DNA from: an uncultured Rhodobiaceae bacterium
GTDB taxonomy: Bacteria > Pseudomonadota > Alphaproteobacteria > Rhizobiales > TMED25
Length of the DNA: 64,000 nt
Assembly (NCBI GenBank): GCA_913045225.1
Contig: CAJWPC010000003.1
Span: 156,705 to 220,704 of the forward strand
Reading direction: 5' to 3'
The translations under genes and the position numbers were made by a program. Within the stretch, counting starts at the first letter, position 1. Each line of letters begins with the position of its first letter. The notes below the pieces were generated by a model, which was not told where the DNA came from, did no database searches, and saw only the letters and a list, made by a program, of their open reading frames with translations. This document shows positions 1-64,000 of this stretch, piece after piece.

Positions 1-158
1 GCTCTTCTTGATTGCTTAACAGCTTCGTTTGTTACAGCACAACTATTGATAAAACTATGGTTAGTCAAAAAATAACCCTCAGCCTTTTCCTTCATGACTT
101 GCGTTTCAAAAGCATTAAGTTTGCAGCCAAATGTTATAAAATTTAAATTATTACTCAT
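1..158 (-). CDS. mtaB: tRNA t6A37 methylthiotransferase MtaB, N-terminal part
   Basis: Only the first 52 codons lie in the window; the gene runs off the left edge. The translated start contains TFGCKLNAFETQVM and then NSCAVTNEAVKQSRR, the hallmark N-terminal cysteine segments of the MiaB/MtaB radical-SAM methylthiotransferases. GCKLN followed by a short spacing to NSCAVT is typical of MtaB rather than MiaB. The enzyme adds a methylthio group to t6A37 of tRNAs reading ANN codons. The start ATG lies inside the end of dapF: an ATGAGTAA sequence supplies both the mtaB start and the dapF stop (8-base overlap), so the two are translationally coupled. ftsY often follows in Alphaproteobacteria but is outside the view. 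Confidence 0.9.
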   Translation of the reverse strand, partial: MSNNLNFITFGCKLNAFETQVMKEKAEGYFLTNHSFINSCAVTNEAVKQSRR

Positions 159-1002
159 CAGTTTCTTCCATTGTCATTGAACTTGAATATTCAAGTTCAA
201 CCGGCCCAGTTTTATGAATATTACCTTCGGGGTCAATATTTATTTCTAATATACCTCCTGGTAAACTTATGTTCAAATTATTACTTGCAAGTCCTAATTT
301 CATTGCTGAGTATGCAGCCGCGCACGCGGCGGTGCCACAGGCTCTCGTTATTCCTGCGCCTCTTTCCCATACCGCTAACTTTATATTATTTTTATCACGA
401 ATTTCGGCGAAACTAACATTTATCTTTTCTGGGAAAATTTTATGATTCTCAACCAACGGACCTATTACCTCTGGTTTGATATTGTTTATGCTATCAAGCC
501 AAAATATGATGTGAGGGTTACCAACATTTATTACGCTCGTATATTTTACCTTTTTCAGATCTTCAAACTCAAAATTGTAATTGAAGTTTAATGTGTCATC
601 CATATCAAGTGATATAGGAATATTCTTCCCATTAGTATTTGCTTTACCCATATTTACGATAACGTTGCCATTATCCATTTTCTTACAAAGATGGGTACAA
701 TTTTCTGATCTCAGTTCAACATACTCAACACCTATTTCATCAAAGATTAACTTTGCAACACACCTTGATGCGTTTCCGCATGCTTCTGCTTTACTGCCAT
801 CTTTGTTCCAAATATTTAAATTTAGGCAATGCCCAACTCTTTTTTCAATTGTAATTAGCTGATCACAATTCGTTTCGGGGGAATTAGAACATATTGACAT
901 GACGATATCAGGTGTATAGGTAAAGTTAATATCTGAATTATCTATTATAATGAACTCGTTACCCGCACCATTCATTTTATGATATTTTATATTTTCTATC
1001 AT
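151..1002 (-). CDS. dapF: Diaminopimelate epimerase DapF
   Basis: Interconverts LL- and meso-diaminopimelate, giving the precursor of lysine and peptidoglycan. At 283 aa it has the family's usual size. MNGAGNEF lies near the N-terminus; the first catalytic Cys is C75 in ACGNASRC and the second is in RACGTAACAAA near residue 223, so both acid/base thiols of this PLP-independent racemase are present. The start lies 2 bases after the stop of the upstream aminotransferase gene, and the end overlaps mtaB by 8 bases. The dapF-mtaB pairing is common in Alphaproteobacteria. The ribosome site AGGGTAAGG sits in the end of the upstream gene. Confidence 0.96.
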   Translation of the reverse strand: MIENIKYHKMNGAGNEFIIIDNSDINFTYTPDIVMSICSNSPETNCDQLITIEKRVGHCLNLNIWNKDGSKAEACGNASRCVAKLIFDEIGVEYVELRSENCTHLCKKMDNGNVIVNMGKANTNGKNIPISLDMDDTLNFNYNFEFEDLKKVKYTSVINVGNPHIIFWLDSINNIKPEVIGPLVENHKIFPEKINVSFAEIRDKNNIKLAVWERGAGITRACGTAACAAAYSAMKLGLASNNLNISLPGGILEINIDPEGNIHKTGPVELEYSSSMTMEETDE

Positions 1003-1004
1003 CC

Positions 1005-2123
1005 TTACCCTATAAACTCTTTTACCTTTCCTGAAACATAGTAAACTTGATTTTCACTCATGTACGGATGTAAGGGGAGACTTAAAACCTCACCGCATAG
1101 CTTTTCACTGACTATTAAAGGATCTCCATTGTGATATTTCTGGTAAGCAGTTTGCTCATGCATACCTTTTGGGTAATATATCATTGTAGGGATACTATTT
1201 TTTGTTAAAAATTCTCTAAGTCCATCCCTGTCTCTTGTTCTTATTGTGTAATGGGCCCAAGCTGACTTTACTTGGTTTGTTGTAGTTGGAGTTTCGACTA
1301 TATTTTTTAACTCTTGATTGTATATGCGTGAAGTACTTTCTCTCCTGCTTAACTCTTCATCAAAAATTTTTAGTTTACACAATATTACCGCAGCTTGTAT
1401 TGCGTCAAAACGCGCGTTTGTTCCAATTCGGACATTTTCATAGGGATTATCTGTAATACCGTGTGACCTGATAGATTTAATTTTCATTGCGATCTCATCA
1501 TCGTCTGTGAATACGGCCCCTCCATCACCATAACAAGACAGCGGCTTTGTTGGGTAAAAACTTGTAGTGGTGATTGGTGATAATTTTCCAACTTTTTGAC
1601 TTCCAATGGAACCTCCAAAAGATTGAGCTGCATCAGATATTAGGTATAAGCCGGAGTTCATAGCAATATCACAAATTGTATTGTAATCAGCTGGAAGACC
1701 AAATAAATCAACAGCAATTATTGCAGAATTTGATAATTCTGACTTTGGATACTGATTTATTTTCGTAATTAGACTTTCACAGGATATGTTATAGGTATCT
1801 TCATCCACATCAACAAATGCAGGTTCCGCGCCCAGAAGTGCAATTACTTCAGCTGTTGCCGTGTATGTGAAGGCAGGAATAAAGACTTTTGACCCTGGGC
1901 CAATTCCAAGTGCTAACAAACTGACAAAAAGCGCATCTGTTCCACTGGAAACAGAAATTGTATGCTTTGCATTTGTATATTTTGATAGCGCTTCCTCAGC
2001 TTCTTCAACAACTGGTCCAAGTATAAACTGACCACTTTTTAAAATCGCAGATAAGGACTCGTTAACATCACTTTCTATCGCTGAGTATTGTTTTTTTAGA
2101 TCTACAAAGTTTATTGGTTCCAT
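1005..2123 (-). CDS. DegT/DnrJ/EryC1/StrS family PLP aminotransferase
   Basis: A fold-type I PLP enzyme of the sugar aminotransferase family (372 aa). It begins INFVDLKKQY, typical of WecE/PglE-like proteins. The PLP phosphate region is SSGTDAL (about residues 59-65), the ring-binding Asp is D164 in DAAQSFGG, and the Schiff-base lysine is K193 in SFYPTKPLSCYGDGG. The family transaminates UDP- or dTDP-keto sugars using glutamate. No other nucleotide-sugar genes are adjacent, so the substrate is unknown. It heads the dapF-mtaB transcription unit with 2 bases to dapF, which is an unusual partner; a role in surface glycan synthesis is only an inference from the family. Confidence 0.88.
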   Translation of the reverse strand: MEPINFVDLKKQYSAIESDVNESLSAILKSGQFILGPVVEEAEEALSKYTNAKHTISVSSGTDALFVSLLALGIGPGSKVFIPAFTYTATAEVIALLGAEPAFVDVDEDTYNISCESLITKINQYPKSELSNSAIIAVDLFGLPADYNTICDIAMNSGLYLISDAAQSFGGSIGSQKVGKLSPITTTSFYPTKPLSCYGDGGAVFTDDDEIAMKIKSIRSHGITDNPYENVRIGTNARFDAIQAAVILCKLKIFDEELSRRESTSRIYNQELKNIVETPTTTNQVKSAWAHYTIRTRDRDGLREFLTKNSIPTMIYYPKGMHEQTAYQKYHNGDPLIVSEKLCGEVLSLPLHPYMSENQVYYVSGKVKEFIG

Positions 2124-2214
2124 ATTACACTTAACTTTTTATTTCTATTTCGACTAGTTCAGGCTAAACGCACATATATGCAATATAGTTATTTTTCTTA
2201 TTTTATGATAGTAA

Positions 2215-2243
2215 TTGTTAGACTAATAGAACTATTTTAATAT
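2215..2243 (+). promoter_or_regulatory. Probable sigma-70 promoter of ffh
   Basis: TTGTTA (2215-2220), a 17-base spacer, then TAATAT (2238-2243). Each hexamer matches four of six consensus bases, and the pair lies about 55 bases before the ffh start in the gap between two divergent genes. Called from sequence alone. Confidence 0.4.
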
Positions 2244-2297
2244 ATTATTGGATAAATAATTTACAACTGCTTCTGCAGATAAAATTAGAGGTATTTA

Positions 2298-3797
2298 ATG
2301 TTTGATACGCTGTCTGATAGGCTCTCATCTGTATTTTCAAAATTAACAGGAAGAGGCCTACTCACCGAAGCTAATGTTGATGATGCGCTCAGGGAAGTGC
2401 GAAGGGCGCTTCTAGAAGCAGATGTTGCATTAGAGGTTGTGAAGGACTTTCTTGCGAAAGTTCGTGAAAAGGCAATCGGTGAGGAGGTTATAAAGTCAGT
2501 ATCACCAGGACAGACAGTTATAAAAATTGTGAATGACCAGCTTACTGAACTACTCGGATCAGAAAACGTCGAGCTAAATCTCAGATCAGGGCCACCTTCA
2601 ATAATAATGATGGTTGGTCTTCAGGGCTCAGGTAAAACAACAACCTCCGCAAAATTAGGAAATTATATAAGAAATAAGTCAAAATTGAAGACTTTGATGG
2701 CATCGCTTGATGTTACAAGGCCGGCAGCCCAAGAGCAACTTGAGATTTTGGGGGCAGAAAATGATATAGAGACACTACCAATAATAAAAGGTCAAAAACC
2801 AACCGAAATCACAAAAAGAGCTTGCAAAGAGGCAAAACTCGGAGGTTTTGATGTACTTATTCTCGATACAGCCGGGCGGATGAATGTTGATGATGAATTG
2901 ATGGATGAACTGCGAAGTGTAAACAAAATTGCGGAGGCTCACAACATTATCCTTGTTGCAGATTCTCTAACTGGACAGGACGCTGTAAATGTTGCAGATA
3001 CATTTTCAAAAAAAATACCTTTGACTGGAGTAATTCTGACAAGGCTCGATGGTGATGCAAGAGGCGGGGCTGCCTTGTCAATGAGGCATGTGACTGGAAA
3101 GCCAATATTATTTGCGGGTATTGGAGAAAAGATTGAAAATCTGGAGGAATTCTACCCAGATAGAGTTTCAAATAGAATATTGGGAATGGGCGACGTTGTC
3201 TCGCTTGTTGAGAAAGCAAAGGAAACAATTGATGCTGATAAGGCAAATAAGATCGCCAAGAAGATATCGAAAGGTATATTTGATCTTGAGGATATGGCAC
3301 AACAACTCAAGCAGATGTCAAAGATGGGAGGAATCACAGGAATTCTTGGAATGCTCCCAGGAATAAATAAAGTGAAGAAGCAGATGGCAGAGTCAAATAT
3401 TAACGATCAAATAATTAACAGACAGATTGCAATAATCTCATCAATGACTCCAAAAGAAAAACGAAATCCAAAAATATTAAACGCATCAAGAAAAAGAAGG
3501 ATTGCGATGGGATCTGGCACAGAGGTCTCAGAAATTAATAAACTGATTAAGCTATACAGGCAGACATCTGATATGATGAAAAAATTTGGCAAAAAAGGTA
3601 TGTTAGATCAAGATCTCGGATTACAAGACATGGATAAGTCTGAGATAAATAAATTAAATGATAGTAAATTAAGTGAAAAAATGCTATCTGATTTGCAAAA
3701 CGGTTCTGCGGGATCAAAATTACCTGGACTACCTGGATTACCAAGTTCCCAAAATAAATTATCAAATTTATTAAATATAACTGGACGAAAAAAGTGA
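2298..3797 (+). CDS. ffh: Signal recognition particle protein Ffh (SRP54)
   Basis: The GTPase of the signal recognition particle, which binds signal peptides of nascent inner-membrane proteins and docks with FtsY. The 499 residues show the N-domain helical bundle (about 1-90), then the G domain with P-loop GLQGSGKTTTSAKLG, DVTRPAAQEQL, DTAGRM and TRLDGDARGG, then the methionine-rich M domain that binds 4.5S RNA (with SGTEVSEINKLIKLYRQ). The tail carries a short Leu-Pro-Gly repeat (LPGLPGLP). An AGAGG ribosome site precedes the ATG. It starts the ffh-rpsP-trmD unit. No 4.5S RNA gene was noticed in the window. Confidence 0.97.
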   Translation: MFDTLSDRLSSVFSKLTGRGLLTEANVDDALREVRRALLEADVALEVVKDFLAKVREKAIGEEVIKSVSPGQTVIKIVNDQLTELLGSENVELNLRSGPPSIIMMVGLQGSGKTTTSAKLGNYIRNKSKLKTLMASLDVTRPAAQEQLEILGAENDIETLPIIKGQKPTEITKRACKEAKLGGFDVLILDTAGRMNVDDELMDELRSVNKIAEAHNIILVADSLTGQDAVNVADTFSKKIPLTGVILTRLDGDARGGAALSMRHVTGKPILFAGIGEKIENLEEFYPDRVSNRILGMGDVVSLVEKAKETIDADKANKIAKKISKGIFDLEDMAQQLKQMSKMGGITGILGMLPGINKVKKQMAESNINDQIINRQIAIISSMTPKEKRNPKILNASRKRRIAMGSGTEVSEINKLIKLYRQTSDMMKKFGKKGMLDQDLGLQDMDKSEINKLNDSKLSEKMLSDLQNGSAGSKLPGLPGLPSSQNKLSNLLNITGRKK

Positions 3798-3843
3798 TTA
3801 TGGTTATGTATAGGTGGAATTTTTTTAAAATGAAGGAATTGTA

Positions 3844-4245
3844 ATGGCATTAAAAATTAGGTTAGCAAGAGGTGGTTCAAAGAAGCGTCCATATTACAGG
3901 ATAGTAGTTGCGGATGTCAGAAATCCAAGGGACGGTAGGTTTATAGAAAAGCTTGGAACATATAATCCCCTGCTCTCAAAAGAGAGTAATGAAAGAGTCA
4001 CCTTACAAGTCGATAGAATAAAATATTGGCTTGGCGTTGGAGCGAAGCCCACCGATAGAGTTTTAAGATTTTTAGACGCCGAAGATATTGCAAAACGTCC
4101 ACCAAGAAATAATCCGAAAAAAGCAATTCCAAAGAAAGATAAAGAAGAAGCACCTGCCGAAGATGCACAGGCAGAAGCACCTGCTGAAGAAGCACAAGCC
4201 GAAGAAGCACCAGCAGAAGCACCCGCCGAAGATAAAGAAAAATAA
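3844..4245 (+). CDS. rpsP: 30S ribosomal protein S16 with acidic repeat tail
   Basis: Small-subunit ribosomal protein. Residues 1 to about 85 match S16: [20 protein letters not shown] at the N-terminus, then [12 protein letters not shown] and a [12 protein letters not shown] segment. The remaining roughly 45 residues are a low-complexity Ala/Glu/Pro tail built from imperfect EEAPAE-type repeats (DNA 4144-4230), longer than the core fold needs but of a kind often seen in Alphaproteobacteria. AAGGA lies before the ATG. It sits 46 bases after ffh and is followed by trmD without the usual rimM between them. Confidence 0.96.
4144..4230 (+). repeat. Imperfect tandem repeats encoding the S16 Ala/Glu/Pro tail
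   Basis: GAAGAAGCACCTGCC-like units recur about five times with synonymous and conservative changes (GAAGAAGCACAAGCC, GAAGAAGCACCAGCA and similar). The run codes for the acidic tail of rpsP. Replication slippage could vary its length between strains. Confidence 0.7.
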
Positions 4246-4353
4246 TTATAGCTATCCCATAAACACATTAATTATCTATATCAATCAGAGCAATAAAAGT
4301 GTATTTTGTTGATAGAAATCATAACGGTTAAGATTGGGTAGAACTGACCTGAG

Positions 4354-5076
4354 ATGAGTAACGTTACATGGAAAATATCGATAATTACGACAACGCCTGA
4401 GTTATTTCCTGGGCCACTTCAGTATAGTAATATTGGCAAGTCCTTAGCTGAAGGAAAATGGAGTCTTGAAATAATTCCACTAGAAAAGAGGCAAAATAAT
4501 AAGAAAGTAAAGATCGACGGCTCTCCAGCAGGTGGTGGACCTGGTATGATTATGAGAGCAGATATCGTGCTTCCAATCATTAATAATATGCGACAAAATG
4601 GTGATACAAGACCATTAATTGTGCCGGCGGCAAGAGGTACTAAATATGATCAAAAAATAACAAAAGATCTGGTAAAAAATGAAGGTCTGATATTTCTGTG
4701 CGGAAGATTTGAGGGAATTGACCAAAGAATAATTGAGTCAACTGGAGCACTGGAGCTATCAATCGGTGATTATATTCTCACAAATGGAGATATTGCAGCG
4801 ATCAATATAATTGACTCTTGTGTAAGATTATTAGATGGCGTGTTGAGTTCAAAAGCTTCAAAAGAGAACGAGAGCTATGAGGATGGGCTATTAGAATATC
4901 CCCAATACACATTACCAAGAGAGTATGGTGGATTGAAAATACCCGATGTACTTTTGTCGGGAGATCATGGGGCAATAAGTAAATGGAGATTTAGCCAGTC
5001 CCTTCTTACTACAGAAAAGAACAGACCAGACCTATACGAGAAATATAAGAAGAAGACAAGAGATACTCGCTCCTAA
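4354..5076 (+). CDS. trmD: tRNA (guanine-N1-)-methyltransferase TrmD
   Basis: Methylates G37 of tRNAs with S-adenosylmethionine, preventing +1 frameshifting. At 240 aa it is the usual size of this SPOUT-fold dimer. Seen in order: a TTTPELFPGPL start, SPAGGGPGMIMRADI, the core LCGRFEGIDQRI, the trefoil-knot SAM loop SIGDYILTNGDIAAINIID (usual form IGDYVLSGGE), and the C-terminal LPREYGGLKIPDVLLSGDHG. The TNGD variant of the knot loop is a small departure from the usual SGGE/TGGE. rplS, normally next, is not found downstream. Confidence 0.95.
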   Translation: MSNVTWKISIITTTPELFPGPLQYSNIGKSLAEGKWSLEIIPLEKRQNNKKVKIDGSPAGGGPGMIMRADIVLPIINNMRQNGDTRPLIVPAARGTKYDQKITKDLVKNEGLIFLCGRFEGIDQRIIESTGALELSIGDYILTNGDIAAINIIDSCVRLLDGVLSSKASKENESYEDGLLEYPQYTLPREYGGLKIPDVLLSGDHGAISKWRFSQSLLTTEKNRPDLYEKYKKKTRDTRS

Positions 5077-5143
5077 TAAATTTAAATGAATTGAATAATT
5101 AAGATTTTTGAGTAGAATAAAGTCATAAAAAAGGGGTATGAAT

Positions 5144-6271
5144 ATGGCAGGTGATAAGAAACTAGGTCTAGCAGTTGTTGGCTGTGGTGTTGTTGGTAGG
5201 ATGCGTTCAACTCTCGCCAAAGAATACCCTGGGATTGGATGGATTGGGCTTTCCGATATCAATGAAGACTTGGGATTAAAGTTAAAAGAAGATATAAAAG
5301 CAGATTTCTTTACAACTAATTTTAGAGAGTTAATTGAGAGACCTGAGGTTGATGCAGTAATTATTGCCACATCAACTTGGAGCCATGTTGAGCCAATACT
5401 TTCAGCTGTTGAAAGAAAACTTCCAATGCTTATCGAAAAGCCGCTAGCGACAGACGCTGTTGAGTCTCTAAAAGTTCTGAATGCAATCCAAGAGGCAGGA
5501 GTTGATGCAGTTGTTGGCTATACACAAAGATTTAGAAGGCGCTTCCTTGCTGTAAAAGAAAGAATAAATAATGGGCAAATAGGTGAGGCAACTGCTGTTG
5601 TGGTCAGAGCATTCATGAATAAAATGGCTCCAACAGGGGAAGTAAGATTATCTCAAGATAGAAGACATTTAACACCAATGGTTGTCTCAGGTACTCATAG
5701 CTTAGATATGGCTTTATGGATGCTTGGTGATCAAGCCAAGCCTGTCTCAATTTTTGCACGATCAACAGAAAAAATCATGGCTGAGCTCGGAACCAAAGAC
5801 GCAACATTCGGTGTTTTCACTATGGAAGATGGTACAATTTTTAGCATGAACATTTGTTGGGCGCTACCAAAAGTTTGGCCTGGAGCTGTTTATGGACTTG
5901 AAATTGGTGTTGTAGGCACAAAGGGTGTTATCGATATTGAGGATACCCATAGAGATGTAATTTTGGCAACAGAATTCAATCAGGGACCAGCATATAGGCC
6001 GGAAGGATTGCAAATAGAGGCTACGAGAAATGTAGACTTTCTTACAAGCTTTCCGCCCGGTGATATTTATAATGGTGATTTGTGGGGTCCAATGAGAGAG
6101 GAAACAAATTCTTGGTTTAGCAGAATATACCTCGGCAAGGATACGCCGCATGCGACCGCGGAGGAAGGCCATCGAAATCTAGTCTTAACTATGGCAATGG
6201 ATTTATCATCAAAGACTGGAAAAGAACTTGAACTTCCAATTGACGTAAATGATCTAATGAAAGGTTTGTAA
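5144..6271 (+). CDS. Gfo/Idh/MocA family NAD(P)-dependent oxidoreductase
   Basis: A Rossmann dehydrogenase of the family that includes myo-inositol 2-dehydrogenase and glucose-fructose oxidoreductase. The nucleotide motif GCGVVG is near the N-terminus (LAVVGCGVVGRM), and the catalytic-lysine motif EKPLA follows STWSHVEP. The C-terminal half is the alpha/beta substrate domain (SGTHSLDMALWMLGD). An upstream in-frame ATG exists at 5138, but the AAGGGG ribosome site at 5131-5136 is spaced correctly only for 5144, giving 375 aa. It is the first gene of the accessory block after trmD and is followed 16 bases later by a Usp gene. The sugar or polyol substrate is unknown. Confidence 0.85.
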   Translation: MAGDKKLGLAVVGCGVVGRMRSTLAKEYPGIGWIGLSDINEDLGLKLKEDIKADFFTTNFRELIERPEVDAVIIATSTWSHVEPILSAVERKLPMLIEKPLATDAVESLKVLNAIQEAGVDAVVGYTQRFRRRFLAVKERINNGQIGEATAVVVRAFMNKMAPTGEVRLSQDRRHLTPMVVSGTHSLDMALWMLGDQAKPVSIFARSTEKIMAELGTKDATFGVFTMEDGTIFSMNICWALPKVWPGAVYGLEIGVVGTKGVIDIEDTHRDVILATEFNQGPAYRPEGLQIEATRNVDFLTSFPPGDIYNGDLWGPMREETNSWFSRIYLGKDTPHATAEEGHRNLVLTMAMDLSSKTGKELELPIDVNDLMKGL

Positions 6272-6287
6272 AGTACAAGAAATTAAG

Positions 6288-7115
6288 ATGAGAAATATAT
6301 TATTACCATTCGAATATATCGAGACAATACCCCACCTTGTAGATTGCGCAGTTTCTCTTGCCAAGAAATACAATTCTAGCGTTAGTGGCGTTGCCATTCA
6401 TCAGAGAATAGATAGCTTTATTGCGCAGGAAGGTTCAATAGTCTTTGACTCCTTGCATCACGACGAAAACAAGGAAGAGGCGATAAAATACAAAGAGAAG
6501 TTTATGGATCATATAAATACCTTGAAAAAGAGTGATAGTGATTTGAGTGATTTAAAATACAAGTGGTTATCTGAGGAGCTTGAGAATCAGAAATATTTGG
6601 GAGATCTCTCCAGGGTGTATAATGTAGTGATTATCTCGAGACCCTATCAAGAGCTTCAAAGTGCGAGCCTAAGTTCCATTCAAACAATACTATTCGATGG
6701 TGGTAGACCAGTAATGCTGATCCCCATGAATAAGCAGATTGATATTGGTAAAGAAGTCGTAATCTCTTGGAATTGCACAACCGAAAGTTCAAGAGCCGTT
6801 TTTGCTGCTTTACCAATACTAAAGAAAGCAAATAATGTCACAATTTTGACTGTGGAAAAGGTTATAACTGAAGGCCCTAGCGGCGAACAGGTTTCTGAAC
6901 TCTTAGCTTCTCATGGAATAGATGCTAAGCCAGTAACAATATCAGGTGATGAAAAAAAGATAGGTGATGCCATACTTGATTTTAGTAAATCTGTTGACGC
7001 TGATCTTATTGTAAAAGGCGCTTACACTCAAAGTCGTCTGAGAGAAATTATATTTGGCGGCGCCACTCGGCACCTCATGCTACATTCTGAAATTCCAATA
7101 TATCTAGTAAATTAA
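6288..7115 (+). CDS. Universal stress protein (tandem UspA fold)
   Basis: A 275-aa protein with two Usp-like halves. The first begins MRNILLPFEYIETIPHLVDC. The second ends with the diagnostic DADLIVKGAYTQSRLREIIF and GGATRHLMLHSEIPIYLVN, close to the G-x2-G-x9-G(S/T) nucleotide-binding loop. Such proteins bind ATP or act as stress or metabolite sensors in the cytoplasm; they are not enzymes of a pathway. Its position between an oxidoreductase and a thiolase-like gene, with gaps of 16 and 6 bases, makes co-transcription likely. The specific role is unknown. Confidence 0.85.
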   Translation: MRNILLPFEYIETIPHLVDCAVSLAKKYNSSVSGVAIHQRIDSFIAQEGSIVFDSLHHDENKEEAIKYKEKFMDHINTLKKSDSDLSDLKYKWLSEELENQKYLGDLSRVYNVVIISRPYQELQSASLSSIQTILFDGGRPVMLIPMNKQIDIGKEVVISWNCTTESSRAVFAALPILKKANNVTILTVEKVITEGPSGEQVSELLASHGIDAKPVTISGDEKKIGDAILDFSKSVDADLIVKGAYTQSRLREIIFGGATRHLMLHSEIPIYLVN

Positions 7116-7121
7116 GAGTCT

Positions 7122-8264
7122 ATGTTTGATCCTAGAATTATTGGTGTCGGACAGTCTATTTACACAAGACATCCAAATGACGAGCAAACAATACAAAACC
7201 TTATGAAAGATGCCGTATTGGATGCTTTACAGGATGCAAATCTGAAGCATCAAGAAATAGACGGCCTCGCTATTGCATCATTCTCTATTACTCCGGACTC
7301 CGCAATTGATATAGCTTGGCGATTTGGCTTTAGTTTAAACTGGTTACTCCAAGACACAAATGGTGGCTCGTCTGCAATGAATATGTTAGGACATGCGTCA
7401 CGTGCGATTAAAACCGGAGATGCAAATAATATATTGATTCTTGCAGGAGATGCGACTGGACTTTCCGGATATGCAAAAATCGCTAATTCTTACAATAGCG
7501 CTACAAGAGATCATCTTGCGCCTCTTGGGCATGGTGGCCCAAATGGAGTTTATTCATTGGTTACCTCTAGGCAAATGAAAAAGTATAATTTAAAAAAAAG
7601 TGATTATGCAAACCTCTTGATATCTCAGCGTAATTGGGCATCAAAAAATCCATATGCTGTTTATAAAAAAGAATTAACTGAAGAAGAATATAATAATGCC
7701 CCCTTAGTCGCTGACCCCCTTTGTAGGTATGACTGTGTACCTGTTGTTGCTGGTGCTTACGCAATAATAATCTCGAGAAACGAAAACGAAAGACTTGAAA
7801 GGCAGGTCAGAATCAGAGCATTTGAACAAAGTTTTAATTATGAAAATCAAGAGGGTGATGGAACAGCAACAGGCATTTCAACTTTTAAAGATAAGCTTTT
7901 TGGAACGGCAAAATTAGCACCAGTCGATATTGGCGTGCTGAGTATTTATGATGACTATCCAGCAATTGTACTCGCACAGTTGAATGACCTTGGAATAATA
8001 AAAAATGAAAAATTTAGGGACTATCTTGAAGGCATGGAACAGCAGACTCAAGCGGTTAATACTTGGGGTGGTATGCTTTCAGCAGGTCAACCAGGCGGAA
8101 TGGCCGGAGGATTGAATGGAATTGGTGAAGTTGTTTTACAGTTACAAAATAGGGCTGGTGAGAGACAGTTAAATAATGTAAATTTTGGAATTGCTACTGG
8201 TTATGGAATGACCTTATATAGGCATGGTGGAACAGTTGCGGCAACAATATTAGAGGCAATATAA
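7122..8264 (+). CDS. Thiolase-superfamily (SCP2/lipid-transfer type) protein
   Basis: A 380-aa thiolase-like protein of the SCPx/lipid-transfer group that pairs with DUF35 OB-fold partners. RIIGVGQSIYTRH opens the protein, DTNGGSSAMNMLGHASRAI occupies the position of the nucleophile loop, and a glycine-rich stretch with GGMAGGLNGIGEV and RHGGTVAATILE ends it. No clear nucleophilic Cys is seen in the first loop (Gly/Ser instead), so a classic acyl-transfer thiolase reaction is doubtful; family relatives act as acyl-CoA aldolases or retro-aldolases. The stop abuts the ATG of the DUF35 gene exactly, which fits a two-protein complex. Confidence 0.82.
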   Translation: MFDPRIIGVGQSIYTRHPNDEQTIQNLMKDAVLDALQDANLKHQEIDGLAIASFSITPDSAIDIAWRFGFSLNWLLQDTNGGSSAMNMLGHASRAIKTGDANNILILAGDATGLSGYAKIANSYNSATRDHLAPLGHGGPNGVYSLVTSRQMKKYNLKKSDYANLLISQRNWASKNPYAVYKKELTEEEYNNAPLVADPLCRYDCVPVVAGAYAIIISRNENERLERQVRIRAFEQSFNYENQEGDGTATGISTFKDKLFGTAKLAPVDIGVLSIYDDYPAIVLAQLNDLGIIKNEKFRDYLEGMEQQTQAVNTWGGMLSAGQPGGMAGGLNGIGEVVLQLQNRAGERQLNNVNFGIATGYGMTLYRHGGTVAATILEAI

Positions 8265-8576
8265 ATGGAAAAATTATTTGTTCAAAAATGTAGTAATTGT
8301 AATAAATTTACATTCCCAAAAAAATATTTTTGTTCAGAGTGTGGTAATACTGAATTCGACGCGATAAGCATTAATGAAGGAAAAGTAGAAGAAATTTCTG
8401 TAATTCGGCATATGTTGGGACAAAAGGATTGGAAGCCAAGAAAGATTGCAAATATAAAGACAGCATTGGGTATTTATATAACAGCTGGGATTGAAGACGC
8501 TGCACAAGTAGGTGATGCCCTCTATATATATTCAGATAATGGAGCCCCAATCGGTAAACTAATAGAGGAGAAATGA
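8265..8576 (+). CDS. DUF35 Zn-ribbon/OB-fold protein, thiolase partner
   Basis: A small 103-aa acyl-CoA-binding accessory protein. The N-terminus is a rubredoxin-like zinc ribbon with two CxxC pairs (CSNCNKFTFPKKYFCSECGN), followed by an OB-fold half. Known relatives form complexes with thiolase-like proteins and are required for their activity on CoA esters. It starts directly after the thiolase-like gene stop and overlaps the next gene by 4 bases (ATGA), so the three are almost certainly translated as a unit. Confidence 0.85.
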   Translation: MEKLFVQKCSNCNKFTFPKKYFCSECGNTEFDAISINEGKVEEISVIRHMLGQKDWKPRKIANIKTALGIYITAGIEDAAQVGDALYIYSDNGAPIGKLIEEK

Positions 8577-10207
8577 TGTATATTTGTGATTTTATTGCGA
8601 AATATCTAAAGAAAAGAGGCGTGAAGCAGGTATTCGGGACACCCGGTAGTGATACAATTAATTTAATCAATGCATTCTCTGATCAGGGCATAAAGTATGT
8701 TTTGACCCATCATGAGAATACAGCAGCATATATGGCTTCAACATATGGTGAAATTACAGGTGTGCCAGGTGTTGTAATTGTAACTAAAGGACCAGGTATA
8801 ACAAATCTTGCGTCGGGTATAGCATCAGCTCACCTTGACCGTCGTCCAATAATTGTTTTCTCTGCAATAATAGACCCTGAACTTTTATCAAAAAATCCCC
8901 ATCAGGAGGTCCCATTGGTAGCATTTGGTGGGCTAATTACAAAACTGTCTGAAGAGATTACATCAGCTAATGTAACCACACTTCTAGACAGGGCATATAA
9001 TGTAGCGATAGATCCACGACCCGGTGCTGTCTATCTCCCAATCTCACCGGTGCAGGCCATAGCAGAGATTGACATAGATGACTCTGAAATTGATGGAATA
9101 ATAACGAGTACCAATAAATCAAGAACAATAGACAAAAAATCATTAGATAAAGCTAATGATTTGATTACTGCGTCCAAAAAGCCGATTGTTGTTGCTGGGG
9201 TTGGTTCTGTTGCATCGAAAATATCAGATGAATTGCTTTCGTTTATACATAAAATTAATGCACCAGCTTCCGTAACCCTTCAGGCAGTTGGTAATATTCC
9301 ATGCAATGATGCACTTTATTTAGGTATGTATGGTTGGTTTGGGACTCCTATCGATGAGATGCTTAAAGAGGCTGATTTAATTATCACGGTTGGTTTAGAT
9401 GGTTGGGATATTATTAGACCATACAAATCAAAAGTACCAATTATATCCATTGACGACGCTGATGTGAATGACAGAACATTTCAACCTGTGAGTGTTGGGT
9501 TAAAAGGTAATATGGCCGAGACTTTAAACTCACTTCAAAATCTGTTAGGGGAAAGGGAGACAGATTTAGGTTGGTTAAAAAAAGCGAGGGACTGCTTTGA
9601 TAAGATTCATAATTTTGAGTTAGGCATAAGTTCAGAATATAGAGAGTCAAGTGGCATAGCGCCACAAGCTGTATATAAAGAGATCAGGAAGGTTGTCCCC
9701 GAGGAAACCATAATAGCTGCAGATGCGGGGGCTCATAAATCACTTGCATCCCAAGCATGGCTGACGAACTTACCTTTAAAATATTTTGTTTCAAATGGTC
9801 TCTCTCCGATGGGCTTCTCCCTGGGCGCTGCAATGGGAGCTAAAATGGCATTACCAAAAGCGCCTGTCATTTCATTTGTGGGCGATGGCGGTTTCCTAAT
9901 GTATGCAGGGGAGCTTGCTACATGGAAGCGATTAGATATTGCAATGATACAAGTAATAATGGTTGATAATGGCTTGACACAAGTAAAATCTAAGCAGCTA
10001 AAAAAAGGATATAATACTGAGTCAACTAGCTTTGAAAAAATTGATTACAAAAAAATTGTTGAGAGTTTTGGAATAGATGCCATAGAAGCTCATTCTGTTC
10101 CAGAATTAGTTGATGGAATTAAGAAGGCATTGAAATTAGATAAGCCTGTCTCTATAATTGTGAAACTAGATGGGAGTGAGTATCTTCGAATGCCAAGCGC
10201 AGTTTAA
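8573..10207 (+). CDS. ThDP-dependent enzyme, acetolactate synthase-like
   Basis: A 544-aa member of the POX/ALS/benzoylformate decarboxylase superfamily. The N-terminal PYR domain carries the cofactor-activating Glu E48 in THHENTAAYMA, a central Rossmann-like domain follows, and the C-terminal PP domain has the ThDP/Mg motif GDG at 437-439 with N466 closing it (MVDNG). It is not recognisably IlvB: it lacks an adjacent regulatory subunit and sits with thiolase/DUF35 genes. A lyase or decarboxylase acting on a 2-oxo or 2-hydroxyacyl substrate is possible; substrate unknown. It overlaps the DUF35 gene by 4 bases. Confidence 0.83.
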   Translation: MMYICDFIAKYLKKRGVKQVFGTPGSDTINLINAFSDQGIKYVLTHHENTAAYMASTYGEITGVPGVVIVTKGPGITNLASGIASAHLDRRPIIVFSAIIDPELLSKNPHQEVPLVAFGGLITKLSEEITSANVTTLLDRAYNVAIDPRPGAVYLPISPVQAIAEIDIDDSEIDGIITSTNKSRTIDKKSLDKANDLITASKKPIVVAGVGSVASKISDELLSFIHKINAPASVTLQAVGNIPCNDALYLGMYGWFGTPIDEMLKEADLIITVGLDGWDIIRPYKSKVPIISIDDADVNDRTFQPVSVGLKGNMAETLNSLQNLLGERETDLGWLKKARDCFDKIHNFELGISSEYRESSGIAPQAVYKEIRKVVPEETIIAADAGAHKSLASQAWLTNLPLKYFVSNGLSPMGFSLGAAMGAKMALPKAPVISFVGDGGFLMYAGELATWKRLDIAMIQVIMVDNGLTQVKSKQLKKGYNTESTSFEKIDYKKIVESFGIDAIEAHSVPELVDGIKKALKLDKPVSIIVKLDGSEYLRMPSAV

Positions 10208-10220
10208 TTGGGAGAAAGAG

Positions 10221-10823
10221 ATGAAAAGTCAACTTGATAGAAATTTGAATGCAAATACAGTTGTTCCATTATTATCCAACGATGAGTTCAGCTCACAATT
10301 TATGTCACTGATCAAAGACCTAAATGAGGCAAAAGGAAGTTCGAGGATTAATAATAGCGCTAGGGCAATGGCTCATTCTGACGATTTTGGCATGGCATCT
10401 CGAAATTACTGGCAATCAACATGGGAGCTGGGTGAACTTCCTAAACCTTTTAAAGCGCTAATTAGATACAAAGTCGCCACACGAAATACTTGTTTTTATT
10501 GTTCGACTCATCAAATAGAGCACTTAAGAAAAATGGGTGTTGAAGAGGATAAAATAAAGAATATTCAGGACTCAGACAACCACGAGGCTTTTTCAGAACC
10601 AGAAAAGGCAGCTCTAAGTTTCGTGGACCATATGATGATTGATGCATCAAATATCCCAAATAAAGTGGCTGATAATTTTAAAAATCACTACACGCCAAAG
10701 CAAATGGTTGAGATTGCCCTGACAGCAACGGTTATGGTCTCCCTAAATTTATTTAATGATGCATTTAGGGTACCAATTGAAGACGAGGTTGTGGGAATAG
10801 GCCTAGATGTCCCAGAGCTCTAA
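10221..10823 (+). CDS. Carboxymuconolactone decarboxylase/AhpD-like protein
   Basis: A 200-aa all-helical CMD-family protein. C91, C94 and H97 (CFYCSTHQ) make the CxxCxxH redox or proton-relay motif of AhpD-type alkylhydroperoxidases. An in-frame upstream start at 10170 would overlap the ThDP gene; the GGAGAAAGAG ribosome site at 10211-10220 supports 10221, 13 bases after the ThDP gene. True carboxymuconolactone decarboxylases lack the CxxC, so a peroxidase or disulfide role is the better guess. Last gene of the left-hand operon, convergent with the amidohydrolase gene 19 bases away. Confidence 0.8.
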   Translation: MKSQLDRNLNANTVVPLLSNDEFSSQFMSLIKDLNEAKGSSRINNSARAMAHSDDFGMASRNYWQSTWELGELPKPFKALIRYKVATRNTCFYCSTHQIEHLRKMGVEEDKIKNIQDSDNHEAFSEPEKAALSFVDHMMIDASNIPNKVADNFKNHYTPKQMVEIALTATVMVSLNLFNDAFRVPIEDEVVGIGLDVPEL

Positions 10824-10842
10824 TTTTTGTTTATATCCAAGA

Positions 10843-11817
10843 TTATAACTTAAATATACGTGAAGCATTACCGTTCAATATCTTAACTTTATCCTCTTTT
10901 GATATTGAGATATTTTCAAACCAATCTGCACCAAGTTTATTGTCTATAAAGGGCCAATCTATAGCAAATAATATCCTATCTACTCCCATTTCTTGCATGC
11001 AGCATAATAATGCTGGATCAGAGAAATTACCACTTGTCGTAACATAAAAATTATTGCAAAAAACCTCTCTAAATTCTATTGGGGCATTACCTGGTCTTTT
11101 TAAGTTATGATTAACTCTCCATAACAAGAAAGGTAAGGTCTCACCAAGATGACCTAAAATAATTTTAAGATTTGGTATTTTCTCGAATACTCTTGAAAGA
11201 ACAAGTCTAATAGCCATTGTTGCTGTTTCTACAGTATATCCCCATGCAGCTTGCTGGAACAAAGCAAACTCTTCTGTGTAGTCCTGATAATAGGTCTTTC
11301 TTACTTCATGATGAGGCATACCCGGGTGTAAATATATCGGTACATCAAGTTTTGCAGCAGTTTCGTATACTGGCCAAGACTCCTTTCCATCATCAAATTT
11401 TGAATTAGTGAGGCCATGGATCATGCCACCAACAAAGTTTAGATCTTTTACGGATCTCTCAAGCTCTTTCGCTGCCGCTTCTGGGTTTTGCATTGGCAAT
11501 GAAGCAAAAGCTCTGAATCTTTTTGGGTTTTCTGATATTTTGTTCGCTAAGTAATCATTTGTCATTTTGGCTGCATCAACTGCAACATCAGCAGGTAAAT
11601 TATGAATGCCTGGAGGCGCAATAGAAAGTACTTGGACATCAATGCCTGCTGCATCCATTTCTTCGATTCTCTCACCACCAAAATCTTCCATTCTGGCCAC
11701 CATTTTCGGATTTCTTATTTTAGTATTCTTAGTACTCTCTTCTTGGAGTTTTGTAACATTCGGATCTATGTAATGTTCTTCAATTGCAATTACCTTTTCA
11801 GTATCAAATATCGACAT
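10843..11817 (-). CDS. Amidohydrolase-family (dihydroxybenzoate decarboxylase-like) enzyme
   Basis: A TIM-barrel enzyme of the ACMSD/gamma-resorcylate decarboxylase group (324 aa). The first-strand metal motif is IEEHY with E14 and H15 rather than HxH. H164 lies in YLHPGMPHHE, H223 in ILGHLGE, and D287 in FAIDWPF. That Glu-x-His/His/Asp set is the pattern of non-oxidative Zn/Mn decarboxylases of hydroxybenzoates, and length and spacing agree. Hydrolase activity cannot be excluded. It lies 64 bases downstream of the polyamine-type transporter operon on the same strand. Confidence 0.82.
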   Translation of the reverse strand: MSIFDTEKVIAIEEHYIDPNVTKLQEESTKNTKIRNPKMVARMEDFGGERIEEMDAAGIDVQVLSIAPPGIHNLPADVAVDAAKMTNDYLANKISENPKRFRAFASLPMQNPEAAAKELERSVKDLNFVGGMIHGLTNSKFDDGKESWPVYETAAKLDVPIYLHPGMPHHEVRKTYYQDYTEEFALFQQAAWGYTVETATMAIRLVLSRVFEKIPNLKIILGHLGETLPFLLWRVNHNLKRPGNAPIEFREVFCNNFYVTTSGNFSDPALLCCMQEMGVDRILFAIDWPFIDNKLGADWFENISISKEDKVKILNGNASRIFKL

Positions 11818-11881
11818 TTTCCAATTCCTAATCTTGTTTTGAATTTAAATACTATAGCAAAATTTTTATTATAGGAAAGTA

Positions 11882-12970
11882 TTACTTTTCCAAAATTATA
11901 AGATCATTAATATCGAACGAAGCGAACAGTTTTTTACCTATATTCAGCTCTTGCAGAGAGTTTCTATGGACGTTTTGAACATTGATATAAACTTTTGATT
12001 TATTCTTCAGCTCAATCGTAATGTAGCTCACATCACCATAATAGGTCCAATTGGTAATTGTGCCGTTCATGCTTACTCTATTCTTCTGTTTATTAAGTCC
12101 AGTCTCAATGATTATTTTTTCAGGTCTAATTCCAAGCACACCATCTTTCGGTAATTTAATATCTCGTTCGAGATTAATTTTTCCAAATGTGTCACTATTA
12201 AAAAGCATTCTATTATCAATTAAAGATGAAGCACCTTCTATTATATTTATTCGTCCGAGGAACTCTGCACTGAATTTTTTTGATGGGTATTCATACATAT
12301 TTGTTGCAGTATTTGTCTCAATAATTTTTCCATTTTCCATGATTGCAATTTTTGATGATATTGAAAGCGCTTCATCTTGATCATGGGTCACAAGCATAAA
12401 AGTCATTTTCAGATTACGCTGAATATTAACGAGCTCTTGTTGCATTTCCATTCTCAAATTTGCATCCAATGCCGAGAGTGGTTCGTCTAAAAGTACAATT
12501 TTGGGTTTATTAACAATTGCTCGTGCAAGGGCAACTCTTTGTCTTTGGCCGCCCGAAAGTTCTGATGGCAGCTTGAAATCATAACCATTCATTTTTACAA
12601 GTTCGAGTATTTCTTCAACTCTTATTTTTATATCTGTATTGCTTATTTTTTTTAATTTTAGGCCAAATTCAATATTATCTCGCACACTAAGATGTGGGAA
12701 GAGTGCGTATGACTGAAAGACCATATTAACCGGTCTCTCGTTTGCTTGGACAAAACTAGAGTCCTTATTATTTATTATAACAGCTCCACTATCTTGAACT
12801 TCAAGACCAGCAATTAATCTTAAGATAGTTGATTTTCCACAACCAGATGGACCCAATATGGTAAAAAAATCATTTTCAGAGATCTTTAATGACACATCGT
12901 TAACAGCAATAATATCTCCGAACTTCTTAGTTAATTTCTTTAGTTCAATGGTAGTCTTTTTCTCTGTCAT
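11882..12970 (-). CDS. potA: Polyamine-type ABC transporter ATP-binding protein (PotA-like)
   Basis: The motor ATPase of an importer for spermidine, putrescine or a similar cation (362 aa). Walker A is GPSGCGKST, the Q-loop is FQSYALFPH, the signature LSGGQRQRVALARA, and Walker B IVLLDEPLSALD followed by VTHDQDEAL. The C-terminal third is a TOBE regulatory domain (LGIRPEKI). The start overlaps the upstream permease gene by 4 bases. Transport of a polyamine is inferred from the family; the real ligand may instead feed the neighbouring catabolic genes. Confidence 0.9.
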   Translation of the reverse strand: MTEKKTTIELKKLTKKFGDIIAVNDVSLKISENDFFTILGPSGCGKSTILRLIAGLEVQDSGAVIINNKDSSFVQANERPVNMVFQSYALFPHLSVRDNIEFGLKLKKISNTDIKIRVEEILELVKMNGYDFKLPSELSGGQRQRVALARAIVNKPKIVLLDEPLSALDANLRMEMQQELVNIQRNLKMTFMLVTHDQDEALSISSKIAIMENGKIIETNTATNMYEYPSKKFSAEFLGRINIIEGASSLIDNRMLFNSDTFGKINLERDIKLPKDGVLGIRPEKIIIETGLNKQKNRVSMNGTITNWTYYGDVSYITIELKNKSKVYINVQNVHRNSLQELNIGKKLFASFDINDLIILEK

Positions 12971-13806
12971 TTCATGAACTCTCTATTACTTTTGGATAGA
13001 AATCTAATTGCAAAATAAGTGCAAATTATAATTATCAAAATCAGTAATGTTGATATAGCATTTATTTCAGGGCTAATTCCAAATCTGACCATCGAGTAAA
13101 TTTTAACCGGGAGTGTTACGCTATTTGGGCCGGATGTAAAAAAGGTAACTACAAAATCATCAAGTGATAGTGTAAAAGCAAGAAGAGCAGAGGCGACAAG
13201 CGCAGGACTCATAAATGGAATTATTATTTTTCTAATTACTTGATATTTGCTCGCACCAAGATCCTGGCCTGCCTCTAAAATTTCATTATTCAACATTGAT
13301 AGTCTTGCTCTGATTATAATTGCAACAAATGGAAAAATGAAGGAGACATGTGCAATGATAATGCTTGATAGAGTAAATGGCCATAATTGGAAATTTGGCC
13401 AGTTAATATAATTGAAGAAAACTAACATAGATATACCCATACAAATTTCTGGGATTATGATGGGAAATAGTAACGCAACGTCATAATATTTTTTTAAATA
13501 AAAATTGAATTTCCAGAGTGCAATTGCAGTTGTTATACCTAAAAAGGTTGAAATTATTGTTGAGGTTATTGCAATTGTCATAGAATTTGAAAAAGCCAGA
13601 AAAAGCATCTCATTTTCGAACAATTTTTCATAGTACTTGCTGGTAAATCCTCGCCACACAATGTTTCGTTTTGAGTCATTAAAGCTGAACATAATTAAAT
13701 TAATTATAGGTAGATATAAAATTACGAGGAATATAAATGTTATTATTTTCAGGGTATTATTTTTGGCGTAATTGACTGGTGTGTAATGTTGTATTCTCTT
13801 CTTCAT
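12967..13806 (-). CDS. potC: Polyamine-type ABC transporter permease (PotC-like)
   Basis: An inner-membrane subunit of 279 aa with about six hydrophobic helices. The EAA loop that docks on the ATPase is seen as EAGQDLGASKYQVIRKIIIP, followed by LSLDDFVVTFFTSGP, the region typical of PotC/PotI. It overlaps potA by 4 bases at its end and the other permease by 4 bases at its start, so the three are translationally coupled. Confidence 0.9.
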   Translation of the reverse strand: MKKRIQHYTPVNYAKNNTLKIITFIFLVILYLPIINLIMFSFNDSKRNIVWRGFTSKYYEKLFENEMLFLAFSNSMTIAITSTIISTFLGITTAIALWKFNFYLKKYYDVALLFPIIIPEICMGISMLVFFNYINWPNFQLWPFTLSSIIIAHVSFIFPFVAIIIRARLSMLNNEILEAGQDLGASKYQVIRKIIIPFMSPALVASALLAFTLSLDDFVVTFFTSGPNSVTLPVKIYSMVRFGISPEINAISTLLILIIIICTYFAIRFLSKSNREFMK

Positions 13807-14747
13807 GAAACACCTCTCTGATAAAGGCGTGAGTAAAGTTTTGAATAAACGTATCTTACCCCCAGGATTATTATTGTTATATAAATCAAAATAAATGATA
13901 GCGCTGATCCAAAAGGCCAGTCATTTGCAGATTTAAACTGTCTCTCAATTATATTTCCAATCATTTGTGAGTCTGCGCCGCCTAATAATTCCGGTATAAT
14001 AAAAGAGCCAAGGCAGGGTATGAATACCAAAATTATACCAGAAGTTATTCCAACGCTGATATTCGGCATGATTATTTTGAAAAAAGTTATTTTATGATTT
14101 GCACCGAGATCGTAACTGGCTTCAAGAATATTTCTATCGATCTTCTCTAATACTAGATAAATTGGAATTATCATAAAAGGCACGTAAATGTAGATTAATC
14201 CGAAGATTACAGAAAAATTATTATGCATTAAACTTAAAGGTGTAAAACTTTCGCCAATAAAGTTATGGTTAGCCAAACGAAAGAAACTTAGGAGGTAATT
14301 GGCTGACTCCCACAAGTTCTCGAGTGCATTATTAATGTGTCCTTTTGTTCTCAGTAACGCAATTAGCGAGTATGTTCTAATTAGTAAATTAGTCCAAAGT
14401 GGAAGCAATATAGAAACTAGCAAAATTGATTTTATTCTTACTGAGGAAAAACTAATATAAAAAGCAACGGGTATTGCGATTAGTAAGCAAAGAAAAGTTG
14501 TTATGAGACTAATAATCACAGATTTAAATAGCGTAACAAAGTAAACGCCATCGGTTGCACGCGCGTAATTTATAAGACTCCAGTTATAGTCTATATCAAT
14601 GATATCTACTTTCTGACCATAGCTCATCGAAAAAACAATAAACAATGGAATTAAAAAGAAGAGAAAAAGCCACGTCAGGCCAGGCAAAAGTAGGAGGAAG
14701 AAAAATTTGCTCCTCACAGCCCACCTAGCCATCATTATGTCTTTCAA
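13803..14747 (-). CDS. potB: Polyamine-type ABC transporter permease (PotB-like)
   Basis: The second membrane subunit, 314 aa, with an N-terminal helix (FFLLLLPGLTWLFLFFLIPL) and an EAA loop EASYDLGANHKITFFKIIMP near residue 210. PELLGGADSQMIGNIIERQF is the conserved PotB/PotH segment. It lies 17 bases after potD and overlaps potC by 4 bases. Confidence 0.9.
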   Translation of the reverse strand: MKDIMMARWAVRSKFFFLLLLPGLTWLFLFFLIPLFIVFSMSYGQKVDIIDIDYNWSLINYARATDGVYFVTLFKSVIISLITTFLCLLIAIPVAFYISFSSVRIKSILLVSILLPLWTNLLIRTYSLIALLRTKGHINNALENLWESANYLLSFFRLANHNFIGESFTPLSLMHNNFSVIFGLIYIYVPFMIIPIYLVLEKIDRNILEASYDLGANHKITFFKIIMPNISVGITSGIILVFIPCLGSFIIPELLGGADSQMIGNIIERQFKSANDWPFGSALSFILIYITIIILGVRYVYSKLYSRLYQRGVS

Positions 14748-14764
14748 ATGGAGTCATGATTAAC

Positions 14765-15835
14765 TCACGAGGCAAGTATACGGGTCCAAGTGTCTTGGAT
14801 CATTCTACTTACTTCTTCTCCTTGGTATAGCATATTTTCGCATAATTTTACAGTTTCATCTGCTGGGAATATAGCTGGGTTTGATTTATATTCATCATCC
14901 ATTAGATTTTTTGCAGCTTTATTTGGAGTTGCATATTGAATATAGTCAGCAAGCTCCGCTCCAATATCAGCACGCAAGATAAAATCAATGAATTTGTGAG
15001 CATTCTCCTTATGAGGGGCATTTTTGGGTATGCAAAGGCAATCCTCCCAAATAATGCTACCCTCTTTGGGGACGATGTAGCTGATATTGTCATCTTCGAG
15101 CATTATCTGTGCGATGTCTCCGTTATATTCTTGGGCCATGATAACGTCGCCAGAGGCAAGTAAATCTTGGCCATTATCTTCAGCAAAAACTTTGATATGC
15201 TTCTTTTGAGCTATTAATAACTCTTCGGCCTCTTTATATTCTTTTGTACTTTTGGTATTTGCAGAATAGCCTAAATACTTCAGTGCGCAGGCGATAACGT
15301 CAGTAGCTTCCGATAAAAGCGAAACATTTCCGGAGTATATCTCAGAATCGTAAATGTATGACCAAGAGTCTGGAGTTTTGCTTACTCGTTTTTTATTGAA
15401 CCCTATGCCGATTGTACCCCACATATATGGTATAGAATATTCTCTATTAGGGTCAAATATCGGATTCAAAAAATTTTTATCAATATTTCCCATATTTGAT
15501 ATCTTGTCTTGATCGATCCTATCCAGCATCCCTGCTTTTACCATTTTTTCTACGTAAATATCTGAAGGAACAATGATGTCATATCCGGGATTACCTTCCC
15601 TTAGTTTTGAAAATAATTCATCATTATCAGCAAAGAAATCAATGTTTGTTTTAACCCCCACCGCACTCGCAAAGTCCGATAATGTATCTTCTCCAATGTA
15701 ATCATCCCAATTATAAAAATTTAGTTGATCTTGGTCCTTGGCTCTAAGGCTAAATGGCAGAAAGGTGAGGCCGATTGCGGTAGCAGATGTACCAGCTAAA
15801 AAACTTCTTCTTGATATGTGATATTTATTGCGCAT
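14765..15835 (-). CDS. potD: Polyamine-type periplasmic binding protein (PotD/PotF-like), Tat signal
   Basis: Extracellular solute-binding protein of 356 aa. The N-terminus has a twin-arginine signal (SRRSFLAG, then a hydrophobic stretch ending near FSLRAKD), so export is probably by Tat in the folded state. The mature part begins LNFYNWDDYIGEDTL, a strong PotD/PotF signature. Family members bind putrescine or spermidine with acidic and aromatic residues; the exact ligand cannot be read here. First gene of the transporter operon, with GGAGGTG before its ATG. Confidence 0.9.
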   Translation of the reverse strand: MRNKYHISRRSFLAGTSATAIGLTFLPFSLRAKDQDQLNFYNWDDYIGEDTLSDFASAVGVKTNIDFFADNDELFSKLREGNPGYDIIVPSDIYVEKMVKAGMLDRIDQDKISNMGNIDKNFLNPIFDPNREYSIPYMWGTIGIGFNKKRVSKTPDSWSYIYDSEIYSGNVSLLSEATDVIACALKYLGYSANTKSTKEYKEAEELLIAQKKHIKVFAEDNGQDLLASGDVIMAQEYNGDIAQIMLEDDNISYIVPKEGSIIWEDCLCIPKNAPHKENAHKFIDFILRADIGAELADYIQYATPNKAAKNLMDDEYKSNPAIFPADETVKLCENMLYQGEEVSRMIQDTWTRILAS

Positions 15836-15890
15836 TTAAACACCTCCATATAGAAATATTCTTTATTTTTTATGATATCCCAAGTTAAAA

Positions 15891-15918
15891 CCAATATCAG
15901 CTTTTAACTTTATGTCAA
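15891..15918 (-). promoter_or_regulatory. Probable promoter of the pot operon
   Basis: On the minus strand a perfect TTGACA (15918-15913) is followed after 16 bases by TATTGG (15896-15891). It lies about 55 bases upstream of potD in the divergent gap. The -35 is excellent and the -10 weak, which may mean an activator helps. Confidence 0.45.
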
Positions 15919-15931
15919 ATTTATTTTTCGT

Positions 15932-15960
15932 TTGTTTTCTGCGAAAGAAATCACTATATA
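15932..15960 (+). promoter_or_regulatory. Possible promoter of the acyl-CoA dehydrogenase operon
   Basis: TTGTTT (15932-15937), a 17-base spacer, then TATATA (15955-15960), in a TATATATATATT run 38 bases before the start codon. The match is modest and the region is AT-rich, so chance similarity is possible. Confidence 0.3.
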
Positions 15961-15998
15961 TATATTGTTAAAAAACTCATTTTAAGGGAAGACAACCA

Positions 15999-17201
15999 AT
16001 GCATGAAATGTTTATTCAGACAGAAGAACAAAAAGCAATATTAGAAACAGTTAAGAAATTCGTCGATGACGTGGTCAAACCTGTGGCAGTCGATCTTGAT
16101 GGAAAAGCAACACCTGAAGAGAGATATTGTGGAGAGATAGTGAAAGAGGCAGATAAACTTGGCCTTCGAACAATGACACTTTCTGAAAAATACGGTGGCT
16201 TAAGTCTCGACTCACTCACTACAGCAATGGTTGTTGAAGAGTTAGCAGTTGGAGATGTCGGTGTATCCGTTGTGATGGCTCAAACAATGAAACTTGCAAC
16301 CATAATGGAAAAAGCACTAAATGAAGAACAAGCTGAGAGGACATTAATTCCATATTCGAAAGACCCTGAAGCTGTTTTGGCGATTGGCATAACTGAGCCT
16401 GATAATGCCTCAAATTATTTTTTACCATATCCGACTCCTTTTAGAACATCCGCGGAAAAAGTTGATGGGGGTTATGTCATAAATGGAATGAAACACTTCA
16501 TATCTAACGGAAATAGAGCGAGCCATTATCTTTTATTTGTTCAAACAGAAAAGGGTAAGCCAATGCTAGAAGGGACCACTTGCTTCCTTTTAGAGAGAGG
16601 TCGTGAAGGTTTTACAATTGGTCGTGTACACGACAAGCTAGGTGAAAGTCTTGCAAACAATGCTGAATTAATCTTCCAAGATTGTTTTATTCCAGATGAG
16701 AATATAGTTGGAGAGGTTGGTAAAGGATTTCAATTACTTCAAAAGTTCTTTCCATCAAGTAACTCATTCGCAGCATCAAGCTGTTTAGGCGTTGGTGTCG
16801 CCCTCTACGAAAAAGCAGAGCAATGGGCAAAAATAAGAGTTCAAGGTGGTCGGCCATTAATTGAACACGATGGTATTCGAGCTCAGTTAGGTGAAATGAG
16901 AATGCTTCTTGACGCCGCAAGATCATATACACACCGAGCCTGCTACTTAGCTGATAATCAAGATCAAGGCTGGGATTGGACCTTGGGTGCTCTTCCAAAA
17001 GCGATGGCAAGTCAAGCTGTATGGAAAATTGCAACTTGGACTATGGAAGTGCATGGGGGGCATGGCTACATGAAAGAGTTTGGAGTATCAAAACTTTTAA
17101 GAGATGCAGCAGGATGGTTGCATTCAGATGGAGTAAATAGAACTTTATTTTTGAAGGCAGCAAACTACATGTATGGTTTGGACCTTTATGATAAAAAGTA
17201 G
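15999..17201 (+). CDS. Acyl-CoA dehydrogenase family flavoprotein
   Basis: A 400-aa FAD enzyme that would introduce an alpha-beta double bond into an acyl-CoA or similar thioester. Typical segments are ITEPDNAS (FAD/substrate loop), the middle beta domain with NGMKHFISNGNRA, and HGGHGYMKEFGVSKLLRDA near the C-terminus. The catalytic Glu normally found just after RDA in a YEGT-type motif is replaced by HSDGVNRT, so an Asp may be the base or the reaction may differ. The ribosome site AAGGGA is at 15984-15989. It is followed without a gap by a GST gene. Confidence 0.87.
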   Translation: MHEMFIQTEEQKAILETVKKFVDDVVKPVAVDLDGKATPEERYCGEIVKEADKLGLRTMTLSEKYGGLSLDSLTTAMVVEELAVGDVGVSVVMAQTMKLATIMEKALNEEQAERTLIPYSKDPEAVLAIGITEPDNASNYFLPYPTPFRTSAEKVDGGYVINGMKHFISNGNRASHYLLFVQTEKGKPMLEGTTCFLLERGREGFTIGRVHDKLGESLANNAELIFQDCFIPDENIVGEVGKGFQLLQKFFPSSNSFAASSCLGVGVALYEKAEQWAKIRVQGGRPLIEHDGIRAQLGEMRMLLDAARSYTHRACYLADNQDQGWDWTLGALPKAMASQAVWKIATWTMEVHGGHGYMKEFGVSKLLRDAAGWLHSDGVNRTLFLKAANYMYGLDLYDKK

Positions 17202-17966
17202 ATGAATCTTGGAAATTTTAAATTATACAATGCGCTGCAATCAACTTGCAGTCAACGAGTGCGCTATACTCTTCACTATAAAAATATAAATTACAGTATG
17301 GAAATTCTGGACTTATTCTCCGGTGATCAACTAAAGCCTGAATATCTATCAATAAATCCTAACGGAGTTGTGCCAGCTTTGGTCCATGACGGTAAAATAG
17401 TAATAGATAGTTCGGTAATAATTGAATATCTTGAAGATATTAATTTAAATCATAATCCTCTTCGCCCACCCGAGCCTGAAAACGCTGCAAAAATGAGAGC
17501 CATGATAAGATATTTTGATGAGGTTGCAGGGCCGTCTGTTAGGATACCATCTTATAATATGGCATTTTTACCACACTTTCAGGATTTATCAGAAAAAGAG
17601 TTTATTGCCCTTGCTGAGTCAAAGCCATTGAGAAAAGACTTTCTTTTGAAGATGGGTAGGACTGGTTTTTCCGAAAAAGATATGAATGAGTCAACGGCAA
17701 AGATAGAGGCAACTTGCAATCGTATGGAAGTTTGGTTAGAAGAGAGTGGTGGTCCATTCCTCCTTGGGAAGGCAATAACGTATGCAGATATTTGTATTAT
17801 GCCAGTAATAGTTCGTATGCAAGATCTTGGTCGCTCAGATTTATGGGCCTCAAACACCAAAGTAATTGAATGGTTAAAATTAATTCAATCTTCTGCAATT
17901 TATGAAAAGACTTACTGTGAAGGATCATTGCTATCACAAGTTTATCCTCACCTGAGAAACGGCTAA
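17202..17966 (+). CDS. Glutathione S-transferase family protein
   Basis: 254 aa. The N-terminal thioredoxin-fold domain (LYNALQSTCSQRVRYTLHYK) contains the cis-Pro segment NPNGVVPALVHDG and the glutathione gamma-glutamyl-binding motif DSSVIIEYL. The C-terminal helical domain includes GKAITYADICIMPVI (N-capping box region). The CSQRVR start suggests a Ser/Cys-type GST. Its ATG directly follows the stop of the acyl-CoA dehydrogenase gene, suggesting a linked catabolic role such as glutathione-dependent isomerisation or thioether cleavage; this is inference. Confidence 0.87.
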   Translation: MNLGNFKLYNALQSTCSQRVRYTLHYKNINYSMEILDLFSGDQLKPEYLSINPNGVVPALVHDGKIVIDSSVIIEYLEDINLNHNPLRPPEPENAAKMRAMIRYFDEVAGPSVRIPSYNMAFLPHFQDLSEKEFIALAESKPLRKDFLLKMGRTGFSEKDMNESTAKIEATCNRMEVWLEESGGPFLLGKAITYADICIMPVIVRMQDLGRSDLWASNTKVIEWLKLIQSSAIYEKTYCEGSLLSQVYPHLRNG

Positions 17967-17974
17967 TAGCCGTT
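17958..17974. repeat. Inverted repeat at a convergent gene junction
   Basis: AACGGCTA-A-TAGCCGTT is a perfect 8-base palindrome containing the GST stop codon, between convergent genes. It can form a 6-bp stem with a 5-base loop. No T-run follows on either strand, so a classical intrinsic terminator is not supported; it may still act as a 3' end stabiliser. Confidence 0.4.
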
Positions 17975-17982
17975 GTTGAAGA

Positions 17983-18942
17983 TCATAAAATTTCTTTATT
18001 TACAACGAATTCAGGACCCAATTTTCCATTAAAATAATCAATTATATTTTGAGCAGAATTTACGGACATCCTTGCAGCGCAGTCCTTGTTTAACCCAGCT
18101 ATGTGTGGCGAAAATAAAACTTTTTCATGACTAAATACTTTATGATCAGAGATGTCAGGTGGCTCTTCGGGGAAAACATCAAGACCTGCACTTCTAAGTT
18201 TGCCCGAGTTTAGTCCTTCCAAGAGAGCATTTAGGTCGATATGGGAACCGCGCGATGTATTTATTAGAATTGTATTTTCTTGCATTAACTCTATCTCATC
18301 TTTCCCTATGATAGGTTTTCCCATCCCTGGCGCATGTAACGTGATTATTTCTGAGTCCTTGATAGCGGTATCTAATTCATCAAAAAAATTATAATTGTCT
18401 GGAAAGTTTTTTTGATTATCTACATATGGATCATAAATATTAATTTGTGCATTAAAAGCAAGCGCAATTTTTGCAACTTTTTGTCCGATTTTACCAAAGC
18501 CAACTATTAATATTTTTTTTCTGGCAAAATCATTTGATATTAGCAGATCTCTATCTTTCCATTTGTCCCCTCGGACCATTGCATCATGTCTTTTGCTATT
18601 TTTCAATAAATCAAGAATAAACATAATGGTATGCTCTGCTACACTGCCTGAATTGACATCACCAACAATTGTGAGGGGAATTTTCCTATTCGTCAATTCA
18701 GGAATATCGATACGATCATACCCAACTCCATTCCTTGACAATATTTTTAGTTTTGGTGAATTGTCGATCATTAACTTTGTGAAAGACTGTAATCGCAATA
18801 AGACCCCATCTGCATCGGAGATGTTATTTTCAAGTGTTTCTTGGCTTGCATCAGGTAAAATAATAACTTCAAAGTTGTTTACTTTCTCTAATAGATTAAT
18901 TCCACTTTGATGTATTTTTCCACCAACAATTATTTTATACAT
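17983..18942 (-). CDS. D-isomer specific 2-hydroxyacid dehydrogenase
   Basis: A 319-aa NAD(P)-dependent enzyme of the phosphoglycerate/glyoxylate/hydroxypyruvate reductase family. The nucleotide loop is GFGKIG (148-153) with acidic D171 at the end of the second strand, favouring NAD. The catalytic triad is visible as R231 (NTSRGSHID), E260 (FPEEPP) and H280 (SPHIAGL). It lacks the ACT or ASB regulatory domains of long SerA. It is transcribed alone, convergent with the GST gene and divergent from the alpha/beta hydrolase gene. The substrate is unknown. Confidence 0.9.
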   Translation of the reverse strand: MYKIIVGGKIHQSGINLLEKVNNFEVIILPDASQETLENNISDADGVLLRLQSFTKLMIDNSPKLKILSRNGVGYDRIDIPELTNRKIPLTIVGDVNSGSVAEHTIMFILDLLKNSKRHDAMVRGDKWKDRDLLISNDFARKKILIVGFGKIGQKVAKIALAFNAQINIYDPYVDNQKNFPDNYNFFDELDTAIKDSEIITLHAPGMGKPIIGKDEIELMQENTILINTSRGSHIDLNALLEGLNSGKLRSAGLDVFPEEPPDISDHKVFSHEKVLFSPHIAGLNKDCAARMSVNSAQNIIDYFNGKLGPEFVVNKEIL

Positions 18943-19026
18943 TTTTTCCCATTGTCCTTATATTTAATATACAATAAATATTAAAATTATTTTAGAATTT
19001 TTATTTTAAAATATGAGGTTGATCTT

Positions 19027-20094
19027 ATGCAAAATAAAGACGAAAAATTACTTACAGCTGTATCCCACTGGTCATATCGATTTGTCTCTAATGGTGTTCC
19101 ACTATCAGATTTTAATGATGTATCTGCATCGATTAGTAAATGGGATGAATGGTGCAATGAGTGGGAAATGAAAGGGCACATTCATGGGGCACTTGGAGAT
19201 AAGGCGCGAATTAATGGTTATAATTTAAGCGCGGCTGAACATTACAATACAGCTGCCGTTTGTTGCCATTTTGGAAAATTTCTGTTTGTTCAAGATCCTA
19301 AGCAAATGAGACAAACACATGCATTTGCAGTTGAATATCACAAAAAATCCATGGAACTTGCAGATCCTCTTGGTGAAAGAATTGAAATAAATTGGAATAA
19401 TCTCACGATGTATGGCAATCTTAGAAAGCCAAAAAATATTGATAACCCGCCAGTTGTCATTATGTGTATGGGATTAGACTCAGCAAAAGAGGAGATGGAA
19501 ACAAACGAGAGAGTATTTCTTGATAGAGGTATTGCAACGCTGGCATTTGATGGACCTGGTCAAGGTGAGTCAGAGTATTTGGCGCCTATATGTCCGGAGT
19601 ATGAAGAACCAGTTTCTGCAGTTATAGATTTTATTGAAAAAAGAGATGATTTAAGTTCTGACAGGGTTGCTATTTGGGGTGTTAGTCTTGGTGGTTATTA
19701 TGCGCCAAGAGCTGCGTCTCACGATGATAGGCTAAAGGCATGCATTTCCCTGACAGGACCGTTTGCCTGGAGTAACATATTTGACCGGATACCGGGACTC
19801 ACAAAAGAGGCATTTATTCACAGAAGTAAATGTCACTCTGAGGATGAAGCAAGAGAATTTGCAACCAGAATGGATTTGTCTGGCTGCGCTAAAAATATAA
19901 AATGTCCTCTATATATTGTTGGGGGCGGCTTAGATAGAGTTGTTCCACCAGAGGAGTCTAAATTACTTGCTGAAGCAGTCAATGGGGACGTGGTATACAA
20001 TTACATAGAGGATGGTTCGCACGTAGCAAACAATAGGATTTACAAATACCGTACACAGACCGCTGACTGGTTATCATCGATAATATTAAATTAA
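19027..20094 (+). CDS. Alpha/beta hydrolase, C-C hydrolase-like (pseudooxynicotine hydrolase type)
   Basis: A 355-aa protein with an N-terminal helical cap of about 120 residues before the alpha/beta fold. The nucleophile is S220 in GVSLGGYY, the acid D303 in GGLDRVVPPEE and the His H332 in EDGSHVANN; DGPGQGES precedes the nucleophile. This layout resembles FrsA-like and 2,6-dihydroxypseudooxynicotine hydrolases, which break a C-C bond next to a ketone. That reaction is inferred from architecture only; an esterase or peptidase is possible. GAGG is spaced 8 bases before the ATG. It heads the run to 22786. Confidence 0.82.
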   Translation: MQNKDEKLLTAVSHWSYRFVSNGVPLSDFNDVSASISKWDEWCNEWEMKGHIHGALGDKARINGYNLSAAEHYNTAAVCCHFGKFLFVQDPKQMRQTHAFAVEYHKKSMELADPLGERIEINWNNLTMYGNLRKPKNIDNPPVVIMCMGLDSAKEEMETNERVFLDRGIATLAFDGPGQGESEYLAPICPEYEEPVSAVIDFIEKRDDLSSDRVAIWGVSLGGYYAPRAASHDDRLKACISLTGPFAWSNIFDRIPGLTKEAFIHRSKCHSEDEAREFATRMDLSGCAKNIKCPLYIVGGGLDRVVPPEESKLLAEAVNGDVVYNYIEDGSHVANNRIYKYRTQTADWLSSIILN

Positions 20095-20111
20095 TAGATA
20101 GGGAGAAATTC

Positions 20112-21083
20112 ATGCAAGAAAAAAAAATAACTAGGGCAGATATTGCAGCAGCCGCTGAAAAATATAAAAATTGGGGAAAATGGGGCGCCGACGATGAGAT
20201 AGGGACACTCAACTATGTTGGGACAGATGAGATTATTAATGCAGCAAGGCTTGTTAAAAAGGGAAAAGTAATATCGCTAGCTTTGAATTTTGACTACAAA
20301 GGTCCACAAGGCGCTAAAACTAAATATCCTGCGATGGGTAGAACAAACCCAATTCATTCAATGTTAAGAACCGGAACAGATGCTTATTCTGGTGTGCTCG
20401 ACCAGAGAGGTATTAGGGCAGCGGATGACACAGTTTTCTTACCAACGCACGGATGCACACATTGGGATGGGCTCGGACATGTCTTCTATGAAGACAAAAT
20501 GTGGAATGGTTATGATTGCAGGGAGGTCACTTCCGCAGGAGCGCAGAAGTGTGGCATTGAAAAAACAAGAGACAAAATGGTTGGAAGAGGAATCTTATTA
20601 GATGTTGCCAGAGCTCTTGGCGTGGATAGACTGGATGATGGTTATGCAATAACATGTGATGACCTCGATCTTACTGCGGAGAAGCAAGGTGTATCTGTCC
20701 AAAAAGGCGACTTTGTAATTGTGAGAACAGGTCAAATGGAGGATTGCCTCAAAAGAGAATCATGGGATGGTTTCCCTGGTGGTGATGCCCCAGGTATGGG
20801 CTTTGATACTATAGATTGGGTTCAAAGAACCGAGCTTGCGGCTCTTGCATCTGATACGTGGGGATGTGAGGTGAGGCCTAATCAAAGTGAAGAAGGAATA
20901 AATCAACCATGGCATTGGATAACAATACCAATTCAAGGTATGACTATGGGAGAAATGTTTTATCTAAAGGAACTCGCAGAAGATTGTCTCGAAGACAATA
21001 CATATGAATTCTTACTAGTTGCTCCATCTATTCCAATTACAGGAGCGGTAGGTACCCCAATAAACCCAATTGCTATTAAGTAA
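20112..21083 (+). CDS. Metal-dependent cyclase/kynurenine formamidase-like hydrolase
   Basis: Belongs to the cyclase family (PF04199 type), 323 aa. The metal-binding signature appears as THGCTHWDGLGHVFYE, equivalent to the H-x-G-T-H-x-D-x-x-x-H motif with Cys replacing Thr-adjacent Gly. A second conserved segment is GDFVIVRTGQ. Known members hydrolyse N-formylkynurenine, isatin or cyclic amides and lactones. AGGGAGA precedes the ATG, 17 bases after the alpha/beta hydrolase gene; both hydrolases probably act on one pathway. Confidence 0.85.
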   Translation: MQEKKITRADIAAAAEKYKNWGKWGADDEIGTLNYVGTDEIINAARLVKKGKVISLALNFDYKGPQGAKTKYPAMGRTNPIHSMLRTGTDAYSGVLDQRGIRAADDTVFLPTHGCTHWDGLGHVFYEDKMWNGYDCREVTSAGAQKCGIEKTRDKMVGRGILLDVARALGVDRLDDGYAITCDDLDLTAEKQGVSVQKGDFVIVRTGQMEDCLKRESWDGFPGGDAPGMGFDTIDWVQRTELAALASDTWGCEVRPNQSEEGINQPWHWITIPIQGMTMGEMFYLKELAEDCLEDNTYEFLLVAPSIPITGAVGTPINPIAIK

Positions 21084-21097
21084 CTTAGAGGTGTGAA

Positions 21098-22786
21098 ATG
21101 AGTAATGAATTAACTGGTGCTAAGGTATTGGCAAAAATGCTCCATGATTATGGGGTAACAGATATATTTCACGTTCCGGCAGTCCTTAGGACGACGATGG
21201 CTGAGTTAGAGACAATATCAAATATCCGAAGAATTCATGCTCATGGGGAAGCTTCAGCTGCCTATATGGCAGATGGGTATGCCCGTGCATCTGGGCGACC
21301 TGGTGTATGTGCGGCACAGATAATTGGTGCTTTAAATCTTGCGGCCGGACTCAGGGATGCCTGGCTTGCCAAGTCACCAGTTATTGCTCTAACTGGAGGA
21401 CGTGATCAAGCAACAAAATTTAGAAAAGCATATCAAGAGGTTGATGACATACCCGCATTTGAGCCAGTCACAAAGTTAAATGCAACGGTTGATAGCGCAA
21501 ATAGATTCCCTGACATGCTTAACCAAGCCTTCAGAGTTGCTGTATCTGGTTCGCCAGGTCCAGTTCATTTACAATTTAAAGGCAATGAGGGTCAAGTAGA
21601 TCAAGAGTCATTTGATGAGACTATACCCACATCTATCGACGAGAGCGTCTCTTCTGTTCCACCATATCGACCGAAGCCTGATATAGCTCAAATAAAAAAA
21701 GCAATGGATATAATTAATAATGCAAGTAAGCCAATTCTGGTGGTTGGTGGTGGCGTTAGGTGGTCTAAAGCAGGAGATTTAATTGATGAAATTTCAAAAA
21801 AATTAAAAATTCCTGTAGCAACCTCACTAAACGGTAAAGATGTAATAAATTCAACCAATCCGCTTAATGTTGGTGTAGTCGGAACCTACTCAAGAGGGTC
21901 GGCTAATAAATCTGTGCTTGCTGCAGACCTTGCCATCTTTGTTGGAACAGATCTTGGGGGTATGGTAACAAATTTCTGGACGATACCAAAAATTGGAATA
22001 AAAGCCATACATATAGATATTGATCCTGAAGTCTTGGGCAGAAATTATCCTTTAGAAGTTGGTATTATGGCAGATGCAAAAATGGCCTTAACGGAGATGA
22101 TAAAATTTGCTGATGAAACTATGGTTGAAAAGAGAATTTCATGGGTTGAGGAGGTCCAAAGTTACTGCAGAGAGTGGTATGATGAGTTTCGTCCATTACT
22201 GCAGTCAGACAATATACCAATTAGACCGGAAAGGGTTTGTCACGATCTTTCTTTAAATTTACCAGATAATTCATTTGTTGTAGTAGATACTGGACATGGC
22301 GGAATGTGGATGGGAGGAATGTTCGATTTGAAATCCGCTGGGCAGAGTTATATAAGATCTGCCGGCCACCTTGGTTGGGCATTTCCGGCATCCTTGGGTG
22401 TTAAATGCGCGGCCCCAGATAGGCCTGTCATATGTTTTACTGGGGATGCAGGTTTTTGGTATCATATTGCCGAAGTTGAAACTGCAGTTCGATGGGGAAT
22501 TAACGCTGTGATCGTTGTGAATAACAATGGTGCGGGTAATCAGTCAAAAAGGGGATTTGATAGGGTCTATGGCGGTACTCAAACAGACAAGGCAAGAGAG
22601 ATGTGGACGTTTAATAATGTTAACTTTGCTCAAATTGCCAAGCATATGGGCGCTGAGTCAATAAGAGTAGAAAATCCAAAAGATTTCACTCCAGCACTGC
22701 AAAAGGCAATAGCACTCAATAAATGTGTTATTTTGGATGTTGTAACCGATGTAGATGCTCTGGCTCCACTGGCATATACCGAGTAA
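21098..22786 (+). CDS. ThDP-dependent enzyme, acetolactate synthase-like (second copy)
   Basis: 562 aa, same superfamily as the gene at 8573 but clearly diverged. The activating Glu is E51 in HAHGEASAAYMADGYARA, and the ThDP/Mg motif is GDA at 449-451 (CFTGDAGFWYHIAEVETAV) closed by NNNGAGNQ. The central domain has VVGGGVRWSKAG. The GDA variant occurs in several decarboxylase and carboligase groups. It lies 14 bases after the cyclase gene with AGAGGTG before its ATG. No small regulatory subunit is adjacent, arguing against a biosynthetic acetolactate synthase. Confidence 0.84.
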   Translation: MSNELTGAKVLAKMLHDYGVTDIFHVPAVLRTTMAELETISNIRRIHAHGEASAAYMADGYARASGRPGVCAAQIIGALNLAAGLRDAWLAKSPVIALTGGRDQATKFRKAYQEVDDIPAFEPVTKLNATVDSANRFPDMLNQAFRVAVSGSPGPVHLQFKGNEGQVDQESFDETIPTSIDESVSSVPPYRPKPDIAQIKKAMDIINNASKPILVVGGGVRWSKAGDLIDEISKKLKIPVATSLNGKDVINSTNPLNVGVVGTYSRGSANKSVLAADLAIFVGTDLGGMVTNFWTIPKIGIKAIHIDIDPEVLGRNYPLEVGIMADAKMALTEMIKFADETMVEKRISWVEEVQSYCREWYDEFRPLLQSDNIPIRPERVCHDLSLNLPDNSFVVVDTGHGGMWMGGMFDLKSAGQSYIRSAGHLGWAFPASLGVKCAAPDRPVICFTGDAGFWYHIAEVETAVRWGINAVIVVNNNGAGNQSKRGFDRVYGGTQTDKAREMWTFNNVNFAQIAKHMGAESIRVENPKDFTPALQKAIALNKCVILDVVTDVDALAPLAYTE

Positions 22787-22879
22787 TTTTTTTAAATTTT
22801 ATTTTACTAATCCAAATTTATTGATATATAAATAGACAAGGGATTAATCGTTATCAAATCAATTTAGAAAGTAATAACT

Positions 22880-24184
22880 ATGACGGATAAAAGTGTTTTT
22901 TCACCTAGAATTTTAAGGCCAGAAGATGCAAATCAGAATTGGCAGTGGGATAGGGCTCTGGCTTCGCCAGGATTTAAGCAGGTTGACTTTGAAACAAGAG
23001 TTGATTTTCAGCGCTTACGAAAATATCGGTTATCTCGTGCAAAAAATGCGCTTAAAAATTCAGGTCTTGGAGCATTAATATTATTTGATGTAAATAATAT
23101 AAGATACATCACTGGAACAAAAATTGGTGAATGGGAAAGGGACAAGCTCTGCCGTTTTGCCTTACTAGCTGGTGACGAGGAACCATTTGTTTGGGATTTT
23201 GGATCTGCCGCAGTTCACCATCAACTTAATTGTGACTGGCTCGACCCAAATAGATGCCTAGCAGGCATGACTGGAATGAGAGGAACAGTTCCGCCATCTG
23301 TTGGTTTAATGAAATCGCACGCAGAAGAAATAATGAGTTATTTGAAACAAGCCGGAGTTGCAGATATGCCAATCGGGCTTGATATAGCAGAAACTGCAAT
23401 GTTTTTTGAACTACAAAATGCCGGAATGAATATTGTAGATGGTCAGCAAGTAATGTTGGATGCTCGCGAGATTAAGAATATTGACGAAATCACCTTACTT
23501 AATCAAGCCGCAACAATGGTAGATGGCGTATATCATATGATTTATGAGGAATTAAAACCAGGTGTCAGGGAAAACGATATAGTTGCGCTTTCAAATCAAA
23601 TGCTCTATGAGATGGGATCAGATGATGTTGAAGCAATAAATGCGATTTCTGGAGAAAGGTGCAGTCCCCATCCGCATAATTTTACTGACCGTATGTTCAG
23701 ACCTGGTGACCAGGCATTTTTTGATATTCTTCAATCTTATCAGGGCTATCGAACATGTTATTACAGAACTTTTAATGTAGGAACGGCAACATCGGAGCAA
23801 AATGATGCCTACATCCAGTGCAGAGAGTGGCTTGATAAAGCTATAGAACTTATCAAACCTGGCGTATCAACTGATGTTGTTGCCAAAGCTTGGCCTAAGG
23901 CCGAAGAGTTTGGCTTTGAAAGCGAAATGCAGGCATTTGGATTGCAGTTTGGTCATGGACTCGGCCTCGCACTACATGAGAGACCGATCATTTCAAGGTT
24001 GGTTTCTTTGGAAAACCCAATGGAAATAAAAACAGGTATGGTCTTTGCACTAGAAACATACTGTCCTGCAAAAGATGGTGTTTCGGCAGCTAGAATTGAA
24101 GAGGAAGTGGTTGTTACAGACCAAGGCTGTAAGGTAATTTCATTATTCCCTGCCGATGAATTACCAATTGCAAATAGATATTAA
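22880..24184 (+). CDS. M24 (pita-bread fold) peptidase/creatinase-like protein with altered metal site
   Basis: 434 aa, with a creatinase-type N-terminal domain and a C-terminal M24 domain. Metal ligands expected in aminopeptidase P are D, D, H, E, E. D282 (AFFDILQSYQGY), H359 (FGHGLGLALHERP), E392 (FALETYCP) and E407 (ARIEEEVVV) are present. The second Asp, due 11 residues after the first, is Cys (C293, in RTCYYRTF). The family contains Xaa-Pro peptidases, metal-free creatinase and the DMSP lyase DddP, so the activity may be a lyase or C-N hydrolase rather than a peptidase. It starts a new stretch, 93 bases after the ThDP gene. Confidence 0.83.
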   Translation: MTDKSVFSPRILRPEDANQNWQWDRALASPGFKQVDFETRVDFQRLRKYRLSRAKNALKNSGLGALILFDVNNIRYITGTKIGEWERDKLCRFALLAGDEEPFVWDFGSAAVHHQLNCDWLDPNRCLAGMTGMRGTVPPSVGLMKSHAEEIMSYLKQAGVADMPIGLDIAETAMFFELQNAGMNIVDGQQVMLDAREIKNIDEITLLNQAATMVDGVYHMIYEELKPGVRENDIVALSNQMLYEMGSDDVEAINAISGERCSPHPHNFTDRMFRPGDQAFFDILQSYQGYRTCYYRTFNVGTATSEQNDAYIQCREWLDKAIELIKPGVSTDVVAKAWPKAEEFGFESEMQAFGLQFGHGLGLALHERPIISRLVSLENPMEIKTGMVFALETYCPAKDGVSAARIEEEVVVTDQGCKVISLFPADELPIANRY

Positions 24185-24198
24185 TTGCTGGTGGTATA

Positions 24199-25212
24199 AT
24201 GGCAAAAAAGAAAACCCTCAAGAACGATGATATTGATGAAAAAAAGAGATTAGAGCTCTATAATTCCCAATATCTTATTCGAGTTGCTGAACAAAGGGCC
24301 TATGATTTATTTCTTGAAAATCTGGTAAAAGGTACAAGTCATTTATCGCTGGGACAAGAAGCGATCGCTGCAGGATTTGCAACTGCTATGCAGGAAAATG
24401 ACAAAAGCTTCTGTACCTACAGAGGTCATGCTCACACTCTTGCTAGAGGCGCATCGGTTGTTGGTGTTTTGGGCGAATTGATGCAACGAGATTGCGGTCT
24501 AATGAGAGGTAAGGGAGGCTCGATGCATCTAACTGATACCAGCAAGGGTGTGATGGGTTCGTATGCAATCATCGGAGCGCATTTACCCATGGCTGTTGGC
24601 TCCGCTTGGAGAGCTCAATACATGGGGCATGATGATGTTGCAACAGTATTTTTTGGAGATGGGACAACGAATATAGGTGCCTTTCATGAGGCTTTAAATT
24701 ATGCAGTTGTGTATAAATTACCTGTTGTTTTTGTTTGTGAAAATAATAATTACATGGAATACACGCCTATTGAGTCAATAACTGCCGTAAAAAATCCAGC
24801 GGCTGATAGAGCTTCAGCTTATGGATTAGATAGCATTATCATAGATGGTAATGATGCCGATGAGGTCTACAGAACTGCTCAGGTTGCTTATTCAAAAGCG
24901 CGTTCCGGTGAAGGTCCATCACTGATCGAGTGCAAAACCTATAGACAATCAGGTCATAGCCGTGCTGATCCAGGCGCTTACAGGCCGGATGGTGAACTCG
25001 ATCACTGGAAAAAAAATAATGACCCTATAACAAGATACCGCTCTAGGCTCATTGAGTTTGGGGTGAAACAAAAGATTATTGATGGTATAGAGGAGAATGT
25101 AAAAAGGGTCGTCGATGAGGCAACGGAGGAAGCAAAAAGTTCACCGGTTCCGCCTGAGGAGATATTAACAACGAATGTTTATGCAAATGGAGGATGGGCA
25201 TGGCGCAACTAA
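24199..25212 (+). CDS. 2-oxoacid dehydrogenase E1 component, alpha subunit
   Basis: 337 aa, of the pyruvate/acetoin/branched-chain dehydrogenase E1-alpha family. LSLGQEAIAAGFA and YRGHAHTLARG (substrate/ThDP region) are followed by RGKGGSMHLTD and the ThDP motif GDG (153-155) closed by ENNNY (181-185). It oxidatively decarboxylates a 2-oxoacid, or cleaves acetoin, with transfer to lipoyl E2. It lies 14 bases after the M24 gene and overlaps the beta subunit gene. Pyruvate versus acetoin cannot be decided from motifs; the catabolic setting slightly favours acetoin or another specialised substrate. Confidence 0.88.
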   Translation: MAKKKTLKNDDIDEKKRLELYNSQYLIRVAEQRAYDLFLENLVKGTSHLSLGQEAIAAGFATAMQENDKSFCTYRGHAHTLARGASVVGVLGELMQRDCGLMRGKGGSMHLTDTSKGVMGSYAIIGAHLPMAVGSAWRAQYMGHDDVATVFFGDGTTNIGAFHEALNYAVVYKLPVVFVCENNNYMEYTPIESITAVKNPAADRASAYGLDSIIIDGNDADEVYRTAQVAYSKARSGEGPSLIECKTYRQSGHSRADPGAYRPDGELDHWKKNNDPITRYRSRLIEFGVKQKIIDGIEENVKRVVDEATEEAKSSPVPPEEILTTNVYANGGWAWRN

Positions 25213-26177
25213 CATATAGAGAGGCAGTTGCAGCCGGAATTGCTCAAGAAATGGAGCGAGACGAAACGGTTGCCTTCATAGGAGAAGATGTAGCAAGAGC
25301 GGGTGGTGTTTTTAAAGCAACGGTTGGTCTTTTTGATAAGTTTGGTCCAAAAAGAGTTATTGACACTCCAATTTCTGAACAAGCTATTCTCGGAGCAGCA
25401 ATGGGTGCCGCGATGACTGGTATGAGGCCAATTGCAGAAATAATGTTCTCAGATTTTTTGGCAGTTTGTTGGGATTTTGTGGCAAATGAAATGTCAAAAT
25501 CACGTTACATGTCAGATGGTCAATTGAAGTGCCCACTTGTTGTCAGAACAGGGAACGGAGGGGGCTCACGTTTTGGCGCGCAGCACTCTCAATCAATCGA
25601 AAATTGGGCAATGGCAATCCCGGGAATAAAAGTAGTCGCCCCATCAACTCCAGCAGATGTAAAGGGTTTGCTTGCGGCATCCGTAAGAGACGAGGATCCC
25701 GTCATCTTTTTTGAGCATAAATCGCTCTATGCAATTAAGGGCGAGGTACCTGAGGGTGAGCATGTCGATACGCTTGGTACTGCAAAAGTCGTGCGACCGG
25801 GTAAGGATGCAACAATAGTTGCACTCGCATTAATGGTACCACGAGCGATTCAGGCAGCGGATAAATTAATGACTGATCATGGAATTGATGTTGAGGTTGT
25901 AGATATTAGAACTCTTGTTCCTTTGGATATGAAAACAATATCAAGCTCAGTAGCTAAAACTGGTCGGCTATTTACCGTTGAAGAAAACCCAAGGCTATGC
26001 GGTTGGGGAGCTGAAATTGTCTCGATAGTAGTTGACGAATTATTTTGGGATCTTGATGGACCTGCAGTGAGAATTACTACACCTCATATCCCACTTCCTG
26101 CAGCTGATAATCTTGAAGATATTACGATACCGTCAGTTGATAGAATTTACAGTAAAATACTTGATGTATTAAGATAA
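25200..26177 (+). CDS. 2-oxoacid dehydrogenase E1 component, beta subunit
   Basis: 325 aa. It begins AQLTYREAVAAGIAQEMERD, then GEDVARAGGVFKAT, RVIDTPISEQAILGAAMGAA, and GGGSRFGAQHSQSIENWA containing the conserved HS of the E1-beta active site. GGAGG at 25189-25193 is correctly spaced for the ATG at 25200; an ATG at 25194 touches the ribosome site and is less likely. The start lies 13 bases inside the alpha gene, a coupling usual for these heterotetramers. Confidence 0.9.
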   Translation: MAQLTYREAVAAGIAQEMERDETVAFIGEDVARAGGVFKATVGLFDKFGPKRVIDTPISEQAILGAAMGAAMTGMRPIAEIMFSDFLAVCWDFVANEMSKSRYMSDGQLKCPLVVRTGNGGGSRFGAQHSQSIENWAMAIPGIKVVAPSTPADVKGLLAASVRDEDPVIFFEHKSLYAIKGEVPEGEHVDTLGTAKVVRPGKDATIVALALMVPRAIQAADKLMTDHGIDVEVVDIRTLVPLDMKTISSSVAKTGRLFTVEENPRLCGWGAEIVSIVVDELFWDLDGPAVRITTPHIPLPAADNLEDITIPSVDRIYSKILDVLR

Positions 26178-26190
26178 ATAGGTGCTATCA

Positions 26191-27543
26191 ATGAATATTC
26201 AGATGCCACAACTAGGTGAGACAGTGACCGAGGGAACTATTTCCAAATGGCATAAAAAGGTAGGGGAAACTGTTAAATCTGGTGAAATTTTATTTGAGAT
26301 TGAGACAGATAAAACCTCAATGGAAATACCCGCAACAGCAGATGGCAAATTATCACAAATTCTTGTTGCAGAAGGAAATACATCATCCGTTGGATCGATT
26401 GTTGCAATAGTTGCTATGGATGGAGAAGATGTTAATGATGTTGCTCAGCGTGAGGCTGAAGTCAATGAAAAAAAAGAAGTGACTCATGATGAAGCTACTC
26501 AGACCGAGACTCAATCACAAAAGGGAACGGCTGAGGAAATAAAAAATTATGATGATACAAAAATAGATTTGGATGCTCCCGATTGGTTCTCGGTTCTAAC
26601 CGAAGTGCTCACACCTGACCAAAATTACAATTCAATTAAAATACCAAATAGTGAAATAAAGCTAACCCCATTAGCAAAAAGGATTGCAAGCAATGCGAGT
26701 ATAAATCTAGATCAATTGTTGGATTACTGTAAATCAAACAATATAAAAAAAGTTAATAGAAAGTTTCTAGAGAATTTTATAACGTCCCAATCACAGATAT
26801 CATCAAGCACCAACACGCAAGCAATTGATGAAACCATTTACAACAAGTCAGTAGCACTTAATAGAATTCGCAGAACAACCGCGCAAAGATTATCACAAAG
26901 TTGGTCTGTGGTACCTCAGGCATTCCAAGCTGTTGAGGTTAATTATAGTAATCTAGACTTCGTAAGGTCCGAAATGAAAGAGAAGAGCTTAGATAAAGCA
27001 TTCAAGATTTCTTATTTATCATTCGTCGCAAGAGCAATTGCGATTGCAAGAGATAGTTACCCTCTCATTAATAGCACTTTTAATGAAAAAGAGATTGTTG
27101 TGGCTGAGTCTCTAAACCTATCAATTGCCGTTGACTTAAAATTTGATGGATTAATTGTGCCAGTAATAAAAGGTGCTGAAAATTACAAACTTACAGATCT
27201 AAATGATAAAATAAATGATCTAGTCCAAAGGGCACAAAATAATGATCTGGATCAGGATGAACACTATGGCGGCACTTACACAATATCGAATAATGGAAGC
27301 ATGGGGACATATATCACAGCTCCGATCGTTAATCCTCCTCAGGTTGCTATCATGTCTTTCGATGGTATTATTAAAAAACCTGTTATTATTGAAGATGAAA
27401 ATGGAGATAAGATAGGAATAAGGAAGATGGGTGTTTTGGGCCAAAGTTTTGATCATCGAGCGTTTGATGGGGCTTATGCTGCAAGTTTTTTGAAAGAGGT
27501 TAAGACAATAATTGAAGATTATAATTGGCAAAGTGAAATTTAA
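26191..27543 (+). CDS. 2-oxoacid dehydrogenase E2 (dihydrolipoamide acyltransferase)
   Basis: 450 aa with one N-terminal lipoyl domain (lipoyl-lysine K41 in EIETDKTSMEI), an acidic linker, a peripheral subunit-binding domain (TPLAKRIASNASINLDQL) and a C-terminal catalytic core ending with QSFDHRAFDG, the DHRxxDG acyltransferase motif, near residue 422. A GTG at 26182 is in frame, but the AGGTG around it better serves as ribosome site for the ATG at 26191. No lipoamide dehydrogenase (E3) follows, so the complex must share one encoded elsewhere. Confidence 0.9.
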   Translation: MNIQMPQLGETVTEGTISKWHKKVGETVKSGEILFEIETDKTSMEIPATADGKLSQILVAEGNTSSVGSIVAIVAMDGEDVNDVAQREAEVNEKKEVTHDEATQTETQSQKGTAEEIKNYDDTKIDLDAPDWFSVLTEVLTPDQNYNSIKIPNSEIKLTPLAKRIASNASINLDQLLDYCKSNNIKKVNRKFLENFITSQSQISSSTNTQAIDETIYNKSVALNRIRRTTAQRLSQSWSVVPQAFQAVEVNYSNLDFVRSEMKEKSLDKAFKISYLSFVARAIAIARDSYPLINSTFNEKEIVVAESLNLSIAVDLKFDGLIVPVIKGAENYKLTDLNDKINDLVQRAQNNDLDQDEHYGGTYTISNNGSMGTYITAPIVNPPQVAIMSFDGIIKKPVIIEDENGDKIGIRKMGVLGQSFDHRAFDGAYAASFLKEVKTIIEDYNWQSEI

Positions 27544-27558
27544 ATAAGGAGAAAAATT

Positions 27559-28509
27559 ATGAGCCACAAAATAGGATGGGTAGGAACAGGAAGAATGGGA
27601 TACCCGATGGCAGGGCGTCTTGCAAAGGATGGACAAAATATAAGTGTGTGGAACAGAACAAAGGCAAAAGCAGATCCGCTATCAGAATATGGAGCAACTG
27701 TTGTCGAAAATATGGATGAGCTACATGATGTTGAGGTTTTATTCACTATGGTCTCAACAGGTAAGGATCTAAAGGAAGTATATTTTGGTGATAATGGTGT
27801 TCTGTCGAAGGGTACAGGGGGGTCTCAGATATTTGTTGATTGCTCCTCGATTTCATCCGAGGACTCTGATGAAATAAGGGATAGGCTAACCGAAAAAGGC
27901 ATCGCATATATATCTTGTCCTGTTAGCGGTAACGGTAAAGCGGTTAAAGCCGGTGTCCTATCAATTGTCGCATCCGGGCCTGAAGATGTTTTCAATACAA
28001 TTAAACCATATCTTGAAACAATAGCCCCACGGGGCGTTGCTTATGTTGGTGAAGGCGATCTAGCTCGTTTCTGTAAAATAGCTCATAATGTAATGTTAGG
28101 AGTTGTAATACAGAATCTTGCTGAAATTACCATACTTGCACAAAAAGCTGGTGTCCCGAGACATGCTTTTTTAAATTTTATGAATAACTCAGTTATGGGC
28201 TCTATATTTACAAAATACAAATCAAATGCATTCACAAATCTTGATTGGACAACAACATTTACAACTCCATTGTTACTGAAAGATCTTGATCTTGGATTAC
28301 AATCTGGAAAAGAATTGGGTGTTCCAATGCCAGTTACCGCTGCGACAAGACAAGCCGTTCAGCAGCATTCAGGTAGGATCGAACGAATGGCAAAAGAAAA
28401 TTTGGAAAAGGACTTCGGGATGTTATTGGAAAGTGTTGCAGATGGCGCAGGTATAACACTTCAGCCTGAGAATGTTCCAATCCCAACAGGCCTGGAAACC
28501 GAAGAATAA
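27559..28509 (+). CDS. 3-hydroxyisobutyrate dehydrogenase-like (beta-hydroxyacid) dehydrogenase
   Basis: 316 aa. The N-terminal Rossmann domain carries GWVGTGRMGYPMAGRL with the GxGxMG signature, then FVDCSSIS and CPVSGNGKAVKAG (substrate loop, DAPVSGG in relatives). The catalytic lysine is in ARFCKIAHNVMLG. Relatives oxidise 3-hydroxyisobutyrate, D-glycerate/tartronate semialdehyde or gamma-hydroxybutyrate. AAGGAG precedes the ATG, 16 bases after E2. It closes the catabolic block before the initiator tRNA. Confidence 0.88.
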   Translation: MSHKIGWVGTGRMGYPMAGRLAKDGQNISVWNRTKAKADPLSEYGATVVENMDELHDVEVLFTMVSTGKDLKEVYFGDNGVLSKGTGGSQIFVDCSSISSEDSDEIRDRLTEKGIAYISCPVSGNGKAVKAGVLSIVASGPEDVFNTIKPYLETIAPRGVAYVGEGDLARFCKIAHNVMLGVVIQNLAEITILAQKAGVPRHAFLNFMNNSVMGSIFTKYKSNAFTNLDWTTTFTTPLLLKDLDLGLQSGKELGVPMPVTAATRQAVQQHSGRIERMAKENLEKDFGMLLESVADGAGITLQPENVPIPTGLETEE

Positions 28510-28523
28510 GTTTTTTTTGTTTC

Positions 28524-28552
28524 TTGACCTTTAACACAAGATGGTGTTAGCT
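28524..28552 (+). promoter_or_regulatory. Possible promoter of tRNA-fMet
   Basis: CTTGACC supplies a good alphaproteobacterial -35 (TTGACC, 28524-28529); 17 bases on is TTAGCT (28547-28552), a poor -10. The same CTTG(A/T)CCTTTAA leader recurs upstream of the partial tRNA copy at 30018-30029. Confidence 0.35.
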
Positions 28553-28567
28553 AGGGGATTATCTTAT

Positions 28568-28645
<78 letters not shown>

Positions 28646-28797
28646 AAATAATATATATCAATAGTTTAATGGACCTCCAAGCTTTTTATCTTGCGAGGGC
28701 TTTCTGTGTTTGGCTCTAAAGTTGGTGGCTATACATCGTTAGGCTTTCGTGATTGGTATAAGCCTGCGCAAATGTGCCAAACCTCTGAATAATACGC

Positions 28798-29928
28798 TTA
28801 TTTAAAAACTTCGCCAACAACACTTTCCAAGTCACCAAATAGGTTTCCCGCGTTGTAAGCTTCATCAACGGAAAAAATAGTTAATACTTTGTTTTTGCTT
28901 TGGCTAAGGATATTGAAGAATCCACCGTGACCAGTCATTGTTATCATTTTTTCACCGTTAATCTCATAGACCCAAAATTGATAACCATAGCCAACATTTT
29001 TGCGACTTGTGGGTATGGCACTATTTGTGCCGTTTTCAAAAAATTTGCCCAGACAGGTATTTTTTCTGATTTCGTCTAAAATAAATTGGCCAAAGTTTGA
29101 CCAATCGGGCCCCTTCATTACGAGGCGTGCTTGTGAGACGGTGTAACCCTTTTTGTCAGAGACCCAATGGATCTGACCATTTTCGGAAAATTTCTTGTAA
29201 ACATTCTGGTAAAATATTTCGCTTGCTGGCTTCCCTGTTATATCAGTTATCAATACTGATAAAGCAAAGGGGTCTGCGGAATGGTAATTGTGTTTTGTTC
29301 CCTGCATCCTGTGCTTTTTGTCGAACAACTTTAAAGCGAGAAGGATATCAGCCTTACCTGAGTAATCTCCTAGCCCCATAGCGATCTGGTTCGCTTTTTT
29401 ATTATTTTTGCCATTTAGAGGTGTGACCCCGCTATTCATTTGTAAGACATTTTTAATTGTAACTTTTGAATATGGGGTTTTTTCGAGAAACTTCGAATAT
29501 GAACCCATTTCATCATCTAGAGATTTGATGCTTCCATTGCACTGAAGGCTTCCAACTGCAGCTGCTAGAGCGGTCTTCGACATCGACATTCCATGAAGCA
29601 GAGTATTCTCATCGATCCCATATCCTTTATGGAATCTTTTAAATACGATTTCATCATTCTCTCTAAGCAGCGCCGCGAGATTGAATCTATCGTGAAATAT
29701 ATGATTATATTTTTGGTCATCTACATGTGGGAGACTATGTGTGACCTCATGGCCGTAAGAATGTATGTCAATATTAGAGGTACCCATTTGCTTAGTCTCG
29801 TGCGCTGAAAAATATCGTTGTATTTGCTTCTCAAACATTATTTGTGGGCCATGATTAGCCAAAACTGCTTGGCTAATAGAAAGAAAGAGCAACGTGGAAG
29901 TAAGGCCAAAAATTTTTTTTCTAAGCAT
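28798..29928 (-). CDS. Serine hydrolase of the beta-lactamase/penicillin-binding fold
   Basis: 376 aa, exported: the start at 29928 gives a signal peptide (MLRKKIFGLTSTLLFLSISQ, cut near AVLAN) and has AGGGAC 8 bases upstream, so the longer in-frame start at 29979 is less likely. The acyl-serine motif SxxK is S115-M-S-K118 (HGMSMSKTA), the YxS-type motif is in KHNYHSADP, and a late TGHGGFF fits the third motif (HTG-like) of class C/EstB proteins. It could be an esterase, D-aminopeptidase or 6-aminohexanoate-dimer-hydrolase type enzyme. It lies alone between the initiator tRNA and its partial copy, on the opposite strand, which suggests an inserted segment. Confidence 0.83.
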   Translation of the reverse strand: MLRKKIFGLTSTLLFLSISQAVLANHGPQIMFEKQIQRYFSAHETKQMGTSNIDIHSYGHEVTHSLPHVDDQKYNHIFHDRFNLAALLRENDEIVFKRFHKGYGIDENTLLHGMSMSKTALAAAVGSLQCNGSIKSLDDEMGSYSKFLEKTPYSKVTIKNVLQMNSGVTPLNGKNNKKANQIAMGLGDYSGKADILLALKLFDKKHRMQGTKHNYHSADPFALSVLITDITGKPASEIFYQNVYKKFSENGQIHWVSDKKGYTVSQARLVMKGPDWSNFGQFILDEIRKNTCLGKFFENGTNSAIPTSRKNVGYGYQFWVYEINGEKMITMTGHGGFFNILSQSKNKVLTIFSVDEAYNAGNLFGDLESVVGEVFK

Positions 29929-30017
29929 TAATAATGTCCCTAAAAATAAGTTTGAAATTAATGTATTTAAATGTAGCACAAATATATGGCAATAAACTTA
30001 CAAAAACCGTAATTTCC

Positions 30018-30107
30018 CTTGTCCTTTAAAGCATGGCAATACATTGGCAACAGGCCGTCAGGCTGATAACCTGAAGGTCGTAGGTTCAAATCCTACCCTC
30101 GCAACCA
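30018..30107 (+). pseudogene. 3'-half copy of the initiator tRNA, with leader relic
   Basis: 30057-30107 matches the last 51 bases of the tRNA-fMet at 28594-28644 at 47 of 51 positions, including the encoded CCA. The changes are C to G in the anticodon (CAT to GAT), a paired C-to-T/G-to-A change that keeps the T stem intact, and a C to T in the acceptor strand. The 5' acceptor strand and D arm are missing. A leader resembling that of tRNA-fMet (CTTGTCCTTTAA, 30018-30029) is also present but 32 bases too close. It cannot fold as a full tRNA. Confidence 0.8.
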
Positions 30108-30173
30108 ATTTTCTTTTTATAAAAACACTAAACTGCAGTATAATTTTTAATTCATACTTTATACAGGTGTTGA

Positions 30174-31373
30174 ATGCTATCTGTTTTATCCGAAAAAAGT
30201 TTTAGAAATCTTTTTTTTGCACAAAATTTCTCTTTATTGGGCAGCGGTCTCGCAACTATTGCAATCAGTCTATTGGCGTTTGATTTGACGGGTCAAAATG
30301 CCGCGCTTATTCTTTCGGGTCTATTTACAATAAAAATGCTCGTCTATGTCATTTTTTCACCTTTCGCAGGTGCAATAGCAGATAAATTTGACACAAAAAA
30401 ATATTTAATAATTCAGGACGTAATTCGTGCAATTGCTGCGTTTGGTTTAATATTTGTCAGCGAAATTTGGCATTTATACATTATAATTGTACTTATTTAT
30501 CTCTCGACTGCAGCTTTTACCCCGATATATCAGTCAGCAATTCCAAAAATATTTAAAGATGAGACCGATTACACAAAAGCTCTATCACTTTTTAGGATAG
30601 CTCAAGATATGGAAAATATCCTAAGCTATGCACTTGCCACATTATTATTACTTTTTCTTAATTATAATTTATTATTTGTGGGAACTTTTATTGGTTATTT
30701 TGTCTCTGCGTTATTGATATCTGGGATTATATTCCCATTCTTATCTAAAACATCAGGTGAAAAAGAAAATAATTTCAGTACTAATCTCACTCTGGGTATT
30801 AAAAGATACTTGAGCATATCAGAGTTGAGGGGATTGATGTTTCTAAATTTGGCTGTTTCTGCAGGCGGATCAATGATACTCGTTAATACAATCATTTTAG
30901 TAAGGTTATCTTTAGAATTATCAGAAATTGCTTTCTCCATTACGATGCTATTATTTGGGGCTGGTTGCATATTTGCAGCCATAATAATTCCACATCTTTC
31001 CAAGGAGATGACAGCAAGTCGTATAATGCTAGCAGGTTCTAATCTCTTATCTATAATATTTGTGGCTCTTGCCTTTTGGCTGATACTATTTGATTTTATT
31101 TGGTTTGTACTGTTATTGGCATGGTTTATTTCAGGTTTTGGTTATACACTTTTGCTTACTCCGATGGGACGAGTGATCCGGATGGTATCCTCGGTGGATG
31201 AGTTTTCGCAGGTTTATTCAGCGCAATTCTCTTTGAGTCACTTATGTTGGTTATTTATGTACCCTCTCTCAGGGTATTTAATGACCATATCAGGTGGACC
31301 TTTCACACTTCTTACACTAGCCTTGCTAATGGTATGCTCAAATATAATTGCTGCATGGCATTTTAGACGTTGA
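30174..31373 (+). CDS. MFS transporter (EntS-like/MFS_3 type)
   Basis: 399 aa with about 12 hydrophobic segments. The N-terminal SFRNLFFAQNFSLLGSGLAT and the loop 2-3 motif GAIADKFDTKKYLI resemble the MFS_3/EntS group of exporters and uncharacterised permeases. It probably sits in the inner membrane as a drug or metabolite exporter; the substrate cannot be read. It begins 66 bases after the partial tRNA and ends just before the cobalamin riboswitch, so it may be unrelated to the cobalt genes. Confidence 0.83.
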   Translation: MLSVLSEKSFRNLFFAQNFSLLGSGLATIAISLLAFDLTGQNAALILSGLFTIKMLVYVIFSPFAGAIADKFDTKKYLIIQDVIRAIAAFGLIFVSEIWHLYIIIVLIYLSTAAFTPIYQSAIPKIFKDETDYTKALSLFRIAQDMENILSYALATLLLLFLNYNLLFVGTFIGYFVSALLISGIIFPFLSKTSGEKENNFSTNLTLGIKRYLSISELRGLMFLNLAVSAGGSMILVNTIILVRLSLELSEIAFSITMLLFGAGCIFAAIIIPHLSKEMTASRIMLAGSNLLSIIFVALAFWLILFDFIWFVLLLAWFISGFGYTLLLTPMGRVIRMVSSVDEFSQVYSAQFSLSHLCWLFMYPLSGYLMTISGGPFTLLTLALLMVCSNIIAAWHFRR

Positions 31374-31414
31374 AAATATGATGAAATATTTTTGATAATC
31401 CCTGAAATTACTAA

Positions 31415-31443
31415 TTGACAGTTGGGTATTTTCATCATCTACT
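31415..31443 (+). promoter_or_regulatory. Promoter of the cobalamin-riboswitch operon
   Basis: A perfect TTGACA (31415-31420), a 17-base spacer and TCTACT (31438-31443). The predicted start of transcription, around 31450, coincides with the 5' strand of riboswitch helix P1 at 31451. Confidence 0.6.
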
Positions 31444-31450
31444 ATTTGTT

Positions 31451-31537
31451 ATGGATTTAGGGAACACGGTGCAAGACCGAGGCTGCCCCCGCAACTGTAA
31501 TTAATATGTATATATTGTAAGCCAGATACCGATCCAT
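31451..31537 (+). promoter_or_regulatory. Cobalamin (adenosylcobalamin-type) riboswitch aptamer
   Basis: The conserved B12 core is clear: GGTGCAAGACC, then GGCTGCCCCCGCAACTGTAA (31481-31500), then AGCCAGATACC (31520-31530). The outer helix P1 forms from ATGGAT (31451-31456) and ATCCAT (31532-31537). The middle part is short (about 20 bases between the B12 box and GCCAGATACC), so this is a compact aptamer. The following ribosome site GGAGGG at 31555-31560 is a likely target for occlusion, meaning translational control of cbtB; this last point is inference. Confidence 0.92.
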
Positions 31538-31564
31538 TTTATTAAATTATTCACGGAGGGTGAT

Positions 31565-31747
31565 ATGTACTCAAAATTATATCAACTAATTACGTTTCGC
31601 GACCTGCAAACGTCTACAATCTTAAAGTCTTTATTTGTAATTGCATTTGGCTTTTCCATGATAATGCTTTTCGGTTTTGCATCCCCAGAGCTAATTCACG
31701 ATGCAGCTCACGATGTAAGGCACATTATGACTTTTCCATGCCATTAG
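31565..31747 (+). CDS. cbtB: Cobalt transporter subunit CbtB
   Basis: A 60-aa single-span membrane protein ending AAHDVRHIMTFPCH, the histidine-rich C-terminus typical of CbtB (HDxRHxxxFPCH). It partners CbtA in B12-regulated cobalt uptake. GGAGGG precedes the ATG, and a cobalamin riboswitch precedes that, so expression should fall when B12 is plentiful. cbtA follows after 18 bases. Confidence 0.9.
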   Translation: MYSKLYQLITFRDLQTSTILKSLFVIAFGFSMIMLFGFASPELIHDAAHDVRHIMTFPCH

Positions 31748-31765
31748 AAAATATTAGGTGATTAA

Positions 31766-32413
31766 GTGATTAAATATCTATATCCCGCACTTGTTGCAGG
31801 TCTAATAACAGGTTTTGTTGTTACATTATTTAACTTACTTTTTGTTCAACCATTGATCGTTGAAGCGGAGTTATTCGAACTGCATTCTGCAGGGGTAGCT
31901 CACGAGCATTTCCACGATGGGGGTGAGGATAGCTCTCTTATAAATGAGAGAAATTTTCTGACACTACTCGTAAATATTGCAATGTCTGTTGCATTTTCGT
32001 TAATCGTAATAGGTTTTTATTATATTAGAGGTGGCACCAATGACGCCAGAAACCTGTTAAAAATAACCTTCACCGGCTTTTTCATCTTTTTTTTGTTGCC
32101 GAAGATTCTAATATTACCTCAACTTCCCGGACAAAGCCTTGGGAATACAACATACGTTCAAATGCTATGGGTCTTCACAACACTGGCATCAATAGCAATT
32201 TTAGCAATCGCTGATAAATTAAATTATTTTTCTGTGAAGCTCTTATTACTATTAACTCTTAGTGTGATATCGATATTTATCTTACTAAATATAGACTTAG
32301 TTTTATATAAAACAGACGCGTTGCATTCTACCTTTATATACTATACCTTTATATCAAATTTAATTTTGTGGACCTTGCTGTATCTAAATTTAAATTATTT
32401 CATCAAGGATTAA
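31766..32413 (+). CDS. cbtA: Cobalt transporter subunit CbtA
   Basis: A 215-aa membrane protein with about five hydrophobic helices. The N-terminal helix (LVAGLITGFVVTLFNLLFVQ) is followed by a periplasmic-type loop rich in histidine (HSAGVAHEHFHDGG), a plausible Co2+ collector. GTG is used as the start, with AGGTG 5 bases upstream. Together with CbtB and the riboswitch this is a standard B12-linked cobalt importer. Confidence 0.9.
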   Translation: MIKYLYPALVAGLITGFVVTLFNLLFVQPLIVEAELFELHSAGVAHEHFHDGGEDSSLINERNFLTLLVNIAMSVAFSLIVIGFYYIRGGTNDARNLLKITFTGFFIFFLLPKILILPQLPGQSLGNTTYVQMLWVFTTLASIAILAIADKLNYFSVKLLLLLTLSVISIFILLNIDLVLYKTDALHSTFIYYTFISNLILWTLLYLNLNYFIKD

Positions 32414-32437
32414 TATTTTTACATTAAATGGTTCTTG

Positions 32438-33202
32438 ATGTTTGAGTTATTCACCGACAATTATATACTTTACATTATTTTTCTTATAATCTTTTTGATT
32501 TCGGGTTTTGTAAAAGGGGTAACAGGTATTGGCCTACCACTTACCTCTATTGCTCTTTTAACATTTTTTATAAATCCACTCCAAGCAATTGGTTTAAATA
32601 TGATTCCAGTTATTGTCGCAAATTTCCAGCAATATATTTCTGCAGAAAGCCCAATGAATACTGCGAAAAAATATAAAGTTTTTGCAATTACAATGCTTGT
32701 ATTTATTTTTATTACATCATTTCAAGCAGTAATTCTAGGTGATGAAATTTTAAAACTACTAATAGGTATATTGGTCGTAATTTTTGCTTTAGATAATCTG
32801 TTCAGAGGGGCTTGGTCATTTGATATAAAGAATGATCGATTGTGGCAACTTGGAATGGGCTCGATCGCAGGCATAATTGGTGGTTTGACTTCAATTTGGG
32901 GTGTGCCAATAATAATCTATCTGATATTGAGGAAGGCATCACCACAAGAATTTGTCGACACAACAGGATTCTTATTTTTGATTGCCGTTATTCCGGCAAC
33001 AATTGGGTATTATTATACAGGTGTATTTTTGTTAGAGATGGTTCCAATAGCAATATTTTGTGCAGTGTTTGCGGTTATCGGAATGAGATTAGGTAGATAT
33101 GTACGTCTTAAAATTAATGCAGAGACCTTCAAAAAGGTACTTCTATGCCTTTTCTTTATAATAGGCGTGCGGCTAATCAGTTCATTTTTTGGTGTAATGT
33201 AA
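32438..33202 (+). CDS. TauE/SafE family permease
   Basis: 254 aa, about eight hydrophobic segments in two repeats: SGFVKGVTGIGLPLTSIALL near the N-terminus and LGMGSIAGIIGGLTSIWGVP in the middle are the paired TauE/SafE signature loops. The family exports sulfite, sulfoacetate or other small organic anions. An in-frame TTG precedes the ATG at 32438; ATG is chosen. Only 24 bases separate it from cbtA, so it is probably on the riboswitch transcript, raising the possibility of a cobalt-linked role, but this is inference. Confidence 0.85.
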   Translation: MFELFTDNYILYIIFLIIFLISGFVKGVTGIGLPLTSIALLTFFINPLQAIGLNMIPVIVANFQQYISAESPMNTAKKYKVFAITMLVFIFITSFQAVILGDEILKLLIGILVVIFALDNLFRGAWSFDIKNDRLWQLGMGSIAGIIGGLTSIWGVPIIIYLILRKASPQEFVDTTGFLFLIAVIPATIGYYYTGVFLLEMVPIAIFCAVFAVIGMRLGRYVRLKINAETFKKVLLCLFFIIGVRLISSFFGVM

Positions 33203-33212
33203 ATATTTGATA

Positions 33213-33494
33213 ATGATAATAACAATTGACGATTATATCTCTTGGCGAAAATCTACTAAATGCATAAACCTAAAATATATTGCAGGTGATACTGCCGTAT
33301 TATCAATCTCCAAGAATGGGGTTGATGCCCAGGCAATGTATATCAATTCAATATTGACAGAATATTCAATTGAACCTGGCTGTTGGTTTACAGTCGAAAC
33401 ATTAGGCTATAAAACTGAGATTGAAGAAAATATTAATTCAGGGAGTGTAACAATAGCACCTGAAAATTGGAGACCAACACCGCTTCAAAACTAG
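33213..33494 (+). CDS. Hypothetical protein, small, soluble
   Basis: 93 aa with no recognised domain and no signal peptide (begins MIITIDDYISWRKSTKC, ends APENWRPTPLQN). An in-frame TTG at 33207 would add two residues. It begins about 10 bases after the TauE-like gene and is likely co-transcribed with it. Codon use resembles its neighbours, so it is probably real. Function unknown. Confidence 0.6.
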   Translation: MIITIDDYISWRKSTKCINLKYIAGDTAVLSISKNGVDAQAMYINSILTEYSIEPGCWFTVETLGYKTEIEENINSGSVTIAPENWRPTPLQN

Positions 33495-33500
33495 GATACT

Positions 33501-33995
33501 CTACTTCTTGAGTTCGTATTCAAAATTTTGGGTATCAGAATTTATGCTGATTAGTTTTGCTCCATTTCGAATATGGTAGTGAGTTGCCATGGGCGTCAAT
33601 GGAGAAAGGGTTACGACTTGCTTGATATTTTCCATATTTTTTATGATATGCTCTAATAATTTTCGCATTATTTCTTTCCCCGCACCTCTTTTCCGAGACC
33701 ATACGGTATAGGCTATTAGGATACTAGAGTTTTGCTCAAGATGAGAATTCTTACTCATTAATTCTAATTCTTTTTCAGTATGAGGGATTTCATCGGTAAA
33801 AGCTATGCACACAATGCCTTCTATATTATTATCATATTCTAATCCATAGATTTGCCTACCATAGCTAGTTCTAAAATCTAAGTTTAAGTGAGGGCGAACC
33901 GGATCTTCAGTAACATCAATTTCTTCGAGAAGAACTAATTCTGATCCCTTAACCCACTTAAAAAAATTATCAACCTTATTTTTAAATGCTTTCAT
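33501..33995 (-). CDS. GNAT-like acetyltransferase
   Basis: 164 aa. A central LIAYTVWSRKRGAGKEIMRK resembles the acetyl-CoA pyrophosphate loop (R/Q-x-x-G-x-G/A) of GNAT enzymes, followed by a helix and VVTLSPLTPMATHYHIRNGA, the typical late strand with a Tyr/His near CoA. N-terminal residues 1-60 are not diagnostic. The substrate is unknown. It lies between a convergent hypothetical gene and tRNA-Arg(ACG), only 15 bases from the latter. Confidence 0.65.
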   Translation of the reverse strand: MKAFKNKVDNFFKWVKGSELVLLEEIDVTEDPVRPHLNLDFRTSYGRQIYGLEYDNNIEGIVCIAFTDEIPHTEKELELMSKNSHLEQNSSILIAYTVWSRKRGAGKEIMRKLLEHIIKNMENIKQVVTLSPLTPMATHYHIRNGAKLISINSDTQNFEYELKK

Positions 33996-34010
33996 TTTAT
34001 TCCTGTTTTA

Positions 34011-34087
34011 TGGCGCGCCGGGGAGGATTCGAACCCCCGACCCCCTGATTCGTAGTCAGATACTCTATCCAGCTGAGCTACCGGCGC
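34011..34087 (-). tRNA. tRNA-Arg (anticodon ACG)
   Basis: A 77-base cloverleaf on the minus strand with a perfect 7-bp acceptor GCGCCGG/CCGGCGC, anticodon stem-loop CTGA-CTACGAA-TCAG giving ACG (read as ICG after deamination), T arm GGGGG-TTCGAAT-CCTCC, and encoded CCA. Confidence 0.96.
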
Positions 34088-34248
34088 AATTCTAAGTACG
34101 TTATACATATATACCCTTTATTTTAATATCACAAGACATCTGATTTGCAATTTGAGTTAGTTGAGCCTGTAAAATTTTAGTACCAAATTCAATAAATATT
34201 CTATAATTTATGGATAGATATATTAATTATTTGATGAATGAGAAGTGC

Positions 34249-34779
34249 ATGAGTAAAAATTGTCGCAGAGTAGTTACTGGTTTTGATGAGACTGGAGAGT
34301 CTATTATAGTCTCAGATGAGTTTGTAACAAATAAAATGGAAAAAAATACAAGGCCCGGGGTTAGTCTGACCAATTTGTGGCATACATCGGAGTTTCCAAT
34401 CGAAATGAGAGGTGATATTGAAAGGGTTGATGATGAATTTATTATGTTTCCCCAGCCGAATGAGACTGTATGTCGAATTTCATCTTTTGAACCTGATAAA
34501 AAATATCAGAATCTCTCTTCTGATAGCGCTTCCTACTTTTCAGATTTAGATGCAGGAGATACGCTTGTAAAGTCAAAAAGACATCCATTTATGCATAAAT
34601 CACAAACAGTTGATTATGCGATAATCCTCGAAGGTGAGATAACTTTGCTGCTTGATAATGAGGAGGTAACTCTGAGTGAAGGAGACATTGTCATCCAAAG
34701 AGGTACGAACCACGCGTGGGTTAATAATAGCGATAGTTTATGCCGCATTTGCTTCATCCTGATGGGAGCAAAGCAGTAA
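34249..34779 (+). CDS. Cupin-domain protein
   Basis: About 176 aa if started at 34249; in-frame ATGs at 34210 and 34234 are also possible, and no ribosome site decides. Homologues usually start close to RRVVTGFDETG, which favours the last ATG. The C-terminal half is a cupin barrel: HKSQTVDYAIILEGEITL then SEGDIVIQRGTNHAWVNN, the two cupin motifs with metal-binding His and Glu. Such proteins bind or isomerise small acids. It stands alone on the plus strand. Confidence 0.78.
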   Translation: MSKNCRRVVTGFDETGESIIVSDEFVTNKMEKNTRPGVSLTNLWHTSEFPIEMRGDIERVDDEFIMFPQPNETVCRISSFEPDKKYQNLSSDSASYFSDLDAGDTLVKSKRHPFMHKSQTVDYAIILEGEITLLLDNEEVTLSEGDIVIQRGTNHAWVNNSDSLCRICFILMGAKQ

Positions 34780-34867
34780 AAATAGAGATCAACTCGTACA
34801 CTTTGAATTACGCTTCTAACGAACAATTAGTGAGTAAATCTATTTGCAATCTCACGTTTTGTATATT

Positions 34868-35560
34868 TTAGAAATCCAGTTTGTTTCCGTCATAATTATA
34901 AAAATGACCTGACTTTGTCATATCAATTTTTTGTATAAATTTGTATAGTGAATTTGCACTCTCTTGTGTTGAAAGTGTTGCAAATTTGCCACCCATTTCA
35001 GTTCGAACCCAACCTGGATGGACAGAAACAATAGGTATTTCACTGTGTCTTAATTCATTTGAAAAAGTAATCATTATATTATTTATTGCGGCTTTTGAAG
35101 CCCTATAAAAATAGGACTCACTTCCAGAATGTTTTTGGCTTCCCATCTGCGAGGATACTATTATTATTTTAGGGTTTTTACTTCGTTTAATTATATTTAA
35201 AAATGCTCGAATCGTGAAAAAAGGTCCGGCTACATTTGTCATGAGTACATCAGATATGCCATTATAGTCGTTATCTTTGTCCGTCATGCTACCTCTGGCC
35301 CCCATAATACCTGCGTTACACACCAAAACATCAAGATGTTCAATATTTTTTGATGCATTAATTAGATCCTTTTCAACAGTTACATCAGCTTTGCGAAGCT
35401 CCGCCAGACCGGGGTTTGCATTCTGAAGGGACACAAGTTTATCAGAGTCACTGGATTCTCTGCATAGACTAATGACTTTCTCTTTATTTCTTAAGACTTC
35501 CGCAGTAAGTGCGAGGCCGATACCACGATTTGCACCTGTGATGAGATAATTTATGCTCAT
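34868..35560 (-). CDS. Short-chain dehydrogenase/reductase
   Basis: 230 aa, classical SDR: nucleotide motif GANRGIG near the N-terminus, NAGIMG on the fourth strand, Ser of the triad in IIVSSQMGS, and the YxxxK catalytic pair as YRASKAAIN. HPGWVRTEMGG follows. It probably reduces a carbonyl with NADPH. It is 14 bases downstream of the next gene on the same strand, so the two form a pair. Substrate unknown. Confidence 0.88.
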   Translation of the reverse strand: MSINYLITGANRGIGLALTAEVLRNKEKVISLCRESSDSDKLVSLQNANPGLAELRKADVTVEKDLINASKNIEHLDVLVCNAGIMGARGSMTDKDNDYNGISDVLMTNVAGPFFTIRAFLNIIKRSKNPKIIIVSSQMGSQKHSGSESYFYRASKAAINNIMITFSNELRHSEIPIVSVHPGWVRTEMGGKFATLSTQESANSLYKFIQKIDMTKSGHFYNYDGNKLDF

Positions 35561-35574
35561 TTAGACTATCCAAG

Positions 35575-36315
35575 CTATTCAATAATTGGCCAAATTCTCT
35601 GTGCTAAATTTGGAGACCCTGGAGCATGCACCAATTTTCTTACAACACGATCTGTCCATGCTTCCATTTCAGGATTTGCCATCTCGTGATCCACAAAGGT
35701 ACTGTTTCTTGCATCTGGTGATGACCATTCATATAAGATGGCATGCTTTGCCCAACCCGAAATCGATACTAATTTTCGAACTCCTTGACACCCAGGTAGT
35801 TTCTTCATTGATGGAATCCTCCAGGTTGCATACCAACTTGCAAGCTCATCTTCATCCTCATATGACCCAGAATTAAAATTTCCCAGTTGAATGCATTTTG
35901 ATAGACCTGCCCCATCTAATGGCCTTTCTTCTGAACCAGGACCTCTTGCCTCTTCCGTCATGATATTATATCTCTCTTCACATCTCATTTTTAGATAACC
36001 CAAATCATTTTGATTCAATGATTGATGATATTCAGCAACTGTTGGATCTGCAAAAATACCAGGTTCCTCTGAACTAAAAATTAATATATAACGATCACCC
36101 GCAGGAATTGATTTATTATCATGGCTTAACCTTCCCTTCTCACCTGGGTGTTCTACATTTGTGAGGGACTTAAAGTGACATGCCCACAGGATCCTTGGGT
36201 CTTTGAGACGTGCCGGAATATATTTTTCATGCAGCCATTCCAAGTATTCCGACTCGATATCTTCATGTAAGTTATACCAGTGTATGAGATAGCCATTTTC
36301 TTTTATTTCATTCAT
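35575..36315 (-). CDS. Uncharacterised protein, probable tandem dimeric alpha/beta-barrel repeats
   Basis: 246 aa, not assigned to a named family. Two similar halves can be seen: SEYLEWLHEKYIPARLKDPR with WACHFK, and DELASWYATWRIPSMKKLPG with GVRKLVS. This W/Y-x3-R-x-P-x2 pattern is like the start of EthD/ferredoxin-like (dimeric alpha/beta barrel) domains duplicated in one chain. Such proteins are often small-molecule monooxygenases or isomerases. It is paired with an SDR gene, 14 bases apart, which suggests a shared substrate. Confidence 0.65.
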   Translation of the reverse strand: MNEIKENGYLIHWYNLHEDIESEYLEWLHEKYIPARLKDPRILWACHFKSLTNVEHPGEKGRLSHDNKSIPAGDRYILIFSSEEPGIFADPTVAEYHQSLNQNDLGYLKMRCEERYNIMTEEARGPGSEERPLDGAGLSKCIQLGNFNSGSYEDEDELASWYATWRIPSMKKLPGCQGVRKLVSISGWAKHAILYEWSSPDARNSTFVDHEMANPEMEAWTDRVVRKLVHAPGSPNLAQRIWPIIE

Positions 36316-36398
36316 AAAATTAATCCCGAATTTTGTTCTTCAATGATATTGTATATTTTTAAATAGACTAACAATTTATTAGTTACTAACATAAAAAA

Positions 36399-36692
36399 AT
36401 GAAACAAAAAAAAATAAGAGATTTTACAAATTTTCAACGCAGCGTATTTAATGAAATAAAAAAAATACCGAAGGGTCAGACAATTAGCTATAAGAAGCTA
36501 GCTGAAAATATCGGTAGACCGACAGCTTACAGAGCTGTAGCAAATGCATGTGGCAAAAATCCCGACCCAAAGACTATACCATGCCATCGAGTAGTAAAAT
36601 CAAATGGTGATATTGGTGGATATAGCCTAAAAGGTGGAATAAACAAAAAGCGTGATCTTCTCAAGCTTGAAAATAAAAATTATTTGAGCTGA
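36399..36692 (+). CDS. MGMT/Ogt-type DNA alkyltransferase domain protein
   Basis: Only 97 aa: just the C-terminal DNA-binding and active-site domain of O6-alkylguanine-DNA alkyltransferase. The recognition helix contains PTAYRAVANACGKNP (R45 as the arginine finger) and the acceptor cysteine C62 is in IPCHRVV. Because the Cys is kept (not Trp as in alkyltransferase-like Atl proteins), self-alkylation repair remains possible. GGYSLKGG follows. The N-terminal half of Ada or Ogt is absent and no remnant is seen upstream. Confidence 0.88.
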   Translation: MKQKKIRDFTNFQRSVFNEIKKIPKGQTISYKKLAENIGRPTAYRAVANACGKNPDPKTIPCHRVVKSNGDIGGYSLKGGINKKRDLLKLENKNYLS

Positions 36693-36710
36693 TAGATTAT
36701 ATTTTGATTA

Positions 36711-36920
36711 CTAATCTTCAATTAGTTTTATATTTACAGCTGATACTTTACCTTTTTCTTCTGCAACATCATATTCAACATTTTGATCTTCGAATAAATT
36801 TCTAATGCCAGAATTTTGAAGTGCAGAAATATGGACGAAAATATCCTTATCGCCTTCTTCAGGTTGAATAAAACCATAACCTTTTTTTAGGTTAAACCAT
36901 TTAACTTTTCCGTTTGCCAT
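36711..36920 (-). CDS. Cold-shock protein (CspA family)
   Basis: 69 aa, a single S1-like cold-shock domain that melts RNA structure. GKVKWFNLKKGYGFI includes RNP1, and DIFVHISAL is RNP2; KGKVSAVNIKLIED ends it. AGGGAG precedes the ATG. The 288-base AT-rich region upstream could provide a long structured leader as in other csp genes, but no specific element was proved. Confidence 0.95.
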   Translation of the reverse strand: MANGKVKWFNLKKGYGFIQPEEGDKDIFVHISALQNSGIRNLFEDQNVEYDVAEEKGKVSAVNIKLIED

Positions 36921-37208
36921 TATAATACTCCCTAGATAGCAAATTAATTAATTGGAACTTTGTTCCTGTTTCTCACTTTATCAGATATCAAATTGCCGTA
37001 GTAATATGGCTGGTATATTCACATTAATACATTGAACTCATATATATTGAATTTTAGCTCAAAACATATCTATACATATCATCGAATTAGATAAATAGAT
37101 ATACATATTTTTAAGATGTTTATAAATTTAGAATGTATCACAGCTTGCTTGTGTAAGTGAATTTCATTAAGGTTATTTATAATAAATCAAGGCGAGGTAT
37201 CGATAATA
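36921..37208. other. 288-base AT-rich divergent intergenic region
   Basis: Lies between the csp gene (minus) and the hydratase-family gene (plus). It contains TATAAT at 37178-37183, a possible -10 for the rightward gene with no good -35, and a small hairpin GGAAC-TTT-GTTCC at 36954-36966 in the likely csp leader. No ORF or RNA gene was recognised. Confidence 0.4.
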
Positions 37209-37886
37209 ATGTTAAATGAAGAGAATCTTAATGCACTTAAAATTGCAATTGAAAAAGAAATAAAACTAGGGAAAAAGCAAGTAGGTTGGAAGCTTGGATT
37301 TGGATCACAGGCTGGTCTAAAAGCATTGGGTATAAATCGACCGTTGATTGGAGCGCTGTTTGACTCTGGTAAAATCCTATCAAACACACAAATAGATTTA
37401 GAAGCGATTATTGATCCCAGAGTAGAAGCTGAATTAGCAGCGCATATAAGTTCCGATATTCCCTCAAATGCGACGTTCGATCAAATTAAAAATTGTATTT
37501 CTAGTCTTGTTGCTGGTATAGAATTTGTTGATTTTCATAGCCCTCCTAAAAGTGCCGCTTTTGTTCTATCCGAAAATATATATCAGCGCGGATGGCTTGT
37601 GGATGCGGATACAGGATTTGGTTGGGGTGATGGTGTGAATAACTGTCAAATCACAGCAACAATGGGACCTGAACGATGGGAACCATTCGAAAATATCGAA
37701 GCCTTGATAGGGACCTTGGAGGATAATTTTGATGAATGTAACCTTGTTGCAAACCAACTCGGACGGGGCATATTAAGGGATGATGTAATCTTATTAGGCT
37801 CAATGTTTCCTCCTCATCCTGTAAATATGAGTGATTTTGTGGTATCAATGAATGAGTCTGAGATTACACTTAGATTTAAGTCCTAG
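37209..37886 (+). CDS. 2-keto-4-pentenoate hydratase/FAH-superfamily protein
   Basis: 225 aa. VGWKLGFGSQAGLKALG (usual form GWKIGxTS) and DPRVEAELAAHI, with its RxExE-type divalent-metal motif, identify the MhpD/XylJ branch of the fumarylacetoacetate hydrolase superfamily, which hydrates 2-hydroxypenta-2,4-dienoate or decarboxylates 4-oxalocrotonate in meta-cleavage pathways. No dioxygenase genes are adjacent. GAGG lies 11 bases before the ATG. It may start a rightward run with the next three genes. Confidence 0.83.
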   Translation: MLNEENLNALKIAIEKEIKLGKKQVGWKLGFGSQAGLKALGINRPLIGALFDSGKILSNTQIDLEAIIDPRVEAELAAHISSDIPSNATFDQIKNCISSLVAGIEFVDFHSPPKSAAFVLSENIYQRGWLVDADTGFGWGDGVNNCQITATMGPERWEPFENIEALIGTLEDNFDECNLVANQLGRGILRDDVILLGSMFPPHPVNMSDFVVSMNESEITLRFKS

Positions 37887-37923
37887 AATTATACAATTAT
37901 ATATTATCAGAGAGGATTGAATA

Positions 37924-38463
37924 ATGCGTATTAAAAAAGGGGATAAATTAGAAGAAATTGTTCTTCCAAGGCATGACGGTACACCTTTCAAATTATCAGA
38001 AACAGAGGGAAAAAAGGTTTTGCTCACCTTCTATCGGATCGCTGGCTGTTCTTTTTGTAATTTGAGAATAAATGAACTACAAAAAAGGTTTAGCGAGTTT
38101 GGAGATAATTTTACCCATGTTGGGATCTTTCACTCACCAGTTGATAACTTGGGCAAATACATGAACAAGCATGGAGATCTTCCATTTACCATATTAGCGG
38201 ATGAAGAATTCACGTATTTTAGAAAATATAACATACAAAGATCATTTCTTAAATTACTAGCTGCTACGTTATTAAAGGCCCATAAAATATTTCCAGCAAT
38301 GATTAAGGGATACATTCCATTAAGTATCAAGGGTCATTTAGATATTGCGGTTACTGATATTTTAATAAATGAAGCTGGTGTAGTCGAGGACGTCTACTAT
38401 GCAAAAAGCGATGTTGCAGATCACTTCACATTTGATAGAGTCAGAGAATTCTCTCTTTTATAA
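37924..38463 (+). CDS. Peroxiredoxin-like (AhpC/TSA) thioredoxin-fold protein
   Basis: 179 aa. GDKLEEIVLPRHDGTPFKLS at the N-terminus is typical of peroxiredoxin-like proteins; the redox centre is C42-x-x-C45 in RIAGCSFCNLRI, resembling thioredoxin more than the single peroxidatic Cys of AhpC. A thiol-disulfide or peroxide-reducing role in the cytoplasm is likely. AGAGG precedes the ATG. It lies 37 bases after the hydratase gene. Confidence 0.8.
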   Translation: MRIKKGDKLEEIVLPRHDGTPFKLSETEGKKVLLTFYRIAGCSFCNLRINELQKRFSEFGDNFTHVGIFHSPVDNLGKYMNKHGDLPFTILADEEFTYFRKYNIQRSFLKLLAATLLKAHKIFPAMIKGYIPLSIKGHLDIAVTDILINEAGVVEDVYYAKSDVADHFTFDRVREFSLL

Positions 38464-38514
38464 AGTAATTAATTTCGATATATTTATAATTAAACAAAAT
38501 AAAAAGGAAACATT

Positions 38515-38838
38515 ATGTCAATAATAGAAAAATTAGGTCAAGCCATTGATCAAAAAAATGAATCAGCTATGAATGAGTTACTTCACGATGATTATAAATT
38601 TACAATGCATTCTAATGGGGCAGTTTTGACCAAACAGGATGTAATTGGCTGGGCAATGAGTGACGACATAAACCGTGAAAGAGTCAGAATTATTTACGAA
38701 AATGATGAAATAGGTATTGAGCATGCTTTTGTGACTTTTAGTGATGGTAATCAACAAGCCGTAATGGGTGTTTACACATTTAAAGATGGACAGGTTATCG
38801 GCTTCGAGACCGGCGCCACAAATATTTCAAAAGATTAG
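38515..38838 (+). CDS. SnoaL/NTF2-like protein
   Basis: 107 aa with the pattern of the cone-shaped NTF2-like fold: helix (IIEKLGQAIDQKNESAMNEL), LHDDYKFTMHSNGAVLTKQD, and strands ending VMGVYTFKDGQVIGFETG. Such small proteins are isomerases, hydrolases or carriers of small ligands. AAGGA precedes the ATG. Function unknown. Confidence 0.72.
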   Translation: MSIIEKLGQAIDQKNESAMNELLHDDYKFTMHSNGAVLTKQDVIGWAMSDDINRERVRIIYENDEIGIEHAFVTFSDGNQQAVMGVYTFKDGQVIGFETGATNISKD

Positions 38839-38880
38839 ATTCTATAAAGATTGAACCTTTTTGTTTTCTGGAGATTTTAT

Positions 38881-39477
38881 ATGAATTCTATTGATTTTTG
38901 GTTTTCTATTGGAAGTACTTATACATACCTATCTGTCAATCGAATTGATGCAATATCAAAAAATGAGAATATCTCATTCAATTGGAAGCCATTTAGTGTA
39001 AGAAAAATAATGATGGAAATGGATAACATTCCCTTTACTCCACCATCAAAAAAGATCAAGTCCGACTATATGTGGCGTGATATTGAAAGAAGGGCTCAGT
39101 TTTACGGGTTTAGCCCAAAAGTTCCAGCTCCCTATCCATTAACACAATTTGATTTGGCAAATAAGATTGCAATTCTCGGAATGAATGAAGGCTGGGGAAT
39201 TGATTATGTAAAAATTACCTACAGGCGCTGGTTTGAGGAGGGAAAAGAGCCAGCGACGGAGCCAAATCTAAGTGAAATAATGCAAGAGATGAAGTTAAAT
39301 AAAGATGAGGTACTAAAAAAAGTAGAGGCCTCGGATATTGAATCTACATACGAGAAAAATACTAATACTGCTTATAAATCAGGCGTCTTTGGGAGCCCAA
39401 CATTTATATACGATGGTGAAGTATTTTGGGGTGATGATAGGCTTGAAGATTGTATTAAATGGCTAAAGTTGAGTTAA
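38881..39477 (+). CDS. 2-hydroxychromene-2-carboxylate isomerase/DsbA-family oxidoreductase
   Basis: 198 aa from the ATG at 38881, supported by TGGAG 7 bases upstream; an in-frame start at 38851 lacks a site. IDFWFSIGSTYTYLSVNRID is the HCCA-isomerase start (a kappa-class GST relative) with Ser-x-x-Ser/Thr instead of CxxC, followed by NWKPFSVRKIM and, near the end, GVFGSPTFIYDGEVFWGDDRL, which contains the cis-Pro and the GxDRL typical of the family. It uses glutathione in aromatic degradation in known cases. Its grouping with a hydratase-family gene suggests a small catabolic set. Confidence 0.84.
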   Translation: MNSIDFWFSIGSTYTYLSVNRIDAISKNENISFNWKPFSVRKIMMEMDNIPFTPPSKKIKSDYMWRDIERRAQFYGFSPKVPAPYPLTQFDLANKIAILGMNEGWGIDYVKITYRRWFEEGKEPATEPNLSEIMQEMKLNKDEVLKKVEASDIESTYEKNTNTAYKSGVFGSPTFIYDGEVFWGDDRLEDCIKWLKLS

Positions 39478-39775
39478 ATCACTCAGATCCAAGGCGTCTT
39501 GAAGAATAATACTTAGTTCAAAAAGACTTTACCTCATAGATAAGTGCGTTTAAGAAAACCAAACACGCAAAGATCACAAGAAAGTGTGTCATTGCATAAA
39601 ATTTAGGCAGATGGTATCATGAGTGCGTGTGGGTAGTGATTATAGGGATGTGTTTGGTGAAAACAACAAAACCGCTACCCACTATTCAATATACGAAACC
39701 AAGTCAGTCTTGGATTGCTAGTATTATAAAAATACCTGCATTGCTATGACTTAGGCCTACTGATATAATTACATA
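39478..39775. other. 298-base intergenic region with nested inverted repeats
   Basis: No gene recognised. Two perfect 8-base inverted pairs are present: CCAAACAC (39559-39566) with GTGTTTGG (39650-39657), and GTGGGTAG (39629-39636) with CTACCCAC (39675-39682). They interleave, so both cannot form simply at once; they could be alternative hairpins or a pseudoknot of a small RNA. A further CCAAG-TCAGT-CTTGG hairpin follows near 39700-39714. A decayed gene is equally possible. Confidence 0.4.
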
Positions 39776-40000
39776 ATGGGAACCATTTTATTAATTACTG
39801 GTATTGCTTCTGTGTTTTCGATGGGCGCCATACTCCTTTTGTGGTTTCTCGGTCTCATTCTATCATTCTTCAAAATTAAAATTTTTAATAGTTCTCTAAC
39901 TCATAAAATTATGGCTATTTTAATTAAGACATTACAAATTGGCATGGTTAGTTTTGCATTAAGCACCCTGTTAATTTTCATACTTTCTCAAGGGTTTTAA
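39776..40000 (+). CDS. Small two-helix membrane protein, unknown
   Basis: 74 aa, nearly all hydrophobic: two probable membrane helices (GTILLITGIASVFSMGAILL and a C-terminal one near KTLQIGMVSFALSTLLIFIL) around a short basic loop. No family recognised and no clear ribosome site. Its stop abuts the start of the next ORF, which supports both being real. Confidence 0.55.
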   Translation: MGTILLITGIASVFSMGAILLLWFLGLILSFFKIKIFNSSLTHKIMAILIKTLQIGMVSFALSTLLIFILSQGF

Positions 40001-40279
40001 ATGGCTGGCTTTTATCAAAAATATATGAATACCAGAAACCAGTACATCATAATGGGTGTATTGGTGATCGCAATGTTACTCTGTTCATTATACATTTGGG
40101 ATCATGATAGAAAATTACCTAAAGAAGAAGAGTACATATATGAACCTTTTAAATCAGAAGATGTTGATTTTTGGATAAAAGGAGGAGGTAATATTTTAGG
40201 TCCACCAGAAGACCCAATAGATTATTACTACTATTTGGAGCTGTACAATGCTGAGCACGGACCAGATAATAGTTACTGA
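40001..40279 (+). CDS. Small membrane-anchored protein, unknown
   Basis: 92 aa with one membrane helix (QYIIMGVLVIAMLLCSLYIW) and an acidic, tyrosine-rich C-terminal part (KEEEYIYEPFKSEDVDFW). An AAGGG ribosome site lies in the end of the preceding ORF and its ATG directly follows that stop. No family recognised. The probable topology is a short cytoplasmic N-terminus with the acidic domain outside, judged from charge only. Confidence 0.55.
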   Translation: MAGFYQKYMNTRNQYIIMGVLVIAMLLCSLYIWDHDRKLPKEEEYIYEPFKSEDVDFWIKGGGNILGPPEDPIDYYYYLELYNAEHGPDNSY

Positions 40280-40434
40280 CGCTGCACGCTAAACTAATTC
40301 ATAATTTTATGTTGAGCATTCAGATCCCACTAAATATGGGAAAAATTTTTTATTACTCATACTTCACAATTAAGAGTTGGTCTATATCGGATCTAGCATC
40401 GTTTATATAATAAAATATTGTAGAAAATCAAAAA

Positions 40435-40848
40435 ATGAAAAAAATTATTTATATACCCATACTTCTATTTATTTTAACCATAATTTCATATGGGGCAGAA
40501 AAAGAATTTAGACCTCAAATAGAAAAAGTTATTACATCGCAGTTTAATGCATTTAAAGAGAAGAACCTATCACTTGCATACAGCTATGCTTCACCTGAGA
40601 TTAAAAGACAATATCCGTCTGCAGAAATTTTTGGTAAAATGGTTAAAAATGGATATTCTGATATCTGGAATTCTAAGTCACATACATTCGAAGGATTGAA
40701 GCTTAAAGGTGAAATGGCATTCCAGATGGTCACCGTCATTTCAAGTAATAACACTATAAATAACTATCTATACACCCTCTATAACTACAATGGAGATTGG
40801 GTAATTGCGGGAGTCATGCGGTATAGATCTGATAGCATGGGTGTTTAA
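40435..40848 (+). CDS. Exported DUF4864-like protein
   Basis: 137 aa. The signal peptide MKKIIYIPILLFILTIISYG is followed by a domain with VITSQFNAFKEKNLSLAYSY, ASPEIKRQYPSAEIFGKMV and a late DWVIAGVM, the pattern of DUF4864 (NTF2-like fold). Periplasmic; function unknown. It stands between two sets of tiny membrane-protein genes with 155 bases upstream. Confidence 0.75.
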   Translation: MKKIIYIPILLFILTIISYGAEKEFRPQIEKVITSQFNAFKEKNLSLAYSYASPEIKRQYPSAEIFGKMVKNGYSDIWNSKSHTFEGLKLKGEMAFQMVTVISSNNTINNYLYTLYNYNGDWVIAGVMRYRSDSMGV

Positions 40849-40925
40849 ATACCCCCTTCAATTGAAAAATTATTGTAAATAAAACCGACATTGTCATTGA
40901 GTATTCCATCTGTTAAACTTCCTGT

Positions 40926-41144
40926 ATGGGAAGTGGAATTTTAATAGTTATTGGTATATTAGCTGCTGCTTATTTTTATTTAAGATTATTAATGAAGCCT
41001 GTTTGGAAATGGTTGGAATTAAATGCTGCGGATAGGGTTAATAACGAAAGCTTAAAAATTCTGGTGAGATATCTGCTCATGTTTTTTCTTGTTTCCATTC
41101 ATTTTTTTGTCATCTTCTATATATTTGAATTGAGGCTAATCTAA
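40926..41144 (+). CDS. Small membrane protein, unknown
   Basis: 72 aa with two hydrophobic helices (GILIVIGILAAAYFYLRLLM and YLLMFFLVSIHFFVIFYIFE) flanking a polar loop. No family recognised. Part of the run of small membrane ORFs from 39776 to 41409; called on uninterrupted frame, helix pattern and position. Confidence 0.5.
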   Translation: MGSGILIVIGILAAAYFYLRLLMKPVWKWLELNAADRVNNESLKILVRYLLMFFLVSIHFFVIFYIFELRLI

Positions 41145-41169
41145 ATTATATGAGTATGGGTAGCTGCTT

Positions 41170-41409
41170 ATGAACATTAACCTTCTATTTTTTGTAACTC
41201 TTATAATTGCGATAACTCTAGCTATTTTATATTACAACCTCCTAAAAGAGCATAGGAAACTTAAGAAGTTCGCAGGTGTATTCACCATGCGAGACTGGCA
41301 TAAAAAAAAGGGAACCGAGGACGAATACAACAAGCTTTTTGAGATGGGTGTCAAAGAGGTTAATGAAAGGATTGAGAAAGCTGAAAATGAGGAAAGAAAT
41401 AAAACTTAA
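41170..41409 (+). CDS. Small membrane-anchored protein with charged coil, unknown
   Basis: 79 aa: one N-terminal helix (INLLFFVTLIIAITLAILYY) followed by a highly charged, probably helical cytoplasmic tail (VNERIEKAENEERNK at the end). No family recognised. It begins 26 bases after the preceding ORF and is likely co-transcribed with it. Confidence 0.5.
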   Translation: MNINLLFFVTLIIAITLAILYYNLLKEHRKLKKFAGVFTMRDWHKKKGTEDEYNKLFEMGVKEVNERIEKAENEERNKT

Positions 41410-41435
41410 GTTGTCTCAATTGTGATGAGGAGGTC

Positions 41436-41448
41436 AGGTTCTGAACCT
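41436..41448. repeat. Short palindrome AGGTTC-T-GAACCT
   Basis: A perfect 6-bp inverted repeat with a single central base in the gap after the small ORF at 41170. It could be an operator-like site or a hairpin base; no flanking promoter or T-run was found. Confidence 0.25.
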
Positions 41449-41577
41449 ATGAACCCGGATTAAGAGTCTTATAAAAATTATAGTATGGCCTATAGCAATA
41501 TACTTTTAATGAGAAGTACTCATTATATCAGTCACCAGATAATAGTCTGACGCCAAAAAAATATTCTCGCTCATGAG

Positions 41578-41970
41578 TTATTTATAAGATTTGCAAGATT
41601 GATAATTTTCTTTGAGTATTTTTCTCAGCTCAATCTTATTCCCATTTAAGGCCCTATTCACTGATAACAAGCTTGAGTCCGGATCATTACCATTCTTTAT
41701 GAGCATTTCCAATATACACTCTTGGTACGAAACGTTTTTCAGGGAGTGCTTTAACGCCCTCATCTCCCTTTTTATTTTATTTTTTTTTGAACTGCTTTTG
41801 CTTCCACTTCCCATGCCGTGATATGAAATATTAGACAGTTCAAAATCTTTTTTACCTTCAAATATAATAAAATTTGAATAGACAAGATTTGCACTTGCCA
41901 AACTTGAGAGTAAAAAAAATAAAATGGCTGCTGTAATCAGGTAAGAAAATGTTTTATATATTCTTGTCAT
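41578..41970 (-). CDS. Hypothetical exported protein
   Basis: 130 aa with a signal peptide (YLITAAILFFLLSSLASAN) and a basic, serine/lysine-rich middle (SGSKSSSKKNKIKREMRALK). Two Cys (ECILEML and QSCKSYK) could form a disulfide. No family recognised. Confidence 0.55.
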   Translation of the reverse strand: MTRIYKTFSYLITAAILFFLLSSLASANLVYSNFIIFEGKKDFELSNISYHGMGSGSKSSSKKNKIKREMRALKHSLKNVSYQECILEMLIKNGNDPDSSLLSVNRALNGNKIELRKILKENYQSCKSYK

Positions 41971-42060
41971 TGAATATTTTAAGTTATTATTGTTATAAAG
42001 CGAATATATGAATTAGTTTTAATAACTCAATAGCTAAAGACGACGTAATCTCAATTTTGT

Positions 42061-42137
42061 TGGTGAGGACGACAGGATTTGAACCTGTGACCCCCAGATT
42101 AGGAATCTGGTGCTCTATCCTACTGAGCTACGCCCCC
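42061..42137 (-). tRNA. tRNA-Arg (anticodon CCT)
   Basis: A 77-base cloverleaf on the minus strand: acceptor GGGGGCG/CGTCCTC with two G-U pairs, anticodon stem-loop CCAGA-TTCCTAA-TCTGG giving CCT (reads AGG), T arm ACAGG-TTCAAAT-CCTGT, and encoded CCA. Confidence 0.95.
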
Positions 42138-42269
42138 ACTTGATTGATAATAACGAATGTTTATTTCATGGTCTACAGGCTTTTCAGAACGAATTAGAAA
42201 ATAAAAATATATTATATTCAATTGTAATTGATATAATTAATTAAAAGATAAATCTAACAATAAAGTAGT

Positions 42270-43394
42270 ATGAAATTTTTAAAATTGGACAGATCTGTGA
42301 TGCGTAATTTTGGCATGATAGAAAAAAATAGAGTAATTACTGTAAAGACAAATGTACTATCCATCATAATTAATTTATACAGAAATAAAGCACCCAACAT
42401 ACTATCCTTAGTAGTTTTTGGGATCAATGATAGTAGTTGCTCCGAGTTGATTGCGGGTAATGTTTATAGGAAACAGGTTGATTACCCAAAAATATTTAAA
42501 CTGCGATTGATAAACAAGCCTTATATTATATACAAGACATTGCAGGCCTCATTGCTGAAAAGGCTATTAAAAATTTTAGCAGATAACAATAAAGAGGATG
42601 AACTTACTTTTCTAATTTTTAATGGGTCCATATCACCCGATAATATTTTTGATAGCATCAAGACAAATCACAGGCGTGTTTATATCGAGAATGGTTTTTT
42701 CCCAAATACACTGCAAATAGATTGCCGTGGAGTAAATGCAGCCAACTCATTACCAAGAGAAGCTGGGTATTATCTAAATCAACCAAACTATGGGGCACAA
42801 GATTTACCGACCAAGGTTCAAGTAAGAAAATTAAAGCTTAGCTATCCATTTACCCCGCTACCAGATGACTATATATTTTTCCCTTTTCAAATTCCGTCAG
42901 ATCAACAGATTAGGGTTCATTCGAGATGGATAAAGACGATGGATGATTTTATGAACTTAATAATATCATTTGCTGCCAAATATCCAGATAAAAATTTTGT
43001 AATTAAGGAGCACCCAAGTTTTAAGCAATCTATAGCTGGAAAATACCCGCCAAGAAAAAATATACTTTTTGCAAATGGCAACAGCACAGAGGAACTAATA
43101 AAAAATGCACGGCTTGTTATAACACTTAATTCAACAGTTGGTATCGAGGCATTATTATTTGGTAAGCCAGTTATAACACTTGCTGATGCATGTTATAATG
43201 TAGATGGCCTTGTAAGGCACGCCAACAATATAAAAAAATTAAATGAGTTTATCATGGATGAAGGTTGGTTGCCCGATGAGAGATTACGAATACAGTTTTT
43301 AGGTTATATATGGAATAAATATCTTTTTCATGGTTACTTTAATAATTTGCCGTCTGATACTTTATTAAAGATTGAGAATATTGTAAAATTATAG
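42270..43394 (+). CDS. Capsule-polysaccharide type (KpsS/KpsC-like) glycosyltransferase
   Basis: 374 aa. VYIENGFFPNTLQIDCRGVN and FAAKYPDKNFVIKEHPSF, then ITLNSTVGIEALLFGKPVIT, match the capsular polysaccharide synthesis family that contains beta-Kdo transferases. It would act at the cytoplasmic face on a lipid-linked glycan. No other capsule or LPS genes lie nearby, so its acceptor is unknown. No good ribosome site precedes the ATG. It lies right after tRNA-Arg(CCT), a position often used by acquired genes. Confidence 0.78.
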   Translation: MKFLKLDRSVMRNFGMIEKNRVITVKTNVLSIIINLYRNKAPNILSLVVFGINDSSCSELIAGNVYRKQVDYPKIFKLRLINKPYIIYKTLQASLLKRLLKILADNNKEDELTFLIFNGSISPDNIFDSIKTNHRRVYIENGFFPNTLQIDCRGVNAANSLPREAGYYLNQPNYGAQDLPTKVQVRKLKLSYPFTPLPDDYIFFPFQIPSDQQIRVHSRWIKTMDDFMNLIISFAAKYPDKNFVIKEHPSFKQSIAGKYPPRKNILFANGNSTEELIKNARLVITLNSTVGIEALLFGKPVITLADACYNVDGLVRHANNIKKLNEFIMDEGWLPDERLRIQFLGYIWNKYLFHGYFNNLPSDTLLKIENIVKL

Positions 43395-43444
43395 ATAAAA
43401 TGTATGATTTTGTTGTGATTTTTTTTTGATATGGAGGCTTGCTA

Positions 43445-43996
43445 ATGGATACAAAAATTGGGAATGTTTTCGCTGTAAGTAAAAAAGAGTCGCATGAATT
43501 TTCAAAAGAAGGTCAGGAGGAAATAAACCTGATAACTATGCACGGTGTTGAAGGTGATGCGCATGCAGGAAAATATGTTAAACATAGATCCCGAGTAAAA
43601 AAAGATCCGAACCAACTTAACATTAGACAAGTTCACCTAATGACTTCTGAGCTTATAGAAGAATTTCAAGGGGCAGGTCATAACATTAAGCCAGGGGACC
43701 TAGGGGAGAATATAACAACAGTCGGTATTGATTTGATAAATCTACCAAAGGGTACGATTTTGAAAATTGGACTTGAAGCAGAAGTTGAAATAACTGGACT
43801 TAGAGAGCCATGCAAACAAATTGAAGATTTTCAAGATGGATTATTGAAGAGAGTAATTTCAAAGAATAACTCAGGAAAGTTAGATGTAAAGTCAGGGGTG
43901 ATGTCAATAGTTACACAGGGCGGCACTGTCAGGCCTGGAGACAAAATAAAAGTTATTTATCCAAATCTACCTTATCTAGAATTAGAGTTTGTGTAA
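43445..43996 (+). CDS. MOSC-domain protein
   Basis: 183 aa from the ATG at 43445, chosen because GGAGG at 43433-43437 is spaced 7 bases; a TTG at 43439 is in frame. MHGVEGDAHAG, IRQVHLMTSELIEEF, PGDLGENITTVGIDL and the conserved Cys in GLREPCKQIEDF define the MOSC (molybdenum cofactor sulfurase C-terminal) domain, which binds Moco or moves sulfur. A stand-alone MOSC protein like YiiM; the substrate is unknown. Confidence 0.9.
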   Translation: MDTKIGNVFAVSKKESHEFSKEGQEEINLITMHGVEGDAHAGKYVKHRSRVKKDPNQLNIRQVHLMTSELIEEFQGAGHNIKPGDLGENITTVGIDLINLPKGTILKIGLEAEVEITGLREPCKQIEDFQDGLLKRVISKNNSGKLDVKSGVMSIVTQGGTVRPGDKIKVIYPNLPYLELEFV

Positions 43997-44013
43997 ATCC
44001 GAAGTTCGATTAA

Positions 44014-44961
44014 TTACTCTCTCCATTGATGGCTTTCTACGGGAAATAAATCATTCAATGTAGGTTTAACTTTTATGAGCTTTTGCTCGTGGAGATAGTT
44101 AATTAATTTATTAATATTTTTTATATTAGGCTCTGTAAGTCCATGCGGATAAGGATCATTATCAAATAGCTCAATAATTTCTGACCATTGTCTGTCAACC
44201 CAAGGTAGAAGTGTTGCACCCAACTTCCGCTTTAGTGCTTTTTCTTTGCTTTTGCTGTATGCCTTGAATATGCTATATCCAAGCTCTGGATATTTTGTAA
44301 TTACATCATGGTGGATCATCACGCAGTGATTTATTGGGTAAATACCGCTTGTTTCAAAATATTTTTTTTCTACTTCTGCATAGTTATTTATAAGTGGTCT
44401 CAGCACCCTATCTTTTGGTGATTTTTTAAGATCAAGTGGTCTTGGGGCAACATAGGCATCAAGCTCTCCGTTTATCAATAATTCCTCTGGGTCACCGCTA
44501 ATTAGTTTCACGTTTGCCTCTGTTGGCGGTATAAATCTTTGTGTTTTGTTCGCATACCAATAAATCGAGCTCCAGTGGAGATCATACTCTTCTAATAAAA
44601 TACCTCGAAGCCACACTGCAGCTGTTTGTGAATACTCCTTAATACCAACCTTAGAATTCTCTAAATCAGTTATACTATTTAAATTACTGTCTTTTCGAAC
44701 CCAAATTATGCCATGTCGAAAACCTCGATTAACAAAGACGGGTATTGCTGTCATTTGGCAAATATCTCGCTCACGCATCATGCAATAGTTTGATAATGAG
44801 AACTCAGATACTTGAAAATTTTCCTGATTGAGTATTTTTTTATATATATCTGGCAGGTCTGATGGCACATATTCTAGATTATAGTTGTCCATAGGGCCGG
44901 AAATATTGAGGGTAAATTCGTAGTCACCACCCATTATATTTATTTTTTTAAATGGGGTCAT
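44014..44961 (-). CDS. Periplasmic-binding-fold protein, 4,5-dihydroxyphthalate decarboxylase-like
   Basis: 315 aa, type II periplasmic-binding fold: SEFSLSNYCMMRERDICQMT, IPVFVNRGFRHGIIWVRKDS, LENSKVGIKEYSQTAAVWLR and LDAYVAPRPLDL. It lacks a signal peptide, as do proteins annotated as 4,5-dihydroxyphthalate decarboxylase, so a cytoplasmic enzyme or sensor is more likely than an ABC transporter component. No permease genes are adjacent. The name is a family label and the reaction is not shown. Confidence 0.75.
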   Translation of the reverse strand: MTPFKKINIMGGDYEFTLNISGPMDNYNLEYVPSDLPDIYKKILNQENFQVSEFSLSNYCMMRERDICQMTAIPVFVNRGFRHGIIWVRKDSNLNSITDLENSKVGIKEYSQTAAVWLRGILLEEYDLHWSSIYWYANKTQRFIPPTEANVKLISGDPEELLINGELDAYVAPRPLDLKKSPKDRVLRPLINNYAEVEKKYFETSGIYPINHCVMIHHDVITKYPELGYSIFKAYSKSKEKALKRKLGATLLPWVDRQWSEIIELFDNDPYPHGLTEPNIKNINKLINYLHEQKLIKVKPTLNDLFPVESHQWRE

Positions 44962-45001
44962 TGCACGCTTTAATTGCTACAGTGAAGCTAAATGACTAAT
45001 T

Positions 45002-45526
45002 CTAACTAGCAGCAGCATTCTTGCTATTTTTCGCAAGTTGACCTTCAATATTTGTAACTGCTTCAATTTCTTTTATACCACGTGCTCTTGAGACTTCTTT
45101 TGCAAGACGATCGAGTGCTGATTCATATAATTGCCTCTCGGAGTATGATTGCTCGGACTGGCTGGGGTTTCTATGCAGGTCTCTTACAACTTCAGACAAG
45201 GCAATAATATCACCCGAATTGATTTTGGTTTCATACTCTTGAGCTCGTCTGCTCCACATCGTTTTTTTTACTTTTGCATTGCTTTTAAGAATTGAAAATG
45301 CTTCATCTATCAAATTTGTATCTGATATCGCCCTCATACCTGTCGACTCTACTTTATTTGTTGGCACTCTAAGTGTCATTTTATCTTCTTCAAAGTAGAT
45401 GACATATAGTTCGAGTTTCATTCCGGCTATTTCTTGTTCAAGTATATCCGTAATCTTACCCACCCCATGTGATGGATAAACTACATATTCGTTTATTTTG
45501 TAATTTTTATTTACCTTGTTTGCCAT
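45002..45526 (-). CDS. carD: CarD/CdnL-type transcription regulator
   Basis: 174 aa. The N-terminal RNA-polymerase-interacting Tudor-like domain is NEYVVYPSHGVGKITDI with VIYFEEDKMTLRVPTNK; the C-terminal helical DNA-binding part includes MWSRRAQEYETKINSGDI and YESALDRLAKEVSRARG. It stabilises the open promoter complex at rRNA and other promoters. A ferredoxin gene lies 22 bases upstream on the same strand, a neighbourhood widespread in Alphaproteobacteria. Confidence 0.93.
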   Translation of the reverse strand: MANKVNKNYKINEYVVYPSHGVGKITDILEQEIAGMKLELYVIYFEEDKMTLRVPTNKVESTGMRAISDTNLIDEAFSILKSNAKVKKTMWSRRAQEYETKINSGDIIALSEVVRDLHRNPSQSEQSYSERQLYESALDRLAKEVSRARGIKEIEAVTNIEGQLAKNSKNAAAS

Positions 45527-45548
45527 TATTTGAGCTTCCTTATTTTAA

Positions 45549-45887
45549 TCAGTCTCCGGTTCCAGGTTTTTCTGAAAAATATTCTTGTAATTTATTTTTC
45601 TTGTCCTTAAATTCGTCAGCATCAACAGGTGAGTCTTTTTTCATCGTTATATTTGGCCAAATTTCAGAATATTTCTTGTTTAGTTCAAGGTATTCTTCCA
45701 TACCTGGTTCTGTGTCAGGAAGAATTGCTTCAGCAGGACATTCTGGTTCACAAACACCGCAATCAATACATTCATCAGGGTGAATAACTAGCATATTTTC
45801 CCCCTCATAAAAGCAATCAACAGGACATACCTCAACACAATCCATATATTTACATTTAATACAGGCTTGATTTACAACGTAGGTCAT
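45549..45887 (-). CDS. fdxA: Ferredoxin FdxA (7Fe type)
   Basis: 112 aa. The cysteines [18 protein letters not shown] and [12 protein letters not shown] provide one 3Fe-4S and one 4Fe-4S cluster, as in FdxA/ferredoxin II. The C-terminal 50 residues form the usual helical tail. It is a low-potential electron carrier in the cytoplasm. It lies between the helicase and carD genes; the small S4-domain gene often found between helicase and fdxA is absent here. Confidence 0.94.
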
Positions 45888-45951
45888 TTATGTCTTTCTA
45901 AGGATATTAACTTTTCATGAACCATGAGATGAATACTTATAACAGAAAAAT

Positions 45952-48435
45952 CTAATGATTTGAAGCATTGTTAAATTTTTTTAATACTGAAAATGGATTA
46001 ATCTCACTATACTCAAACTCATTGTACGGCATCTCGTTTATTTTTTTCTTTATCCAAAATTGATCTTTATCTTTTTTGGTATTTTTAATTTTAGTAAAAT
46101 CAAGATCTCGAAGTAGCTTCTCTATTAAATTTTTTTTCAGTTCCATTTTCTTTATCAGTTCATTATCAAGTATGAATTTAGAAGATTTTTCTTTTTGCAT
46201 TTTTTCTCTGATAGAAGATAGCACATTTTCAACAAAGTCAGGTCTTATAAAGCGATTACCAGAATGGAAATAGCCCAGATTTTGGTAAAAAATTGTATCG
46301 GGCTTATTCTCAATAATCTTTTCATTCCTTACCTGTCCGCGAGCGCAAGGGTTCCCAACATTGATGTTATGTAATTTAATTCTGAGCGAGAATTCATTAT
46401 CTTCGAATATTTTTTTAAAGTATAAAAAATTTTCACCAATAAATATACCATATGATCGAAGCTCCCTTTTTTCTTCTTTTGTTAGCTGATCAAATTCTAT
46501 CCCAAGCTTACTTTTCTGAATTACTCCCAGCTTCTCTACTATTGAAAATTGTATTGCTGAGAGAGGGCTTTTAAGCTTCGCATTATTAAACTTTACAAGC
46601 CCTGGTAGCACCTTCTTAATATGAAAAGAAAGCCAATTCTCGAGCTTATTTTGTAATTTCTTTCTATTACTTATATCGAGAAAATCATCAGCCAACAGCT
46701 GGATTTTTGGTAGCAATATATTCGAACTACTTGATATTGATGCAATTGTCATATTTTTCCATAATAACTCATTCATATTCGATAGTTGGAAATCCTCACT
46801 ATCTGAAAAAAGTATAGTTCTTGCCTGCTCGTTTATTTTTGTGTGAATGATATTATTTAGCTTACTTTTTGCTGATTTATTTAATTTAGCTGTTGATTGA
46901 TGTTTAAATTTCAATCCTTCAACTGTGCCCAAGGAAATATTTCCAACATTAATCTTATTCTTTTCATCAACTTTAATATTTTTTAGGTCCGCATAATTAA
47001 CAAGGATACTTGTCCTTTTATCAATAAATCTTTGCATAAGTCTATCATGCAATTTATCGGATAATTTATCTTCAATGGTCCTTGTTTTCTTCTGCCAGTG
47101 CTTTGAGTCCTGAACCCAGCCACTCTTATTAGCTATGAAGTTACATGTTCTGATGAAAGAAATTTTATTTGATAAGCCATCGATATCACCATTATATTTT
47201 GCGCAATATTTTACTTCCTTATCAAACCATTCTTCATCCACATACCCACCTGACTCAGTTATATCACAGAAAATCTTTAGTACTATTTTTGCATGGTTAT
47301 CTATGCCGGTTTGCCTATAGTCTGGTATCTGGCAGAGATCCCACAGCAGCTTTAATTCGTCAATTTTTAATTTTCTATCACTTAATAACTTGTTCTCATT
47401 GATATATTCTAATGTTTGCTGATCTTCACCAGGTTTAACCGATTTAAGGTAAGGCAAATCTGGTTTTTCGTTCAAGCTATCGATCATACTTTTAAGGGAA
47501 TTGAACTTTATATCACCATTACGCCATTTGATATTATCTACTGTCGCGAACTTATGGTTCTCAACTGAGCTTACTATGTTGGGATCTAATTCAGGGTTTG
47601 GATATGTCATACAGAAAGTGCCATTATTCATATATCTCCCTGCACGACCTGCAATTTGTCCAACTTCATGGGGATAGAGATATCTGTATTTATTACCATC
47701 AAATTTTTTGATTGAGTCGAATGCTATATGATCAATGTCCATATTTAATCCCATCCCAATCGCATCAGTGGCAACTAGATAGTCTGCTTGCCCTGACTGA
47801 TATAGCTCAACTTGGGAATTGCGTGTTCTTGGAGATAAAGCTCCAAGAACCACTGCGGCCCCTCCATTTTGCTGTCTCACAAAATCAGCAATTTCATATA
47901 CACGATTTATCGAAAATGCAATTATTGCTGTTCTCTTTCTTAATCTTGAGACCTTTTTTGAATTTTCATATGTTAATTTTGAAAATCTTGTTTTTTTTAT
48001 GACTTCGATGTCTGGGATGATTTTCTTTAATATCATCTCTATTGTTTCAGAACCTAGAAATACAGTCTCAATTGACCCCCTCGCCTCAAATATTCTCTTT
48101 GTAAATACATGCCCGCGCTCAATATCATTTGCGAGTTGTATCTCGTCAATCGCAATAAACTCAAAAGGTAAATCTGTTGGCATTGCTTCAACTGTGCATA
48201 TATAATATTTTGGAAATTTTGGTATATATTTTTCTTCGCCAGTGACAAGCGCAACCGACTGCGCACCTATTTTACTCGATATCTTATCATATAGCTCTCG
48301 TGCAAGGAGTCTTAATGGAACTCCGATCATACCAGTGTCATAGCCAAGCATCATATTGATTGCCTGATGAGTTTTACCAGTATTAGTTGGGCCCAATATT
48401 GCTTTTATTTTTGGATTTGTTTTTCTACTCATCAT
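45952..48435 (-). CDS. SUV3-like RNA/DNA helicase
   Basis: About 827 aa. Walker A is GPTNTGKTHQA and the Walker B box DEIQLA (DEVQ/DEIQ type, diagnostic of SUV3/MgpS rather than DEAD). VATDAIGMGLNMDIDHI and QIAGRAGRY give motifs V and VI. The rest is a long Lys-rich C-terminal region, with no CxxC cluster noticed. An upstream in-frame start would give 842 aa, but it adds an unlikely hydrophobic stretch; the ATG at 48435 (or 48432) matches the family start. Probable roles are RNA turnover or genome maintenance. Confidence 0.85.
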   Translation of the reverse strand: MMSRKTNPKIKAILGPTNTGKTHQAINMMLGYDTGMIGVPLRLLARELYDKISSKIGAQSVALVTGEEKYIPKFPKYYICTVEAMPTDLPFEFIAIDEIQLANDIERGHVFTKRIFEARGSIETVFLGSETIEMILKKIIPDIEVIKKTRFSKLTYENSKKVSRLRKRTAIIAFSINRVYEIADFVRQQNGGAAVVLGALSPRTRNSQVELYQSGQADYLVATDAIGMGLNMDIDHIAFDSIKKFDGNKYRYLYPHEVGQIAGRAGRYMNNGTFCMTYPNPELDPNIVSSVENHKFATVDNIKWRNGDIKFNSLKSMIDSLNEKPDLPYLKSVKPGEDQQTLEYINENKLLSDRKLKIDELKLLWDLCQIPDYRQTGIDNHAKIVLKIFCDITESGGYVDEEWFDKEVKYCAKYNGDIDGLSNKISFIRTCNFIANKSGWVQDSKHWQKKTRTIEDKLSDKLHDRLMQRFIDKRTSILVNYADLKNIKVDEKNKINVGNISLGTVEGLKFKHQSTAKLNKSAKSKLNNIIHTKINEQARTILFSDSEDFQLSNMNELLWKNMTIASISSSSNILLPKIQLLADDFLDISNRKKLQNKLENWLSFHIKKVLPGLVKFNNAKLKSPLSAIQFSIVEKLGVIQKSKLGIEFDQLTKEEKRELRSYGIFIGENFLYFKKIFEDNEFSLRIKLHNINVGNPCARGQVRNEKIIENKPDTIFYQNLGYFHSGNRFIRPDFVENVLSSIREKMQKEKSSKFILDNELIKKMELKKNLIEKLLRDLDFTKIKNTKKDKDQFWIKKKINEMPYNEFEYSEINPFSVLKKFNNASNH

Positions 48436-48570
48436 TGTAATTAACAAAAGATTTATGAAAATAGAACATTGGAGGAACAAATCATGTCCGAATCAGTGAT
48501 ATACACTAATTCATTTTTTGTTCCATACTACATTTAGTACATTAATTTTGATTAGTACATATAAAAATAA

Positions 48571-49425
48571 TCAAAAAACTATAGATTTACCATTTATTGA
48601 TAAGTCAACTAAGTCAATTGATCCAGAAATACCTTCACTCGCATTTATGCTGATTGGTATTAAGAATATAAATTCATCTTTGATGGTAATTTTCATAAGC
48701 TGTAGCATGAAAAGTGGCACAGGATTATCTTCATATTTCTTCATTTCTTTATCCGAAAATCCAACAAGTGGTATGAATTTTGCAGTACAAATATTTTGTT
48801 CGAGTTCTTGTGCAAATTGTATCGAAAATATTCTTCTTCCATCAGTAACTTCCCATTCTCCCGTACATATATCTTTATTGTGATACATAGACATTTCAAT
48901 CATACTTGAAATTGGATCTATAGTTTGCACATTTAGTCTTTCATAGAGCCTTATAAGTTTATTTTCTTTTATTTCAGGTCTTGCCAATATGTTATGTTTT
49001 CCATTTCGATAAACTATACTGACATGACCAACGCCTTTTTTTGTTTCAATATGGTTATTATAAAATTTTGGTTGTATATCATTTTTACTCAATATACCTC
49101 TTGCTGAGAATGTCCAAATTGAATTTGAGAAAAGATCTCCGATGCCTTGTGTTTTTACGGTAGCGTTTGAAAAGTACTGCGCTTCTCCAAAGTTAACTTC
49201 AAAGTTAAGTTTTGCAATTTTTAACCCTAGTGATTTGATGTCGTATTCTAGATTTATTTGATCGTCAATGAAGTATCTTTTTTCAATATCATATTCGAAT
49301 CTATCGTTTAACTCATTACCATCCACGGTTGAGCACATGCTAAATAACAAAATGATAGTTATCATAAAAAAAACCAAAATTGGCTGGATAGTTAATTTAA
49401 GAATTATATGCTTCATAAGTGACAA
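48571..49425 (-). CDS. DUF3108 exported protein
   Basis: 284 aa with a long N-terminal hydrophobic export signal. EYDIKSLGLKIAKLNFEV, YRNGKHNILARPEI and QTIDPISSMIEMSM with DGRRIFSIQF are the DUF3108 pattern. In Alphaproteobacteria this gene commonly sits divergent from rpmB, as here. It is presumed periplasmic or envelope-associated; function unknown. Confidence 0.82.
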   Translation of the reverse strand: MSLMKHIILKLTIQPILVFFMITIILLFSMCSTVDGNELNDRFEYDIEKRYFIDDQINLEYDIKSLGLKIAKLNFEVNFGEAQYFSNATVKTQGIGDLFSNSIWTFSARGILSKNDIQPKFYNNHIETKKGVGHVSIVYRNGKHNILARPEIKENKLIRLYERLNVQTIDPISSMIEMSMYHNKDICTGEWEVTDGRRIFSIQFAQELEQNICTAKFIPLVGFSDKEMKKYEDNPVPLFMLQLMKITIKDEFIFLIPISINASEGISGSIDLVDLSINGKSIVF

Positions 49426-49511
49426 ATCTTAACTTGAATTAGTAAAATAAGTATGACTTTATATTTATGTTAGCAAGATTTTTTTTTATTCAAATATAAT
49501 AAATATTGAAG

Positions 49512-49540
49512 TTGACGGATTGTTGGTGAGGGTTTATATA
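49512..49540 (+). promoter_or_regulatory. Promoter of rpmB
   Basis: TTGACG (49512-49517), a 17-base spacer, then TATATA (49535-49540), 33 bases before the rpmB start. A good sigma-70 match, fitting a ribosomal protein gene. Confidence 0.6.
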
Positions 49541-49573
49541 CTGTCTATTAGTGCTTTAATCGGAGATTAAATA

Positions 49574-49867
49574 ATGTCAAGAAAATGTGAATTAACAGGT
49601 AAAGCTGTGATGTCGGGGAATAATGTTAGTCATGCTAATAACAAAAACCGTCGTAAATTCCTACCTAATCTGCACCAAGTCACACTTCGAAGTAACTTGT
49701 TAGATGAAAAGGTTTATTTGAGAGTATCTTCAAAGGCTCTACGTAGTGTTGAGCACAGAGGCGGACTTGACGAATTTCTCATGAAAGAATCGAAAGAGAA
49801 TCTATCATCAAAAGCCCAATCAATCAAAAAGCGTGTTCAAAAAGCAGCAAACGGTGCTCAAAGCTGA
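49574..49867 (+). CDS. rpmB: 50S ribosomal protein L28
   Basis: 97 aa. [20 protein letters not shown] at the start, [15 protein letters not shown] and [16 protein letters not shown] are the L28 signature segments, and the length is that of the alphaproteobacterial long form. A strong promoter precedes it. The stop codon shares one base with the ATG of the next gene (TGATG). Confidence 0.97.
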
Positions 49868-50475
49868 TGTTGAATAAGAAAAGGTTACTTCTTATTTTGT
49901 GTATGGTAACCGTAATACTCATATCAAATATTTTAGTTCAATACCCTGTTATGTTATGGGGTTTAGAAGATTTACTTACATGGGCAGCATTTACATACCC
50001 TATTGCTTTTTTCATCACAGATATTACCAATAGAACTTATGGAGAAGTGGTAGCACGACGAATTGTCTATTGGGGATTTATTACAGCCGTCGCTCTATCT
50101 TTTTATTTTGCAACTCCAAGGATTGCTATCGCATCAGGCAGTGCATTTTTATTGTCACAATTAATTGATATACAAATCTTTACAAAGTTAAGTAAATTCC
50201 AGTGGTGGAAAGCTCCATTGGTATCCTCCACACTTGGATCTATAATCGATACAATTCTATTTTTTACAATTGCCTTTTCGGTAACTTTTTCAATGATGGG
50301 TTATGAGGATAGCTTTGCAACTGAAAATATTGTAATTCTGTCCGGATTAGCAGAATCTCCTCGATGGTTGATGTGGGCATTTGGTGATTTTGCGGTTAAA
50401 TTATTTGTTGCTATAATGTTATTGATACCATTCAAGGTTATCTATTTTAGATATCATAATAAATTAAAAGCTTAA
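49867..50475 (+). CDS. Queuosine precursor transporter (VUT/YhhQ family)
   Basis: 202 aa with six probable membrane helices. TYPIAFFITDITNRTYGEVVAR is the family's conserved second segment, and STLGSIIDTILFFTIAF a later one. Known members import preQ0/preQ1 for queuosine in tRNA anticodons. The ATG overlaps the rpmB stop by one base, so the pair is co-transcribed. The gene ends exactly where the convergent cobT ends. Confidence 0.9.
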   Translation: MLNKKRLLLILCMVTVILISNILVQYPVMLWGLEDLLTWAAFTYPIAFFITDITNRTYGEVVARRIVYWGFITAVALSFYFATPRIAIASGSAFLLSQLIDIQIFTKLSKFQWWKAPLVSSTLGSIIDTILFFTIAFSVTFSMMGYEDSFATENIVILSGLAESPRWLMWAFGDFAVKLFVAIMLLIPFKVIYFRYHNKLKA

Positions 50476-52287
50476 TTATTTATTCTCATTCTCATCAAAT
50501 AATTCAGCAAGCTTCTCTGTCATAGCACCACCGAGCTCCTCAACATCGATAATTGTAACTGCTCTTTTATAATACCGTGTTACATCATGACCTATCCCAA
50601 TTGCAATAAGCTCAACATCTTGGTTGTTTTCAATCTTATTTATGACTTTTTTTAGGTGAAGTTCGAGGTAATTACCAGAATTCACAGATAAAGATGAATC
50701 ATCAACTGGAGCGCCATCTGATATGACCATCATAATTTTTCTTTGTTCTTGTCTTTTTTGAAGCCTTTCGAATGCCCATTCTAGCGCTTCCCCGTCAATA
50801 TTTTCTTTTAATATACCCTCTTTCATCATAAGACCTAAGTTTCGTTTTGATCTTCTCCAAGGTGCGTCAGCTGATTTATATATAATGTGTCTAAGGTCAT
50901 TTAATCTCCCAGGTCGCATAGGCTTTCCAGACTCAGTCCATAATTCTCGAGATTGCCCACCTTTCCAGGCCTTGGTTGTAAAACCGAGAACCTCTGCTTT
51001 TACCCCACATCGCTCTAGGGTTCTCGTTAATATATCTGCGCAAGTTGCTGCAACCATAATTGGGCGCCCTCTCATCGATCCAGAGTTATCAATTAGCAAT
51101 GTAACAACTGTATCTCTAAAATCTGTATCTCTTTCCATCTTAAATGATAATGGATGCATAGGATCTGTTACAACACGGACCAATCTGGCAGTATCGAGTG
51201 TCCCTTCTTCTAGATCAAAGTCCCATGAACGATTTTGTTGTGCCATCAATTTTCTTTGAAGCTTATTTGCTAACCTCGCTACGATTGCCTGAAGGTTTGA
51301 TATCTGTTTATCTAAATAATTCCTGAGTCTATCCAATTCTTCCAGATCGGCCATTTCTTCTGCGTTAATAATCTCATCGTATTGATTTGTGTAAATCTTA
51401 TAATCTTGCTTTCTCAAATTTTGCGAGTCATCAATTTCGCCGCTACTATCTGGTGCCGAGCTTTCCTCGCCTTCTTCATCTGCGCCCTCTAAATCATCAA
51501 GGTCAATAAGCTCTTCTGTGCTCTCGTCATCAATTACCTCAGACTCATCGGGATCGAATTCGTCACTGATTTCAGTATTTTCCTCCTCGGATCCCTCAAG
51601 TTCACTTTCTCCATCTTCATTTTTTGATGATGATGGGTCCGAATCTCCTAAACTACTTGCAATATCAAGAGCATCAAGCAGCTGCGGTATTTGACTTGCA
51701 AATAACTCTTGATTATGTATTTCATCCTTTAATTTTTTTAACTCTTCGAGCGCTTTTTCATTTATATGCGGTCTCCATAGATCAACAAATTTTCGTGTAT
51801 TACTTGGTGGCGCGAAACCAGTTAATGCTTCTCTGATAATTAAGCTGATAGCCTCTCCAATTGGAGCCTCATCTTTGTGCGTGATATTATTTAAAGTTGA
51901 ATTTCTGTAATTTTCAATATTCCTTGCATTTAAATTTGTAGCGCAACCTGGCATATCTTCTGCGCCTACGGCCTCTATTCTAGCCTCTTCAATTAAGTCA
52001 TATAACTTTTGTGCCTGAGGTGATGTGGGTTGATATTTCCTATGTATTTCTTGGTCATGATTTTTAATTTTTAATGCCATTAAATCAGCGTTACCGCGCA
52101 GGACTGCAAGTTCTGACTTATTTAGGGATGCGCCAGGGTCTCTTAACTTTATCTTCTTTCCACTTATATTTGGTGGCTCATCACTGAATATAACTTCAAG
52201 CTCAGGCTCTTCGGCAATAGATCTTGTGGCTTCTGTTATCGTTTTTTTGATGATCTCAGAAAAATTATTTTCCTTGATTTCTGGCAT
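50476..52287 (-). CDS. cobT: Cobaltochelatase subunit CobT
   Basis: 603 aa, of the aerobic B12-pathway cobaltochelatase (CobNST). A long acidic linker (Asp/Glu/Ser-rich, about residues 215-290) precedes a C-terminal VWA domain with [15 protein letters not shown], then FTTKAWKGG and [12 protein letters not shown]. It acts with the AAA+ subunit CobS to drive cobalt insertion by CobN into hydrogenobyrinate diamide. cobS is 10 bases upstream. CobN is not in the window. Confidence 0.95.
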
Positions 52288-52297
52288 GTCCTAGTAA

Positions 52298-53287
52298 TTA
52301 TTCTTCTGTTGATTTAATTAGTTCTACACCCTCAAGTTCTTGGTCAAAACACCTTTGGAAGAATTCTGCCACTACCGGTCGTTCGAGTTCGTCACACTTG
52401 TTTAAAAAAGTAAGCCTGAAAGCAAAGCCAATATCATCAAATATGAGACTATTTTCTGCCCATGTAAGAACAGTTCTTGGGCTCATTACCGTCGATAAAT
52501 CACCATTTATGAATGCATTTCTCGATAGTTCGGCAACCTTTACCATTTTATCAATTATCTGCTCACCGTCCTTATTTTCGTATGATTTTGCTTTTGATAT
52601 GACAATAGATTTTTCGACATCATGGGGCAAGTAATTTAACGTTGAAACAATCGACCATCTATCCATTTGCCCTTGATTTATTTGTTGAGTACCATGATAT
52701 AAGCCAGTTGTATCCCCAAGCCCAACTGTGTTTGTGGTCGCAAACATCCTAAAATATGGGTGCGGCTTTATTACCTTACTTTGATCAAGCAGTGTAAGCT
52801 TTCCAGATACCTCAAGCACTCTTTGTATAACAAACATGACGTCGGGTCTACCGGCGTCGTACTCATCAAATACAAGAGCAATATTTGATTGCAGGGCCCA
52901 AGGAAGAATACCCTCTTTGAATTCAGTTACCTGTTTTCCATCCTCCAGTACTATCGCATCTTTCCCTACTAAATCTATCCTGCTCACGTGACTATCAAGA
53001 TTTATTCGCAAACACGGCCAATTCAGACGAGCGGCAACCTGTTCTATATGAGTTGATTTCCCTGTTCCGTGATACCCTTGTACCATTACACGTCTGTTGT
53101 GAGAGAATCCTGCAAGGATAGCTAGAGTGGTTTGAGGATCAAATATATATGATTCGTCAATTTCAGGAACATATTCATTCCTAACCGAGTAGGCTGGAAC
53201 TTTCAATTTTGACTTAAATCCAAAAGTTTTTTCGACCGATATCTCAATATCTGGTGTTAGGTTCTTATCTTCATTTTCTGTATTCAT
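52298..53287 (-). CDS. cobS: Cobaltochelatase subunit CobS (AAA+ ATPase)
   Basis: 329 aa. Walker [16 protein letters not shown] and Walker [15 protein letters not shown] place it in the MoxR-like AAA+ group; [20 protein letters not shown] is the CobS sensor 1 and arginine-finger region. It forms a hexameric ring that works on CobT and CobN. It lies 20 bases after the DnaJ-domain gene and 10 before cobT. Confidence 0.95.
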
Positions 53288-53307
53288 TTTTCTTCCTCAG
53301 TTTAAGT

Positions 53308-53916
53308 TCAATTTACAAGTCCAATTGATTTTAAATATCTGTATGATTTAATAATCTCAATTAATTTCTCATCTGATGTCTCTTTACCGCCTTTAAGATC
53401 GGGATGATGCTTTTTAACTAAAAGTTTATACCTGTTTTTAATTTCATCACTTGACGACGAATTATCCAATCCTAGTACATATAGCGCTTTTTTTGCAGCA
53501 TTTCCAATCTTTTGTCTTTTTTGGCTATTATAATTTAATTTCTCACCATCTTGATTTATACCTGTGCGGTTAGCCTTCAATTTTTTAAGTATTTCTTCAG
53601 CCGAAAAGCTAGCTAGCTGATCTTTATTATCAACACCAAGCTTCCAAGTTGGCCTATCCCCAAGCATTGCTTCTTTTTGAAATTTTGAGAGATCAGTTTG
53701 GTTCATACCTTCAAAATAATTGTAGTTTTTATTATATTCACGGACATGTTTAAGGCAAAAATTATAATATTGCCCTTCCATACCTCTCCCCTTAGGTGCT
53801 TTGTGAACTGCTGGCATCTCGCAATCTTCCCACTGGCAATTATCTTCTCTTTTTTTAGACTCTTGTTTTTTAGATATTTTTATACCATCAAAAAATTTTG
53901 AATTAACATTTGCCAT
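53308..53916 (-). CDS. J-domain (DnaJ-like) protein
   Basis: 202 aa with the J domain at the C-terminus: LGLDNSSSSDEIKNRYKLLV then KHHPDLKGG (HPD motif). The N-terminal part has paired Cys (CQWEDCEMPAVHKAP). This architecture, beside cobS-cobT, is common in Alphaproteobacteria. It likely stimulates DnaK; the client is unknown. Confidence 0.88.
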   Translation of the reverse strand: MANVNSKFFDGIKISKKQESKKREDNCQWEDCEMPAVHKAPKGRGMEGQYYNFCLKHVREYNKNYNYFEGMNQTDLSKFQKEAMLGDRPTWKLGVDNKDQLASFSAEEILKKLKANRTGINQDGEKLNYNSQKRQKIGNAAKKALYVLGLDNSSSSDEIKNRYKLLVKKHHPDLKGGKETSDEKLIEIIKSYRYLKSIGLVN

Positions 53917-53958
53917 TTATTTTTTACTCTGTTTAACTTAAATTCATATAAATATTTT

Positions 53959-54249
53959 TTGGGAACTTTGCAAATTAATATTACCGATAAAATAAGGGCT
54001 AAAGTAATGGTTTTGGAGCCAATAGAACTTAATATTGCCGATGTTTCTGACAAGCATAAAGGCCATTCCGGTTGGAAAGAAGGCGGGCAAACTCATTTTC
54101 ATATCACCATCGTTTCAGATCACTTTATCGATAAATCAAAATTAGAACGTCATAAGATAATAAACGAATTGTTATTTGATGAAATTAAAATGATTCACTC
54201 ACTATCACTATCAACAAAAACTTCAAAAGAGAGTGAGTCTGCTGGCTAG
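53959..54249 (+). CDS. BolA family protein, TTG start
   Basis: 96 aa. KVMVLEPIELNIADVSDKHK and GHSGWKEGGQTHFHITIVSD, then RHKIINELLFDEI, match BolA (BolA/IbaG). It usually partners monothiol glutaredoxins in iron-sulfur trafficking. No ATG lies before the conserved domain: the first ATG is after its first helix, so the start is probably TTG at 53959 (or 53968). It is divergent from the DnaJ-like gene and convergent with aroB. Confidence 0.88.
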   Translation: MGTLQINITDKIRAKVMVLEPIELNIADVSDKHKGHSGWKEGGQTHFHITIVSDHFIDKSKLERHKIINELLFDEIKMIHSLSLSTKTSKESESAG

Positions 54250-54259
54250 CTGACAAGTT

Positions 54260-55360
54260 TTAAAGATGGAGTGTTTCGTGAACCACATCCTGGATGATAT
54301 TTTCATTAACATCATTTCGGATTTCAACACGCCCTATTTCTCTTGGGAGCACTAAATTTATTGTCTCATTTGTGACTTTTTTATCACTTCGCATAAGGTC
54401 AATAATTTTTTCAGGTAATATTTTTTTTCCATTTAAACTTTTCAAATCAGTTAGTAAACCAATCTTATTGAAATGATCTTCAACAATATGAAGATGATCT
54501 GCCTGACATAAACCAAGCCTGAGGGATGTTTTGAAAGCCATAATAATTCCTATTGATATGGCCTCTCCATGAAGTAGACGCCCATCATATTTGTAGAATG
54601 ACTCAATCGCATGACCGTAAGTGTGACCTAAGTTTAATTGGGCCCTTATGTTTTTTTCATGAGTATCTTCCATTACTATATCTGCTTTGACTAGGGCACT
54701 TCTGTGTATGACTTCCTGCAAAATGGTATGGTCATTAAATATATTTTTGACATTATTTTGGAGATAGCTGAATAATTCAGCATCTCCAATGAGTGCATGC
54801 TTAATTAGTTCAGTATAACCCGCCAGTAGATCTCTTTTTGGAAGTGTGGAGAGTGAATTTATATCACAAATAACTAATTCCGGCTGCTTGAAGCAACCAA
54901 TAAGATTTTTCCCATATTTGCTATTAACACCTGCTTTCCCTCCTATTGATGAGTCTACCTGTGCTAATAAAGTCGTAGGTATGTTAATAAATTTAACTCC
55001 TCGATGTATAATACCTGCAACGAAACCAGACAGATCCCCAATTACTCCTCCTCCAAGTCCAATTATAAGATCACCGCGTTCAAACTTTTTTGATAAAAGC
55101 TTATCAATAATATTTTCTGCAACCATTAATTCTTTATTTTTTTCACCGGGGGACAGAATAATTTCGATTATCTTAATGTCATAGCGTGATAAAGCCTTTC
55201 TGAGCACGTCTAGGTTATTATTTGCTGCATGATCATCAGAAATAATTGCAATTTTCCTCCCGTTAATACTCTCAGGCTGGATAGTTTGAATTCCTTGTTG
55301 AAGATCAGAATATAGAACTTTATATGGATCTTTATCAAGATTTACTTCAATTGTTCTCAT
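54260..55360 (-). CDS. aroB: 3-dehydroquinate synthase AroB
   Basis: 366 aa. Converts DAHP to 3-dehydroquinate in the shikimate pathway, using NAD and a metal. NAD loop GGGVIGDLSGFVAGI, then FINIPTTLLAQVDSSIGGK, and the metal-binding NLGHTYGHAIES. The start at 55360 has AGGT upstream and gives a 14-base overlap with aroK; a longer frame from 55402 would overlap aroK much more and is rejected. Confidence 0.96.
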   Translation of the reverse strand: MRTIEVNLDKDPYKVLYSDLQQGIQTIQPESINGRKIAIISDDHAANNNLDVLRKALSRYDIKIIEIILSPGEKNKELMVAENIIDKLLSKKFERGDLIIGLGGGVIGDLSGFVAGIIHRGVKFINIPTTLLAQVDSSIGGKAGVNSKYGKNLIGCFKQPELVICDINSLSTLPKRDLLAGYTELIKHALIGDAELFSYLQNNVKNIFNDHTILQEVIHRSALVKADIVMEDTHEKNIRAQLNLGHTYGHAIESFYKYDGRLLHGEAISIGIIMAFKTSLRLGLCQADHLHIVEDHFNKIGLLTDLKSLNGKKILPEKIIDLMRSDKKVTNETINLVLPREIGRVEIRNDVNENIIQDVVHETLHL

Positions 55361-55868
55361 TGATACCTGTATTTTTGAGCTTGAAAATAATTTCTTCCGC
55401 ACATTCTGTCTTAGTTTTTTTATTGCAGTCTATATGAATTTTTGACATTTCGTAATATTTCAATCTTTTTTCATATATTTTCTTAATTTCTTCATCAGAT
55501 TTTTTCTCGACTAGAGGACGATTTTGATTTTTTTTTACGCGCGTTATTATCGACTCTATATTAACGTCAAGCCAAACTGATATCGACTTTTCATTTACAT
55601 TTTTTCGGACTGCTGCATTCAAAAAAGCGCCTCCACCAAGAGCAATTACCGTTGATTTCTTTTCTTTGAGGTTCTCAATAATAATTTTACTTTCAAGTTT
55701 TCTAAAATATCTCTCTCCACTGTTTTCAAAAATCGATTTGATGCTCCTTTTTTCATGAAACTCAATCTCCTTATCGATATCAAGAAAGGGGATATTCATG
55801 GTCTTGGATAGAACTTTACCAATACTTGACTTACCTGATGCCATCATCCCTACAAGCACAACATGCAT
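55347..55868 (-). CDS. aroK: Shikimate kinase AroK
   Basis: 173 aa. Phosphorylates shikimate with ATP. Walker A is GMMASGKSSIGK, the shikimate-binding Asp is in FLDIDKEIE, and the later conserved loop is VIALGGGAFLN. The LID-type region is KNQNRPLVEKKSD. First gene of the aroK-aroB unit, overlapping aroB by 14 bases. Confidence 0.96.
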   Translation of the reverse strand: MHVVLVGMMASGKSSIGKVLSKTMNIPFLDIDKEIEFHEKRSIKSIFENSGERYFRKLESKIIIENLKEKKSTVIALGGGAFLNAAVRKNVNEKSISVWLDVNIESIITRVKKNQNRPLVEKKSDEEIKKIYEKRLKYYEMSKIHIDCNKKTKTECAEEIIFKLKNTGINENN

Positions 55869-55969
55869 TTATTCATTCCTGTTAAAAATCAAAATAACCA
55901 TATATTAAATATTACAGATTAACATTAATAAATAATGTATTTATTTTCTTAAAAAGTATTGTAAGTTGT

Positions 55970-56896
55970 ATGAGCCAGCTCATTGAAAATTTTATTGAAA
56001 TGATGTCAGTTGAGAGAGCAGCTACTCAAAATACTTTAACTTCATACAGGCATGATTTAAATAATTTGTTGCGTTACCTAAACCGAAAAAAACTCACACT
56101 AGAAAAAGTCGAAAATGCAAGCATGCGTCAGTTTTTTAGAGAAATTTCGAATAGTGGTGCAACGAGTAGTTCATTAGCAAGGCATATGAGTACAATTAGA
56201 CAGTTTTATAAATTCTTATTTCAAGAAAATATTATCAATGACAACCCAATGAATGGAATTGACGGTCCCAAACTCGGTAGAACACTGCCGAAATTAATGA
56301 GTGAAAGTTCTATATTAAAATTAATAAAGCACGTCAAAGACTTGCAAATTGGAAGTAAATTAATTCATAAAAAGAGATTAAGACATCAGCGATTTCTGTC
56401 GCAAATAGAGATATTATATTCAACAGGTATGAGAGTTAGTGAATTATTATCTATAAAAATTTCAGACTTAAACCAGCACAACTATTTCCTAAATGTGATG
56501 GGAAAAGGGAATAAGGAGAGGATTGTTCCATTGACGGAGGAAGCCCTGGGTGAGACGAGACATTATCTTGATCTTTTAGGTTGCAATCGAGATTTAGCGA
56601 AGGAGACATATTTATACCCTGGTTCAAGAAAAAATAGGTGTCTTACTCGCCAATATTTTGCTAGTGAATTAAAAGTCTATGCCAGAGGCGCGGGTCTTGA
56701 CGAAAAAAATATTTCACCTCATGTGCTAAGGCATGCTTTTGCAAGTCATTTATTGCAAAATGGAGCAGATTTACGCTCCGTGCAGCAAATGCTTGGCCAT
56801 TCAGATATCTCAACAACACAAATATATACGCACATCTTAGACGACAAGTTAAAAATGGCTATAAAGGAAAACCATCCTTTATCAAAAAAAATGTGA
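55970..56896 (+). CDS. xerD: Tyrosine recombinase XerD
   Basis: 308 aa with an N-terminal SAM-like DNA-binding domain (ENFIEMMSVERAATQNTLTS) and a catalytic domain with all residues: R155 (STGMRVSELL), K179 (GKGNKERIVPL), H251 and R254 (HVLRHAF), H277 (LGHSDI) and Y286 (QIYTHI). The length and the core neighbourhood (aroK, accA) indicate the chromosome-dimer-resolving XerD rather than an island integrase. Confidence 0.9.
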   Translation: MSQLIENFIEMMSVERAATQNTLTSYRHDLNNLLRYLNRKKLTLEKVENASMRQFFREISNSGATSSSLARHMSTIRQFYKFLFQENIINDNPMNGIDGPKLGRTLPKLMSESSILKLIKHVKDLQIGSKLIHKKRLRHQRFLSQIEILYSTGMRVSELLSIKISDLNQHNYFLNVMGKGNKERIVPLTEEALGETRHYLDLLGCNRDLAKETYLYPGSRKNRCLTRQYFASELKVYARGAGLDEKNISPHVLRHAFASHLLQNGADLRSVQQMLGHSDISTTQIYTHILDDKLKMAIKENHPLSKKM

Positions 56897-56965
56897 TATA
56901 AATATGTTATAGTTTCGTTAAACTATTATATTCATTATATTAAAAAAAACTGAGAACAATTTTTT

Positions 56966-57916
56966 ATGCAATATCTTGACTTCGAAAAAAATGTAGCCGA
57001 ACTGGAAAGTAAGGTAAGTGAGCTTAGGCAGCTATCACCAAGCGATGATGATATATCAATTGATGAAAACATAAAACAACTTGAACAAAAAGCAAATATG
57101 GCTCTTGAGAAGTTATATGCAACCTTGAGTCCATGGCAGAAAACTAAAGTGGCTCGTCATCCCGATAGACCCCACTTTAGAGACTACCTTGAAGCATTAT
57201 TTGACGACTTTATTGAGTTGGCAGGGGATAGAAAATACTCCAATGATCATGCAATTATTGGTGGTCTAGCCAAATTTGGTGACACCAACGTAATGGTAAT
57301 TGGTCATGAAAAAGGCTCAAATACAGCCGAAAGGATAAAACATAATTTTGGTATGGCGGGCCCTGAAGGTTATCGAAAAGCCGAGCGTTTAATGAGCTTA
57401 GCTGATCGATTTAATATACCTATCATTACATTTGTTGATACTGCAGGTGCCTATCCAGGCATTGGAGCCGAGGAACGAGGTCAGTCAGAAGCAATTGCAA
57501 GGTCAACCCAGACTTGCCTCAATGTTGGCGTGCCACTTATTTCAATAATAATTGGTGAAGGAGGGTCCGGCGGTGCCGTAGCAATCGCAACTGCAAATAG
57601 GGTAATAATGTTAGAGCACTCAATATATACAGTTGCTTCACCGGAGGCATCAGCCTCAATTTTATGGAGAGACCCTGGAAAAGCGAGCGAAGCAGCAAAT
57701 AGCATGAAAATAACCGCTCAAGATCTAATTGAAATGAAGATCATTGATGACGTTATACAGGAACCTGTTGGTGGAGCGCATCGAAATCATGAAAAGATTC
57801 TGAGAGATGTTGAGACAACTCTTTCTAAACATTTATCAGAGATTACTAAGTTAGATCGAAAAATAATTATTGAAGACAGGCGTGATAAATTCTTGTCTAT
57901 TGGTCGCATTGGCTAA
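56966..57916 (+). CDS. accA: Acetyl-CoA carboxylase carboxyltransferase subunit alpha
   Basis: 316 aa. Transfers the carboxyl from biotin to acetyl-CoA with AccD, the first step of fatty acid synthesis. Seen: YLDFEKNVAELESKVSEL, then RPHFRDYLEALFDDFIELAG, FVDTAGAYPGIGAEERGQSE, IIIGEGGSGGAVAIA and VASPEASASILWRDPGKA. No zinc domain, as expected of AccA. Its TAA stop directly abuts the secA stop on the other strand. Confidence 0.96.
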   Translation: MQYLDFEKNVAELESKVSELRQLSPSDDDISIDENIKQLEQKANMALEKLYATLSPWQKTKVARHPDRPHFRDYLEALFDDFIELAGDRKYSNDHAIIGGLAKFGDTNVMVIGHEKGSNTAERIKHNFGMAGPEGYRKAERLMSLADRFNIPIITFVDTAGAYPGIGAEERGQSEAIARSTQTCLNVGVPLISIIIGEGGSGGAVAIATANRVIMLEHSIYTVASPEASASILWRDPGKASEAANSMKITAQDLIEMKIIDDVIQEPVGGAHRNHEKILRDVETTLSKHLSEITKLDRKIIIEDRRDKFLSIGRIG

Positions 57917-60649
57917 TCATTTTGTACTTCCATGGCAGTGCTTAAATTTCTTTCCACTTCCGCAAGGACATGGGGTATTTCTGCCAACTTTTCCAAATGT
58001 TTTAGGATCTAATTTACTCTGTTTTGCTACAGCTGGGGCTAAATTAGATTGCTTTTGATTTTTCTCTTTCTTCTGTTTTAGAGTATCTGACGCATCACCC
58101 TCATCCGATTTTTTTTCAAAATTCTCTTTTTTAACTATTTCTACTCTTATAAGGTGGGCAGTGACTTGCTCTCTTAGTCTAATTAATAGGCTTTGAAATA
58201 GCTCGAAACTTTCAGTTTTATACTCGTTTAATGGATCCCTTTGCCCATAACCTCGCAATGATACTGATGTTCTCAAGTGTTCAAGTCTTGATAGGTGCTC
58301 GCGCCATAAAATATCGAGTACTTGTAATAGCACTGTTTTTTCAATCTTACGAATAACTTCTTCACCATATTTTTTTTCTTTAATTGCCATTATCTGATCA
58401 ATTATTTTTTTTAAACGTGTGATTATTTCGTCTTCAGCAATGCCTTCTTCTGCAGCCCATTGGTCAACAGGGGCATCAATTAAAAGATTTGTTTTAATTT
58501 TATTTCGAAGTGCTTGTGTATCCCATTGCTCGGGATATGAGTTTTCGGGAATATAATCTTTTACCAGATCCTCGATATATTCGTAGCGCATATCTATAAT
58601 AGTTTCTGAGGCCTCTGTATCATCCATGAGATCTTTACGCTGTTCGAAGACCACTTTTCTTTGATCATTCATAACGTCATCAAATTGCAGGATATTTTTT
58701 CTAATATCAAAATTACGTGACTCTATTTTTGTTTGGGCTTTTTCAAGAGCTTTATTTATCCATGGGTGGACAATTGGTTCTCCATCCTTGAGCCCAAATT
58801 TTTTGAGTAATGACTCCATATCTTCAGACCCAAAGATTCTCATCAAGTCGTCCTGCAAGCTCAGGTAAAATTTTGATTTTCCTGGGTCACCTTGCCTTCC
58901 CGACCTACCTCTTAATTGATTATCTATTCTTCGACTCTCATGCCTTTCGGTCCCTATCACGTAAAGTCCCCCTGACTTAATCACTTGCTGTTTTTCATCA
59001 GCTATTCTATTTCTTATGGCGGAAACTTTATTGTCATCTTCAATACTTGATTTATCTAATAATTTTAATTCCGCTTCAAGATTTCCTCCAAGCTGAATAT
59101 CTGTTCCTCTTCCAGCCATATTTGTTGCAATTGTGATGGCGCCAAGCCTACCAGCCTGTTCAATAATTTTCGCTTCCTGCTCATGATATTTGGCATTAAG
59201 CACTGAAAAAGTATTTTTTTGGATATTAGTGTTTTTATTCTCAATATAATTCGTGCGCTTGAAGCCCAATTTTTCTAGCATGGTGGCGATTTCTTCTGAT
59301 TTTTCTATCGAGGTCGTACCAACCAATATAGGCTGTTGATTTGCATTAGATTCTGTTATTTCTTTTATGATGGCGTCATATTTTTCTTCAACTGTCATAT
59401 ATATTTCATCATTCTCATCAATTCGGTTAACAGCTTCATTTGTGGGTATTTCTAATACGGGCAACCCATAAATATCCATAAATTCTTCAGCTTCAGTTGA
59501 TGCTGTTCCAGTCATGCCACCTAATTTTTCATATAATCTAAAATAATTTTGGAATGTTACTGATGCGAGTGTTTGATTTTCAGCTTGAATTTGACAATTT
59601 TCCTTTGCTTCAATTGCCTGATGCAGGCCGTCTGAATATCTTCGGCCTTCCATCATTCTTCCAGTGAATTCATCGATGATTATTACCTTGCCTTCTTTGA
59701 CTATGTAATCTTTATTTTTAACAAAAAGCTTGTGAGCTCGAGCTGCTTGATTTATGTGGTGAATAATGGAAATATTTTCTATATCAAAAAGAGATTGACC
59801 GGTCAAAAGACCGTTCGTTTTCAATAATTCCTCTGCATGCTCAATCCCTTTGTCAGAGAGATTAACAGACTTTGTCTTTTCATCAATATCATAATCTTCA
59901 TCTACCAAAAGTGGCATCAGTTTATTTATTGAGTTGTACATCTCAGATTTTACTTCAGAGGGACCTGATATTATGAGAGGCGTTCTGGCTTCATCTATCA
60001 AAATTGAGTCAACCTCATCAACGATTGCAAAATTGTGTCCTCTCTGAACCATACTTTCGAAATCATGCTTCATGTTATCTCGCAGATAATCGAAGCCAAA
60101 TTCGTTATTTGTGCCATAAGTTATGTCTGCATTGTAGGCAATTTTTCTGTCTGCATCGGTCATGTCATTTTGAAGGCATCCAACATCTAATCCAAGAAAG
60201 TTAAAAATTTGACCCATCCATTCTGAGTCTCTCTGCGCCAAATAATCATTTACAGTTATTACGTGAACACCCTTTCCGGTTAGCGAATTCAGATATACGG
60301 GAAGTGTTGAAACAAGAGTTTTACCTTCACCTGTTTTCATTTCACTGATTCCACCGTCATTGAGCACCATTCCCCCAATTAACTGTACATCATAATGTCT
60401 TTGACCTAATGTTCTTTTCGATGCCTCACGAACAACTGTAAATGCTTCAACTAATAAATCAGATAGTTGAGATCCATTTGATATTCTATCTTTAAATTCA
60501 GTGGTTTTTTTTCTTAGATCTTCATCTTTGAGTGAGGAATAATCTTGTTCAAGTTGATTAATTAATGAAACTTGGTCTTCATAGAATTTATACTTCTTTT
60601 TGATGGGCTTGTTAAACAAGCTGTTTGTAATTTTTTTTAAATCAATCAT
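57917..60649 (-). CDS. secA: Preprotein translocase ATPase SecA
   Basis: About 910 aa. Drives proteins through Sec[23 protein letters not shown] (Walker A) is followed by [14 protein letters not shown] (Walker B), then [20 protein letters not shown] and GTDIQLGGN; the C-terminal zinc-binding SecB/ribosome tail is [18 protein letters not shown]-initiated frame from 60667 exists, but GAGGGA is spaced for the ATG at 60649. Convergent with accA with no intervening base. Confidence 0.97.
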
Positions 60650-60847
60650 CAAAAAATCCCTCAGCAATAGTATTTATCTATATATACTAAACAACTGATT
60701 AACAAATAAAATCAATGATTAATGAATAGACATAACTACTTACAATAATTGAATGTATAATATATATTAAATTTAAGGTAATTATAAATTAAAAAATTGC
60801 AAAATCATTGGGCTATATTTTGACTCTCTCATATTTGGATATCTAGC

Positions 60848-62071
60848 ATGAATATTAAAAAAAAAATTAAAGAAATAAAAAATTTTAAAGAACCAGATTT
60901 GGTGGGTCTAAGTGTATACACATTCACTTCAAATGCCCACTACAAGAACAGGAAGGATTTGTTATTAATTAAGTTCGATAAGCCTGTTTCACAGGCATCA
61001 TTATATACAAAATCATCATGCCCATCAGTACCTGTTGGCTGGGCAAAGAATAATTTAAAAGATAAAATCAGGGGCTTACTTGTAAATTCTGGTAATGCAA
61101 ATGCGTTTACGGGGCGTCGAGGGGAAGAAGATCTTGATCATATTTTAAATTATGTTGCCGAGATGCTAAATTGTGAGAAAGAGGAGGTCGCTGTTTCATC
61201 GACAGGGGTGATTGGGGAATTTTTAAATACAAAATCAATTGTCGATGCATTGAGCTTCGCAAAGTCAAATAAAGGATCATCATGGTTGGAAGCCGCAGAG
61301 GCAATTATGACCACAGATACATTTCCGAAATTATCATTAAAAAATTTTTTTATTGATAAAAGTGAAATAAATATTCTGGGTATCGCAAAGGGGTCCGGGA
61401 TGATTGAGCCAAACATGGGAACCATGCTATCGTACATATTTACTGACGCAAACGTGGATGGCACTCTTTTGAAAAGTTTACTTATTGATGCAACGAAGAA
61501 CAGCTTCAATTCAATCACGGTTGATGGCGAAACTTCAACTAGTGACACTGTAATGCTAATATCAACTAATGAAGCCAGCCATGACATGATCAGCAAAGCA
61601 AATGATCCGAGAATTAATTTGTTCAGGAATGCTTTGAATGATGTTGCTACAGACTTAGCAAAACAGATTGTACAAGATGGAGAGGGCGCAACGAAATTTG
61701 TTGAAATAATTGTATCTGGAGCAAAAAATAAGGATATTGCAACAAATATTGCAAAATCAGTTGCAAATTCGCCTCTTGTCAAAACAGCAATTTATGGGGA
61801 AGATCCAAATTGGGGAAGAGTAATTGCAGCAATTGGGAAATCCTACGAGGAGATAAATCATGAAGCACTTGGATTATTTTTTGGTGAGCATAAGATAATT
61901 TCCGGAGGAATGGCGCTTGATAATTATAATGAAGAAATCGTGAAGCAATACATGAAAAAAGATGAAATTCAAATCATTATAGATCTTGGTATGGGAAGCT
62001 GTGATCATACAGTTTGGACTTGTGATTTTTCACACAAATACATTGATATAAATACAGATTACAGATCTTGA
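60848..62071 (+). CDS. argJ: Glutamate N-acetyltransferase/amino-acid acetyltransferase ArgJ
   Basis: 407 aa. Transfers acetyl from N-acetylornithine to glutamate (and may acetylate glutamate) in arginine synthesis. SSTGVIGEFL near 117-126 is the oxyanion-hole region, GSGMIEPNMGTMLSYIFTD holds the self-cleavage and nucleophile T192, normally preceded by Ala but here by Gly. FNSITVDGETSTSDT follows, and the C-terminus has YGEDPNWGRVIAAIG. No clear ribosome site. mutT begins 7 bases after its stop. Confidence 0.95.
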   Translation: MNIKKKIKEIKNFKEPDLVGLSVYTFTSNAHYKNRKDLLLIKFDKPVSQASLYTKSSCPSVPVGWAKNNLKDKIRGLLVNSGNANAFTGRRGEEDLDHILNYVAEMLNCEKEEVAVSSTGVIGEFLNTKSIVDALSFAKSNKGSSWLEAAEAIMTTDTFPKLSLKNFFIDKSEINILGIAKGSGMIEPNMGTMLSYIFTDANVDGTLLKSLLIDATKNSFNSITVDGETSTSDTVMLISTNEASHDMISKANDPRINLFRNALNDVATDLAKQIVQDGEGATKFVEIIVSGAKNKDIATNIAKSVANSPLVKTAIYGEDPNWGRVIAAIGKSYEEINHEALGLFFGEHKIISGGMALDNYNEEIVKQYMKKDEIQIIIDLGMGSCDHTVWTCDFSHKYIDINTDYRS

Positions 62072-62077
62072 GGACTT

Positions 62078-62476
62078 ATGGAAATTAAACTTGTTGTCGC
62101 ATGCGCTCTTATAAATGAGCAGGGAAAGGTTCTAATAAATAAGAGGCCCAAAGGAAAAGATTATGCAGGATATTGGGAGTTTCCTGGTGGAAAAGTGGAA
62201 GAAAACGAAACACCAGAAGAAGCTATTATTCGTGAGCTAAAGGAAGAGATTAATATTGACGTTTCAGCTGCTTGTCTGGCTCCATTATCATTTACAGAAA
62301 AGAATTATGAAAAATATTATGTGGTGGTTCTACTTTACGTATGCCGCAAATGGGAAGGCTTCATGAAACCTATGGAAAATCAGGAACTAGCATGGATATT
62401 CCCAAAGGATATCGCAGATTACAAGGTCTTGCCTGCTGATAAATCCTTCTTCGCAACCTTGAGGGATCTTATCTAG
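62078..62476 (+). CDS. mutT: Nudix hydrolase MutT (8-oxo-dGTPase type)
   Basis: 132 aa. Start VVACALINEQGKVLINKRPK, then the Nudix box GGKVEENETPEEAIIRELKEEI spanning residues about 36-57 (pattern G-x5-E-x7-R-E-L-x-E-E). EFPGGK and late WIFPKDI are typical of MutT, which removes 8-oxo-dGTP. It follows argJ by 7 bases, the usual alphaproteobacterial order. Confidence 0.93.
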   Translation: MEIKLVVACALINEQGKVLINKRPKGKDYAGYWEFPGGKVEENETPEEAIIRELKEEINIDVSAACLAPLSFTEKNYEKYYVVVLLYVCRKWEGFMKPMENQELAWIFPKDIADYKVLPADKSFFATLRDLI

Positions 62477-62483
62477 GTCTTGC

Positions 62484-63347
62484 TTATTTATCAAAAAAAT
62501 CAGCGAGGCTTATCTTGGCTGACCCTGGTTTTAGTGGTTTTGGTTGGTCTGCATGATACTTCCAACCGGTGAGAGTTAATATTTGAAAAGTTGACATTAC
62601 CCCATCTTCAGTAGGCGTAACATCTTTCATCAATTCGGATGTCTTATTCCATATACTTCTTGAAATATTTGGTTTGTCTATATTTAAGTAGTTATTCTCA
62701 CCCATAGATCTGATTAATTTCACCAATTGATAAACATCTTTCGTGGGAACCTTAATTGTTGTGTCATCCGCAACACAAAGTTTGAATCCTGAGCTTTGCA
62801 AGATATCACCCGCTGTTCTGATATCAGTAAATGGGTGTATACGTGGGTATACCTTTTCTTTGAATTGTTCTTCGGCTGCAAGTAGACAACTCCTGAGTTC
62901 TCTTAATGTTTCTGAACCGAACATACTGCATAGCATTAGTCCATCAGGCTTCAAGAGTGCATGTATCTTTTCTAACGAGCTTTTGAGATTATTTGATGCG
63001 TGAAGCATAAGGTCGGATAGAATCAAATCAAATGAATTCTCTTGAAAGGGCAAGTATTCCTCATCCTCAATCATTATTGCTTTTTTGTTTGATAAACTTA
63101 TTGGGCTGACAATTAATGGATCTTTTATTTTTTTAGTAAGGGATTTAGATGATATAAAATTTTTATTCTTTGTAAGAATTAGAATTGATTTAAACTCCCT
63201 ATTTATTTCATCTAATCTCGATGTTAGATCTTGGGCAGTGTGCTCATAAATGAAGTTTGGTATATCATAATTCATCGCTCGAACCCGAGAGCGTCTTAAC
63301 TTCTTTCGGTTGAATAATATCTTATTTTCTTTCTGATATTCGGACAT
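62484..63347 (-). CDS. SAM-dependent methyltransferase (BioC/NDUFAF5-like)
   Basis: 287 aa. RRSRVRAMNYDIPNFIYEHT at the N-terminus and ENSFDLILSDLMLHASNN (motif post-I/II) with LKPDGLMLCSMFGSETLREL are typical of the alphaproteobacterial BioC-like/NDUFAF5-like group. The usual GxGxG motif I is degenerate (ILILTKNK), so SAM binding is not assured. Convergent with mutT (gap 7 bases) and divergent from grxC. Confidence 0.8.
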   Translation of the reverse strand: MSEYQKENKILFNRKKLRRSRVRAMNYDIPNFIYEHTAQDLTSRLDEINREFKSILILTKNKNFISSKSLTKKIKDPLIVSPISLSNKKAIMIEDEEYLPFQENSFDLILSDLMLHASNNLKSSLEKIHALLKPDGLMLCSMFGSETLRELRSCLLAAEEQFKEKVYPRIHPFTDIRTAGDILQSSGFKLCVADDTTIKVPTKDVYQLVKLIRSMGENNYLNIDKPNISRSIWNKTSELMKDVTPTEDGVMSTFQILTLTGWKYHADQPKPLKPGSAKISLADFFDK

Positions 63348-63424
63348 CTGTTAAATTGGATTTGTAATATTATGAAACATATCATATTTACATTTAATAT
63401 TAAAAAAATAGATTTGTATAAAAA

Positions 63425-63697
63425 ATGTCAATGAATATAGAAATATATACGTCAGTAAACTGCTTCTATTGTGTTGCAGCTAAGAGATTGTTGGACGAAA
63501 AAAATATTAGCTATTCCGAATACGATGTTTCAAGTGATATTACTCTCAGGAAAAAGATGCTTGAAAAAGCTAATGGTTCGAGAACTGTGCCACAAATATT
63601 TATAAATGATGTTCACATTGGTGGTTGTGATGAGCTGTATGAAATGGATAGGAAGGGTGCATTAAACGACATTATTTCAAATAATATAAATGAGTAA
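63425..63697 (+). CDS. grxC: Glutaredoxin 3 (GrxC type)
   Basis: 90 aa. Dithiol active site C13-x-x-C16 in VNCFYCVAAKRLL, cis-Pro in RTVPQIFIND and the glutathione-binding HIGGCDEL. Reduces disulfides with glutathione. Its ATGAGTAA end provides the start of the next gene (8-base overlap). Confidence 0.93.
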   Translation: MSMNIEIYTSVNCFYCVAAKRLLDEKNISYSEYDVSSDITLRKKMLEKANGSRTVPQIFINDVHIGGCDELYEMDRKGALNDIISNNINE

Positions 63698-64000
63698 AAA
63701 TCATAAATTTAGGGTTGCTTGTATTCAGATGACGACAGGCACAAAAATATCTGAAAATCTCTCTATACTGGAGACCAGGTTTCAGGAAGCAAAAGAAAAG
63801 GGCGCAGACTTTATTGTAACACCGGAACAATCCCTTCTAATGGCAGAAAATAAAGCCTCTTTATTTGAAAATATCTCTTATGAAGATGAAGATTTTGGAT
63901 TAAGGGAACTTAGGGGTATAGTCAAAAAGGTAGGTTTATTTGTGATAGTTGGCTCTATATCCATAAAATACAATGAGGATTTGGCGCTTAATAGGACATA
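63690..64000 (+). CDS. Carbon-nitrogen hydrolase (nitrilase family), N-terminal part
   Basis: Only the first 103 codons are in the window. FRVACIQMTTGTKISENLSI and GADFIVTPEQSLLMAENKAS carry the catalytic Glu (in TPEQS), and GLFVIVGSISI follows, a typical nitrilase superfamily start. Position after grxC matches the alphaproteobacterial deaminated-glutathione amidase-like gene (Nit1-like). The catalytic Lys and Cys lie beyond the edge. It overlaps grxC by 8 bases. Confidence 0.88.
   Translation, partial: MSKNHKFRVACIQMTTGTKISENLSILETRFQEAKEKGADFIVTPEQSLLMAENKASLFENISYEDEDFGLRELRGIVKKVGLFVIVGSISIKYNEDLALNRT

Follow-up and report, generated by a model that had tools for sequence, protein, structure and literature searches.

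Which of the genes that follow a cobalamin riboswitch serve B12 metabolism, and which simply share its transcription unit? The question arises at a locus on contig C3 of a 1.34-Mb genome (99% complete), within a window of 64 kb, by which we mean the whole stretch of DNA analysed. The host belongs to the OCS116/TMED25 family, marine alphaproteobacteria with small genomes, which was sampled here with 14 genomes: twelve of genus g1, the window genome among them, and two of a second genus, g2. A sequence-only reading of the locus had described a compact riboswitch driving cbtBA and had suggested that a TauE-like permease and a 93-aa protein encoded further downstream may be unrecognised members of a B12-regulated metal system. 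The features concerned are the following.

31407..31551, + strand: cobalamin riboswitch, RF00174, 48.3 bits against a gathering cut-off of 31.5
31415..31443, + strand: sigma-70-like promoter, TTGACA-17 nt-TCTACT, read from the sequence
31451-31456 and 31532-31537, + strand: arms of the predicted aptamer closing helix AUGGAU/AUCCAU, which encloses the core
31486-31491, + strand: L5, CCCCCG
31520-31530, + strand: B12 box
31551..31563, + strand: candidate P13-like hairpin UCAC-GGAGG-GUGA with the Shine-Dalgarno sequence in its loop, from conservation and folding
31565..31747, + strand: cbtB, predicted cobalt transporter subunit (PF09489, 59 bits, cut-off 27, E = 5e-16)
31766..32413, + strand: cbtA, predicted cobalt transporter subunit, GTG start (PF09490, 72.2 bits, cut-off 30.7, E = 7.8e-20)
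32435..33202, + strand: tauE, TauE/SafE (TSUP) permease (PF01925, 103.5 bits, cut-off 32.6, E = 1.8e-29)
33213..33494, + strand: 93-aa ORF, shortened Cupin_5 (DUF985)-like, from profile relatives of PF06172 and the match of its model to 1znp

By its Rfam match, the RNA before cbtB is an ordinary, size-reduced cobalamin riboswitch, and cobalamin binding is predicted for it. The match has E-values of 5.2e-9 over the 64-kb window and 2.5e-11 on a 301-base stretch, and it contains the conserved RF00174 core with L5 and B12 box (GGGAACACGGTG, GCTGCCCCCGC and AGCCAGATACC), in agreement with the B12 core that the sequence-only reading noted ahead of cbtB. A scan of the whole 1.34-Mb genome returned it as the sole RF00174 match at E ≤ 0.001. 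The full leader is no more stable than shuffled sequences (z +1.30); the identification therefore draws on family score and conservation, not on folding energy.

The perfect TTGACA noted earlier ahead of the riboswitch occupies 31415-31420 and is followed by a −10 element, TCTACT, at 31438-31443, which together imply a start near 31450; the first arm of the closing helix begins at 31451, as expected from the proposal that the P1 helix starts at the predicted transcription start. A consensus promoter scan omits this site, the −10 of which is poor, and lists a 10-of-12 site further upstream (TTGAAA-18-GATAAT, 31370-31399) that would place the RNA start near 31406, at the beginning of the Rfam match (31407). 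In the same scan, promoter-like sites were no more numerous than in shuffled sequences (10; mean of the shuffles, 11.7). We prefer TTGACA as the promoter because TTGACA or TTGACT precedes all nine riboswitches found in the family, at −70 from L5 in five members, at −77/−78 in two and at −113 in two. The first ~40, poorly paired bases of the Rfam match would then be left untranscribed, and the transcribed part of the riboswitch probably starts at about 31450.

Immediately before cbtB, the block CACGGAGGGTGA is unchanged in 9/9 family riboswitches, and the window copy folds into a small hairpin (z −2.09), the loop of which is formed by the cbtB Shine-Dalgarno GGAGG. The L5 sequence CCCCCG could pair, with a mismatch, to CGG or GGAGG of this hairpin; the putative L5-L13 contact would comprise at most three Watson-Crick pairs and then an A-C mismatch, and L5 and the hairpin block are invariant among the nine riboswitches, which leaves no possibility of a covariation signal there. 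As described in one study of translational corrinoid riboswitches (PMC10653944), L5-L13 kissing governs the hairpin at the ribosome-binding site, and one case described there has a mismatch and a bulge. That an invariant hairpin presents the Shine-Dalgarno sequence in its loop suggests that cbtB is controlled at translation. With plentiful cobalamin the riboswitch would repress cbtBA: the bound aptamer would most likely hold the hairpin through L5 and stop cbtB translation, and cbtA output would fall along with it through coupling. Since control appears to be translational and directed at cbtB, tauE may be largely exempt from it.

The genes themselves are closely packed, with gaps of 18 nt between cbtB and cbtA, 21–24 nt between cbtA and tauE (the latter starting at TTG 32435 or ATG 32438) and 10 nt between tauE and the 93-aa ORF, in keeping with the earlier statement that cbtA, the permease gene and the small ORF follow one another at less than 30 bases. 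They are probably carried on a shared transcript. The proposal of a riboswitch driving cbtBA is supported. RF00174 directly precedes cbtB, and the products pass the PF09489 and PF09490 cut-offs; the predicted substrate of the transporter is cobalt. In 2016, according to one paper (PMC4771312), cobalt transport by CbtA was still awaiting experimental confirmation. A search for cbtA on plasmids found none.

The remainder of the genome provides a context for cobalt uptake. Contig C2 bears a cluster encoding a CobT-type phosphoribosyltransferase, CbiB, CobQ, a CobO-type adenosyltransferase, CobN (1440.7 bits against a cut-off of 822), a CobP-type kinase and, below its cut-off, a CobC/CobD-type decarboxylase. 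The B12-type ribonucleotide reductase NrdJ is encoded in 13 of the 14 family genomes, the window genome included, and with CobN, the other cob genes and NrdJ in place, cobalt uptake under B12 feedback fits. No protein of the window genome contains a PF02310 B12-binding domain (present in 6/14 family genomes) or a TonB receptor barrel (4/14). Given this combination, B12 is probably made by the cell itself, NrdJ being its sole user detected in the window genome. Of the steps in B12 metabolism, cobalt supply alone has a recognisable B12 riboswitch in this genome. The distribution of a MetH-size PF02310 protein forms a separate pattern: it occurs in G005, G006 and G013, which have no CobN, as well as in G007 and G002, with a 712-aa frame in G001, and is missing from G000, G003, G004 and G009-G012. 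Seven CobN carriers thus seemingly have no B12-dependent methionine synthase and CobN-less genomes have one, MetH being assigned here by size only.

Comparison with the rest of the order separates the common from the particular. We found cbtA in 103 of 297 genomes of the order, 94 of them outside the family, and RF00174 at 18 of 20 out-of-family cbtA loci (absent at L058 and L060), so that the riboswitch-cbtBA arrangement is in itself common and ordinary; it is real and of a known kind. Relatives of tauE or of the 93-aa ORF were found in 0/20 of these neighbourhoods (11–18 kb each, E up to 1; 20 of the 21 listed out-of-family cbtA loci, L062 being left out), and the same two profiles recovered known positives in a control. 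Likewise, among 30 out-of-family genomes with TauE (E ≤ 1e-20), none has it within 100 kb of cbtA on the same contig, a comparison in which fragmented genomes could hide some pairs. As far as examined, the addition of tauE to riboswitch-cbtBA is confined to the OCS116/TMED25 family. At two out-of-family loci (L043:2409-2870 and L057:2399-2853), two cobalamin riboswitches lie back to back, each on its own strand; one of them faces cbtBA, the other points away.

Within the family, the riboswitch was detected in nine of the 14 genomes (G000, G001, G002, G003, G004, G007, G009, G010 and G011). The same nine carry cbtA, the listed misses being G005, G006, G012 and G013, with G008 not shown. All nine encode CobN (in pieces in G001 and G007) and a CobQ over its cut-off (in pieces in G001). 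Conservation of tauE and the small ORF beside cbtBA, the check proposed earlier, was borne out for the former, which follows cbtA in 9/9 riboswitch-bearing genomes of two genera, but failed for the latter, which G007 and the two g2 genomes do not have and which is not linked to tauE in G003. All seven riboswitch-bearing g1 genomes have an MFS gene ahead of the riboswitch. Ahead of the MFS gene of the window lies a partial tRNA-like match (30046-30096, 33.9 bits, model positions 10-63) for which ARAGORN made no call, perhaps a tRNA remnant.

The two g2 loci have neighbours of their own. There (G001 L063:15514-16544; G002 L064:8019-9111), tauE is followed by a gene for a DUF4396 membrane protein, with a 4-nt overlap in G001, and then by one for a plastocyanin/azurin-type copper protein, which replaces the Cupin_5-like ORF; these neighbours were identified by a Pfam scan in G001 and assigned by similar sequence in G002. 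Directly upstream of riboswitch-cbtBA-tauE in G002, on the same strand, is a sulfur gene set (L064:11035-15009) consisting of DUF6691, a metallo-beta-lactamase-type protein, a BLH phosphatase and a sulfate permease. Genes of similar appearance lie ~9 kb downstream in G001 (L063:5691-7794).

Detection of tauE extends to 13 of the 14 family genomes and is not restricted to those with cobalt uptake and B12 synthesis. In G005, G006 and G013, which have no riboswitch, cbtA, CobN or over-cut-off CobQ, tauE is kept ~180 nt behind the MFS gene. The loss of B12 genes is read from CobN and CobQ as markers in few and incomplete family genomes, the three in question being 99, 75 and 90% complete, with 8% contamination in G005. 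Two further genomes without a detected riboswitch are G012, which has CobN and CobQ and a contig ending within tauE, and G008, which is 53% complete and yields a CobN piece only. In the TauE tree, G005, G006 and G013 form one branch (99/97), and their tauE has pN/pS values of 0.052–0.057, indicating strong purifying selection; close pairs that keep the riboswitch have similar values (0.015–0.085). No riboswitch remnant was found before tauE in the three leaders at E up to 1. These leaders do contain TTGACA, which also occurs in 107 of 2000 shuffles of one such leader and for that reason argues only weakly for an inherited promoter.

The explanation that we consider likely as a whole is that the riboswitch represses cbtBA and that the co-transcribed tauE is independent of B12. 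The cbtBA pair would provide predicted cobalt uptake that feeds the cell's own B12 synthesis. Lying in the same transcription unit and sharing its promoter, tauE would act independently of B12 and would have outlasted the loss of the tested B12-synthesis genes; it is because this loss clade keeps tauE that its job is taken to be independent of cobalt and B12. Its product would be a TSUP permease that probably carries a small anion, for instance a sulfur compound, a substrate taken from the family name only. No solved structure matched the TauE profile at E up to 1, and the neighbours of six of the nearest out-of-family TauE genes, viewed as ORF listings, gave no substrate hint. One observation counts against a B12-independent tauE: the synteny in 9/9 genomes of two genera is also what a functional partner would show. 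This synteny of riboswitch, cbtB, cbtA and tauE, together with the gap of 21–24 nt and the lack of any terminator-like site between cbtA and tauE, would equally suit an additional permease for cobalt or another metal that belongs to the B12 regulon and, like cbtBA, is repressed by cobalamin. We nevertheless regard such a permease, which is the role that the sequence-only reading had in mind, as unlikely. The gene is kept and constrained in G005, G006 and G013, where riboswitch, cbtA, CobN and over-cut-off CobQ are all missing, it has no relative at the 20 out-of-family cbtA loci, and nine of the ten TauE sequences counted contain no histidine. Our literature searches found no paper tying TauE to a B12 riboswitch; among the mentions of 'taue' that they returned were an author name and a list of sulfonate genes with no bearing on the riboswitch. 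More improbable still appears a variant in which the OCS116/TMED25 lineage recruited TauE into its riboswitch-controlled cobalt operon, where it would still serve cobalt or its counter-ion. The loss clade, on giving up B12 synthesis, would then have brought it directly under the promoter that had driven the riboswitch and turned it to a different ion.

The apparently translational mode of the riboswitch, which would affect tauE solely by way of polarity or coupling, leaves a way for tauE to be expressed mainly from an own or internal promoter without B12 regulation, its adjacency to cbtBA being accidental and old. This too is unlikely: the 21–24 nt gap leaves little room for a promoter, the scan found no + strand site within cbtA and its site at 32442-32469 would start transcription inside tauE, and the adjacency of cbtBA and tauE has been maintained in two genera. 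Finally, G005, G006 and G013 may have lost nothing, riboswitch and cbtBA having been inserted between the MFS gene and tauE elsewhere. A junction of MFS gene and tauE without riboswitch-cbtBA does exist in these three genomes, and the branching order within g1 is not settled by the TauE tree. However, g2 has riboswitch-cbtBA-tauE without the MFS gene, which makes a single loss simpler, and the same three genomes are also devoid of CobN and over-cut-off CobQ; we therefore consider insertion very improbable. Repression of cbtBA with a B12-independent tauE on the same transcript remains our preferred reading.

For the 93-aa protein, membership of a B12-regulated metal system finds no favour either, given a Cupin_5-like barrel and its patchy linkage to cbtBA. 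Its ORF is found in 10 of the 14 family genomes, directly behind tauE in nine, of which the G006 copy runs off the end of its contig; in G003 it lies on a different contig. It was not found in G007, G008 or the two g2 genomes and is accordingly missing or elsewhere in four of the nine riboswitch-bearing genomes; as a neighbour of tauE, the Cupin_5-like ORF is a feature of the genus. A Pfam scan of the protein gave no family above cut-off and no PF06172 match at E up to 1. A nine-member family profile (A2) recovered relatives in 31 other genomes, with 385 of the class examined, and of four relatives scanned, three (L134, L139 and L137) pass PF06172 and L133 falls just short. The AlphaFold2 model (pLDDT 84.8) has as its best Foldseek match 1znp, an Agrobacterium protein that we take to be a DUF985 member (E 7.7e-6, TM 0.80 by query length). 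Four 1znp chains have E below 1e-4, and 3loi, titled DUF985, stands lower in the list. As modelled, the protein has a jelly-roll fold like that of solved Cupin_5 members.

The loss clade serves as a natural control that distinguishes cbtBA, which likely does belong to the B12 regulon, from tauE, a possible operon-sharer, and it cautions that adjacency to a riboswitch is by itself insufficient for naming a function. The locus also presents a streamlined ocean bacterium with B12-synthesis genes in which cobalt import is the sole B12 step placed under a recognisable riboswitch.

Relative to known systems, the locus combines familiar parts in an altered form. It resembles the CbtAB predicted cobalt transporters (PMC2667541) in its Pfam families, its cob-gene host and its B12 riboswitch, and differs from them in staying below both NCBIfam cut-offs (TIGR02459, 49.8 against 64.4 bits; TIGR02458, 76.3 against 182.9 bits), from which we conclude that the Cbt proteins are divergent; the window cbtA encodes 215 aa. 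The window TauE match covers nearly the full PF01925 model, whereas its location behind a B12 riboswitch distinguishes it from other TauE/SafE proteins. Similarly, the C-terminal part of Cupin_5/DUF985 (PF06172) can be aligned with the 93-aa protein, which is missing ~50 N-terminal residues as well as the HPEGG and histidines of most relatives. The riboswitches of out-of-family cbtBA loci belong to the same RF00174 family and occupy the same position before cbtB, but those facing cbtBA span 195–230 nt and score 80–133 bits, in contrast to 116–154 nt and 41–63 bits in OCS116/TMED25. The initial description of the riboswitch as compact is supported. By eye, a CAC-purine-loop-GTG hairpin at the Shine-Dalgarno sequence is present in four of the 18 out-of-family riboswitches, whereas in most of the others before cbtB a separate Shine-Dalgarno sequence follows a GC-rich hairpin whose loop is rich in G.
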